DNA of 39,301 nt from Microcaldota archaeon (GTDB taxonomy: Archaea; Micrarchaeota; Micrarchaeia; Norongarragalinales; JACRGE01), in contig JACRGE010000044.1 of NCBI GenBank assembly GCA_016212465.1, positions 1 to 39,301 of the forward strand, written 5' to 3'. The position numbers were made by a program, and so were the translations under genes. Position 1 is the first letter of the stretch. The number at the start of each line of letters is the position of its first letter. Under the pieces are notes generated by a model that was not told the origin of the DNA, did no database searches, and was given only the letters and a program-made list of their open reading frames with translations. Below, in pieces: positions 1-39,301 of the stretch.

Positions 1-339
1 GGTATGAAAAAAATTGAAGAACATGAAAAAGAGCTTGCAAGGGAATTGATTGAAACCGTTTCCGGCATTGAAGGAATTACAGTTTATGGTCCAACTGATT
101 TCAAAAAGAAGTGTGCGATTCTCGCTTTCAACGTCAAAAAGCTTCCGCCTCAAGAAGTTGCGGTGATGTTAAACAGACTGGGGGGCATTGCAACACGGGC
201 AGGCTTTTTCTGCGCACAACCTGCAATGGAGCACCTTGGTGCGAAGCATGGGGCATTGAGGGCATCTCTTTATTTATACAATACGAAGGAAGAAATTGAG
301 CTCTTAGGAAAGGCGCTGGAAAAAATTGCGAGACTTTAA
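1..339 (+). CDS. SufS-type cysteine desulfurase, C-terminal part (cut by window edge)
   Basis: The window opens in frame inside this gene; 112 C-terminal residues are present. The fragment carries the SufS/Csd signature: a GIATRAGFFCAQP segment holding the catalytic cysteine on the mobile loop, followed by an RASLYLYNT strand and the terminal helix (EEIELLGKALEKI). Family knowledge: a PLP enzyme that removes sulfur from cysteine as a persulfide for Fe-S cluster assembly. The PLP-binding lysine and most of the fold lie upstream of the window. A methionine at position 4 is internal and not a start. A second desulfurase of the IscS/NifS subtype is encoded at 15781-16932, so the organism has two sulfur donors. 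Confidence 0.9.
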   Translation, partial: GMKKIEEHEKELARELIETVSGIEGITVYGPTDFKKKCAILAFNVKKLPPQEVAVMLNRLGGIATRAGFFCAQPAMEHLGAKHGALRASLYLYNTKEEIELLGKALEKIARL

Positions 340-662
340 ACCATTCTCTTTACTCTACCTATTTCTTTCTGACTACCGTATAACCTGCATGTTAAATGCG
401 TAGTAATGAAAAGAGGAAACAGGGCGCAACCCCAAGGAGGCTTTGAAAGAATCCGATTAATTCATGCGCCCGTTCCTTCAGCTTCGGAAAATTCGACGAA
501 AGGAGGAATTCCATCCAAAAACAAAACAAGTGATTGCTCTTTTTGAGAACGCAAATCTCCAAATAACCACATTTAATTATTTATTTGTGTTTAATAACTG
601 ATGGAAAGCTTAAAAAACTTCCCTTCTTACGTCAATAGACGAATTTTGGAGGACCAAGGCTT
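340..662. other. Intergenic region with a long-range hairpin; possible structured RNA or leader
   Basis: No convincing gene is seen in these 323 bases. Positions 422-428 (GGGCGCA) pair perfectly with 465-471 (TGCGCCC). The stem extends through 415-420 (GGAAAC) against 472-476 (GTTCC) with one bulged base. The 36-nt loop contains a purine-rich GGAGG. I could not match it to tRNA, SRP RNA, RNase P, C/D or H/ACA consensus elements. It could be an unclassified small RNA or the 3' end of the sufS transcript. The 3' part holds the promoter of the next gene. Confidence 0.3.
568..616 (+). promoter_or_regulatory. Putative promoter and operator of the TrmB-like gene
   Basis: A TATA-like CTTAAAAAA (608-616) sits about 25 nt before a plausible transcription start near 637-640. 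Upstream, 568-589 is an imperfect palindrome of CACA, 14 AT-rich bases and TGTG, with 16 of 22 positions matching the reverse complement. Its place directly upstream of TATA suits an activator or autoregulator site. The sequence shows the symmetry; the function is inferred. Confidence 0.35.
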
Positions 663-776
663 TTGATAAGACCTAAAAAGAATAAAGAAAAAGGTATTAA
701 AACAAGAAACGCATTATATATCTTCTTACGCTTTATGTGGTGGAGCTTATTTTCATCGCCTAGCAAGGGATATGAA

Positions 777-1724
777 ATGGAGTTCTCTAAGATAATCCTT
801 GAATTAAAGAATTCATTTAGCTTGAGGAAGAATCACGTCCTCATCCTTGAGGCTCTTGAGAAAGAAAACCTTACTGCAGACGAAATCTGTTCCAAGACGG
901 GCATCCCAAAGGGAAGGATATATGAACTCTTGAATTTCCTCCTTTCATCAGGCCTCATTGAAAAAGGTAAGGGGACTCCAGCTTACTATAGCATGATGAA
1001 TCCACAGGAGAATGTTAGAAACTTTTTGAAGAAGAAATTTGACGAAAACGTGGAAAAACAAACTCAGGTAATGGCGTTGCTTGAGGAAAAGTCGGAGATT
1101 GAAGAGATCAAAGCCATAAATGGCGTGGAGGAATTCTGCTTTGCGTTGATGGAAGCACTTAAACGAGACAATAACTTCAGGATCATCATGGGAAAAGAAG
1201 CATCTCCTTACACGTTTCACACACTCCACCCCAAGGACGATGATGATTTTATTAAAGTGAGGAAAATGTTAATTGAGAATAGTGATTTGAGGCAAAGCCC
1301 CGTGATTTTAAGTGTTAATGATAGTACCGTCCTGCAACTCAATCGTTATTTCAACGAAGCTTTTTCTGCTCAAAAATCTTTTGAATACATTTTTTTAAAA
1401 GAATTTTATGACCTTTACGTAGATTTATTGTGCAAAACATTCGGTCTTGATAAAGTGCTGTGGAGGAGGGACAGGCTTGAAAAACAACTAGCCGAGTTCA
1501 ACATTAAGATGTACGTCCTGGACGAGCAATTTCCATTCTATGCATTCATCTCCGAGAAGGAAGTCATAACTGTTCTAGAACACAAGACTTCGTTCAGCGG
1601 AATAAAGATTCGCTCTCAAAAGGCGGTAAACATATTCAGAGACTTGTTCTATGACATGATACACCGGGCAAAACCCATTGAGTACCATCAGATGCAAATT
1701 GAAGAGAAATACAAGGGCAAGTGA
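777..1724 (+). CDS. TrmB-like transcriptional regulator
   Basis: Residues 1-80 form a winged-helix domain of the TrmB type: a helix-rich start, then TADEICSKTGIPKGRIYELL as the helix-turn-helix and GLIEKGKGTPAYYSMM as the wing. A coiled segment (KKKFDENVEKQTQVMALLEEK) follows, then about 200 residues that resemble a ligand-sensing domain which I do not recognise. TrmB proteins are archaeal, often sugar-responsive regulators. I chose ATG 777 because AAGGGA lies 6 nt upstream and the protein then begins at the conserved domain. The frame is open back to TTG 663, which has its own GGAGGA 9 nt upstream and would add 38 basic/hydrophobic residues, so the longer form is possible. Target genes are unknown; the CACA-N14-TGTG palindrome upstream is a candidate own operator. 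Confidence 0.75.
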   Translation: MEFSKIILELKNSFSLRKNHVLILEALEKENLTADEICSKTGIPKGRIYELLNFLLSSGLIEKGKGTPAYYSMMNPQENVRNFLKKKFDENVEKQTQVMALLEEKSEIEEIKAINGVEEFCFALMEALKRDNNFRIIMGKEASPYTFHTLHPKDDDDFIKVRKMLIENSDLRQSPVILSVNDSTVLQLNRYFNEAFSAQKSFEYIFLKEFYDLYVDLLCKTFGLDKVLWRRDRLEKQLAEFNIKMYVLDEQFPFYAFISEKEVITVLEHKTSFSGIKIRSQKAVNIFRDLFYDMIHRAKPIEYHQMQIEEKYKGK

Positions 1725-1753
1725 CCATTAACGGTAAACTCTAGGGATGAAAA

Positions 1754-2428
1754 ATGATTGCTTTGGGGGAAATTAATCCTATCACTGAAAGAGGATGGCT
1801 TGTTTTAAGCGAGTTAGAAAAATTCATGAAAAACGACGAAAACGATCCGGCCCACGATTTGAACCACCACCTTCGGGTTCGGAAAACCGGCATTGAAATT
1901 GGAAAAAGCGTCGGAGCTGATCTTGAGGTCCTTGAACCGGCGCTTTTGCTTCATGACGTCATAAGGCCGAAGGAGGAGGCGAAGGAAAAAACCCACGCAC
2001 AGGAAAGCGCTAAGGAAGCGGAGAGAATTTTGAAAAAATGCGGGTACAGGAATGAAGAAATAAAAAGAATCTGCAATACCATAAGAAACCACAGCAGGAC
2101 CGATTTGTCAGAAGGAAAAAAAGACGTTGAGTCAAAAGTGCTTTATGATGCAGACAAGATAGACGGGGTAGGGGCAGATGGAATACGAAGGGTCATTTCC
2201 CTTGGAAAAACGCGTGGATGGAATGCCAAAAAAAGTGCTGCATGGTACTTGGGAAGAATACTAGACGTTGCAAAAAACGAGAGGCTTTATTTCGCTTCTT
2301 CTAAAGCAATTGCTCGCGAGGGAATCACAATTTCTTTGAATTGGTGTGAGCGCGTTCTCGGCAAAGAGAAATTTGCGAAACAATTGAATGAAGGGGGTTT
2401 CCACTCTGCAGGAGAAGTTGAATTCTAG
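1754..2428 (+). CDS. HD-domain metal-dependent phosphohydrolase
   Basis: A 224-residue HD-superfamily protein. The metal-binding pattern is visible: AHDLNHHLRVRKTG near residue 34, LLLHDVIRP near residue 67 (the HD pair), RNHSRTD, and YDADKIDGVGADGIRR with the last conserved aspartate. This arrangement resembles YedJ-like HD hydrolases that act on nucleotides or small phosphates; the substrate cannot be told from sequence. GGGATGA lies 5-10 nt before the ATG. The stop is one base from the stop of the convergent Nudix gene, so the two share a termination zone. Confidence 0.8.
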   Translation: MIALGEINPITERGWLVLSELEKFMKNDENDPAHDLNHHLRVRKTGIEIGKSVGADLEVLEPALLLHDVIRPKEEAKEKTHAQESAKEAERILKKCGYRNEEIKRICNTIRNHSRTDLSEGKKDVESKVLYDADKIDGVGADGIRRVISLGKTRGWNAKKSAAWYLGRILDVAKNERLYFASSKAIAREGITISLNWCERVLGKEKFAKQLNEGGFHSAGEVEF

Positions 2429-2429
2429 C

Positions 2430-2909
2430 TCATTTCCTCAACCACTCTCGGAGGTGAGGAATGGCTGGAACGTAATGCGGCAGAAACTTTTCTGGAGATG
2501 CGCTGTGGATTTTTTCTATTTCTTCCAGCGGAACGAATTTGGCATCATACGATTCTTTCAGCAAACGGGTATTTCTAATGATTTCACCAGCTTTCTTTTT
2601 CGAAATCCTCACTAGAAAAATAGTGCCCCTCGCACCGGTCACGTTGCCTGCGACCGTTTCCAGAATGCTGCAGATGTTTTTTATATCCCGGAGATTCTTT
2701 TTCTTAACAAGAGGCATTTCTTCACTCAACTCCCGTAAAAGGGCTTGCTCAGGGGTTTCTCCTTTTTCAAGGTGACCACCCCACCCAAGAACGTATTTAT
2801 GTGGGTAGGGCTTGTCCGGCGGTCTTTTCGCCAAGAACATTTTGATTCTTCCTTTTTCCTGGTAATAAAGACACGTACCAGCCATGAAAGGAGGCTCTAT
2901 TTTTTTCAT
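2430..2909 (-). CDS. Nudix hydrolase
   Basis: A 159-residue Nudix protein. The Nudix box runs from G45 to L67: G45, five residues, E51, seven residues, then RELSEE (59-64) as metal ligands. The usual glycine before the last hydrophobic residue is Pro66. The segment before it (PPDKPYPHKYVLGWGGHLEKGE) is typical of MutT/NUDT-like enzymes for nucleoside di- or triphosphates. Methionine 9 is an alternative start. It is divergent from the acyltransferase gene, with about 47 bp between them carrying TATA-like TTAATATTA. Likely housecleaning of damaged nucleotides; the substrate is unassigned. Confidence 0.85.
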   Translation of the reverse strand: MKKIEPPFMAGTCLYYQEKGRIKMFLAKRPPDKPYPHKYVLGWGGHLEKGETPEQALLRELSEEMPLVKKKNLRDIKNICSILETVAGNVTGARGTIFLVRISKKKAGEIIRNTRLLKESYDAKFVPLEEIEKIHSASPEKFLPHYVPAIPHLREWLRK

Positions 2910-2956
2910 AAAAAGAGAACGCAGCAGTTAATATTAACGGATCGCTTTACATTCTC

Positions 2957-3457
2957 ATGAGGCGCCTCAAACACTTCAAGTCCAGGGAAGGAGAAAACTC
3001 GCTGTGGGAGTGGGAGAAGGTCAAGAACCCGCTTCGAGTGGTGTTCAATTTCGTTATCATCTATTCAGCCAGGTATCTTCCGTCCCTTCGTTTGAAGAAT
3101 TTCTTCTATCGTTTGGTGGGAATAAAAGTTGGAAGAAAGGTTTCAGTTGGCCTTGGAGCTGTTTTTGACATTTTCTTTCCAGAGCTCATTGAAATCGGGG
3201 ACAACACCATCATAGGGTACAATACAGTTGTTTTGGCGCATGAGTTTTTGGTTAATGAATACAGAACAGGAAGGGTTGAAATAGGAAAAAACGTTTTGAT
3301 AGGCGCGAATTGCACCGTTTTGCCAGGAATAAAAATTGGAGTCAGCGCAACTGTTTCCGCGTGCTCTTTAGTAAACAAGAACGTGCCAGCAGGCGCTTTT
3401 GTTGGAGGAGTTCCAATTAAACAACTTAAGAAATCTTTGAAAAAAGAGAATAAATAA
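2957..3457 (+). CDS. Hexapeptide-repeat (left-handed beta-helix) acyltransferase
   Basis: A 166-residue protein. Residues 1-45 are basic with a hydrophobic stretch (VVFNFVIIYSARYL). From about residue 55 there are repeated hexapeptide turns (VGIKVGRKVSVGLGAVF, IEIGDNTIIGYNTVVLAHE, VEIGKNVLIGANCTVLPGIKIG) ending in a VGGVP motif, as in maltose/galactoside O-acetyltransferases and serine acetyltransferase-like enzymes. The HE in VVLAHEF fits the usual catalytic histidine position. Acetyl- or acyl-CoA dependent transfer to a sugar or lipid-linked sugar is expected; the acceptor is unknown. TTAATATTA (2928-2936) lies about 25 nt upstream of the ATG, so the mRNA is probably leaderless. Confidence 0.8.
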   Translation: MRRLKHFKSREGENSLWEWEKVKNPLRVVFNFVIIYSARYLPSLRLKNFFYRLVGIKVGRKVSVGLGAVFDIFFPELIEIGDNTIIGYNTVVLAHEFLVNEYRTGRVEIGKNVLIGANCTVLPGIKIGVSATVSACSLVNKNVPAGAFVGGVPIKQLKKSLKKENK

Positions 3458-3481
3458 AAAAGAAAAGGGAGTAGCCAGAAG

Positions 3482-3922
3482 TTATTTCATGGCCATGAGC
3501 TTTTTGAGCTCCGAGATGTGCTCCTGCTCGTCCATTATTATATGCCGGACGTCGTGCTCCAGCTTGAGATATTCATAGGGCAGCTTGTCTGCTTCCGCCT
3601 TGAGCTTGTCCGTGATCTTCTTGTAGAAGTCCACTGCTTCTTTCTCACCCTCTAGGTTGACTTTCAGAATCTCGTTTACCGTCTTCGCGGGATAAACCTT
3701 CGCCAAGCCCATGGAAGGAACGCCACCCAAATAATCTCCGATGAGGGTCCTAAACATGCCTTCGTGCTTCTGCTCGTCGCCAGCGATTTCCTTCAATCTA
3801 GCGATAATAGGCTCTGCGTTGAGTCCATCAACTACTTCCGCGTGAGCAAGGTACTGGATTCTTGCCGCGTGTTCGAGCTCTAATGCTGTATTCAGCATTT
3901 TCACAATCTCTTCCTTAGACAT
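3482..3922 (-). CDS. Ferritin-like diiron protein (bacterioferritin/Dps-like)
   Basis: A 146-residue four-helix-bundle protein with the paired carboxylate/histidine motifs of the ferritin-like superfamily: LELEHAARIQYLAH (helix A), DEQKHEGM (helix B), EGEKEAVDFYKKI (helix C) and MDEQEHISEL (helix D). These supply E and ExxH ligands for a diiron centre. The length suits a minimal ferritin-like or bacterioferritin-type protein without a rubredoxin domain. A likely role is iron storage or peroxide detoxification in an anaerobe; I cannot separate these. GAGGTGAT lies 5 nt before the ATG. A TATA-like CTATTTAAT (minus strand, around 3959-3967) sits at the right distance. Confidence 0.82.
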   Translation of the reverse strand: MSKEEIVKMLNTALELEHAARIQYLAHAEVVDGLNAEPIIARLKEIAGDEQKHEGMFRTLIGDYLGGVPSMGLAKVYPAKTVNEILKVNLEGEKEAVDFYKKITDKLKAEADKLPYEYLKLEHDVRHIIMDEQEHISELKKLMAMK

Positions 3923-4048
3923 TTTATCACCTCAAACCAAAATCGAATCCACCGTTTGCATTAAATAGGTGCAGAAACTATTTATTTGTTGAGTGAATCC
4001 AGGGGTTAATTCATATATATTTCTTCCCTGTGAGATGGTTGGACTAAA
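3923..4048. promoter_or_regulatory. Divergent promoter region (ferritin-like / DUF1405 genes)
   Basis: Leftward, TATA-like CTATTTAAT near 3959-3967 serves the ferritin-like gene. Rightward, CATATATAT (4012-4020) places a start near 4040-4045, giving a DUF1405 transcript with almost no leader. No further operator symmetry was seen. Confidence 0.45.
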
Positions 4049-4639
4049 ATGAAAAAAAATCTCGTTCTTGGTCTGATTCTCGTCAACGTAATTGCGTTTT
4101 TCTACGGCATTTACTACTATTGGGGCCAACTGCAGCGTACGCCGTTTTACTTGTGGCTGTTCGTGATAGACTGTCCGCTATATGCGATTCTGTTTGCCCT
4201 CGTGCTGGCACTCATGCTGTTGGGACTGAAAAACAATCTACTCACGTTTATTACCTCAGTGGGCGCATTCAAGTACGGAGTGTGGACGATGTTTGTCATT
4301 CTCTTCTACGGTGAGTTATTCCTCTCTCCAGTCAACTTTCCAACTTATTCCCTGCTCTTCATTGCGCATTTCGGGCTCACGCTTGAAGGACTGTTCCTAA
4401 TGGGTGAAGTCAGTGGAGAAAAGGGTTTCTTGAAGAAATTAGTTTTGGTTTCAGTGGCGTGGTTTCTTCTCAACGATTTCCTTGATTACGGCGTGGGTGT
4501 TTATCCCGCTGCAGTTCCTTCAAGGGGAGTAAAGTTTGCGTTTTTAATAGGATTCACTGTTTCAATGACCTTCGTTTCGACAGCAATATTCTACTTGGGC
4601 GCACGAAAGAAGTGGAATCCGTTTAACTGGTTTAAGTGA
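4049..4639 (+). CDS. DUF1405-family polytopic membrane protein
   Basis: A 196-residue integral membrane protein with six or so hydrophobic spans. Family landmarks visible are the N-terminal GIYYYWGQLQRTPFYLWLFVID segment, SVGAFKYGVWTMFV, and NDFLDYGVGVYP near the C-terminus, the pattern of the DUF1405 (YpjA-like) family found in Bacillus and many archaea. The biochemical function is unknown. The gene is monocistronic, with its own TATA box about 30 nt upstream and no clear ribosome-binding site, which suggests leaderless translation. Confidence 0.75.
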   Translation: MKKNLVLGLILVNVIAFFYGIYYYWGQLQRTPFYLWLFVIDCPLYAILFALVLALMLLGLKNNLLTFITSVGAFKYGVWTMFVILFYGELFLSPVNFPTYSLLFIAHFGLTLEGLFLMGEVSGEKGFLKKLVLVSVAWFLLNDFLDYGVGVYPAAVPSRGVKFAFLIGFTVSMTFVSTAIFYLGARKKWNPFNWFK

Positions 4640-4811
4640 GCTCCTGCTTTGCGCATTTATCCAGTATAGTGTTCTATGTCTGCGGCTGTAATGCGGTTGC
4701 CGCACAAGAATTAGCGAGGTCGCGTTTAAGCAGTCTGCAAGATTCAAAGAGGAAAGCAGACAAAAAGACGAAAAAATAAGTTATATACAACGCCGTGAGC
4801 TCTGGAAGACT
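4640..4811. other. Intergenic spacer with GC hairpin and a TATA-like element
   Basis: No gene is seen. Positions 4681-4704 can fold in two ways: TGCGGC (4681-4686) with GCCGCA (4699-4704), or the tighter TGCGG-TTG-CCGCA (4692-4704). Near 4780-4790 a TATA-like GTTATATAC faces right, into the 3' end of the leftward redoxin gene, so an antisense start near 4810 is conceivable. Confidence 0.25.
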
Positions 4812-5045
4812 TTATTTCAGGTTCAACGCGGCCTTCAATGCAGCCTTGTCGAATCCAACCATGATGGTTCCGTTCGCATCAATGACTGGAACGCCCATCT
4901 GCCCACTTTTCTCAATCATCTCCTGCGCTGCGGCTGCATTAGTTGAAACGTCTATGTCCTCGAACTTGACGCCGTTCTCCTTCAGAAAATCCTTCGCCAT
5001 GTGGCAGTAAGGACACACGGGAGTTGAATAAACTTTGACAACCAT
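4812..5045 (-). CDS. Glutaredoxin/NrdH-like redoxin
   Basis: A 77-residue thioredoxin-fold protein with beta strand MVVKVYSTP, active site C11-P-Y-C14, a FEDIDVST strand, a GVPVI cis-proline loop and a GTIMVGFDK turn. Size and motifs match NrdH/glutaredoxin-like proteins that deliver electrons to ribonucleotide reductases or act as general thiol reductants. I use ATG 5045 because GAGGTG ends 6 nt upstream; the in-frame GTG nine bases earlier is part of that Shine-Dalgarno sequence. It is divergent from the nrdR operon and within 1.1 kb of nrdD. Family knowledge: some class III reductases use NrdH-type redoxins instead of formate. The pairing here is inferred. Confidence 0.85.
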   Translation of the reverse strand: MVVKVYSTPVCPYCHMAKDFLKENGVKFEDIDVSTNAAAAQEMIEKSGQMGVPVIDANGTIMVGFDKAALKAALNLK

Positions 5046-5249
5046 TTCATTCACCTCAAAAAAACCGGTTCATTTTATGCATACGTATTTCTCAATTAGG
5101 GTTAATACATGTATCCATAAGTTGTAAAGAAAGCCTTGGGAAAAGAAATGGAAAAGGGGCGGCGAAGGGTTTTTAAACTTTGGAGTTTTTTTAGTAGCGC
5201 AAGGTTCTTTTGAGTTAAAGGTCATTTTTTGTGGCGAGGAAGCGAAAGG

Positions 5250-5303
5250 CTTAAATAGGCACATATAGTAGTCTCTATGCTTGCATAATACTAGATATTG
5301 TGG
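5250..5303 (+). promoter_or_regulatory. nrdR operon promoter with tandem NrdR-box-like sites
   Basis: The TATA box CTTAAATA (5250-5257) predicts a start near 5279. A 16-bp site at 5288-5303 matches the bacterial NrdR-box consensus (acaCwAtATaTwGtgt) at 13 of 16 positions by my count. A weaker site (5256-5271, 8 of 16, only the right half ATATAGT good) lies exactly 32 bp upstream in the same orientation, and paired NrdR boxes are typically about three helical turns apart. The sites flank the predicted start, which fits repression. Consensus and spacing are from knowledge of bacterial NrdR; function here is inferred. Confidence 0.55.
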
Positions 5304-5342
5304 TATGGTTGTTTGGGGCGCCGCGTGGGGACGGTGATTAAA

Positions 5343-5555
5343 ATGAACAGAACGAGACAGAAGAAAGTGGGGAATAGGTTTGTGGTAAGACTTGAAGAAT
5401 ATGGAAACAAGGCCAGATTAATTCTTTTTGCTTTACACCTCTCAGGTGTTATACCAATAACATCTATTTCACTAGGATTAAGCGAAGCGCATAGTCTTTA
5501 TGCAAATTTAAACACGGTTTTTGACATTAAATTGAATTTTCCGATTCAGTTTTAA
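5343..5555 (+). CDS. Small protein of unknown function, first gene of the nrdR operon
   Basis: A 70-residue basic protein that I do not recognise. It has a charged N-terminus (RTRQKKVGNRF) followed by a mixed hydrophobic region (ARLILFALHLSGVIPITS). GGTGATT lies 6 nt before the ATG, and its stop codon sits in the AAGGAGGT that serves nrdR 15 nt downstream, so the two are probably co-translated from the NrdR-box promoter. The frame stays open upstream to TTG 5298, but that extension has no ribosome-binding site. It could be a small nrdR-associated regulator or a fortuitous leader ORF. Confidence 0.5.
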   Translation: MNRTRQKKVGNRFVVRLEEYGNKARLILFALHLSGVIPITSISLGLSEAHSLYANLNTVFDIKLNFPIQF

Positions 5556-5570
5556 GGAGGTTAGTTCAGT

Positions 5571-6020
5571 GTGAAGTGTCCATATTGCTCTTTCCCTGAA
5601 ACACGCGTGCTTGACTCCCGTGAGACCGAAGACCTTGAGGCGACGAGGAGAAGAAGGGAGTGCGAGAAATGCGGAAAGCGGTTCACTACCTACGAGAGGA
5701 TTGAGGAGGTTGAGCTGATTGTCATAAAAAGAGATGGGCGGCGGGAGAAGTTCAGCAGGGAAAAGCTGAAGAACGGGATTATGAAGGCCTGTGAAAAGCG
5801 GCCGGTTGGCGTGGAGAAGATTGAGGGATTGGTGGACGAAATAGAGATGGAACTAAGGAACATGAATTCAACCGAAATCGCGAGCAGCGTAATCGGCGAG
5901 ATGGTGATGAAGCGCCTCAAACGGCTTGACGAGGTTGCGTATATCCGGTTTGCTTCCGTGTACCGGGCGTTCGCAGACGCGGAATCCTTTGAAAAAGAGG
6001 TGCAGAGGCTGAAGAAATAA
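5571..6020 (+). CDS. nrdR: Transcriptional repressor NrdR
   Basis: A 149-residue NrdR of normal length. An N-terminal zinc ribbon has C3-x2-C6 and C31-x2-C34 (CPYC and CEKC) with the RVLDSRET and [13 protein letters not shown] segments typical of the family. An ATP-cone (about residues 48-138) begins [17 protein letters not shown]. NrdR binds ATP/dATP and represses ribonucleotide reductase genes at NrdR boxes. Start GTG 5571 is preceded by AAGGAGGT about 10 nt upstream. It is common in bacteria but rare in archaea, so transfer is likely. NrdR-box-like sites in its own promoter suggest autoregulation. Confidence 0.93.
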
Positions 6021-6129
6021 ATGGAAAAAATGCACGCAATTGGTAAAGGACCGGGATATGGAAAAGAATTGGGAGCTATTGACGTGGCGATTATAAAAAA
6101 ATATTTTTGGTTCAGTGGGGGTGAAGGGC

Positions 6130-8115
6130 ATGATTGCGAAGATAAAGAAAAGAGACGGACGAATAGTTGATTTCGAGCAGGAAAAAATCACCACTGCAAT
6201 TTTCAAAGGGCTCAAGGCAGTTGGGCAAGGGAACCGTGAGCTGGCGGAAAAGCTCTCAGACCACGTCGCCAAAATGCTTGAAGAGCGCTTCAAGGAAGGC
6301 ATTCCGGGAGTGGAGCAGATTCAGGACATGGTGGAAATCGTTTTGATAGAAAACGGCCTCCCAGAAGCTGCGAAAGCTTACATACTCTATAGAGAGCAGC
6401 ATCGGCAGTTGAGGGAAGGTGCTGCAGTATTCGAGTACGTGGACAAGATTATTGGGAGTTACATAGACCAGTCTGACTGGAGGGTGAAGGAAAACAGCAA
6501 CGCGGGCTACTCTGTTTCTGCTCTCCTATTCCACGCAGCTGGCTCTGTAATAGCTCAATACACCTTGAACAACATCTATCCGAAAGAGGTTGGTGATGCG
6601 CACAGGAACGGCGACTTCCATGTCCATGACCTGAGTGTCGGCATAGCAGGCTATTGCGCGGGCTGGAGCCTCAGGCAGCTTCTTGCGTTTGGCTTTAATG
6701 GAGTTCCCACCAAAACCGAGTCCGTTCCAGCAAAGCACTTGAATTCAGCTGTATGGCAGATGGTAAACTTTCTTGGGACTATGCAGCACGAGTGGGCTGG
6801 CGCCCAAGCATTTTCCTCTATGGACGCCTATCTTGCTCCGTATGTGCGCACAGATGGACTGGATTACAAGGAAATAAAACAGGCGATGCAGAGCTTCGTT
6901 TTCAACATGAATATCGCTAGTAGATGGGGTAGTCAAACACCTTTTTCAAATATAACGATGGACTGGATGGTTCCAGAGGATTTGGCGAACCAGCCAGCAA
7001 TGGTTGGTGGAAAGGAGCAAGCGTTCACTTACGGCGATTGTGTGGAAGAAATGGCGTTGATAAACAAGGCGTTTATGGAGATAATGATGGAAGGCGATGC
7101 AAAGGGGAGGATATTCACTTTCCCTATCCCCACCTATAACGTGACAAGAGACTTTGACTGGGACACTGAGAACGCAGACCTGCTTTTTAAGGTGACTGCA
7201 AGATTTGGCATGCCTTATTTCCAGAATTTCATCAACTCTGACTTGAGGCCTGGGGACGTGAGAAGCATGTGTTGCCGCCTTCAGTTGGATAAAAGGGAAC
7301 TGAGGAAGAGGGGCGGCGGGCTTTTCGGTGCAGCTGAAATGACTGGCTCCATTGGAGTCGTCACGCTGAACCTGGCCCGTATTGGATTCCTGTCCAGGGA
7401 CGAGGACGAGTTTTTTGAAAGAACCAAGAACCTGATGGAAGTCGCGAAAAAGTCTCTTGAGATAAAGAGGAAAACCGTTCAAAGGAACATGGACAACGGG
7501 CTATTGCCTTATTCAAAGAGGTACCTCGGCGACCTTCATAACCACTTTTCAACCATTGGAATCAATGGCATGAACGAAGCCGTATTGAACTTCATGGGGG
7601 TAGACATAGGCAGCAAGTCTGGCAGGAGATTCGCTCTCAAGGTGTTGGATGTCATGAGGGAAGAGCTGAAGGACTACCAAGAGGAAACAGGTAACCTCTA
7701 CAACCTTGAGGCCACTCCAGCAGAAAGCACGAGCTACCGTTTTGCGAGAATAGACAAGGCAAAGTACAAGAACATCATTGTCGCAAACGAGAAGGCAGCA
7801 AAGGAGAGGGAGGCTGCGCCGTATTATACGAACTCGACTCAACTGCCCGTAGGGTATACTGATGACGTCTTTGAAGCCTTGGAGTTGCAGGACGAGCTCC
7901 AAACCAAATATACTGGCGGAACAGTGCTCCATTGTTTTGTCGGAGAAAGCATTGATGACCCGGATACATGCAAGAAACTAGTCAAAAGAATCGCGTACAA
8001 TTTCAGGCTGCCTTACTATACGGTGACTCCGACTTTCAGCGTCTGCCCAGAGCACGGATACATTGCGGGAGAGCACAGGGTTTGCCCCCATCAAGGAAAC
8101 GGGGAGAGCAAATGA
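6130..8115 (+). CDS. nrdD: Class III ribonucleotide reductase catalytic chain lacking the glycyl-radical domain
   Basis: A 661-residue anaerobic ribonucleoside-triphosphate reductase. Residues 3-90 are an ATP-cone (KKRDGRIVDFEQEKIT). The barrel carries C176 in YCAGW and C381-C382 in MCCRL, matching the active-site cysteines of class III enzymes, plus ATPAESTSYRFARID and TKYTGGTVLH. Unlike complete homologues, it ends just after C639-x2-H642 and C652-P of the C-terminal zinc knuckle, then HQGNGESK and a stop. The missing CG-x2-C knuckle and glycyl-radical loop are encoded separately at 8279-8521. ATG 6130 is preceded by GGGGGTGA; GTG 6115 is in frame but lies before it. It needs the radical glycine in trans, and NrdG (8596) as activase. 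Confidence 0.9.
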   Translation: MIAKIKKRDGRIVDFEQEKITTAIFKGLKAVGQGNRELAEKLSDHVAKMLEERFKEGIPGVEQIQDMVEIVLIENGLPEAAKAYILYREQHRQLREGAAVFEYVDKIIGSYIDQSDWRVKENSNAGYSVSALLFHAAGSVIAQYTLNNIYPKEVGDAHRNGDFHVHDLSVGIAGYCAGWSLRQLLAFGFNGVPTKTESVPAKHLNSAVWQMVNFLGTMQHEWAGAQAFSSMDAYLAPYVRTDGLDYKEIKQAMQSFVFNMNIASRWGSQTPFSNITMDWMVPEDLANQPAMVGGKEQAFTYGDCVEEMALINKAFMEIMMEGDAKGRIFTFPIPTYNVTRDFDWDTENADLLFKVTARFGMPYFQNFINSDLRPGDVRSMCCRLQLDKRELRKRGGGLFGAAEMTGSIGVVTLNLARIGFLSRDEDEFFERTKNLMEVAKKSLEIKRKTVQRNMDNGLLPYSKRYLGDLHNHFSTIGINGMNEAVLNFMGVDIGSKSGRRFALKVLDVMREELKDYQEETGNLYNLEATPAESTSYRFARIDKAKYKNIIVANEKAAKEREAAPYYTNSTQLPVGYTDDVFEALELQDELQTKYTGGTVLHCFVGESIDDPDTCKKLVKRIAYNFRLPYYTVTPTFSVCPEHGYIAGEHRVCPHQGNGESK

Positions 8116-8246
8116 GTTTGGAGAAGATGGCAATGGTGAAAAGAAATCCAAGGTTCGTGTGCAGCTGTTGTGGCAGGGAAGGAGGCGAGAAAGCGACTGC
8201 AACCTACTGCCAGGCATGCTACCACCGTTATTTGGGCTACCTTTGA
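8112..8246 (+). CDS. 44-residue zinc-ribbon-like protein between the two nrdD parts
   Basis: A short ORF whose ATG overlaps the nrdD stop (ATGA), implying translational coupling. The N-terminus is basic (MSLEKMAMVKRNPRF), followed by C-S-C-C-G, about 13 residues, then C-Q-A-C-Y-H, a plausible four-cysteine metal site. I do not recognise a family. Its place between the catalytic chain and the radical-domain gene, both of which carry half a zinc knuckle, suggests an accessory subunit or assembly factor, but this is inference. It ends 32 nt before the next ATG. Confidence 0.6.
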   Translation: MSLEKMAMVKRNPRFVCSCCGREGGEKATATYCQACYHRYLGYL

Positions 8247-8278
8247 TTTTTAAAAAAGTGAACCAGTGAGGTGATTTC

Positions 8279-8521
8279 ATGGAGTGCGGAAAACCATGCG
8301 AAGTTTACTCAAGGGTTGTAGGATATTTCAGACCAGTCCAGAACTGGAATGAGGGAAAACAAGCGGAATTCAACGACAGGCTAGAGTTCAATATGGAAAA
8401 GTCTCTCGCGAGTGAGCATGGTAACAAGGTTGAAATAGGCGAAATAGAGAAAACTACTGTTGCAGAATCCGGCAAAGCACCTGAAGAGAAGAAGCTGGTT
8501 GCTTGCGAGTGCAAAACCTAA
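8279..8521 (+). CDS. Free-standing glycyl-radical domain of class III ribonucleotide reductase
   Basis: An 80-residue protein that starts where the upstream nrdD stops. C3-G-K-P-C7 completes the zinc knuckle, then EVYSRVVGYFRPVQNWN holds the radical glycine G15, equivalent to G572 of the intact NrdD at 9292-11127. After AEFNDRLEF comes a 45-residue tail rich in K/E that ends ACECKT (C76, C78) and is absent from the paralogue. GAGGTGATTTC directly precedes the ATG, so it is translated independently. The radical loop is intact, which argues against decay. The closest known analogue is YfiD/GrcA, a separate glycyl-radical protein that replaces the damaged end of pyruvate formate-lyase. Confidence 0.88.
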   Translation: MECGKPCEVYSRVVGYFRPVQNWNEGKQAEFNDRLEFNMEKSLASEHGNKVEIGEIEKTTVAESGKAPEEKKLVACECKT

Positions 8522-8595
8522 TTTTATACCCCCTTCTCCCTTGCTTTTGTGATTTATTTTTTTCTTTCATATTTTTTATCATCTGGTGTGCGCAC
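8522..8595 (+). promoter_or_regulatory. T-rich terminator zone and promoter of nrdG
   Basis: Directly after the radical-domain gene are pyrimidine-rich tracts (8529-8567) that could terminate archaeal transcription. CATATTTTTT (8569-8578) is TATA-like and lies about 25 nt before ATG 8596, so nrdG may start a new, leaderless transcript. Confidence 0.4.
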
Positions 8596-9291
8596 ATGAT
8601 CATAAAAGGCGTTCAGAGAACTTCCCTCATAGATTTTCCCGGAAACATCTGCTCCATTGTATTCCTTGCAGGCTGCAGCTTCAGGTGCCCCTTCTGCTAC
8701 AACAAGGACCTTGTTTTAAACTCGCCGCACATTAAAGAAATTCCAAAAGAAAGCGTTTTGAGGGAATTGGAGAGGCGAAAAAATTACATTGATGGAGTTA
8801 CGATAACAGGAGGCGAGCCACTCTTGAACCAGGATTTGCCGGAATTTCTTTCCGAAATAAAACACATTGGGTTGTTGGTGAAACTGGATACGAACGGCTC
8901 AAACCCTGAAATGCTTGAGAAAAGCATAGGCGAGAATCTCGTTGATTATATTGCAATGGACATCAAAACGAGTTTAGAGAAATATGAGTTGGCGACGAAC
9001 TCAAAAGTTGATTTTGAGAAAATAAAAAAAAGTGCGGAAATCGTAAAAAATTTTGGGAAAGAATGTGAGTTCAGAACCACCGCGGTTCCAGGCATCGTGG
9101 GAGAAAAAGATATAGAAAAAATTGGGGATTGGCTGCACGGAAGCAGAAAATATTTCTTGCAACAGTTTAAGCCGCTGACAACACTAGACCCGAAATACGA
9201 GAGAATGAAACCCTATAATAAAGAAACGCTTTATCAATTCAAAAGAATTGCCACCAAGTATTTCAAGAAGGTTGCCGTCAGGGGGATTTGA
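8596..9291 (+). CDS. nrdG: Anaerobic ribonucleotide reductase activating protein (radical SAM)
   Basis: A 231-residue radical-SAM activase. The start KGVQRTSLIDFPG is characteristic of NrdG/PflA-like activases. C27-x3-C31-x2-C34 (CSFRCPFC) binds the [4Fe-4S] cluster and TGGEPLL binds S-adenosylmethionine. The enzyme generates the 5'-deoxyadenosyl radical that abstracts hydrogen from the NrdD glycine. I chose ATG 8596 because the upstream extension is a hydrophobic stretch foreign to the family. It lies between the split NrdD genes and the intact NrdD (start directly after this stop), so a single activase may serve both. Confidence 0.93.
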   Translation: MIIKGVQRTSLIDFPGNICSIVFLAGCSFRCPFCYNKDLVLNSPHIKEIPKESVLRELERRKNYIDGVTITGGEPLLNQDLPEFLSEIKHIGLLVKLDTNGSNPEMLEKSIGENLVDYIAMDIKTSLEKYELATNSKVDFEKIKKSAEIVKNFGKECEFRTTAVPGIVGEKDIEKIGDWLHGSRKYFLQQFKPLTTLDPKYERMKPYNKETLYQFKRIATKYFKKVAVRGI

Positions 9292-11127
9292 TTGGCTGAC
9301 GTTAAACTCATAGAAAGTTATTTGAACCAAAGGGATTGGAGGGTGAGCGAGAACTCCAACATGACTTACTCGTTACAGGGGCTAAACAATTTTCTGACAA
9401 CAGATTTAATCGCGGAATACTGGCTTAAAGAAATATACCCAAAGAAAATAAGCAACGCGCACAAAAACGGCGATCTCCACATCCATAATCTAGGAACTCT
9501 GGGAGCTTATTGCGTGGGCTGGGATTTAAGAGATTTGTTGTCAAACGGATTCACTGGTGCATTCGCCAAAACAGAGTCAAGGCCAGCAAAACATTTTAGG
9601 GCGGCTCTTGGGCAAGCAGTGAACTTTTTTTATACCCTGCAGGGGGAGAGCGCTGGCGCCCAAGCTTTCTCGAATTTTGACACGTACCTAGCTCCCTTCA
9701 TCAAAAAAGACGGACTGAATTACCGGGAGGTAAAACAAGCGATGCAGGAATTCATCTACAACATGAACGTGCCCACTAGAGTGGGATTCCAGACCCCGTT
9801 CACCAACGTAACCCTTGATTTAGTTGTCCCGGGTTTCCTGAGGGAAGAAACGGCAATAATTGGGGGAAAAAAGCAGAGAGAAGATTACGGGGATTTTCAA
9901 AAAGAGCTTGATTTGTTTAACACCTCTTTTGCGGAGATAATGCTCGAAGGCGACGCGAGTGAAAGAATTTTCACTTTCCCCATTCCCACTTACACCATCG
10001 CCAAAGACTTTGATTGGAACAGCAAAGTAGTTAAAAAAGTTTTTGAATTGAGCGCGAAATACGGCGTACCATATTTCCAGAATTTCATCAACTCTGACTT
10101 GAAGCCAGAGGACGTGCGCAGCATGTGCTGCCGCTTGAGAATAGACACCCGCGAGTTGAAGAAGAGGGGCGGCGGCTTTTTTGGAGCAAACCCTTTAACT
10201 GGCTCAATTGGCGTAGTAACAATCAATATGCCGAGAATCGGCTTCCTTGCTAGAGATGAAACAGACTTCTTCGAGAGATTGGATGAACTAATGGATTCAG
10301 CAAAGGAATCCCTGGAAATAAAGCGTAGTGTTTTAGAAAAACTCTGTGAAAATGGCCTTTATCCCTACTCTAAATACTATTTGAGGAACATAAAAAAAGC
10401 TTTCAAAAAGTATTGGAAGAACCATTTCTCGACGATTGGACTGGTTGGAATGAATGAATCATTGGTTAATTTCATGGGCAAAAGCATTGCAAGCGAGGAG
10501 GGAAGGGATTTTGCATTGAAAACACTTGAATTCATGCGAGAAAAACTAAAGGACTTTCAGATTGAAACAGGCAACATCTACAACCTAGAGGCCACTCCAG
10601 CAGAAAGCACGAGCTACCGCTTTGCGAGAATAGACGCGGCGAAATACAAGAACATCATTGTCGCAAACGACAAAGCGGTTAGGGGAAAGAAGGCTGCACC
10701 GTATTACTCGAACTCGACGCATCTTCCAGTTAATTACACCGAAGACATTTTTGAAGCCCTTGAGCTACAGGATGAATTGCAAACGAAGTATACTGGAGGA
10801 ACAGTATTGCATGGATTCGTTGGCGAGAGAATAAATTGGGATGGAGCTAGGAACCTTGTTAAAAAAATTTTTGAAAACTTTCGCTTACCGTATTTAACAA
10901 TCACGCCGACATTCAGTATTTGCGTAGAGCACGGATACGTGAAGGGGGAGCACTTCAACTGCCCCAAATGCGGCAAACGATGCGAGGTTTACTCTAGGAT
11001 AGTTGGCTACTACCGCCCCATCCAGAATTGGAACAATGGAAAAAAAGCGGAATTTAGAGACCGGCGGGAATACGATCTAAATTCTGTGAGCACCAGGCGG
11101 CGCTGGAGAGCAGGGACAGGAAGCTAA
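9292..11127 (+). CDS. nrdD: Class III ribonucleotide reductase, complete, without ATP-cone
   Basis: A 611-residue NrdD that begins directly with the catalytic barrel (ESYLNQRDWRVSENSNM), with no ATP-cone. Active-site residues are C74 (YCVGW) and C279-C280 (MCCRL); the zinc knuckle has C544, C557-P-K-C560 and C564; the radical glycine is G572 in SRIVGYYRPIQNWN. Start TTG 9292 follows the nrdG stop immediately, with AGGGGG just upstream. The tail (NSVSTRRRWRAGTGS) is short and basic. Without an ATP-cone it should lack dATP inhibition of overall activity (family inference). Segments are nearly identical in DNA to the split paralogue, notably 10588-10670. Confidence 0.93.
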   Translation: MADVKLIESYLNQRDWRVSENSNMTYSLQGLNNFLTTDLIAEYWLKEIYPKKISNAHKNGDLHIHNLGTLGAYCVGWDLRDLLSNGFTGAFAKTESRPAKHFRAALGQAVNFFYTLQGESAGAQAFSNFDTYLAPFIKKDGLNYREVKQAMQEFIYNMNVPTRVGFQTPFTNVTLDLVVPGFLREETAIIGGKKQREDYGDFQKELDLFNTSFAEIMLEGDASERIFTFPIPTYTIAKDFDWNSKVVKKVFELSAKYGVPYFQNFINSDLKPEDVRSMCCRLRIDTRELKKRGGGFFGANPLTGSIGVVTINMPRIGFLARDETDFFERLDELMDSAKESLEIKRSVLEKLCENGLYPYSKYYLRNIKKAFKKYWKNHFSTIGLVGMNESLVNFMGKSIASEEGRDFALKTLEFMREKLKDFQIETGNIYNLEATPAESTSYRFARIDAAKYKNIIVANDKAVRGKKAAPYYSNSTHLPVNYTEDIFEALELQDELQTKYTGGTVLHGFVGERINWDGARNLVKKIFENFRLPYLTITPTFSICVEHGYVKGEHFNCPKCGKRCEVYSRIVGYYRPIQNWNNGKKAEFRDRREYDLNSVSTRRRWRAGTGS

Positions 11128-11232
11128 GCAGTTATCTTCTTTATATACTTGTTTTTCTAGGCATCCGCTGGAATTCACTGTTCCACCCCTTTCAAGGCAA
11201 AAGTTTTAAATAATGGGGAGCATAAAAATAAT

Positions 11233-13119
11233 ATGAAAAAAATTTGGTGTGGGACGGCCTTTTTACTCGTGCTGCTTCCTTTCGTTGTAAATGCTGGCGT
11301 GAGTGAAAGCATTCAGAACGCAACGAATTGGCTTAAAACTAATCAGGACGTGAATGGCACTTGGGGTGCCTGGTTTGAGCACCACACTGCTCTCGCATCA
11401 GTTGCGCTTTATCTCGTGGAAGGCAACTCGTCTAATGTTTCAGCAGGCTTGAGTTACTTAAAAACTCAGTTGGAAAACCCTTCCGCTTGGTTTTATGGAG
11501 AGTGGGGTGAAGCAGATGTTCCAGGTGCCGCTCTTTATGCATTCCCACAAACCAATTACTCTATAAATATTAGTGTAGAAACTGTTTCTTCATTACTGCT
11601 TTTATGGAGGAACTCCAGTAATGGGGGTTTTAAGGGGTATTGCACGTTTAACCCACAGACCTATGAATGCCCGAAAACCGAAAGCAGCGTTGATACGGCT
11701 TGGGCATTGTTGGGCCTGCTTTCAACGAACTCCATTGACGAAACGAACAAGACAGCTGCCCTTGGGTTTTTGTTGGGGCTGCAGAACGAGAACGGCGCGT
11801 TTAACTTAACCAACCAAGTCAGCTCCTTTTCTCTTTATTCCCTAGGACCGGAGCCAATTAGTCTTACTGCCCTGTCTTTATTCGCACTAGGTAGTGCAGG
11901 AGTGAACAACGCTAATACGACAGCCGCAATGAATTATTTGAAAAATATGAGCGCGGGCTGCTTTGGGAATTCAAATCATTCCTTTGCGACTGCGATGAGC
12001 GTACTTGCTTTCTTGGGATACAACGAAACACTCTTTGCTGGGAATGCGTCTAAATATTTGATGAGCCTCCAAAAAGAAGATGGGGGATTCGTAGATTTTA
12101 CGAGAAGTAATAACAGCGTGTCAAAGCCGCTTGATACTGCTGTGGCGCTGATTGCACTCAAAAAGGCAGAGAATGAAGGTGTTTTCAATCTTTCAATTAC
12201 AAATATTACGTTAGCTAACAGAATTGGAAATGGCACTATTCAAAGAATTTCCGCGTCTATCGTTGGAGCGATTCAAAGCGCGATAGCCAATATTTCTCAT
12301 CCCAATGCCACGACTTATGAAGAACTCATTCTGTCCTATAACCGCGCTACAGGGCGGTTTGAGAACTCAACGGCTAACACGACATATCTTGGAGTCTATA
12401 ATGTAACTGTTTCAGCGGTTTCTTTGTTCGGGAACGCCTCTAATTCAACTTCCAATTTTACTGTTGCACTGTCCGATGGTTGCAAGTGTACTTCGCCTTC
12501 TGACTGCGCTAGCCCCTATTGTGTAAGGAGCTTCTGTAGAGCAGAGGCAACGTCCTGCGGTGACGCAATCTGTGAAGGGGATGAAACCAGCCAAAGCTGT
12601 CCCACAGACTGCGTTCCATATACCCCTCCGTCCTCCTCTGATGGCGGGGCTTCAGCATCTCAGGCTTCTCAAGCCAATACAGCGATAAGCATCACAGTCA
12701 ACCCCCAGAGCACTACTACTAGCACTACAACGACTTCAACTTCAACCAGTTCAACTACTTCAACGACGAGCGTGCCTTTGTTAGACCAATGGGAAAAGGA
12801 GAGGCGGGAGTTCGAAAAACTGCTTGTGGACGCAAAAGGCATTGGAGCAGACTGGGTGAACGCAGATATTTTGATGAAGAATGCAACGAGCTTCAAGATG
12901 CAGGGCAACTATTCACTTGCATTGCAGTATGCGCGAGAGGCTGTTAAGATGTTGAAGAATAGCTTGAATGCCTCCAGCTTTTCCGGCCAGGCTCCTGCTC
13001 CTCCGACAGGCTTTGCCGCAACCGCTTCCTTTTCGCTTATTGATGCAGAAGTGGTTTTTATTGCAGTTCTTTTCATTAGTGCATTGTTTTTCCTCAGAAA
13101 ACGGTACAGCTCTATATGA
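11233..13119 (+). CDS. Secreted, membrane-anchored protein with terpenoid-cyclase-like alpha/alpha repeats
   Basis: A 628-residue protein with signal peptide (residues 1-21), then about 300 residues of prenyltransferase/squalene-oxidase-type repeats: WLKTNQDVNGTWG, VDTAWALLGLL, FLLGLQNENGAF, YLMSLQKEDGGF, DTAVALIAL. This alpha/alpha toroid also occurs in surface proteins and need not be a cyclase. Next come a Cys-rich segment (CTSPSDCASPYCVRSFC and CGDAICEGDETSQSCPTDC), a Thr/Ser linker (about 490-515), a helical hairpin and a terminal membrane helix (FIAVLFISALFFL) with a basic end. Asn-x-Ser/Thr sites are abundant, suggesting glycosylation. TATA-like TTTTAAATA lies near 11205. The C-terminal modules recur in the protein at 32752-35595. 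Confidence 0.8.
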   Translation: MKKIWCGTAFLLVLLPFVVNAGVSESIQNATNWLKTNQDVNGTWGAWFEHHTALASVALYLVEGNSSNVSAGLSYLKTQLENPSAWFYGEWGEADVPGAALYAFPQTNYSINISVETVSSLLLLWRNSSNGGFKGYCTFNPQTYECPKTESSVDTAWALLGLLSTNSIDETNKTAALGFLLGLQNENGAFNLTNQVSSFSLYSLGPEPISLTALSLFALGSAGVNNANTTAAMNYLKNMSAGCFGNSNHSFATAMSVLAFLGYNETLFAGNASKYLMSLQKEDGGFVDFTRSNNSVSKPLDTAVALIALKKAENEGVFNLSITNITLANRIGNGTIQRISASIVGAIQSAIANISHPNATTYEELILSYNRATGRFENSTANTTYLGVYNVTVSAVSLFGNASNSTSNFTVALSDGCKCTSPSDCASPYCVRSFCRAEATSCGDAICEGDETSQSCPTDCVPYTPPSSSDGGASASQASQANTAISITVNPQSTTTSTTTTSTSTSSTTSTTSVPLLDQWEKERREFEKLLVDAKGIGADWVNADILMKNATSFKMQGNYSLALQYAREAVKMLKNSLNASSFSGQAPAPPTGFAATASFSLIDAEVVFIAVLFISALFFLRKRYSSI

Positions 13120-13175
13120 TTCCTTGGAAGGAAAGAGTATGGATAGAGGAACAGTGCACGTATATGCTGGCAACG

Positions 13176-13274
13176 GCCTGCCCGCAATGCCTTGAAAATG
13201 GCGTTGGTTATCTTTTCCTGCTCGAAATCAACTATTCTTCCATCCCTCTTCCTCACCTTATAGATTCGTGGCAT
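13176..13274 (-). pseudogene. Orphan ATP-cone fragment (5' end of a ribonucleotide reductase gene)
   Basis: On the minus strand, ATG 13274 preceded by GAGGAAC opens a frame reading MPRIYKVRKRDGRIVDFEQ, then EKITNAIFKALRAG: the first third of an ATP-cone. It is very close to the start of the split nrdD, with about 25 identical consecutive bases around the RIVDFEQE codons. After about 33 residues homology ends and the frame runs as nonsense antisense to the secreted-protein gene. It looks like a truncated duplicate or the remains of a lost reductase gene, perhaps the ATP-cone that the downstream NrdD lacks. Confidence 0.7.
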
Positions 13275-13507
13275 GTTCCTCAAATCTATTAGCAAAGCGC
13301 TTAGTTGAAAATCTCGGGTTTTTTCTAGAAGGAGAATGGCGAAACCTAAATTTTGGCTAACCTGCTTCAAAAAACGCGTCTGGCGTCGAATTCCGCTTTT
13401 GCAAAAATCGTAAAATTACGAGAGACATTTTCAACAGAGCCATCAGCAAAGGCTTTATTTTAAGAACAGCCAGCTGCGGTTTATTGAAATTTTCTTGGAA
13501 GGATTTT

Positions 13508-14413
13508 TTATTTCATTCTGGACAGATAGACAAAAGCGGACAAAGCCGCCTTCGCCCCTTCGCCAGCGGCCACGATGATCTGTTTTTCTGGGACATCAGT
13601 CACGTCCCCTGCAGCAAAAAGCCCGGGAATGCTCGTTTGGCAACACTTGTCAATTTTTATTTCACCTCTTTCATTCTTTTCCACACGCAGGAACTCTGAG
13701 TTGGGCATGTATCCTATCTCCACAAACACGCCTTCTACCGCAAGGGTTTTTTCAATTCCCTGCTGGTCAATCTTAATCCCCTTCACGAACTTGTTGCCAA
13801 AAACCTCCAGTACAGCTGCTTCATTGAAGACCTCTACCTTGCCTGAGCCCAGGATTTTGTCTTTTATGAGTGGGTCTGCTTTCAGCTCAGGTGCAATATC
13901 TATCATGTAACTCTTTTTAGCAATCCTAATGAGTTGAAGCGCAGCGTCCATCGCTGAATTGCCTCCACCAACAACTGCGACGGTCTTTCCACTGAACAAC
14001 GGCGCATCGCAGGTTGCGCAGTATGTAAGCCCCTTTCCCCTGAACTGTTCCTCACCTGGCACACCCAGTTTCCTGGATCTTGCGCCAGAGGCGATTATTA
14101 CCGTCTTCCCCTGAAAAGTTTTCTTCTCAGTTTTGACTTCAAAAACACTACCCTTCCTTTCAACATCTACAACCAACGCGTCCTTACCGGTCCTGACCTC
14201 TAATTCATTTTTCCCCAGATGTTCTTCAAATCTATTGACCAACTCAATTCCGGAAATGTCACAAAAGCCAGGGTAGTTGCAGACCTCAGAACTGAACGCA
14301 ACCTGCCCACCCAAGTTCTCAGTCAATAGAATAGTCTTTAATCTCTTCCTGGCGCAATAGATTGCGGCAGTTATCCCCGCGGGTCCACCACCAACTACTA
14401 TCACATCGTACAT
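13508..14413 (-). CDS. trxB: Thioredoxin reductase
   Basis: A 301-residue FAD/NAD(P)H disulfide reductase of normal length. The FAD motif is VVGGGPAG (residues 6-13), the redox pair C132-A-T-C135, the second nucleotide site VVGGGNSAMDAA, and the C-terminal FAD contact FAAGDVTD. It regenerates thioredoxin or redoxins. I prefer ATG 14413, which lies 6 nt after the AGAGTG; an ATG and a GTG just upstream are also in frame. About 200 bp separate it from the ferredoxin gene, with its own A+T-rich promoter region. The NrdH-like redoxin at 4812 is a plausible partner. Confidence 0.94.
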   Translation of the reverse strand: MYDVIVVGGGPAGITAAIYCARKRLKTILLTENLGGQVAFSSEVCNYPGFCDISGIELVNRFEEHLGKNELEVRTGKDALVVDVERKGSVFEVKTEKKTFQGKTVIIASGARSRKLGVPGEEQFRGKGLTYCATCDAPLFSGKTVAVVGGGNSAMDAALQLIRIAKKSYMIDIAPELKADPLIKDKILGSGKVEVFNEAAVLEVFGNKFVKGIKIDQQGIEKTLAVEGVFVEIGYMPNSEFLRVEKNERGEIKIDKCCQTSIPGLFAAGDVTDVPEKQIIVAAGEGAKAALSAFVYLSRMK

Positions 14414-14620
14414 CCGCATCACTCTCGAATAGGCTTATGCATAATCGGTTAGACACCGTAAAAATAAAGTCTTTACTAGAGCACACCCTAAGATTATAAT
14501 GTATTTAATAACTTAGTAAATTTTTCTTTGAAGCCTTGGTAATCGTTATTTTGACAATCTAAATCGGTTACGTATGAAGAATTAAAAACATTCCTTGGAA
14601 TAGGAGAAAAAGAACGGAGT

Positions 14621-14800
14621 TCAGAGGGATATTGCTTGGACGGGGCAGCCTTCCGCAGCTCCCTTGCAATCACACTTGGAGCAGTTCCTGGGGTTTTTAA
14701 TACACGCCTTTCCGTCATCCCCTAATTCAAAGACATCGGGACAAATGCTTACGCAGAGTCCGCAGCCAATGCATTTTTCGGCATCAACTTTAACTACCAT
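14621..14800 (-). CDS. Small [4Fe-4S] ferredoxin
   Basis: A 59-residue ferredoxin: VDAEKCIGCGLCVSICPDVF carries C-x2-C-x2-C-x3-C-P and the C-terminus has GCPVQAISL. Between them is NCSKCDCKG with three extra cysteines, so a second, irregular metal site or a disulfide is possible; only one canonical cluster is clear. The start is ATG 14800, six bases after AGGTG. It lies at the end of the Fe-S assembly gene cluster and may be its electron donor or product. Confidence 0.88.
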   Translation of the reverse strand: MVVKVDAEKCIGCGLCVSICPDVFELGDDGKACIKNPRNCSKCDCKGAAEGCPVQAISL

Positions 14801-14820
14801 TCGCATCACCTAAAGGACTT

Positions 14821-14910
14821 TTAGCCTAGTATAATGCCGTGCTCAAGCGCTTCCCACAGCACCACGCCAATAATCATTATCATAATGATGCCTATTAAAT
14901 CCACTTCCAT
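14821..14910 (-). CDS. 29-residue single-span membrane peptide
   Basis: ATG 14910 is preceded by AGGTGAAATTC, the same 6-nt spacing seen for neighbouring genes. The product is an acidic start (MEVD), one hydrophobic helix (LIGIIMIMIIGVVLWEAL) and a short tail EHGIILG. The Shine-Dalgarno sequence overlaps the end of the MIP18-family gene and the stop lies about 20 nt before the ferredoxin start, so it is probably co-transcribed. No family recognised. Confidence 0.55.
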   Translation of the reverse strand: MEVDLIGIIMIMIIGVVLWEALEHGIILG

Positions 14911-14915
14911 GAATT

Positions 14916-15197
14916 TCACCTCTCGCACGTAGGATTGAAATTTTCTGGCATAATCAGTTGAACCTCAACTTCCTTTACCCCCTTCACAGCCTTTGCTCCA
15001 GTCCTTACTTCATTAACCAAGTAATCCGCTAATGGGCAGAATGGTGAGGTGGTCGTCATCTTTATTTTAACATTTCCCCCGCTTATTTTTACTTCCTTGA
15101 TCAAGCCCATGCTTACGACATCAATGCCTATTTCTGGGTCTATCACTTTTTTTAGCGCGTTTTTAATATCGTTCACCGCAATCATAAACATCGCCAT
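14916..15197 (-). CDS. MIP18/DUF59-family Fe-S assembly protein (SufT-like)
   Basis: A protein of about 93 residues with the MIP18 (DUF59) pattern: IKNALKKVIDPEIGIDVVSM, then TTTSPFCPLADYL with the conserved cysteine, and GVKEVEVQLI. Members include SufT, PaaD and eukaryotic MIP18, which act in Fe-S cluster maturation or delivery. Methionines at 15197, 15191 and 15185 compete as starts and no clear ribosome-binding site decides. It sits directly downstream of iscU, matching its function. Confidence 0.85.
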   Translation of the reverse strand: MAMFMIAVNDIKNALKKVIDPEIGIDVVSMGLIKEVKISGGNVKIKMTTTSPFCPLADYLVNEVRTGAKAVKGVKEVEVQLIMPENFNPTCER

Positions 15198-15223
15198 TAA
15201 TCTGCGCAATTAACGATTTGATT

Positions 15224-15667
15224 TTAGTGAAAGTGTTGTTTTTTCAGGGCCTTTACGAGTCTTTCCGCTTCCTTCAGCAGCTTCGGGTCGCTGCCGCTTT
15301 TTTTCAGGTAATCGTATACCGCCATATGCAATGCGTCAGCTGCAAGATTCGAACAGTGCATCTTGATGGGCGGGAGCCCACCCAACGCTGATGCAACACT
15401 CTCGCGGTTGATCCCCAAGGCCTCTGCAAGAGTTTTGCCTTTTGCGAGGTCCGTTATCATACTACTGGTCGCGATTGCAGCCGCGCAACCCATCGTCTTG
15501 AACTTTATATTAGTTATCTTGTTGTTTTTAACCTTAATGTATAACCTCATTATATCGCCGCATACAGGGTTTCCCGCCGTCCCTTCTCCATCTGCATCCC
15601 TGATTTCGCCTATGTTATGAGGATGCCTGAAGTGTTTTACAACAGTATCAGAATAAAGGTCTTTCAC
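15224..15667 (-). CDS. iscU: Fe-S cluster scaffold protein IscU
   Basis: A 147-residue IscU/NifU-N scaffold. Three cluster cysteines are in place (GNPVCGD, KTMGCAAAIA, KMHCSNLA), with the adjacent aspartate in CGD. It assembles [2Fe-2S]/[4Fe-4S] clusters from sulfur supplied by IscS. I place the start at GTG 15667, six bases after AGGTG; the GTG at 15676 is part of that Shine-Dalgarno sequence. A gap of 113 bp from iscS holds two inverted repeats and a TATA-like GAATATTAT. Confidence 0.93.
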   Translation of the reverse strand: MKDLYSDTVVKHFRHPHNIGEIRDADGEGTAGNPVCGDIMRLYIKVKNNKITNIKFKTMGCAAAIATSSMITDLAKGKTLAEALGINRESVASALGGLPPIKMHCSNLAADALHMAVYDYLKKSGSDPKLLKEAERLVKALKKQHFH

Positions 15668-15705
15668 TAAATTCACCTGGATAATATTCAGCCTATCTTT
15701 TAGTC

Positions 15706-15737
15706 AACTAGGTGCTAGTTTTTCATCTGATTCAGAT
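15706..15737. promoter_or_regulatory. Two inverted repeats between iscS and iscU
   Basis: 15706-15720 is AACTAG-GTG-CTAGTT, a perfect 6-bp stem with a 3-nt loop. 15725-15737 is ATCTGA-T-TCAGAT, a perfect 13-bp palindrome. They could be an operator for the Cys-rich HTH protein or an attenuating hairpin that lowers iscU expression relative to iscS. Symmetry is seen; function is inferred. Confidence 0.4.
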
Positions 15738-15780
15738 TTCATCTCTGCTTTGATATTCCTAGTTCGGTTTTCCTTTTTCT

Positions 15781-16932
15781 TTATTTGATGAGGGGAGACA
15801 TTTTTCTGAGTTTTTTAACGATGCCGGGCAAGGCTTCTAGGACATAGTCTACGTCCTTCTCCGTGTTGCTTCTTCCGAGCGTGAGCCTGAGTGAGCCGTG
15901 TGCATCCTCGGGCTTGCAGCCGATTGCCGTAAGTACATGAGACGGCTCCAGCTTGTGTGAGGAGCAGGCGGAGCCTGTTGAAGCTGAGATCCCTTTTTCA
16001 TCGAGATAGAGGACAAGTCCCTCGCCTTCAATGTATTTGAAGCCAACGTTTACGTTGTTCGGCAGCCTCTTGGTTGCGTGGCCGTTAAGCCATGAATCAT
16101 TGATTTCAAGAATGCCTCTTATGAGCTTGTCTCTCAGCTTCCTCTGCTTGTTTGCTTCCTCCTCCAATCTTTCGTTCGCGAGCTCAACCGCCTTCGCGAA
16201 ACCAACAATTCCCGCCACGTTTTCCGTTCCAGACCGCAAGCCTTTTTCGTGCCCGCCTCCAAATATGATTGGCTGGATTCTTGTTCCCTTCCTCACGTAC
16301 AATGCTCCAACCCCTTTTGGTCCATAGATCTTATGAGCTGAGAGGGAAAGCAGGTCAACCCCAAATTTGTTGACATCAACTGGAATTTTTCCAAGCGTCT
16401 GCACCGCATCGCTGTGGAAATAAACCTCTTTTTCCTTTACAATTTCCGCAATCTCTTCAATCGGCTGGATAGTGCCTATTTCATTGTTTGCGTGCATGAC
16501 TGAAATAACCGTTGTTTGACCGTCTAAGACTTTTTCAATTCCTTCGACTTTTACAATTCCTTCTTTGTCGACCGGGGCATAGCTTACCTGAAACCCTTCC
16601 CTTGCAAGATATTCGCAGGTACTTAAAACAGCTGGATGCTCGATTGAAGAAGTAATGATGTGGTTTCCCCGTACCTGGTTTTTGAAAGCGATTCCGATTA
16701 GGGCTAGGTTGTCTGACTCAGAACCGCCCGAGGTGAATATGATTTCTTCCGCGGTTGCACCAATTGCCTTTGCAATTTTTTCCCTACTTTGCTCCAAGGC
16801 CTCCTTCGCTTCCCTCCCGAACGAATGGATGGAAGAAGCATTGCCAAAATCTTTTGAGAAATACGGTTGCATCGCCTTCAAGACGAGTGGGTCAACTGGA
16901 GTTGTTGCAGCATGGTCCAAGTAAATTCTCAT
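15781..16932 (-). CDS. iscS: Cysteine desulfurase IscS/NifS
   Basis: A 383-residue PLP enzyme. MRIYLDHAATTPVDP opens the protein, HANNEIGTIQP and HSDAVQT are cofactor contacts, SAHKIYGPKG carries the PLP lysine, and STGSACSSHKLEPSHVL the catalytic cysteine on the mobile loop. It provides persulfide sulfur to IscU and possibly tRNA thiolation. I use ATG 16932, preceded by GAGGTAGGGAA; the 16 extra residues upstream overlap the HTH gene. It directly follows the Cys-rich HTH gene, with 4 nt between. Confidence 0.95.
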   Translation of the reverse strand: MRIYLDHAATTPVDPLVLKAMQPYFSKDFGNASSIHSFGREAKEALEQSREKIAKAIGATAEEIIFTSGGSESDNLALIGIAFKNQVRGNHIITSSIEHPAVLSTCEYLAREGFQVSYAPVDKEGIVKVEGIEKVLDGQTTVISVMHANNEIGTIQPIEEIAEIVKEKEVYFHSDAVQTLGKIPVDVNKFGVDLLSLSAHKIYGPKGVGALYVRKGTRIQPIIFGGGHEKGLRSGTENVAGIVGFAKAVELANERLEEEANKQRKLRDKLIRGILEINDSWLNGHATKRLPNNVNVGFKYIEGEGLVLYLDEKGISASTGSACSSHKLEPSHVLTAIGCKPEDAHGSLRLTLGRSNTEKDVDYVLEALPGIVKKLRKMSPLIK

Positions 16933-16936
16933 TTCC

Positions 16937-17308
16937 CTACCTCTTGCAAAGCTCACAATATTTATCAAGTGGGGTTTCACGGATATGCAGGTAACAAATC
17001 CGCCCCTTGTCCCGGAATTTCCTGCAGGTGATACAGGTTTCTCTTATTATCCCCCTGGTTTTGAGTTTTCCGTCCGCAATTTCGTTGGCGATTTTCCTTG
17101 CTTCTTCGCGGACTTCCTGATTCTTCTCAAAAACCTTTATCTCCTTGCCATAGTCCCCCGAGAGGTATTTGCTCACAGCAGCCTGGGTGAGCCCCAGAAG
17201 TCCTGCTATTTCCTCTTGAGTAAACTCCTTTCTAGCGAGCTCCTTCGTAATCTCCGCCCGCATCGCTGGCAGGAATCGTTTGACGACGATTTCGCACGGG
17301 AACAACAT
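16937..17308 (-). CDS. Cys-rich HTH regulator, likely controller of the isc cluster
   Basis: A 123-residue protein. Residues 18-52 are an XRE-like helix-turn-helix (EFTQEEIAGLLGLTQAAVSKYLSG). A helical linker (58-82) leads to a C-terminal cysteine cluster: C92-x2-C95, C105, C118-x2-C121. Similar archaeal predicted regulators (COG2522-type) are known. Five cysteines and the position directly before iscS suggest an Fe-S or zinc sensor playing the part of bacterial IscR, though it is not homologous to IscR. Start ATG 17308 follows GGTGTGAAT. A TATA-like GATATATGC lies near 17345-17353. Confidence 0.75.
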   Translation of the reverse strand: MLFPCEIVVKRFLPAMRAEITKELARKEFTQEEIAGLLGLTQAAVSKYLSGDYGKEIKVFEKNQEVREEARKIANEIADGKLKTRGIIRETCITCRKFRDKGRICYLHIRETPLDKYCELCKR

Positions 17309-17461
17309 ATTCACACCGTTTAATCTGGGTTACCCACCCCCCGTTGCATATATCAACATCAATAGAACTAAAAATCTAAAACCTGTTATGCCAATCATCA
17401 CAGGAGACTGCAACCATGCGCCCCCGAAGCGGACACCCCCCAACCCTAGGAACATAATCCA

Positions 17462-17478
17462 GTTATAATTAGTATAAC
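17462..17478. promoter_or_regulatory. Palindrome GTTATA-N5-TATAAC downstream of thiF-like gene
   Basis: Perfect 6-bp half-sites separated by 5 bases. It lies 10 bp past the stop of the E1-like gene and about 150 bp upstream of the isc regulator, in an otherwise gene-free stretch (17309-17488). It could be an operator or simply an A+T-rich terminator. Confidence 0.3.
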
Positions 17479-17488
17479 CAAATTATAT

Positions 17489-18223
17489 TTAAGCTTTTTG
17501 CTTGCGGCAGCAGGCGCAGTCTTTCTGAGTCTTAAGTTTTTTCTTGTGGAAAATCCCATTCCTCAAATCCCCGTAAAAAAGGCTTCCCGCAAAAACCGGT
17601 TTGCCAAAGCAGAGTAGGTTGACCATTTCCTGTATCTGCAGGGAAGAGATGAAGGCAGTTGTGGTGTTCATGATACCGGCTTCTGAGCAGTTTGACTCCA
17701 CTTCAGGTTCTTTCGCCCAGCATTGAAAGCAAGGCGTTTTACCTGGGATGACTGTAGAAAGCATACATTCCATTCCGAATGCTGAAGCGAAGATCCATGT
17801 TTTTTTGTTTGACCAAGCGTATTCATTGATTATTTTTCTGGTATCATAGTTGTCTGTGCAATCAAGAATGACTCCCGTTTCCCCTAAAATTGCTCCGACA
17901 TTCTTATGACTCAATTGATCTTGATAGGCGTTAATATCCACGTCCGAATTAATCTTGTGAAGAATCTTTTCTGCTTCGCTTGCTTTCGGCTTTCCAATAC
18001 TTCTTTCACTGAAGAGGGACTGCCTGCTTAGGTTCGTGACTTGGACAAAATCCCTATCAACCAAGATGAGTTTCTCAACCCCCAGCTGGGTGCAGAGCAG
18101 CGCCGAGTTGCTTCCTATCCCCCCTATGCCAACAATTCCCACCGAAGCATTCCTGAGCTTCTTGCTTTCTTTCCCAAGTATTCTCTCTTGTCTCAGGTAT
18201 CTTAACGACCTCATGCCTATCAT
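17489..18223 (-). CDS. ThiF/MoeB/HesA-family E1-like adenylyltransferase
   Basis: About 244 residues. The Rossmann motif GIVGIGGIGSN, the DRDFVQVTNLSRQ segment and LDCTDNYDTRK are characteristic of E1-like enzymes that adenylate the C-terminal glycine of ubiquitin-like sulfur carriers. Two zinc-binding pairs, CFQC and CACC, are present, and CSEAGIM has the position of the family's conserved cysteine. It is probably in molybdopterin, thiamine or tRNA-thiolation sulfur transfer; next to isc genes the last fits well. Start candidates are 18238, 18223 (AGGT just upstream) and 18214; I chose 18223. Confidence 0.88.
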   Translation of the reverse strand: MIGMRSLRYLRQERILGKESKKLRNASVGIVGIGGIGSNSALLCTQLGVEKLILVDRDFVQVTNLSRQSLFSERSIGKPKASEAEKILHKINSDVDINAYQDQLSHKNVGAILGETGVILDCTDNYDTRKIINEYAWSNKKTWIFASAFGMECMLSTVIPGKTPCFQCWAKEPEVESNCSEAGIMNTTTAFISSLQIQEMVNLLCFGKPVFAGSLFYGDLRNGIFHKKKLKTQKDCACCRKQKA

Positions 18224-18318
18224 ATTACCTATTTGCATTTAAATTATTAGGAATGCGTTTTTCTCCCAGAATTCTGCAAAAAAATTTATATAAAGACTCC
18301 CTTCTGTGAGTGGTTGCG

Positions 18319-19263
18319 ATGGAATCAATGGTCTATGGTGCTGCGTCAGTTCTTGCTCTGTCTATAGCATTTCTTTTCAAGAGCTCTGATTGGGCTATTG
18401 AAAATGCGGTTGTTATTGCACGTTATTTCAGATTAAGCGAGATGGCTACCGGCTTTCTACTGTTTTCGGTCGCGACTTCCTTGCCTGAGCTCGTAGTCTC
18501 GCTAATCGCCTCTGCCCAAAACCAGGTAGGCATATCCGTGGGGAACGTGATTGGCTCTAACATAGCTGACCTTGGATTGGTGCTGGGGGCAAGCGCACTG
18601 TTTGGAGTAATTCTCATAATTAAAGGTGACCTTGTTACTCTCACAAAGATCGTTTTCCTCTCCTCCTTTCTTCCTCTAATAATGCTCTTTCCAATAAGTC
18701 CATTCATAGGGGTTGTTTTGTTGCTGGTTTTTGTTTGGTTTGCATATTTTTCGCTAAATTCGCGTTTGTCACCTCAAACCAGTATGGAACGACCCAGAGT
18801 TGATGCGGCATTGAGATGCAGCAGTTATTTCTTGATAAGCGTTGTGGTACTCTTGGTCAGTTCCCATTTTGCAGTTGATTCTGCTGTTAGACTGGCGACT
18901 CTTTTAGGCATTTCAAAAGCATTTATGGGTGCAACAATAATCGCAGTTGGAACTTCTCTTCCCGAGCTGGCAGTAAATATTTCTGCGATGAAAAGGAAAA
19001 AAACGGGCATTGCTGTTGGAAATGTGTTAGGGAGCTGTATAGTAAATCTCACTCTTGTGCTCGGTCTTGCATCGATTATCAATCCACTTGCAGCGAACAT
19101 GGGTGCTTTTTTTAACCTCGTAGTCTTTCTGCTTATTATTAATGCCGTACTCCTTTACTTTGTTCAAAGAAAGAAGAAACTTGGCTTCAACGAGGGAATT
19201 GTTTTATTGGGACTTTATGTTATATTTCTCTTGTCTTCAATTTTGATTGAGTTAAAGTTCTGA
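18319..19263 (+). CDS. Na+/Ca2+ exchanger (CaCA family, YrbG-like), copy 1
   Basis: A polytopic protein of about 314 residues with the two alpha-repeats of the CaCA superfamily: SLPELVVSLIASA plus GNVIGSNIADLGLVLG, and SLPELAVNISAM plus GNVLGSCIVNLTLVLG. The acidic residue in each SLPE motif coordinates the cation. Ten to eleven hydrophobic spans are visible. ATG 18319 follows a GAGTGG; GTG 18310 is also in frame. TATA-like TTTATATA (18284-18291) is 25-30 nt upstream. It is the first gene of a tandem pair. Confidence 0.9.
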   Translation: MESMVYGAASVLALSIAFLFKSSDWAIENAVVIARYFRLSEMATGFLLFSVATSLPELVVSLIASAQNQVGISVGNVIGSNIADLGLVLGASALFGVILIIKGDLVTLTKIVFLSSFLPLIMLFPISPFIGVVLLLVFVWFAYFSLNSRLSPQTSMERPRVDAALRCSSYFLISVVVLLVSSHFAVDSAVRLATLLGISKAFMGATIIAVGTSLPELAVNISAMKRKKTGIAVGNVLGSCIVNLTLVLGLASIINPLAANMGAFFNLVVFLLIINAVLLYFVQRKKKLGFNEGIVLLGLYVIFLLSSILIELKF

Positions 19264-19284
19264 AAACATCACAAAGGAGATTTC

Positions 19285-20217
19285 GTGATTGAAACGCTGG
19301 TCATATTCATTGTGGCTCTCGCGGTTTTGATGAAGAGCAGCCACTTGGTTTTGCGTTCTTCAATCAAAATAGCCGAATATTTGGGTATAGCGGAGCTCGT
19401 TGTGGGCTATGTGTTCATCGCTTTTTTCACCTCTCTTCCAGACTTCACTGTTTCAACCATAAGTGCTTCAGTTGGGCATGGAGGAATTGCACTTGGTGAC
19501 GTATTCGGTTCAACGATTGCAAACGTTTGCCTCGTCCTGGGCATAGCTGCGCTATTGAGCGGCATTTACATAAAACGGGAGCAAACGCTTGAAAGTGCTG
19601 AAATTCTTCTCATCATTAGCATTGTTCCCTTGCTTATGCTTTATAAGGGAGTGATAGGCAGAAACGAAGGTATTTTGCTTCTGCTGATATTCATAGCATA
19701 CCTCGTATTCATAGCGAAGATGAAGTTTTCACTGAACCTAAAGGACGGCGTTTCCAGAAGAGAGTGGGTAAAAAACGTTGGTCAATTCATTTCCGGAATA
19801 GTGCTTCTGCTCATTAGCGCAAAATTCGTTGTTGCTTCCACCATAGACCTAGCCGCTTTCCTAAACCTTTCGGATGCATTCATTGGAATGACCGCAATCG
19901 CATTTGGCACTACCCTGCCCGAATTGGCTATAGATTTCATTGCAATCAGGTACGGTCATCTTGCGCTTGCAGTCGGAGACATTCTCGGCAGTAGCGTCAT
20001 AAACCTTACGCTGGTGCTCGGCTCTGCCGCTGTAATAAGCCCGTTGAAGGATGGCGTTCTTTTTACCCCGGCGATAGCTTTCCTTGTTGGGACCATCATG
20101 TTCCTTCAATACAACCTTATAAAACATGAGGGAATTTCCAGGCGAGCTGGCCTCGTGTTCGTAATCGCTTATATAGCCTTCATAATCTCTGAGATGATTG
20201 TCGGTCTTGGTGGCTGA
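19285..20217 (+). CDS. Na+/Ca2+ exchanger (CaCA family), copy 2
   Basis: A 310-residue paralogue of the preceding gene, 21 nt downstream, with start GTG 19285 after AAAGGAG. Both alpha-repeats are present but altered: SLPDFTVSTISAS plus GDVFGSTIANVCLVLG, and TLPELAIDFIAI plus GDILGSSVINLTLVLG. The first repeat has PD instead of PE, and both G-x-x-GS motifs have GD for GN, so ion selectivity may differ from copy 1. The two may act as separate transporters or as a heterodimer. Confidence 0.88.
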   Translation: MIETLVIFIVALAVLMKSSHLVLRSSIKIAEYLGIAELVVGYVFIAFFTSLPDFTVSTISASVGHGGIALGDVFGSTIANVCLVLGIAALLSGIYIKREQTLESAEILLIISIVPLLMLYKGVIGRNEGILLLLIFIAYLVFIAKMKFSLNLKDGVSRREWVKNVGQFISGIVLLLISAKFVVASTIDLAAFLNLSDAFIGMTAIAFGTTLPELAIDFIAIRYGHLALAVGDILGSSVINLTLVLGSAAVISPLKDGVLFTPAIAFLVGTIMFLQYNLIKHEGISRRAGLVFVIAYIAFIISEMIVGLGG

Positions 20218-20307
20218 ATTTAAATAGGCAAAGGCCTTCACTGCTCACAGCTCCTGTGGCGTTTGCAAAATTTTTCATTAATCTTACGTCTTTTCTTACA
20301 TTGAATT

Positions 20308-20643
20308 ATGAATAACCAAGATGGGAGAAGCTTTTTATTAGTAAAATCCCCCCTCAGCGGAGAAAGGGCGTTCAGGCGTGAAACACTTGAAAAAATAAAA
20401 TTATTCCCGACCATTGGTGTTGAAGCTGCAATGAACGTGGATTTAGTTTTCCTTAAACCAAGACCTGTAATAAAAGAAGTTTTTATCGGCGAATTTGTTG
20501 CCGTATTCAAAGGAGTCGGAGAAAAATGCGAGGTGGGAAGAGCAGTTCTCGAAAAAGCCCGAGAGCACAACAGGCTTGAGAGAATAAAGGAAAGCAATTT
20601 CATTGCATTAGTGGAATTATTAGAAAAATTAATTAAAGAATAA
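20308..20643 (+). CDS. Short protein resembling the C-terminal part of a GT2 glycosyltransferase
   Basis: A 111-residue protein. KSPLSGERAFRRETLEKI, then PTIGVEAAMN, resembles the acceptor-site region of family-2 glycosyltransferases, but the nucleotide-sugar half (SVVIPAYNEE-type start and DxD) is absent and not found upstream. No ribosome-binding site precedes the ATG. It is either a truncated gene or a stand-alone small protein derived from one. The family link is by eye and weak. Confidence 0.5.
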   Translation: MNNQDGRSFLLVKSPLSGERAFRRETLEKIKLFPTIGVEAAMNVDLVFLKPRPVIKEVFIGEFVAVFKGVGEKCEVGRAVLEKAREHNRLERIKESNFIALVELLEKLIKE

Positions 20644-20689
20644 GAAATAACCAATACCGAAAGATAGAGTTTAGTGGAAGATGGTTTGA

Positions 20690-21946
20690 ATGGATGTTTC
20701 TCTCTTGATTGGGTTAATTGGGGGCATCATTTTCTTGGGATTTTTCAGCCTGCTTTTTTTTGAGAGGACCAAAATCCCTAACGTCTTGATTCTAATCCTG
20801 TTGGGCATGCTACTGGGACCCTTGCTGAAGGTGTTTGACCCCCTGTACTTCATTCCCCTTGCACCATTCGTGGGGGCGCTTGCCCTCATCATCATCCTTC
20901 TCGACGGCGGCATGAACCTTAATCTCTTCAAAGTGATAAAAGAATTTCCAAAGGCCGCTCTTTTCACTCTGTTCGCTTTCGTCCTAACCACTGTGTTCAC
21001 GATGGGCCTTATGCACTTTGCGTTTGGTTGGACTTTGCTTGAAGGATTACTCTTGGGAGTTGTGCTCGGAGGACCCTGTTCCACAATCGTAGTCCCCATT
21101 GTCTCCAAGCTGTCACTGAAAGACGAGGCGAAGACGATTCTAAACATTGAAGCGGCTATTACGGATGCGCTCTGCATAGTGATTGCAATCACGCTCATCC
21201 AACTCATTGCTTCAAACACCCTAGAGTTGTCGGCTCCATTCAGAGGAATAGCCAGCGCATTTTCCATTGCTGCAGTGCTTGCAGTCGCCGTCGGCGTATT
21301 TTGGATGAACATACTGAAGGGGTTTCACGGAAGGCCATTCGGCTATTTGCTTACTCTTGCAGTCGTCTTCATTTTATATGCTATAGTCGAGTCAGTTGGA
21401 GGCAACGGCGCCATATCCATACTGGCATTTGGTTTGGTTCTAGGGAATTACGCAGAACTTGCGAAATTGTTGAAAGCAGAAGGAGATTTTACGCTGGACA
21501 CTTCAATAAAGGCCTTTCAAACGGAAGTAAGCTTTTTTGTGAAAACCTTTTTCTTCGTTTACCTCGGCGTTATATTCAACTTGAGCGAAACCAGCACGAA
21601 ACTGTTTCTGATGTCGTTTGGAGTCCTTTTGGCAATATTTCTTGCAAGGCTTTTTTCCGTTAAAGCTCTTTCTTTCTTTGACTCGTCGCTGAAGGACTCT
21701 GAAACCCTGTTGGCTACAATGATGCCACGCGGCCTCGCTGCTGCAGTGCTGGCTGCAATGCCCTTAAATTCAGGAATCAAAATAGGGTTCTTTATTGAAG
21801 TCGTATTGCTTGTAATAATATTAACAAACATAGTTTCAACCGTTGGCGCATATGTTTACGAGAGGAAAAGAGTAAGGCATGAAAAGGTTGCGCCAGGTCC
21901 AAGGGTTTTAGGACAGCGCGACAGTAACCTGAAAGAAAAAAAGTAA
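20690..21946 (+). CDS. Cation/proton antiporter, CPA1 (NhaP)-like
   Basis: A 418-residue protein with about 12-13 membrane spans. It begins with a typical CPA helix pair (LIGGIIFLGFFSLLFFERTKIPNVL is one hydrophobic start), has LDGGMNL in helix 3, and ion-site motif NIEAAITDALCIV in the central unwound helix, where many relatives have ND or DD; here TD. The end is a short charged tail (RKRVRHEKVAPGPRV). It exchanges Na+ or K+ for H+. It stands between exchangers and a second antiporter of another subfamily. Confidence 0.85.
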   Translation: MDVSLLIGLIGGIIFLGFFSLLFFERTKIPNVLILILLGMLLGPLLKVFDPLYFIPLAPFVGALALIIILLDGGMNLNLFKVIKEFPKAALFTLFAFVLTTVFTMGLMHFAFGWTLLEGLLLGVVLGGPCSTIVVPIVSKLSLKDEAKTILNIEAAITDALCIVIAITLIQLIASNTLELSAPFRGIASAFSIAAVLAVAVGVFWMNILKGFHGRPFGYLLTLAVVFILYAIVESVGGNGAISILAFGLVLGNYAELAKLLKAEGDFTLDTSIKAFQTEVSFFVKTFFFVYLGVIFNLSETSTKLFLMSFGVLLAIFLARLFSVKALSFFDSSLKDSETLLATMMPRGLAAAVLAAMPLNSGIKIGFFIEVVLLVIILTNIVSTVGAYVYERKRVRHEKVAPGPRVLGQRDSNLKEKK

Positions 21947-22025
21947 AACTAGGCTAATCTTATATAAAAATGAAAGAAAAATTCAAAAGGAATTGGATTC
22001 GTGTTTCTAGTGATTGAATCCTGAT

Positions 22026-22364
22026 TTATTGGGCGCTTGCAACTTCGTACAATGCCTTTAGTGCTACGATCACTGCAGCGGGTGCGATGAATGCTTGAAT
22101 GTTGCCAAGGATTGCCACGATCTTTTCTGCCCCAAATGGAATCACTTGAAGGCTTGCTGCAGCCAGCATAAGCGCGATTGTGGCTACCAGAAATTCCGTT
22201 GTTTCTTTTGCTGTCACGTTCACGAAGCCTACTATGACCCCGAGTATTGCCAGGACTGCTACGAGCATTGCTGCATCGAGTGGTACGAATGCCGCTAGTA
22301 TTGCCAGTATCAAGCCAACAAGAAACGACCAAAATCCCACTGTTGGCAGTATTGACTTTTTCAT
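22026..22364 (-). CDS. Small polytopic membrane protein, unknown function
   Basis: A 112-residue protein with four hydrophobic segments: VGFWSFLVGLILAILAAFV, AMLVAVLAILGVIVGFVNV, FLVATIALMLAAASL, and IAPAAVIVALKALYEVA. The pattern is that of a small archaeal membrane protein family I cannot name. ATG 22364 lies 8 nt after AGGTGA. It is transcribed against its neighbours, between two antiporter genes. Its 3' flank (21995-22021) has a GGATTC/GAATCC stem, perhaps a terminator. Confidence 0.65.
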   Translation of the reverse strand: MKKSILPTVGFWSFLVGLILAILAAFVPLDAAMLVAVLAILGVIVGFVNVTAKETTEFLVATIALMLAAASLQVIPFGAEKIVAILGNIQAFIAPAAVIVALKALYEVASAQ

Positions 22365-22498
22365 GTTCAACTCACCTCTAAACTACCTGTATTGATTAAT
22401 ACTATCCTTTTAAAAAACTTTCCCTTGAAAAAATAAATTGGTTGTCGTATTATTAACATAGCTCGCGATCTTTTCTCTTAAAAGTTCTGGATGACGAT

Positions 22499-23662
22499 AT
22501 GGCTGCGGAATTGATTGGAATAGAGTTTCAAATGAGCCTTCTTTTATTCGTTTCCTTGCTTGGATACGTAATTGCAACCCGGTTCGGGCAGAGCATCGTC
22601 ATTGGAGAAATCCTCGTAGGTCTTTTGATTGGTCCATCTTTTCTTGGCGTGATCACATACACTGAATTCATAAGAGTACTCGCCCAGTTTGGTGCAATCT
22701 TCCTTCTCTTTGTCGTGGGGCTCGAGTGCAAGTTCAAGGAGATCTATACGCTGAAGTCATTTGCGATAGCATCTTTTGGGGTTGTTGTGCCGTGGGTAGG
22801 CGGATTTATGTTAGCTGGCTTTCTAGGATATCCTCTCGCAACCTCCATATTCATAGGAACCGCGTTGACCGCAACCAGCATTGCGATAACTGCAAATGTG
22901 TTGAAGGAATTAGGCAAACTGGAAACCGATGTAGCCAAGGCGGTCATAGGTGCCGCGGTAATAGATGACATACTGGGCTTGCTTGCGCTTTCGCTGACTA
23001 CGGAATTCGTTGCACACGAAATTTCGCTGATTTCCGTACTGACAAAGGCAGGTATTGCAGTAGGTTTTCTCGTTGTAGGAGCTTTTGCAGGCATGGTTTT
23101 GTCTTACTTGTTATCCCTCTCCAACTATTGGGCAGAAAAAAAAGGGGTTCCCCAGACGACTTTCATTTTCGCTATAACCCTTGCCTTCTTCTACAGCTTT
23201 GTTGCCGAGCTGGTCGGGCTAAGCGCAATAGTCGGCGCATTTATTGCAGGTGTTGCGTTGGAAAGCGTCAAAATAAAGAGCTACCGCGAAGGAGCGATGT
23301 ACTTTGAAATAGTTTTTTCGGCAATCTTCTTTGTTTCCTTAGGCATCCTGATCAACTTGAAAGAGATAACTGGAGGCTTTTCGTTCTTGATTTTCCTTAT
23401 TCTTTTGGTGATAGTGGCTGTGTTAACCAAGCTCGTTGGCTGTTGGGCTGGAGCAAGATTGTTCGGTATGAGCTCAAAGGACTCACTGATAGTCGGAGTA
23501 GGGATGACTCCGAGGGGGGAGGTGGCAATGATCGTCGCACTGATTGGATTGAGCGCAGGTTACGTCAAGCAGGATGCCTATTCTGGAGTTATTCTCATGA
23601 GTCTTTTGACGACCCTCCTGACCCCACCCCTGTTGAAGATACTATTGAAAAACAAACCATAA
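22499..23662 (+). CDS. Cation/proton antiporter, CPA2 (KefB/NapA)-like
   Basis: A 387-residue membrane protein. The CPA2 hallmarks are visible: GQSIVIGEILVGLLIGPS in the second helix, LFVVGLECKF, ALTATSIAITANVLKELG, and the DD ion-binding pair in AAVIDDILGLLALS. A late GVGMTPRGEVAMIVALIG segment is also typical. It lacks a C-terminal RCK/TrkA domain. The DD pair suggests electrogenic Na+/H+ exchange (family knowledge), in contrast to the TD-type antiporter upstream. Confidence 0.88.
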   Translation: MAAELIGIEFQMSLLLFVSLLGYVIATRFGQSIVIGEILVGLLIGPSFLGVITYTEFIRVLAQFGAIFLLFVVGLECKFKEIYTLKSFAIASFGVVVPWVGGFMLAGFLGYPLATSIFIGTALTATSIAITANVLKELGKLETDVAKAVIGAAVIDDILGLLALSLTTEFVAHEISLISVLTKAGIAVGFLVVGAFAGMVLSYLLSLSNYWAEKKGVPQTTFIFAITLAFFYSFVAELVGLSAIVGAFIAGVALESVKIKSYREGAMYFEIVFSAIFFVSLGILINLKEITGGFSFLIFLILLVIVAVLTKLVGCWAGARLFGMSSKDSLIVGVGMTPRGEVAMIVALIGLSAGYVKQDAYSGVILMSLLTTLLTPPLLKILLKNKP

Positions 23663-23746
23663 CTGAAATTAATTGTATGTTTTTTGAATAAGTTTCGGAG
23701 CGTAAACGTTTAAAGTCGTTAGCTCTAAATGCATTAAGTGGTTTTC

Positions 23747-24601
23747 ATGAAACTGGAGTCGTATTTGGCGTGCTTGGGTTTTGTTAGTCTATTGGTCTTC
23801 GGTTGCGTGCAGAAGCCGCTTGGACCTGCAAACCAGACATCAGCCTGTATCGTTCCTAAAAGCATAGGCGCCAACGTTCTTACGGCATTCAAAGTCTCCA
23901 GCAAATTCGACTTTGGGCGCGAGTTTGATGGACTGGACTCAAAGTTCATCAGTTTTTCTAGTGATGGGGTTTTAACAGAGTTTTATTCCTTTATGGCACC
24001 GACTGATGAAAAATTAAATCAATTAATAAATGCATTAAAAAAGAAAGCCCCTGGGTTTAGAGAGTGCGTGGTTTCCGAAGTTCCTGGAATAGTGTGCGTG
24101 AGCCAGGAATGGGATTGGGAGAAAAAGATAGCTGGCACGCACAACTTCATTTGGGTAAAGAACAAGGAGGTCAGAATCATCTTCCAATGGCTGACGCCTT
24201 CAAGAGAAGTCGTTTTCCCCGACATTGCAGCATCTCTAAAAGAATTTGTTGAAAAACTGAAATGCGACGTTATAGCCGAAGAGTCCCCAATAAGTCCAAA
24301 CGGCGAGTGTACCACGGGATTAAAATGCGATTTTGGGACGGGCTTTGAATGCCTGGGCTCATTTAATTATGAGAAAAAATTTCGTGAGAAGATACTGGCT
24401 TGTGAACTTGGTCAAGTGATAATCTGCAATAAATCGCGTTTTGGTGGAAAGCTCTTTTCAGACACCTTGACACTGCTTGCTAGAACCGACAAGACTTGCG
24501 AGGGCAGAATGGAGCGGAGCTTTAGTAGCAGCCACGCCAACAACACAGTCGTGGTCTACGTTTATGAGCGAGATAAGGCGGATGTCCTCGATTACGATTA
24601 G
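23747..24601 (+). CDS. Putative lipoprotein of unknown function
   Basis: About 284 residues. The N-terminus MKLESYLACLGFVSLLVFGC ends in a lipobox-like V-F-G-C at C20, suggesting lipid anchoring outside the membrane. The remainder is a soluble domain with several cysteines, including a CTTGLKCDFGTGFECLG segment. No known domain recognised. ATG 23747 follows AAGTGGT; GTG 23738 is in frame. TATA-like GTTTAAAG lies about 35 nt upstream. Confidence 0.6.
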   Translation: MKLESYLACLGFVSLLVFGCVQKPLGPANQTSACIVPKSIGANVLTAFKVSSKFDFGREFDGLDSKFISFSSDGVLTEFYSFMAPTDEKLNQLINALKKKAPGFRECVVSEVPGIVCVSQEWDWEKKIAGTHNFIWVKNKEVRIIFQWLTPSREVVFPDIAASLKEFVEKLKCDVIAEESPISPNGECTTGLKCDFGTGFECLGSFNYEKKFREKILACELGQVIICNKSRFGGKLFSDTLTLLARTDKTCEGRMERSFSSSHANNTVVVYVYERDKADVLDYD

Positions 24602-24606
24602 CGGAG

Positions 24607-24744
24607 CTAGATGATGCCAGCGAATTTAAGGAAAGGGTAGCCTACTATAATGAAGATGAAGAAGTCGTCTAGCTTCACGTACCCAATGAGCGTGAATATC
24701 ACGAGAAACACTGCGATGGTTTCTATAACGCCGTCTGCAGGCAT
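24607..24744 (-). CDS. 45-residue membrane protein
   Basis: A short gene on the minus strand with GGTGGGTGAACAG before ATG 24744. The product has two hydrophobic stretches, VIETIAVFLVIFTLIGYV and FFIFIIVGYPFLKFAGII, separated by KLDD, so it likely forms a membrane hairpin. Its stop is 5 nt from the stop of the convergent lipoprotein gene. No family recognised; coding potential rests on ribosome-binding site and composition. Confidence 0.5.
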   Translation of the reverse strand: MPADGVIETIAVFLVIFTLIGYVKLDDFFIFIIVGYPFLKFAGII

Positions 24745-24958
24745 CTGTTCACCCACCAAGTGCTTTCTTTGGTCCTTCTCTTAGGGACTAGCTTCAATGA
24801 CTTCCTGACTGGTCTTCCCACTAAAACATGATTTTTTGAATCACCGGCAAAAACCAAGGCCGTTCACTAATAAGTTGTTGAAGGTATAAGAAAAAGGTAA
24901 TATAAAAGCCTTTGCCAATACATTTCATCGGTTTTTCCAGTGATTTAAGGTTGATGGC

Positions 24959-25540
24959 ATGAGACCAATACACTTTGCCACCAGGAACAGAGGAAAGTTT
25001 TTTTCTGTAAGCGATTCCCTTTCCAAACAGGGCATTGAAACCATTCAGGTTCCTATCGAGATGCCGGAGCCTAGGAGCGATGACCTCAAGGAAATTGCAG
25101 GTGAAAAGGTTTTGTTTGCTTACGGAAAAGTCGGCAAGCCCTGCATATCCCTAGACTCAGGCTTTTACGTAGATTCTTTGAATGGCTTCCCAAGGGCTTT
25201 CGTGAATTTTGTTTTGGAAACCATTGGAATTAATGGCATCCTGCGGCTGGTTGAAGGAAAGCAGCGAGAATGCGAGTTCAGGAACTGTCTGGCTTACTTT
25301 GACGGTGAAGTTAACAAGCCGCTATTCTTTGAATCCCGCGTTTTTGGGACGTTGGCTGAAGCGCCAAGAGGAGAGTTGCAGCCAAACGCCTGGTCTGATC
25401 TTTTTCTCATTTTTACTCCAGTAGACTCTAGTAAGACGCTGGCGGAAATGACTCTGAAGGAGTATGCGGAATGGAAGCGTTTGAGGGAAGCAGATTTGTT
25501 CGTAACAAAATTCGCTGAATGGTTCTTGGAAAACAGATGA
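24959..25540 (+). CDS. XTP/dITP pyrophosphatase (RdgB/HAM1 family)
   Basis: A 193-residue HAM1-like protein. IHFATRNRGKFFSV is the substrate-binding N-terminus (T/S-x-N-x-x-K), ISLDSGFYVDSLNGFP the catalytic loop with D-S-G, and the GTLAEAPRGELQPNAWSDLF segment follows the family pattern. It hydrolyses non-canonical purine nucleoside triphosphates to the monophosphate, cleansing the nucleotide pool. TATA-like TAATATAAAA (near 24898) is upstream. Confidence 0.87.
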   Translation: MRPIHFATRNRGKFFSVSDSLSKQGIETIQVPIEMPEPRSDDLKEIAGEKVLFAYGKVGKPCISLDSGFYVDSLNGFPRAFVNFVLETIGINGILRLVEGKQRECEFRNCLAYFDGEVNKPLFFESRVFGTLAEAPRGELQPNAWSDLFLIFTPVDSSKTLAEMTLKEYAEWKRLREADLFVTKFAEWFLENR

Positions 25541-25564
25541 CATCAGCCATGCTTTGGAACCCGT

Positions 25565-28270
25565 TCATTTGAAGAACTTCTTTTTCGCCTCAAGCATGAT
25601 GAAAACACCGGTGGATACCGCAAGAACTGCCGCCCAGTCTCCAACTGAAAGAGGGACTGTTTTGAATATCTGCTGTAGGAATGGAACGTAGATGACGGCT
25701 GCCTGAAGGAAAACCGCGGAAAGAACACTGAAAAGAAGGAATTTGTTTGAGAAGAAACCTGTTTCAATAGATGACTTGCTTTCTGAGCGAGAGTACAACG
25801 CTATAAACATTTGTATTAAAATGAGGGTCGTGAATGCCGTTGTCACTGCTTTGGTTTCATCGTAATGCAGGTAAAACAGGTATACAGCAAGCGTGCTTAT
25901 GCACATGACCAGCCCTGCAAAGAAGAGACTGAACAAAACTTCTTTTCCAAGCATCTCTTCCTTCTGGCTGCGTGGCTTTTTCTTCATCACCTCCTTGTCA
26001 GCGGGATCTACTCCCAACGCAAGGGCAGGTAGGCTGTCCGTAACCAGGTTCATCCACAGTATTTGTATAGGCACAAGAGGTATTGGGAGATAAAAAAGCA
26101 TCGCCGAGAAGATTGTCAGGAGCTCTCCGATGTTGCACGCCAGCAGGTAGCGGACTGACTTTGCAATGTTGTCGTATATCACTCTTCCTTCTTCTACGGC
26201 GTTGACTATGCTCGCGAAGTTGTCGTCTGCAAGCACCATGTCCGAGGCTTCCTTAGCAACGTCAGTACCGCTTATACCCATCGCTACGCCTATGTCGCTT
26301 CTCTTCAATGCGGGCGCGTCGTTTACGCCGTCACCAGTTACAGCAACGACCTCGCCGTTTTTCCTGAAAGCCTGAACAATCCTGAGCTTGTGCTCCGGCG
26401 AAACCCTGGCGAATAGCCGAACATTTTTTACAACTTCCTCAAGGGCTTCGTCAGTCATTCCGTTGATCTCTTTTCCCATGAGGACTCTCGAATCTCCTTC
26501 AACGAGTCCGATCTCTCTTCCTATTGCATTGGCAGTTTTCTCGTTGTCTCCTGTAATCATCACTACCTTGATGCCGGCGTCCCTACAGATGACAATGGCA
26601 TCCTTTACCTCTTCTCTCGGCGGGTCGTAAATCCCTGCTAGTCCGACAAATACAAGCTTTTCTTCAACCGAATCAATTGAATAACCTTTTAGCTTTTCAG
26701 GCAGGCGGCGGTATGCGAATCCCAGCACCCTCAACGCATCAGAAGCCATTCTCTCGGTTTCCTTCCCTATGAGCTCTTTTTCTCTTCTGGTGAGTTCAAC
26801 TTCCTTCCCGTTTTTCATTATTCTATCGCATTTCTCCAACAGCATCTCTGGCGCACCCTTTGTAAATGCGTGTTTCTCAGCGCCTTTTTGGTAGATGACG
26901 CTCATCATCTTCCTGGAGGGATCAAAGGAAAGCTCATCCAAGAATTTATATTCCCTGCTCAACTCTTCCTTGGACTTGCCTGCTTTTCCAGCCACGACGA
27001 GGAGAGCGGATTCAGTTGGATCTCCTGTTACCTCAACCCTTTCACCTTGGACGCGCATGCTTGCATTATTGCACAGAATACTTATTCTCATCACCATTTG
27101 GATGTGTCTCTCATCAGGCATTATCCTTTTCCCGGTTTTTTCACTAATGAAGCTACCGCTTAATTCAAACCCGCTTCCCGAAACCGAGAGCGTAGTGCCG
27201 TTGCAAAAGATTTTTTTGACTGTCATCTCGTTTTTCGTAAGCGTTCCAGTCTTGTCTGTACAAATCACTGTTGAGCATCCGAGGGTTTCGACCGCAGGCA
27301 GCCTTCGGATGATTGCGTTTCTTTTGGCCATGCGCTGCACTCCTATTGCAAGCGTTATCGTCACGACCGCAGGAAGTGCCTCAGGAATCGCGGCAACCGC
27401 GAGGCTTACGCTCACGAGGAACATCTCAATCAATTCGATTCTGCGAAGCACCCCAAGCAAAAATATGATTCCACAAAGCATGACGAAAATTATTCCAAGC
27501 TGTTTACCAAGGGCTTCAAGCCTCTTCTGAAGCGGAGTCTTGTCTTCCCTGACTTCTTGAACGAGGTTTGCTATCCCCCCCATTTCAGTGCTCATACCGG
27601 TTTTAACTACAACCGCTTTTGCACGGCCGTTCACTGCACTGGTTCCCATAAACAGCATGTTTCCTTGCTCGCTTATCACCGCGTCTTCAGGACAAATAGT
27701 TTCCGCATTCTTTCCTACGGGCACACTTTCACCTGTAAGAGAAGCTTCCTCTACTTCAAGCCGAGAAGACTCAATCAAACGGGCGTCAGCCGGAACCTTG
27801 TCTCCTGCTTCAAGGACTATGATGTCTCCAGGAACCAAGTTTCTTGAATGAGTGCGCTTTTCTGCAGGCAGGCTTTCAGCTGAATCCCTCCTCAAAACCC
27901 TTGTTTGGGGCGCAACCATTTTCTTGAGCGCTTCTATCGCTTTTTCCGCCTTGTATTCCTGGTAGAAACCGAAGATTGCGTTCAGCACGACAATAGCTAT
28001 AATCGCGCTGGCATCAACCACTTCACCAAGCAGAGCCGAAATCAATGCCGCAACGATCAGGATTATAATGAGGATATTTAGAAATTGTGATACAAAGAGT
28101 TGAAGGGAAGTCTTTTTCTTCTCTTCCTTCAATTCGTTGAAGCCGTATTCGGCTCTCCTTTTTTCAGCCTCCTCTTCAGTCAAGCCGTTTTCACTGGCAT
28201 TAAGTCCAGCAAGAACGTCCTTTGCACTCAAGGAATGCCAGTTGATTAAAGCCATTAGACCACTTTTCAT
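25565..28270 (-). CDS. Calcium-type P-type ATPase (P2 family)
   Basis: A 901-residue P2-type ATPase. It has the N-terminal cation-ATPase domain, LTGESVPV (actuator), helix M4 with PEALPAVVT, phosphorylation site DKTGTLT, KGAPE for nucleotide binding, MITGDN, and TGDGVNDAPALK at the hinge. Membrane sites include NIGELLT in M5 and NLVTDSLPALALG in M6 (N-x-x-T-D), the pattern of SERCA/PMR1 Ca2+ pumps rather than Na/K pumps. It extrudes Ca2+ at the expense of ATP. Methionine 6 (28255) is an alternative start. It completes the ion-transport island. Confidence 0.93.
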   Translation of the reverse strand: MKSGLMALINWHSLSAKDVLAGLNASENGLTEEEAEKRRAEYGFNELKEEKKKTSLQLFVSQFLNILIIILIVAALISALLGEVVDASAIIAIVVLNAIFGFYQEYKAEKAIEALKKMVAPQTRVLRRDSAESLPAEKRTHSRNLVPGDIIVLEAGDKVPADARLIESSRLEVEEASLTGESVPVGKNAETICPEDAVISEQGNMLFMGTSAVNGRAKAVVVKTGMSTEMGGIANLVQEVREDKTPLQKRLEALGKQLGIIFVMLCGIIFLLGVLRRIELIEMFLVSVSLAVAAIPEALPAVVTITLAIGVQRMAKRNAIIRRLPAVETLGCSTVICTDKTGTLTKNEMTVKKIFCNGTTLSVSGSGFELSGSFISEKTGKRIMPDERHIQMVMRISILCNNASMRVQGERVEVTGDPTESALLVVAGKAGKSKEELSREYKFLDELSFDPSRKMMSVIYQKGAEKHAFTKGAPEMLLEKCDRIMKNGKEVELTRREKELIGKETERMASDALRVLGFAYRRLPEKLKGYSIDSVEEKLVFVGLAGIYDPPREEVKDAIVICRDAGIKVVMITGDNEKTANAIGREIGLVEGDSRVLMGKEINGMTDEALEEVVKNVRLFARVSPEHKLRIVQAFRKNGEVVAVTGDGVNDAPALKRSDIGVAMGISGTDVAKEASDMVLADDNFASIVNAVEEGRVIYDNIAKSVRYLLACNIGELLTIFSAMLFYLPIPLVPIQILWMNLVTDSLPALALGVDPADKEVMKKKPRSQKEEMLGKEVLFSLFFAGLVMCISTLAVYLFYLHYDETKAVTTAFTTLILIQMFIALYSRSESKSSIETGFFSNKFLLFSVLSAVFLQAAVIYVPFLQQIFKTVPLSVGDWAAVLAVSTGVFIMLEAKKKFFK

Positions 28271-28354
28271 AGACTGAACTTTCCTTCAGAAAAAAGCACT
28301 GAAGGCGGTATCTATTAAATTCACGAGATATAAAAAGTTGCGGATTCCATGGCT

Positions 28355-28804
28355 TCAGATCCTCAAAAGAACCGCTTTCTCGTCGCAATGCGGGTATTTC
28401 ACGCAGTTTATGCATTCCCCAAACACTTTTTCCGGAAGCTTTTTCATTGAAACTCGCTTGAAGCCGAAGCGCTCGAAGAAAGAAGGAATCATCGTGAGGG
28501 CAAAAACTTTTTCCACGCCCAACTCTCTTGCTTCCTTTAGACATCTTTTTACCAGCTTTGTTCCAATCCCCCTTCCCTGGAATCCCTTGGCTACCGCAAG
28601 CGACTTGACTTCAGCCAAGTCCTTCCACACCACACAAAGGGAGCAGCAGCCCACAATCCTTCCCTTTTCCTCGCATATGAAGAAAGCGCGTATGTTGCTG
28701 TAGATATAAGAGAGCGGCCTCGGAATGGTTTTACTGTCCGCTGAATAGGAGTCTATGAGCTTCTTTATCTCCACTGCGTCCTTTACCTTCGCCCTTCGAA
28801 TCAT
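28355..28804 (-). CDS. GNAT-family N-acetyltransferase (ArgA-like)
   Basis: About 149 residues. The core GNAT motif A is AEVKSLAVAKGFQGRGIGTKLV with the Q-x-x-G-x-G acetyl-CoA loop; MIPSFFERFGFKRV matches motif B. The C-terminal CINCVKYPHCDEKAVLL cysteine-containing tail is typical of the N-acetylglutamate synthase-like (ArgA/LysX-related) subset. The substrate is unproven. Start ATG 28804 has weak GGTG upstream. It shares a short divergent promoter region with the phosphatase gene. Confidence 0.82.
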   Translation of the reverse strand: MIRRAKVKDAVEIKKLIDSYSADSKTIPRPLSYIYSNIRAFFICEEKGRIVGCCSLCVVWKDLAEVKSLAVAKGFQGRGIGTKLVKRCLKEARELGVEKVFALTMIPSFFERFGFKRVSMKKLPEKVFGECINCVKYPHCDEKAVLLRI

Positions 28805-28860
28805 GTAAACACCAAACAAAGGATATTAAATCCTGGAAGTATTTAATTTGTGGTGATGCC

Positions 28861-29616
28861 GTGATTCGGGGAAGAAAACGTGAAGAGCCGCGGGAAGTTG
28901 CCGTAACGCTCATCCGCCATGGTCACAACAAGGGGGACGAGCTTCTGCCCGAAGGGTGGGAAAATGCTCGGGGGAAGGGAAAGCTGCTTAAAAATATCGT
29001 TCGCGGAAGCCCAGTGAAATTCTATTCCAGCCCCGCCAAGAGGGCCATGCAAACGGCTTTCGCGCTCGCGGAAGCGTTTCATCCAATGATGGAGTTGGCA
29101 AGCGGCAAGGCGCCGGAGGAGCTTTCTTCGGAAGAGCTTGCGAAGGTTCTAGCCAAAGCAAGGATCCGCGTCCGAGAAGGACTCAGGCCCATGGACCGCA
29201 AGAATACGGAATCGTTCGAGCGACTCTCGAAGGAATTAGGCATCGAAGGATTTTGCAGGAAGTGGCTGAAGGGCGACCAGCAGTTGCTGGACGCAGTAGA
29301 GTCGCCAGAAGAAGTTGTTTCTCGGCTGAGAAAACAAGCGGTTGAATTCTCTAAGCGCGTTTCGGAAAGGTTCAAGCAACGCGCAAACTTGCCTCGCATA
29401 CTCAAAAAACCAATTCATCTCGTAATGGTAACCCACGGTCCGTTGCCGGAAGCAGTCGTGGAACAATTGAGTGGCAGGCCTGTTTCGTCATTCGGCTACG
29501 ACCTACTTTCTGGAAGGGGAAAGCTGTTGGACAACCTCGAGCGTGTTACACTGATAATAAAAGGACAGAGGGTGTGGCTGCGTTTTCGGGGAGAAGAGAT
29601 TCGGATAAAAGGATGA
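28861..29616 (+). CDS. Histidine phosphatase (phosphoglycerate-mutase-like)
   Basis: A 251-residue protein with the catalytic LIRHGHN at residue 17-23 (RHG motif), SSPAKRAMQTA for the conserved arginine, and the second histidine in VMVTHGP near residue 190. A charged helical insertion (about 75-160) separates the halves. Phosphatase rather than mutase activity is likely; the substrate is unknown. The start is GTG 28861, preceded by GGTGATGCC. Confidence 0.78.
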   Translation: MIRGRKREEPREVAVTLIRHGHNKGDELLPEGWENARGKGKLLKNIVRGSPVKFYSSPAKRAMQTAFALAEAFHPMMELASGKAPEELSSEELAKVLAKARIRVREGLRPMDRKNTESFERLSKELGIEGFCRKWLKGDQQLLDAVESPEEVVSRLRKQAVEFSKRVSERFKQRANLPRILKKPIHLVMVTHGPLPEAVVEQLSGRPVSSFGYDLLSGRGKLLDNLERVTLIIKGQRVWLRFRGEEIRIKG

Positions 29617-29886
29617 CTGCTTTGCATTCTGCTCACGACGAAAAAATCTGATTTGCTTTCAGGCGTAGGTGTGTTTTAGGGCAACTTCTAAGAAAACCAA
29701 AACTTGAGTTATAAGTCGCTTCCGTGTTTAAAAACTATTTAAATAAAGGAAAACCTTTAAGAACTCGGAGCTTCCTTATACTAATGAAAGATTTAAAAGC
29801 TTTTTTTAAGCATGGTAGTTATTAACCGAGAGGTAGTTACATTTAGTCTTTTCAATCTAAGGGGTATTCTATGTTAGGTGCTCAAT
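29617..29886 (+). promoter_or_regulatory. Promoter and long leader region of the TFIIB gene
   Basis: No gene is seen. TATA-like elements occur at about 29733-29743 (CTATTTAAATA) and 29790-29798 (GATTTAAAA, beside palindrome AAAAGCTTTT 29795-29804), either giving a long leader. GGTAGTTA is directly repeated at 29814-29821 and 29832-29839 (18-bp period), a possible factor-binding site. Confidence 0.35.
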
Positions 29887-30786
29887 ATGAAATGCCCTGA
29901 ATGCGACGGAAAGAAATTCCGCAGAGACGTTGAACGAGCTGAAATGGTTTGTGCAAACTGCGGTCTCGTCGTGGAAGAGGACGCTATGCAACGCGGTCCT
30001 GAATGGCGGGCGTTTACTGCCGAGCAGCGCGCGAAGCGTGCTCGGACAGGAGCTCCGCTGAAATACACTCGGCCTGACCGGGGTTTGACGACTCAGATAG
30101 ACCAGTATGACAGAGATGCGGCTGGTGGAAGGATTGAGGCATCCCGCAGGGCTCAATTATACAGGATGAGGAAGTGGCACAGGAGAACCTCTCTTTCGAC
30201 TAGTGCAGAGAGGAACCTTGCTATTGCTTTGACTGAACTCAACCGCGTTTCAACTCACTTGGGTCTGAGCGAAAGCATTCGCGAAAGCACGGCTCTTCTT
30301 TATAGGAAATGCCTTGACAAGGGATTGATAAGAGGTAGAACGATTGAAAGCGTTGTATGCGCAGTAATCTACGCGGTTTGCCGCATGTATGGCTTCCCGC
30401 GGACTCTCGAGGAGATCTCCTCGGTTTCAGAAATCCCGAAGAGGGACATTGGAAAAACTTACCGACTCATCATCCACGAGCTGGAGATGAAAATTCCTTT
30501 GATGAGCCCCCATACCTACATACCGCGCTTCATTCACTCGCTGAGGCTTTCTGGGAAAACCCAGGAAAAAGCTGTTGAGCTTCTGAATGAGGCAGTAGGC
30601 AAAAAGCTGATTTCTGGGAGAGGACCTATAGGCGTGGTGGCAGCAGTCGTATACATAGCAAGCGTGATTTGTGGCGAGGAAAGGACTCAGAAGGAAATCG
30701 CAGAAGTCGCAGGCGTCACGGAAGTGACTGTAAGAAACCGCTATCGCGAGCTAAAGAAGTTCCTCGGCTTGAAAATCCCCCTATAA
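29887..30786 (+). CDS. tfb: Transcription initiation factor IIB
   Basis: A 299-residue archaeal TFB of normal length. The zinc ribbon has C3-x2-C6 and C22-x2-C25; then comes the B-reader/linker (EDAMQRGPEWRAFTAEQRAK), and two cyclin repeats (about 105-195 and 205-299) with typical CRMYGFPRTLEEIS and KEIAEVAGVTEVTVRNRYREL. It recruits RNA polymerase to TBP-TATA. The start is ATG 29887, with AGGTG 6 nt upstream; the upstream TTG is in frame but less likely. The presence of TFB establishes the archaeal nature of the window. Confidence 0.97.
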   Translation: MKCPECDGKKFRRDVERAEMVCANCGLVVEEDAMQRGPEWRAFTAEQRAKRARTGAPLKYTRPDRGLTTQIDQYDRDAAGGRIEASRRAQLYRMRKWHRRTSLSTSAERNLAIALTELNRVSTHLGLSESIRESTALLYRKCLDKGLIRGRTIESVVCAVIYAVCRMYGFPRTLEEISSVSEIPKRDIGKTYRLIIHELEMKIPLMSPHTYIPRFIHSLRLSGKTQEKAVELLNEAVGKKLISGRGPIGVVAAVVYIASVICGEERTQKEIAEVAGVTEVTVRNRYRELKKFLGLKIPL

Positions 30787-30830
30787 TCTTTTTCTTTATC
30801 TTATTTTTTAGCAGACTACTTTCTCTTTCA
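30787..30830 (+). terminator. T-rich termination zone after tfb
   Basis: Several runs of T (CTTTTTCTTTATC, TTATTTTTTAG) follow the tfb stop without a strong hairpin, the usual form of archaeal intrinsic termination. Confidence 0.45.
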
Positions 30831-30897
30831 GCTATTTTATTATCAGATTTTCCTTCCTTTCAACTAGCCCATTATCTTCCAAAGCCGTTTCAATCCA

Positions 30898-31842
30898 TCA
30901 ACCAGGCTTGGCCTTCCTGCTTTTCAACAGTCCCATTCTCCTCAGCAGGTCTTTCATCTGCTCCCTGTTTTTTCCACTTGTTTCGCAGAGGGGCAGCCGC
31001 AGCCCGCCAGCCGGCAGGCCAACTAGATTCATTGCTTCCTTGACCATAATCGGGTTCGTGTCTATGAAAAGCGTGTCAAAGAATTCCTTCAACAATCCAT
31101 TTGCCTTCTCCATCTCCTCCCATCTCCCGTCAAGGCCCCTGCCCACGAATTGGTTCATTTCCAGTGGTATAACATTGGAAGCAACTGAAATCACTCCCCT
31201 CGCTCCAAAGTCCTTCATCAAAGGATAAGTATCACCATCATTTCCTGAAAGAATCACGAATTCCTTTCCGCACAGCTCCCTAATTCTTTTCCAGACCTCT
31301 GGATTTCCGCTTGCTTCCTTTACTCCGATGATGTTGGAATGATCTCTTGCAAGCTTAACCATTGTTTCTGGTGCAATCTCCCTGCCACTTCTGCCCGGGA
31401 TGTTGTATAATATAATTGGGAAATCAGCTGTTTTTGCAATCTCCGAGAAATGCGAGAACAACCCAGCTTGGTTTGGCTTATTGTAGTAGGGACAGACTTG
31501 AAGCGATGCGTCTGCACCTGCGTCAAACGCTTTTTTCGTTAGTTCAACTGCTTCTCGCGTGCAGTTGCTTCCTGTCCCAGCAATCACGAGTCCCTTGCAC
31601 TTTTCGACTGCAACCTCAATTAGTTTGTCATGCTCCTTATGCGAAAGCGTGGGTGACTCGCCTGTTGTCCCGCATGGTATTATTCCCGCAATTCTCGCTT
31701 CATCCTGGAATCCAATGAGTTTTTCATATCCCGCCCAATCAATGGATGGATTTATCCCACTTCCTTTAAATGGCGTGATGATTGCAGTAAAACAACCGTC
31801 GAACTCGCTTTTTTTTCTTCTCGTAAAAGTCACCTCTTCCAA
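30898..31842 (-). CDS. dapA: 4-hydroxy-tetrahydrodipicolinate synthase
   Basis: A 314-residue aldolase-class-I barrel. FDGCFTAIITPF is the N-terminal strand, GTTGES the pyruvate-binding turn, YNIPGRSG carries the catalytic tyrosine, and IGVKEASGN the Schiff-base lysine. It condenses pyruvate and aspartate semialdehyde. The start is unclear: TTG 31842 or GTG 31833; a GAGGTG lies inside the N-terminal codons and no ATG is available. It is 12 nt downstream of dapB in the same operon. Confidence 0.92.
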   Translation of the reverse strand: MEEVTFTRRKKSEFDGCFTAIITPFKGSGINPSIDWAGYEKLIGFQDEARIAGIIPCGTTGESPTLSHKEHDKLIEVAVEKCKGLVIAGTGSNCTREAVELTKKAFDAGADASLQVCPYYNKPNQAGLFSHFSEIAKTADFPIILYNIPGRSGREIAPETMVKLARDHSNIIGVKEASGNPEVWKRIRELCGKEFVILSGNDGDTYPLMKDFGARGVISVASNVIPLEMNQFVGRGLDGRWEEMEKANGLLKEFFDTLFIDTNPIMVKEAMNLVGLPAGGLRLPLCETSGKNREQMKDLLRRMGLLKSRKAKPG

Positions 31843-31854
31843 AGCCTGAAGTAT

Positions 31855-32652
31855 TCAACGTAAACCCAACACATCCTCCATCCCAAATATTTTTCCTCTT
31901 TCCACATTTTTTTCCAGCCAAAGCGCGCTCTCTATCGCTCCCTTTGCAAATTCGGAGCGCGAAAACATTTGGGTCTCAATTGAAAGCTTTCCATAAGGGC
32001 CTGCGATGCGGAGCTCGTGCTGACCCGGATTGCCTCCCAACCTAAGTGTCCCCATTTCCAGATCATTTTTTTCTTTTACACCAATTTCCTCGCCCCTGAA
32101 TTTAAGCTTTTTGCCGCCTGTCGCATCTGAAATGATTTTCGCCAGCTTTTTTGCAGTGCCTGAAGGTGAGTCCTTTTTTCCAGAATGATGCTCTTCCACG
32201 ATGCCGAACTCGTATCCTTTGTTTCCAATGAGTTCGCAGGCTTTCTGAGCCAAATAGAACTGGGTATTTACGAGGAAGGAGAAATTAGGTGAAATTACTG
32301 CTGAGACTCCATTCTTAACTATCTCTTCTCTAATCCTTTGCGTTTGTTCCTCACTAAAACCAGTTGTACCGAGAACGATGTTCTTTCCTGCTCTGGCAAT
32401 CCTTGGAACCAACTCAATTTCAGCAGCAGGCGTGGAAAAGTTTATTGACATGTCCGCTTCTCTTAACGCCTCCTCCAATCCTGTGGGGGTAAAAACTCTT
32501 GCACCCAAAGCATTGAATGATTTTGCAGCAAAATCAGAGCAAGCCACGTCTACGCCGGAAACGACTTTGACCCTGTCCTTGTAGTTTAACGTCTCGCCAG
32601 CAATAGTCGAACCCATTTTTCCGCATACGCCAACCAAACATACCTTGAGCAT
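31855..32652 (-). CDS. dapB: 4-hydroxy-tetrahydrodipicolinate reductase
   Basis: A 265-residue NAD(P)H-dependent reductase. VCLVGVCGKMGSTIA is the nucleotide-binding loop, GTTGFSEEQ follows, and EEHHSGKKDSPSGTAKKLAKI is the catalytic H-H-x3-K-D-S-P-S-G-T-A signature. It makes tetrahydrodipicolinate for lysine or diaminopimelate. ATG 32652 has GGGGGT 4 nt upstream; the 29 residues further upstream are not homologous to DapB. It is the first gene of the dapB-dapA operon, behind overlapping palindromes at 32693-32714. Confidence 0.94.
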   Translation of the reverse strand: MLKVCLVGVCGKMGSTIAGETLNYKDRVKVVSGVDVACSDFAAKSFNALGARVFTPTGLEEALREADMSINFSTPAAEIELVPRIARAGKNIVLGTTGFSEEQTQRIREEIVKNGVSAVISPNFSFLVNTQFYLAQKACELIGNKGYEFGIVEEHHSGKKDSPSGTAKKLAKIISDATGGKKLKFRGEEIGVKEKNDLEMGTLRLGGNPGQHELRIAGPYGKLSIETQMFSRSEFAKGAIESALWLEKNVERGKIFGMEDVLGLR

Positions 32653-32692
32653 GCTAACCCCCGAAAAATACCTTCCAGAAAATAAAAGCACA

Positions 32693-32714
32693 GGAATATT
32701 TATTCCAATTGGAA
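32693..32714 (-). promoter_or_regulatory. Overlapping palindromes at the dapB promoter
   Basis: 32693-32706 is GGAATA-TT-TATTCC and 32703-32714 is TTCCAATTGGAA, a perfect 12-bp palindrome; the two share TTCC. The TATA-like AAATATT of dapB (minus strand) lies within the first, 40-50 bp before the ATG, so a bound repressor would block TBP. The regulator is unknown. Confidence 0.45.
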
Positions 32715-32751
32715 GCGTGCGGAATCCGTATAAGGACACATCACTATTTTC

Positions 32752-35595
32752 CTATCGGCTTGCCTTCTGTGATAGAAGAGAACTGATATTCGCATTCTTG
32801 ATTTCTTCCTCCCTCCGTTTTCTTTTCCTGTAAGCGTACGCAAGGAATATGAGTGCGAGTGCTGCTCCGCTTAATCCAACGATGCGTTGCTGGCTTAATT
32901 CAAGGAGTTGCTGGGGCGGGAGTTCAGCCAGTTTTTCTTGAATGGATTTCTTCGCTTTTTCAAGTGCGTCAACTGCATTCGAGTAATCCCCCCTGTCCTT
33001 GAACTCGCTTGCTTTCCTTAAGTCCAGTTCTTCTGCGGAAATGTTTAATCCAGCTGCCTTCGCGTCAGCTAAAAGGGAATTGACTTCAGCAAGCACTCGA
33101 CCATAAGCATTTGCAAGCGTTTCATTCGTCTCCAGTTTGCACTCACCCCCCACACCCACCTTCGTACAACCCACCCTGCATTCCTTTTGAGTTTTCCAAG
33201 CTCCTCCAACACACTCAAACAAAAATTTCCCCGCACTAGACTCAACGCACTTGCTTTCCCCTGAAGTGCATTCCTGCGTGGTTGAAGTAATCTGCAAGGA
33301 AGTGGAAGTAGACAATGAACTGGTCTGGGAGGCCACTCCTCCACCGGTGCCTCCAGATGGAGGGCCGCCCCCGTCACCTCCTCCACCGCAGTTCGTGCAA
33401 GGGCATACGCCGCAATCTACTGGACACGAGTTACAATTCTCAGACGAATCACAAATTCCGTTACCGCAGGACTCAACTGGGTTTTGTGGAGGATTGAACA
33501 GGATGCGACCTGTATGGGGCTTTAGTGTCAGGTTAGTGCCCGCAGAGTAACGCTTGCCTGATTCTTCAACAAAATCCTGTTCCAGCGTGTAGTTCCGTTC
33601 CAGAGTCGAATGGCCGTTTACGACAACAGTGCCGTTGGAGTATTTCCTTGTCTGAAGCGTCGCATCGGCATAGACGCCAGTGTGATTGTTTCTTGGTTCA
33701 ATCAGGTCCCCAAGTTTCTCCGTCAAGTTAAAAAGTCCGATCAAATCCCTTTTTTGGTCCGCTCCAAACCAAGCAAAATCGTTTTTTGCCAAAAGGAACG
33801 AGCAAAACCCGAAATAAATCCAGCCGTCTATCCCGTCCGCAGGATCCCCTGGCCTGTCGATTCCATGAACGAGCATGTGCACCTTTTTCTTCCTATTGTC
33901 GGGAAGCTGCGTGTTCCATTCCACGACGGTTTCTATGTCTTTCAGACATTCCCGCCAGTAATCCGGCTCGTAGTGGTTCATGTCAACTCCGTTGACCGGC
34001 CAATGCCTGAAGAACGCCCACTCTTGGAAGAAGACGTCCGCGGTTACTTCAGGACTGTTTTCCTTGTAGTTTGGGGACTTGTATTTTTCTGGAATGGAAT
34101 CGTCCGGTTTCCAAAAGGGGTCCAAGTAAATCTTTCCCAGCCAAGTGCCATAGTGCTTCGTGCAAAGATTGTGCACTATCTCCAGATTGGATGCACGCAA
34201 GAAGGGAAAAACGCTGTGCTGGAAGCTCTGCACTTCCCACGGGGTAATATTCAAAACGCTTACTGTGCTGCCATCTGTGGTGTGTGTTCCAAACTCCTCC
34301 ACTTCCGCCAGCGAGTCCACGAATACTCCATCAAGCTTGTAACGAGTTGCCTTGTCTACAGTTCGTTCCCTCCAAGTATTCTGGAAATTAGGGTCGTCCA
34401 GACGAGTGCAGTAGGAGTTCTGGTACTCGAACGAGAAAACGTAATTCAGCGGAGTCTTTCCGTCGTTAAAGAATCTCTTCCACGAAGCCCTGTTGTCGCC
34501 CGGCGGGTTTTTCACCCCTGCGTTTTGCGGATAGGAATAAAACCACTCAGGATGGTTGTCAATCGCCCAGCCGAATCCAATTGGGGAATTGCTGTACCAA
34601 GAATCGTTGTAATATCCGTCGCGCCAGTCAGTTATCGTCGCACTCTCGTACAAGTAAACTTTTATGTTTGGATTGTAGTACTTTAGCCTCTGGGCAAACG
34701 TGTAATGGGATTCCTGTTGCAACATGACTGAATCATATGTCTTAGCTATCTCGTGGGGATCGTGCTTGTTCGCATCGAAGAAAATCATCATCGTATTTAT
34801 CTTCCTTTCACGTGGGACTGGAACCACCTCTTTCTCGAAATCACTGCTTCCTGCGCGTTTTATATAAAGGTGCGCTCCGTCCACGCACACGCCAGGCTGC
34901 CTTTCCCCCGAAATGCTTGAAACGCCCACACGGATTCCAACAATTAGACTCGTTTCCCCTGAAGTGGGAATTCCCTCAATTTCAGCAGAAAACGGAACCG
35001 AAGAAGGAGCGAGTTTTTTTTCATTAACCCGTCCATCAGACCATTCGAGTAAAATCTTGTATTCAACTGACGCTCCGCTCGGAAGATTATCGTAGTCCGA
35101 CATTCTAATGGAATCTACGTGGAATAGAACAGTATCGCCTGGATGAATGTTATACTGCTTGCTGTCAACAGGAAAGACTGACTCAAGCAACGCAACGCTA
35201 TTTCCTGCAGAGGTATTCTTGAGCGCGAAATACTGGCAATTGCTGCCTCCAGTTCCTTCGTTCAACAACAACTTGTATACAATGTTTTTCCCAGGATTGA
35301 CGTTGCTTCCCGTTTCCCTAAACCAGCCTACTGCAACCGAATCGTTCTCCGTTGCCAAGTTAACGCCGTTCCTCCACAAATCGGAGTTCGGCGGCGACGT
35401 CCACCCGCTTTCCTTCATGAAATCATAGTCTGCCCCGTTGTATCCGGAAACCCAGTGGGTATCTGCGGCGAACTCGAAGTCGCCCCATCCCCCCAAGAAG
35501 TCCTTGTAAATCAGCTGAGGGGGAGAAGCTCCTTCAACCAATAGCGGCAAAGAAAGAATCGCAAAAGCTAAAAAGACTTTCTGAAGTGTTTCCAT
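32752..35595 (-). CDS. Secreted glycoside-hydrolase-like surface protein
   Basis: About 947 residues. A signal peptide (1-22) is followed by a beta-rich domain (about 25-265), then a barrel domain (about 270-690) with KINTMMIFFDANKHDP, KLDGVFVDSLAE and VDMNHYEPDYW, resembling the hypothetical glycosyl hydrolase group GHL15/alpha-galactosidase-like barrels. The aspartates in DGVFVDS are candidate acid residues. Then CGNGICDSSENCNSCPVDCG, a Gly/Ser linker, a second Cys-rich segment, a helical hairpin and a membrane helix (LSGAALALIFLAYAY) with a basic tail. ATG 35595 lies 6 nt after AGGGT. It probably acts on polysaccharide at the cell surface. Confidence 0.75.
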   Translation of the reverse strand: METLQKVFLAFAILSLPLLVEGASPPQLIYKDFLGGWGDFEFAADTHWVSGYNGADYDFMKESGWTSPPNSDLWRNGVNLATENDSVAVGWFRETGSNVNPGKNIVYKLLLNEGTGGSNCQYFALKNTSAGNSVALLESVFPVDSKQYNIHPGDTVLFHVDSIRMSDYDNLPSGASVEYKILLEWSDGRVNEKKLAPSSVPFSAEIEGIPTSGETSLIVGIRVGVSSISGERQPGVCVDGAHLYIKRAGSSDFEKEVVPVPRERKINTMMIFFDANKHDPHEIAKTYDSVMLQQESHYTFAQRLKYYNPNIKVYLYESATITDWRDGYYNDSWYSNSPIGFGWAIDNHPEWFYSYPQNAGVKNPPGDNRASWKRFFNDGKTPLNYVFSFEYQNSYCTRLDDPNFQNTWRERTVDKATRYKLDGVFVDSLAEVEEFGTHTTDGSTVSVLNITPWEVQSFQHSVFPFLRASNLEIVHNLCTKHYGTWLGKIYLDPFWKPDDSIPEKYKSPNYKENSPEVTADVFFQEWAFFRHWPVNGVDMNHYEPDYWRECLKDIETVVEWNTQLPDNRKKKVHMLVHGIDRPGDPADGIDGWIYFGFCSFLLAKNDFAWFGADQKRDLIGLFNLTEKLGDLIEPRNNHTGVYADATLQTRKYSNGTVVVNGHSTLERNYTLEQDFVEESGKRYSAGTNLTLKPHTGRILFNPPQNPVESCGNGICDSSENCNSCPVDCGVCPCTNCGGGGDGGGPPSGGTGGGVASQTSSLSTSTSLQITSTTQECTSGESKCVESSAGKFLFECVGGAWKTQKECRVGCTKVGVGGECKLETNETLANAYGRVLAEVNSLLADAKAAGLNISAEELDLRKASEFKDRGDYSNAVDALEKAKKSIQEKLAELPPQQLLELSQQRIVGLSGAALALIFLAYAYRKRKRREEEIKNANISSLLSQKASR

Positions 35596-35736
35596 AACCA
35601 TACCCTAAGTGGACTCGGCGCTTTTGATTCTTTACTCTTTTGGCTAATATAACAACCTTGTTTCTGGCTTGGAATTTTACTGGACTCATGAAAGGAAGCT
35701 TTAAATCCATTCTTTATGTAAGAGAATTGAATTCCA

Positions 35737-36300
35737 ATGGAAGAGAACGAAAAAGAGTTTCTGGTTCACAAGATACGCGATCTAAAAGACCATTTCGCTA
35801 AAGGAGACATCGCGTCCCTAAAGAGCTCTGGCGGGGATTTTGCCGAGCTGGCTTTCCTTAGGCAAGAGAAAGAGCTGGTTGATTTTTCAATAGTTGCTTA
35901 TTCCCTTGCCAAGTTCTTGGAAAAACCCTATATTTTGGAGAGTAGTGAATGGAAGGACTTCAGCTTGAAGACAGCTCACGACTTAGAGCAGTGCGCCATA
36001 CACTTGGAGCACGATCAGTTGAAGGAATATACGGAGCAGCTTTCTGCAATCATCTCGGAAATAAATAAGATCAGTTTTTACCTCGGCAGGTTTACGACGA
36101 GCGTTGTTGAAAAAGCCAGAATCAAGGCAGGCGCTCAGATGTACGCGCATGGAGCTTCCTTGGGCAAGGCAGCTTACCTCTCAGGCGCGGAAAAGGATGA
36201 ATTGGCGAAGTATATCAGCGAAACCCGCCTTCCTGAGAAATACCTCTCCCTTTCCCTTGCAGAGCGGCTTAAAAAAGCTGAAGAACTATTTGAATCATGA
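35737..36300 (+). CDS. All-helical protein of unknown function, first gene of PIN-gene unit
   Basis: A 187-residue, predicted all-alpha protein rich in charged heptads (EKEFLVHKIRDLKDHFAKGDI, KELVDFSIVAYSLAKFLEKP). I do not recognise a family; helical HEPN-like folds pair with nucleases in archaea but no R-x4-6-H motif is obvious. TATA-like CTTTAAAT (35699-35706) is upstream. Its stop is 10 nt before the PIN gene start, so the two are likely co-expressed. Confidence 0.6.
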   Translation: MEENEKEFLVHKIRDLKDHFAKGDIASLKSSGGDFAELAFLRQEKELVDFSIVAYSLAKFLEKPYILESSEWKDFSLKTAHDLEQCAIHLEHDQLKEYTEQLSAIISEINKISFYLGRFTTSVVEKARIKAGAQMYAHGASLGKAAYLSGAEKDELAKYISETRLPEKYLSLSLAERLKKAEELFES

Positions 36301-36310
36301 GCGGATTGAA

Positions 36311-36985
36311 ATGGTTAGCCTCGTATTCGATTCCTCTTCATTGATCGCGGTTTCCGAGACCTGTAACATTGAGGTCCTTTACTTCCTGAAGGAAAGGACG
36401 AGGGGGAACTTTCTCATTGCTCCAATCGTAAAGGACGAAATCATTTTACACCCCATTAAAGTGAAAAAGTTCGAGCTGTCGGCAGTCAGGCTTAAAAAAC
36501 TTCTTCTCGACGGAGTCGTTTCCGTCATCTCGTCACATTTGCTCGTGAAGGAAACTCGAGAAATTATGGATTTGGCGAACGGCATTTTTCACGTTGACGG
36601 AAAGCCCCTGAAGCTGGTGCATGACGGAGAAGCAGCGAGCATTGCTGTATTTTCATTTGCGAAAGCAGATGCGCTCGTTGTGGACGAGAAGACGACGCGC
36701 TTGCTTTTGGAAGCGCCTTTCAAGATGAGGGAAACGCTGCAGTCGGAGTACGAGGGGAAACTGGAAATCAACGAAGACGGCCTGAAAAAATTCCGGGAAA
36801 AGACGAAGGGAATCTTCGTGCTCCGTTCCTCAGAGCTGGTCGCGATGGCTGCCAAGAAGGGTTTTTTCAAAAACTACCGCACTTCCGAAGAGGAAGCCTT
36901 CCGGGCATCCATTTACGCCCTCAGGCAGGCGGGCTGCTCCCTAACATCAGAAGAGCTGAAGGAATACGAGGGGATAAGACTATGA
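36311..36985 (+). CDS. PIN-domain protein, putative ribonuclease
   Basis: A 224-residue protein. The PIN acidic residues are visible: SLVFDSSSLIAV (D7), PIVKDEIILHP, LVHDGEAASIAVF, and ALVVDEKTTRLLLEAPF. After the domain (1-150) is a basic C-terminal region (about 165-224). PIN domains are metal-dependent RNases. Overlap with the next gene (ATGA) and close spacing to the preceding one suggest a three-gene unit. It may process RNA or act as a toxin; no antitoxin signature was recognised. Confidence 0.8.
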   Translation: MVSLVFDSSSLIAVSETCNIEVLYFLKERTRGNFLIAPIVKDEIILHPIKVKKFELSAVRLKKLLLDGVVSVISSHLLVKETREIMDLANGIFHVDGKPLKLVHDGEAASIAVFSFAKADALVVDEKTTRLLLEAPFKMRETLQSEYEGKLEINEDGLKKFREKTKGIFVLRSSELVAMAAKKGFFKNYRTSEEEAFRASIYALRQAGCSLTSEELKEYEGIRL

Positions 36986-37422
36986 AAAAAATATTGATTG
37001 CAATTGCGGTCTTTGGTTTTCTGCTTCTAGCCGCAGCGTTTTATTTCGGTTCTGAAGTGAAAAAATCTTGGCTTCCGCGGGAAAAGGACGCTTACGCAAT
37101 ACCCTTACTACCAATAGCCCAAATAGACTGCAAAAATACATCCTCTTGCTACGACAAATACAATTCTTGCACGGGCTCGTCGCAAGCGACAAAGCAGTGC
37201 ATCGAGAGGTTCGGCCAAACGCAGGGAATTAAGGAGAAGTGCGGCGTTTACGTAGAGTCCGCGGGTGAACTTTATGAAAGAATCAAGACCACCAACGAAG
37301 TAATACTTGCAATTGAAGCTCTTTCGTCCGGCATGCTTGAGACTGACTCGCGCGTAAAACAAACGCTTGCTTACCTGGATGGTTGCTTGAACGAAATAAA
37401 GAGGGTTTCCAACTCCGCTTAA
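36982..37422 (+). CDS. Membrane-anchored small protein with four cysteines
   Basis: A 146-residue protein whose N-terminus (MKKILIAIAVFGFLLLAAAFYFG) is a signal anchor. The outside part has C-x4-6-C patterns (DCKNTSSCYDKYNSC, QCIERFG, KCGVYV, GCLNE), probably disulfides, and a helical C-terminal segment. Function unknown. It overlaps the PIN gene by four bases, so translation is coupled. Confidence 0.65.
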   Translation: MKKILIAIAVFGFLLLAAAFYFGSEVKKSWLPREKDAYAIPLLPIAQIDCKNTSSCYDKYNSCTGSSQATKQCIERFGQTQGIKEKCGVYVESAGELYERIKTTNEVILAIEALSSGMLETDSRVKQTLAYLDGCLNEIKRVSNSA

Positions 37423-37476
37423 TCGAAAAATAATAAACCAGTTTCTCCACTAGTTATTAAACCGGTTTTTTAACGA

Positions 37477-37682
37477 GGGCCCTTAGTCGATCGGTAAGAC
37501 GCCGCCTTCGCAAGTAGCCTCTTTTCTTTTCACAAAAGAAAAGACCCGCACCTCTTTTGATAAAAGAGCTGCACCAGAAAATTCTTTGGTGAAGCTTTCT
37601 TCAAAAGAAAGGTTCAGGGAGAAAAGAAAACCTTAACTACAGGAAAAGGCGGAGACACGGGGTTCAATTCCCCGAGGGTCCA
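37477..37682 (+). tRNA. tRNA-Ala (anticodon CGC), interrupted by an intron
   Basis: Acceptor stem 37477-37483 pairs with 37675-37681, including G3-U70, the alanine identity pair. The D arm (GTC/GAC) is 37486-37500, the anticodon stem CCGCC (37502-37506) pairs with GGCGG (37648-37652), and the anticodon CGC is at 37509-37511. The T arm is CGGGG-TTCAATT-CCCCG (37658-37674), discriminator A 37682; CCA is not encoded. The intron lies at position 37/38. A TATA-like TAGTTATTA (37451-37459) is 25 nt upstream. Confidence 0.93.
37513..37646 (+). other. 134-nt tRNA intron with bulge-helix-bulge ends
   Basis: Splice sites fit an archaeal bulge-helix-bulge: central helix TTC(G) 37507-37510 with (A)GGA 37641-37644, 3-nt bulges CAA (37511-37513) and AAA (37645-37647), then GTAG/CTAC (37514-37517 with 37637-37640). 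Cuts after the second bulge base give the intron. The interior has successive hairpins: TCTTTTCTTTT-CAC-AAAAGAAAAGA, CTCTTTT-GAT-AAAAGAG and CTTTCTT-CAA-AAGAAAG. Confidence 0.85.
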
Positions 37683-37686
37683 TATG

Positions 37687-37703
37687 AGGAACCTGCGGTT
37701 CCT
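37687..37703 (+). terminator. Hairpin just downstream of tRNA-Ala
   Basis: AGGAACC-TGC-GGTTCCT is a perfect 7-bp stem with 3-nt loop, 4 nt past the tRNA end, followed by a pyrimidine-rich tract. It could be a terminator or a processing guide for the tRNA 3' end. Confidence 0.45.
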
Positions 37704-37797
37704 TCAATCCTCCCTTTTATTCTTGCTGCTCCCCTCAACCCCCCTTCTATAATTGGCGCCCCCTTCAGCCCTCTCTCTAATTCTTGGTCCCTCAACA
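37703..37797. repeat. Degenerate pyrimidine-rich tandem repeat
   Basis: Three imperfect units of about 28-33 bp (starting near 37719, 37752 and 37780) share ATT-(CTT)GG-GC-CCCC-TCA-CCCTC. The strand is strongly C/T biased. The repeat is loose and could be read as simple-sequence drift. Confidence 0.3.
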
Positions 37798-37805
37798 TTC
37801 TCTTT

Positions 37806-38492
37806 TTACAGCCGCTTCCGAACCGCCTCGCTCTCCAATTCCTTAAGAGCGTCAGCCGCAATCCACTTCGCTGCCTTGGAATCCATTTTCTGAATCTCTT
37901 TCGCGCATGCAATTGCTTTTTTGTTTAAATTCTTGTTTCTTTTTCCAATCTGCCTCAGCGCCCAATTCACTGCTTTTTTCACGAAATTGCGTTCGTCCAA
38001 AGAAGCTTTTTTTATGAGCGATAAAAGGTTCTCGAAATCCTTGTCGCCCATTTTTTTATCCTGCCACGCCAAGCAAGCAATCAACGCGAAAGCTGCTCTT
38101 TTAACAAATTCCGTTTCACTCTTGCTCCACTCCATTGCCTTAGAGTAGGCAAAATTCGTTTTTGAAAACAGGTTCATGCAAACTTGGTCACACACGTCCC
38201 ACGAGTCGAATTCACCTGCCCACTCATTCATTTGTTTTTCAGAAACTTTTTTGGGTTCATCAACCATGCTTGCTAAAATGCGTGCTTCGTGAATTCCTGA
38301 ATTCCAAAGCTCATCAGCAAGCGCATGGTTTTTCCCTATTTCCTTCGCCATTTTCCTTAGAACAGGAATGGAAGCGCCGAGGGTTTTATTTGGGTTGATG
38401 CCGAACCGCGCCATTCCTGCAACCGCCTTGGGGTCGGCGTTTTTTCTTAATTCTTCAAGCACCTTCTTGCACTCGGCTTCCGTTTTGTTCAA
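37806..38492 (-). CDS. DNA alkylation repair protein (AlkD-like)
   Basis: About 228 residues of HEAT-like alpha repeats. GASIPVLRKMAKEIGK, LWNSGIHEARILASMV, WAGEFDSWDVCDQVC, and FVKRAAFALIACLAWQDKK are typical of the AlkD family, which removes bulky alkylated purines without base flipping. I use TTG 38492, 6 nt after GAGGTG; GTG 38501 is inside that motif. It follows the ribose-phosphate pyrophosphokinase gene directly, probably co-transcribed. Confidence 0.85.
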   Translation of the reverse strand: MNKTEAECKKVLEELRKNADPKAVAGMARFGINPNKTLGASIPVLRKMAKEIGKNHALADELWNSGIHEARILASMVDEPKKVSEKQMNEWAGEFDSWDVCDQVCMNLFSKTNFAYSKAMEWSKSETEFVKRAAFALIACLAWQDKKMGDKDFENLLSLIKKASLDERNFVKKAVNWALRQIGKRNKNLNKKAIACAKEIQKMDSKAAKWIAADALKELESEAVRKRL

Positions 38493-38506
38493 ATAAAGCA
38501 CCTCGC

Positions 38507-39301
38507 TTACCTTCTGGCGTGCGATTTAACGAATAAGTCGCTCACTGACTCGCCGAGATGGATTTTTTTGATGGCTTCGCCAAGCAAAGGAGCAATGGAC
38601 AGTACCCTGATTTTGGGAATGGCTTTCCTTGGCTCGAGCTGGATGGTGTTCGTGGTCACCAACTCCTTTAAGGAGGAGAAAGCGATTTTCTCTACTGCGT
38701 TTCCGGACAAGACTGGGTGCGTGCAGCACGCGAGCACTTCTATGGCGCCTCCCTTCAGCAACGCTTCAGCTCCGGCTACAATGGTTCCGCCCGTGTCAAT
38801 CATGTCGTCGAACATGACTGCAGTCTTTCCTTTCACGTCTCCAATTATGTCAGTTACTTCAGCTACGTTGTCAGCTGGCCTGTGCTTGTTTAAGACCACG
38901 AACTGCGTTCCGATGAAGTCGGAGAACTCCCGCACCTTCTTCACGCCGCCCACGTCTGGTGCGACTGCAATGGGGTTTTTCAGGTTTTTTTCCAGCGTGT
39001 ATTTTCCTAGGATCATGGACGCGCTGAGGTTGTCTACTGGTACATCGAAGAACCCCTGTATCTGCCCTGAATGCAAGTCAATAGTAAGCAAACGGTCAAT
39101 GCCCGCGATGGAAAGCAGGTTGGCGACGAGCTTCGCTGAAATGGGGTCCCTGGGATGGGACTTCCTGTCCTGCCTCGCATAGCCGAAGTACGGAATGACT
39201 GCCGTAATCCTCGAAGCCGACGCTCTTTTAACTGAGTCAACCATTACAAGAAGGTCCATGAGGTTTTCGTTCACTGGCGGGCAAGTGGATTGGATGAGAA
39301 A
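38507..39301 (-). CDS. prs: Ribose-phosphate pyrophosphokinase, C-terminal part (cut by window edge)
   Basis: About 264 residues are in the window; the N-terminus lies beyond 39301, with the frame open to the edge (LIQSTCPPVNENLMDLL). TAVIPYFGYARQDRK is the ATP-binding segment, DLHSGQIQGFFDVPVDNL the metal/ribose region, and VMFDDMIDTGGTI the PRPP-binding loop. It makes PRPP from ribose 5-phosphate and ATP for nucleotide synthesis. The stop is 15 nt before the AlkD-like start. Confidence 0.95.
   Translation of the reverse strand, partial: FLIQSTCPPVNENLMDLLVMVDSVKRASASRITAVIPYFGYARQDRKSHPRDPISAKLVANLLSIAGIDRLLTIDLHSGQIQGFFDVPVDNLSASMILGKYTLEKNLKNPIAVAPDVGGVKKVREFSDFIGTQFVVLNKHRPADNVAEVTDIIGDVKGKTAVMFDDMIDTGGTIVAGAEALLKGGAIEVLACCTHPVLSGNAVEKIAFSSLKELVTTNTIQLEPRKAIPKIRVLSIAPLLGEAIKKIHLGESVSDLFVKSHARR

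Follow-up and report, generated by a model that had tools for sequence, protein, structure and literature searches.

Gene Order at the Locus

The window, the 39,301-nt stretch of DNA analyzed here, encodes a class III ribonucleotide reductase (NrdD) in two parts, within a run of related genes on the plus strand. The run opens with nrdR (5571–6020, GTG start), the transcriptional repressor of ribonucleotide reductase genes, which has a Zn ribbon and an ATP-cone and matches TIGR00244 with 200 bits (cut-off 124.65). The long chain of the split NrdD follows at 6130–8115, from an ATG at 6130 to a TGA at 8113–8115. It possesses an ATP-cone (PF03477), the catalytic barrel and the first three zinc ligands, without a glycyl-radical loop, and matches PF13597 over profile positions 1–529 of 562 and NF006126 (PRK08270) with 1062.7 bits (cut-off 548). 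Its C-terminus, ...FSVC639PEH642GYIAGEHRVC652PHQGNGESK, includes the zinc motif C639-x2-H642-GY...C652-P (8044–8085) with three ligands; the fourth, the xC after CP, is absent from this chain.

The short chain, a free-standing glycyl-radical subunit of 80 aa, is encoded at 8279–8521. Its ATG lies 163 nt past the long-ORF stop and is preceded by a Shine–Dalgarno (SD)-like GAGGTG at 8268–8273. It matches PF13597 over positions 526–562 (43.1 bits, cut-off 26.2), and the family is thereby matched across both chains, each above cut-off in the Pfam scan. The N-terminus reads MEC3GKPC7EVYSRVVG15YFRPVQNW, in which C3 (codon 8285–8287) is the predicted fourth zinc ligand and G15 (codon 8321–8323) the predicted radical glycine. 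The RVxGY loop is present, but on this separate ORF rather than at the C-terminus of the catalytic chain. Downstream lie nrdG (8596–9291), the cognate radical-SAM activating enzyme for the glycyl radical (TIGR02495, 198.6 bits, cut-off 131.15), and a second, intact NrdD without an ATP-cone (9292–11127, TTG start). The latter matches PF13597 over 1–562 of 562, combines all four zinc ligands with the radical loop in a single chain (...NCPKCGKRCEVYSRIVGYY) and belongs to a different clade in the tree.

The active-site cysteines C176 (in Y-C176) and C381/C382 (in SMC381C382R) are invariant in an alignment of 11 relatives, as are C639, H642, C652 and P653 in the alignment of relatives and G15 in that of the short chains. 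The Thermotoga maritima counterparts of C381/C382, the SCCR cysteines, are required (PMC4493059). The original prediction had described an NrdD divided into two ORFs with their own starts and stops, the second beginning MECGKPC, carrying EVYSRVVGY and lying 163 nt on behind a GAGGTG. Sequence, coordinates and the division of the PF13597 profile all agree with it, and the active-site cysteines and radical glycine are intact as it claimed.

The 163-nt gap is not empty. It contains a 44-codon Cys-rich ORF (CSCC...CQAC; 8112–8246, plus strand), overlooked in the original prediction, whose start overlaps the nrdD stop as ATGA. This ORF was rejected as a conserved third subunit because no convincing homologue was found in 60 relatives (best E 0.014). 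The gaps of two other split loci (L010 and L011) hold different, unrelated tiny Lys/Cys-rich ORFs. The 210-nt gap of another (L020, G057:C44) contains repeated pieces, MTKCDKNERSLEARVREYC and MAKRDKDGRALEARVREYC, that resemble the short-chain start and are perhaps remnants of tandem duplication.

Elsewhere in the window, a fragment on the minus strand (13179–13265) is 79% identical to residues 2–30 of the split NrdD, the start of the ATP-cone, in inverted orientation. It lies downstream of the intact NrdD, itself without an ATP-cone, and looks like a remnant.

Recurrence of the Split

Further truncated NrdDs with an adjoining small radical ORF, a search for which was suggested with the original prediction, do exist, and 60 split loci were analyzed. 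They range from Micrarchaeota to Cupriavidus necator H16 and include isolates and a complete megaplasmid. Relative to the long gene, the short-ORF starts are spread over all three frames (12, 29 and 19 loci), which rules out recoding by a fixed frameshift, and the distance between the parts ranges from −77 to +322 nt. An SD-like site precedes the short ORF in 53 of the 60, and the NrdG CxxxCxxC motif was found no more than 1.5 kb downstream in 57 of 58.

The long chain was matched in 44 of 60 relatives of the window genome, many of them through the ATP-cone alone (other reductases). Close inspection of 19 loci, the window included, showed 14 to be split at or near the same place and 5 to be intact; in all 14 a short downstream ORF starts with an ATG shortly before CEVYSR. 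Because the same architecture occurs in dozens of other genomes, the split is far beyond chance. It is real and not an artefact. One relative (L005, G002:C20) has an in-frame TAG inside its long chain, for which a read error, recoding or decay are all possible.

Both genes are under purifying selection in other lineages, with dN/dS values, for close pairs where these could be computed, of 0.02–0.33 (short chain) and 0.01–0.19 (long chain). The window lineage has no near relative for a dN/dS test of its own.

Two Types of Split at the Zinc Knuckle

The C-terminal zinc site of NrdD is thought to stabilize the glycyl radical (PMC9669993, PMC5704485). Relative to this site the split enzymes fall into two types. 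In the linker-split type (n = 53) C-x2-H...C-P-x-C is complete on the long chain, and position −5 from EVY on the short chain is not a Cys. In the knuckle-split type (n = 7: the window, L005, L006, L019, L020, L063 and L069) the CPxC cysteine is missing from the long chain and a short-chain Cys sits exactly at −5 from EVY. This position is the register of the fourth ligand in the intact CPKCGKRCEVYSR, and the window's C3 stands in the same C-x3-C-EVYSR register. The fourth Cys is thus on the short chain in 7/7 knuckle-split versus 0/53 linker-split enzymes. A chance probability of about 3e-9 would apply only if the sequences were independent; they are related and therefore not independent, and those knuckle-split members that were placed in the tree represent about three lineages. 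Of 10 intact enzymes carrying a long insertion, 9 follow the same ligand rule and one (L066) has neither. Two intact NrdDs, L077 (Woesearchaeota) and L068 (Diapherotrites), carry an insertion exactly between the third and fourth zinc ligands, the site of the window's cut; L077 may be a split gene that was later re-fused.

The long chain of the window ends its knuckle at CPH, one residue from the CPKCG position of the intact paralogue, and the His of CPH could serve as a substitute ligand. The four-ligand knuckle is complete only across both chains (C639, H642 and C652 with C3), metal binding being inferred. The original prediction of zinc ligands shared between the chains is retained, with its half-and-half division corrected to three on the long chain and one on the short. 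Judged from the ligand pattern, a single zinc held in this way probably pins the two chains together in the window subtype. The further proposal of the original prediction, that the metal ties the chains, gains support from the complementarity of the fourth ligand across the 60 split enzymes, but can apply only to the minority type to which the window belongs. Such bridging is inferred and not shown.

Distribution and Phylogeny

In a sample of 295 genomes from the phylum Micrarchaeota, the match table shows a split NrdD in 32 and an intact NrdD in 14; the window genome carries both kinds. The scan of named genomes rests on the best 80 of several hundred matches. Within these, split NrdDs occur in Pseudomonas, Stutzerimonas, Acidovorax, Thiobacillus, Microbulbifer and Chromatiaceae, in Alphaproteobacteria, Acidobacteria, Omnitrophota, several CPR phyla, spirochaetes and Lentisphaeria, and in Nanoarchaeia and Micrarchaeota; intact NrdDs occur in others, for example Bathyarchaeota and Atribacterota. 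NRDD matches were present in 44 of 200 Pseudomonas genomes, and all 44 are split; in 40 the parts gave separate matches, and in 4 a single match contains a stop. On viral contigs a single close homologue was found (52%), which is intact. The Allochromatium vinosum plasmid pALVIN01 carries a short radical-subunit ORF (L144:3480–3689); neither a long nrdD nor an nrdG is annotated within about 3.5 kb of it, and it may be a stray or spare subunit.

A tree of 100 catalytic domains requires at least 10 changes between the split and intact states, so splitting (or refusion) has been repeated. The columns that define the trait were excluded when this tree was made; it is a quick tree and leaves the direction of individual changes unresolved. 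The two NrdDs of the window sit in different clades, and the intact one is therefore not a recent copy of the split one. The window protein groups with L063, a Nanoarchaeia protein with the same zinc-knuckle cut (support 86, not starred).

In eight spirochaete loci (L070, L075, L079, L084, L090, L091, L094 and L118), Treponema bryantii among them, the short chain has extra length, with a glutaredoxin-like domain at its C-terminus. CPxCP is invariant in these fusions, and the Pfam Glutaredoxin model scored above cut-off in the 2 of 2 tested. A class III enzyme of Neisseria bacilliformis has been reported with a thioredoxin-type reductant (cited in PMC4493059). By analogy, a reductant domain on the radical subunit would fit the use of thioredoxin-type reductants by class III enzymes.

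Genomes with No Other Reductase Found

Genome contents were searched with PF02867 as the marker of class I and II reductases. Six Micrarchaeota genomes, G003 (90% complete), G016, G021, G002, G026 and G057, have a split NrdD, and neither an intact NrdD nor PF02867 was found in them. In one Micrarchaeota genus, five of six genomes (G048, 93%; G074, 91%; G108, G154 and G188) have the split NrdD only, with no PF02867; the sixth, G078, has a PF02867 match. No intact NrdD or PF02867 was found beside the split NrdD of Treponema bryantii, a cultured isolate. The Nanoarchaeia MAG of L063, which is of the window subtype, likewise gave only a split NrdD and no class I/II reductase; its main contig covers about the whole 1.3-Mb genome. 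Most of these genomes are MAGs with an estimated completeness of 71–93%.

Cells that have no other reductase generally depend on a functional one, the exceptions being some parasites and symbionts that scavenge deoxynucleosides. Since there are genomes in which no other reductase was found, the split form is very likely functional, an activity inferred from genome content. In the window genome it might be dispensable, since an intact NrdD is also there.

Structure Prediction

In one Micrarchaeota homologue (L133) the parts lie in one frame with a single TGA between them, and AlphaFold was run with the TGA read as Gly. The mean pLDDT of the model is 81.7. The long chain is confident, the artificial linker (residues 696–751) is disordered at about 30–37, and the radical domain (residues 752–797) is again confident, the last four 10-residue blocks scoring 87, 84, 90 and 75. 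The top Foldseek matches of the model in the PDB were all known NrdDs. The predicted fold is compatible with docking of a separate chain, as weak evidence only: L133 is a linker-split homologue and not of the window subtype, and an alignment rich in homologues favors docking regardless.

Annotation and Literature

On the C. necator H16 megaplasmid pHG1 (L143:1298–3671) a 676-aa chain (76,191 Da) is followed by a 66-aa chain with RVMGY and then by nrdG. In 1999 Siedow et al. reportedly described a NrdD of 76.2 kDa and, on the strength of a G650A mutant, identified G650 as the radical glycine. The mass computed for the long chain agrees with this 76.2 kDa. G650 sits in the zinc motif CPTHG650YLAGEH, while the glycine of RVMGY belongs to the separate 66-codon ORF. 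If this was indeed the published assignment of G650, it is probably wrong, as read from the position of these motifs. Complete denitrification by this strain has been described as requiring NrdDG (PMC2864759, citing Siedow 1999).

In plasmid records NCBI labels the pair "ribonucleoside triphosphate reductase" and a short "nrdD"; in several such records the short-chain match falls under no listed gene, the gene tables being incomplete. Four short chains were tested, and none reached the cut-off of an NCBIfam model. The split is thus recognized by automatic annotation and known to databases. As far as databases go, the suggestion that a split NrdD might be unrecorded was accordingly mistaken, for such pairs are widespread there and carry annotation as two genes; the gap lies in the literature. 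A search of open-access full texts returned no description of a two-chain NrdD, which does not establish its absence from the whole literature. Class III is described as a one-chain enzyme, NrdD being an α2 homodimer (PMC5704485), and in a P. aeruginosa paper only the class II enzyme is called "exceptionally" split (PMC4860495).

Proposed Mechanism and Alternative Explanations

We consider it highly probable that the product of the locus is a functional class III ribonucleotide reductase made of two chains; assembly, zinc bridging, the G15 radical and activity are inferred, without biochemical demonstration. Allosteric ATP-cone, catalytic barrel and active-site cysteines would all come from the long chain (6130–8115). 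The short chain (8279–8521), presumably translated from its own ribosome-binding site, would dock where an ordinary NrdD has its C-terminal glycyl-radical domain, placing G15 under the barrel, and NrdG would install the radical on G15. In the window subtype C639, H642 and C652 of the long chain and C3 of the short chain are predicted to bind one zinc that links the chains. The free-standing radical subunit of the original prediction is supported by recurrence, selection, operon order and the genomes in which no other reductase was found.

An intact gene might instead have been broken by a frameshift introduced during sequencing or assembly, or by a nonsense mutation of recent origin, and the window does come from a draft assembly of 104 contigs. 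Nevertheless, dozens of independent genomes, with isolates and a complete megaplasmid among them, show the split, the spacing and frame differing between them and an SD site preceding the start. This recurrence refutes the artefact and leaves it practically no chance; no frameshift joins the halves, which was one of the outcomes that would have overturned the original prediction. Joining of the halves into one chain after transcription or translation, by an intron, an intein, a programmed frameshift or readthrough, has a precedent in the introns and inteins of phage nrdD (PMC3653736). Nevertheless, the short ORFs have independent, SD-preceded starts in all three relative frames, and overlaps of up to 77 nt leave no room for an intron. 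The Rfam scan of the window found no credible intron or other RNA element, and the gap RNA folds no better than its shuffles (z 0.58). The roughly 50 residues between the parts are inferred to be too short for an intein. We regard joining as very unlikely.

Decay is suggested by the adjoining intact paralogue (9292–11127), which could have replaced the split NrdD and left it a pseudogene, and by the long end branch of the long chain in the tree. This is very unlikely: the active-site residues and both reading frames are intact, no other reductase was found beside the nearest split relative (L063, Nanoarchaeia), dN/dS is well under 1 in other lineages, and the two window NrdDs, being in different clades, are not recent duplicates. 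Nor does the second outcome that would have spoken against the original prediction hold, loss of the radical ORF while nrdD erodes; the ORF is kept and is not eroding. Another very unlikely reading, with slightly more room left to it, is that the short chain is not an obligate subunit and acts as a GrcA/YfiD-like spare radical domain rescuing a damaged enzyme, perhaps the intact NrdD that adjoins it. The lone short ORF annotated on pALVIN01 without a neighboring long gene would suit such a role. The long chain, however, lacks a radical glycine and so depends on a partner; nrdG follows closely behind the short ORF at nearly every locus, and the ligand complementarity is with the long chain.

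Within the two-chain enzyme, we lean toward a more specific arrangement, held with less assurance. The catalytic and radical chains of the window would be joined by a shared zinc (three ligands plus one), coupling metal binding, assembly and radical competence. The enzyme would be part of a widespread, apparently undescribed two-chain group, to which every sampled class III enzyme of Pseudomonas and the spirochaete glutaredoxin fusions also belong. If true, a large share of class III reductases, those of Pseudomonas included, need a tiny and easily missed second subunit, and an inactive enzyme is the expected result of cloning nrdD and nrdG without the intervening ORF. The knuckle-split form would be a natural system in which to study the replacement of a peptide bond by a metal site.

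Comparison with Known Systems

The one-chain NrdDs of Thermotoga maritima (4COI), Prevotella copri (8P23) and T4 (1HK8) share with the window the PF13597 barrel and SCCR-type cysteines, together with the ATP-cone (as in P. copri), the zinc knuckle, the RVxGY loop and an NrdG partner. The window differs in that the radical domain has its own gene and, in this subtype, the fourth zinc Cys belongs to the short chain.

GrcA/YfiD of pyruvate formate-lyase (PFL) is a small free-standing glycyl-radical domain that acts in trans; it is of the PFL family and rescues an otherwise complete enzyme. The window short chain, in contrast, matches PF13597 only in the Pfam scan and shows no PFL-type kinship, and its partner has no radical loop.

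NrdJa/NrdJb of Pseudomonas aeruginosa is alike in having a C-terminal Cys-rich domain of a reductase as a separate gene (PMC5704485). It is, however, a B12-dependent class II enzyme of PF02867, and NrdJb has reducing cysteines and no glycyl radical. PF02867 was absent from the window long chain in the Pfam scan and from the whole window genome. Phage reductases in pieces (Aeh1 nrdA-a/b, phiAS4 nrdD) resemble the window as fragmented reductase genes. These are mostly due to mobile elements or recent breakage (PMC3653736), whereas the split NrdD is old, recurrent and always cut at the radical-domain boundary. The NCBI pair H16_RS32680/H16_RS32675 is the same kind of gene pair as that of the window, differing in that it is linker-split and its long chain holds all four zinc ligands. 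The window is thus the rarer, zinc-knuckle-split type of a recurrent two-chain class III reductase, a member of a known enzyme class and not a new kind of system.
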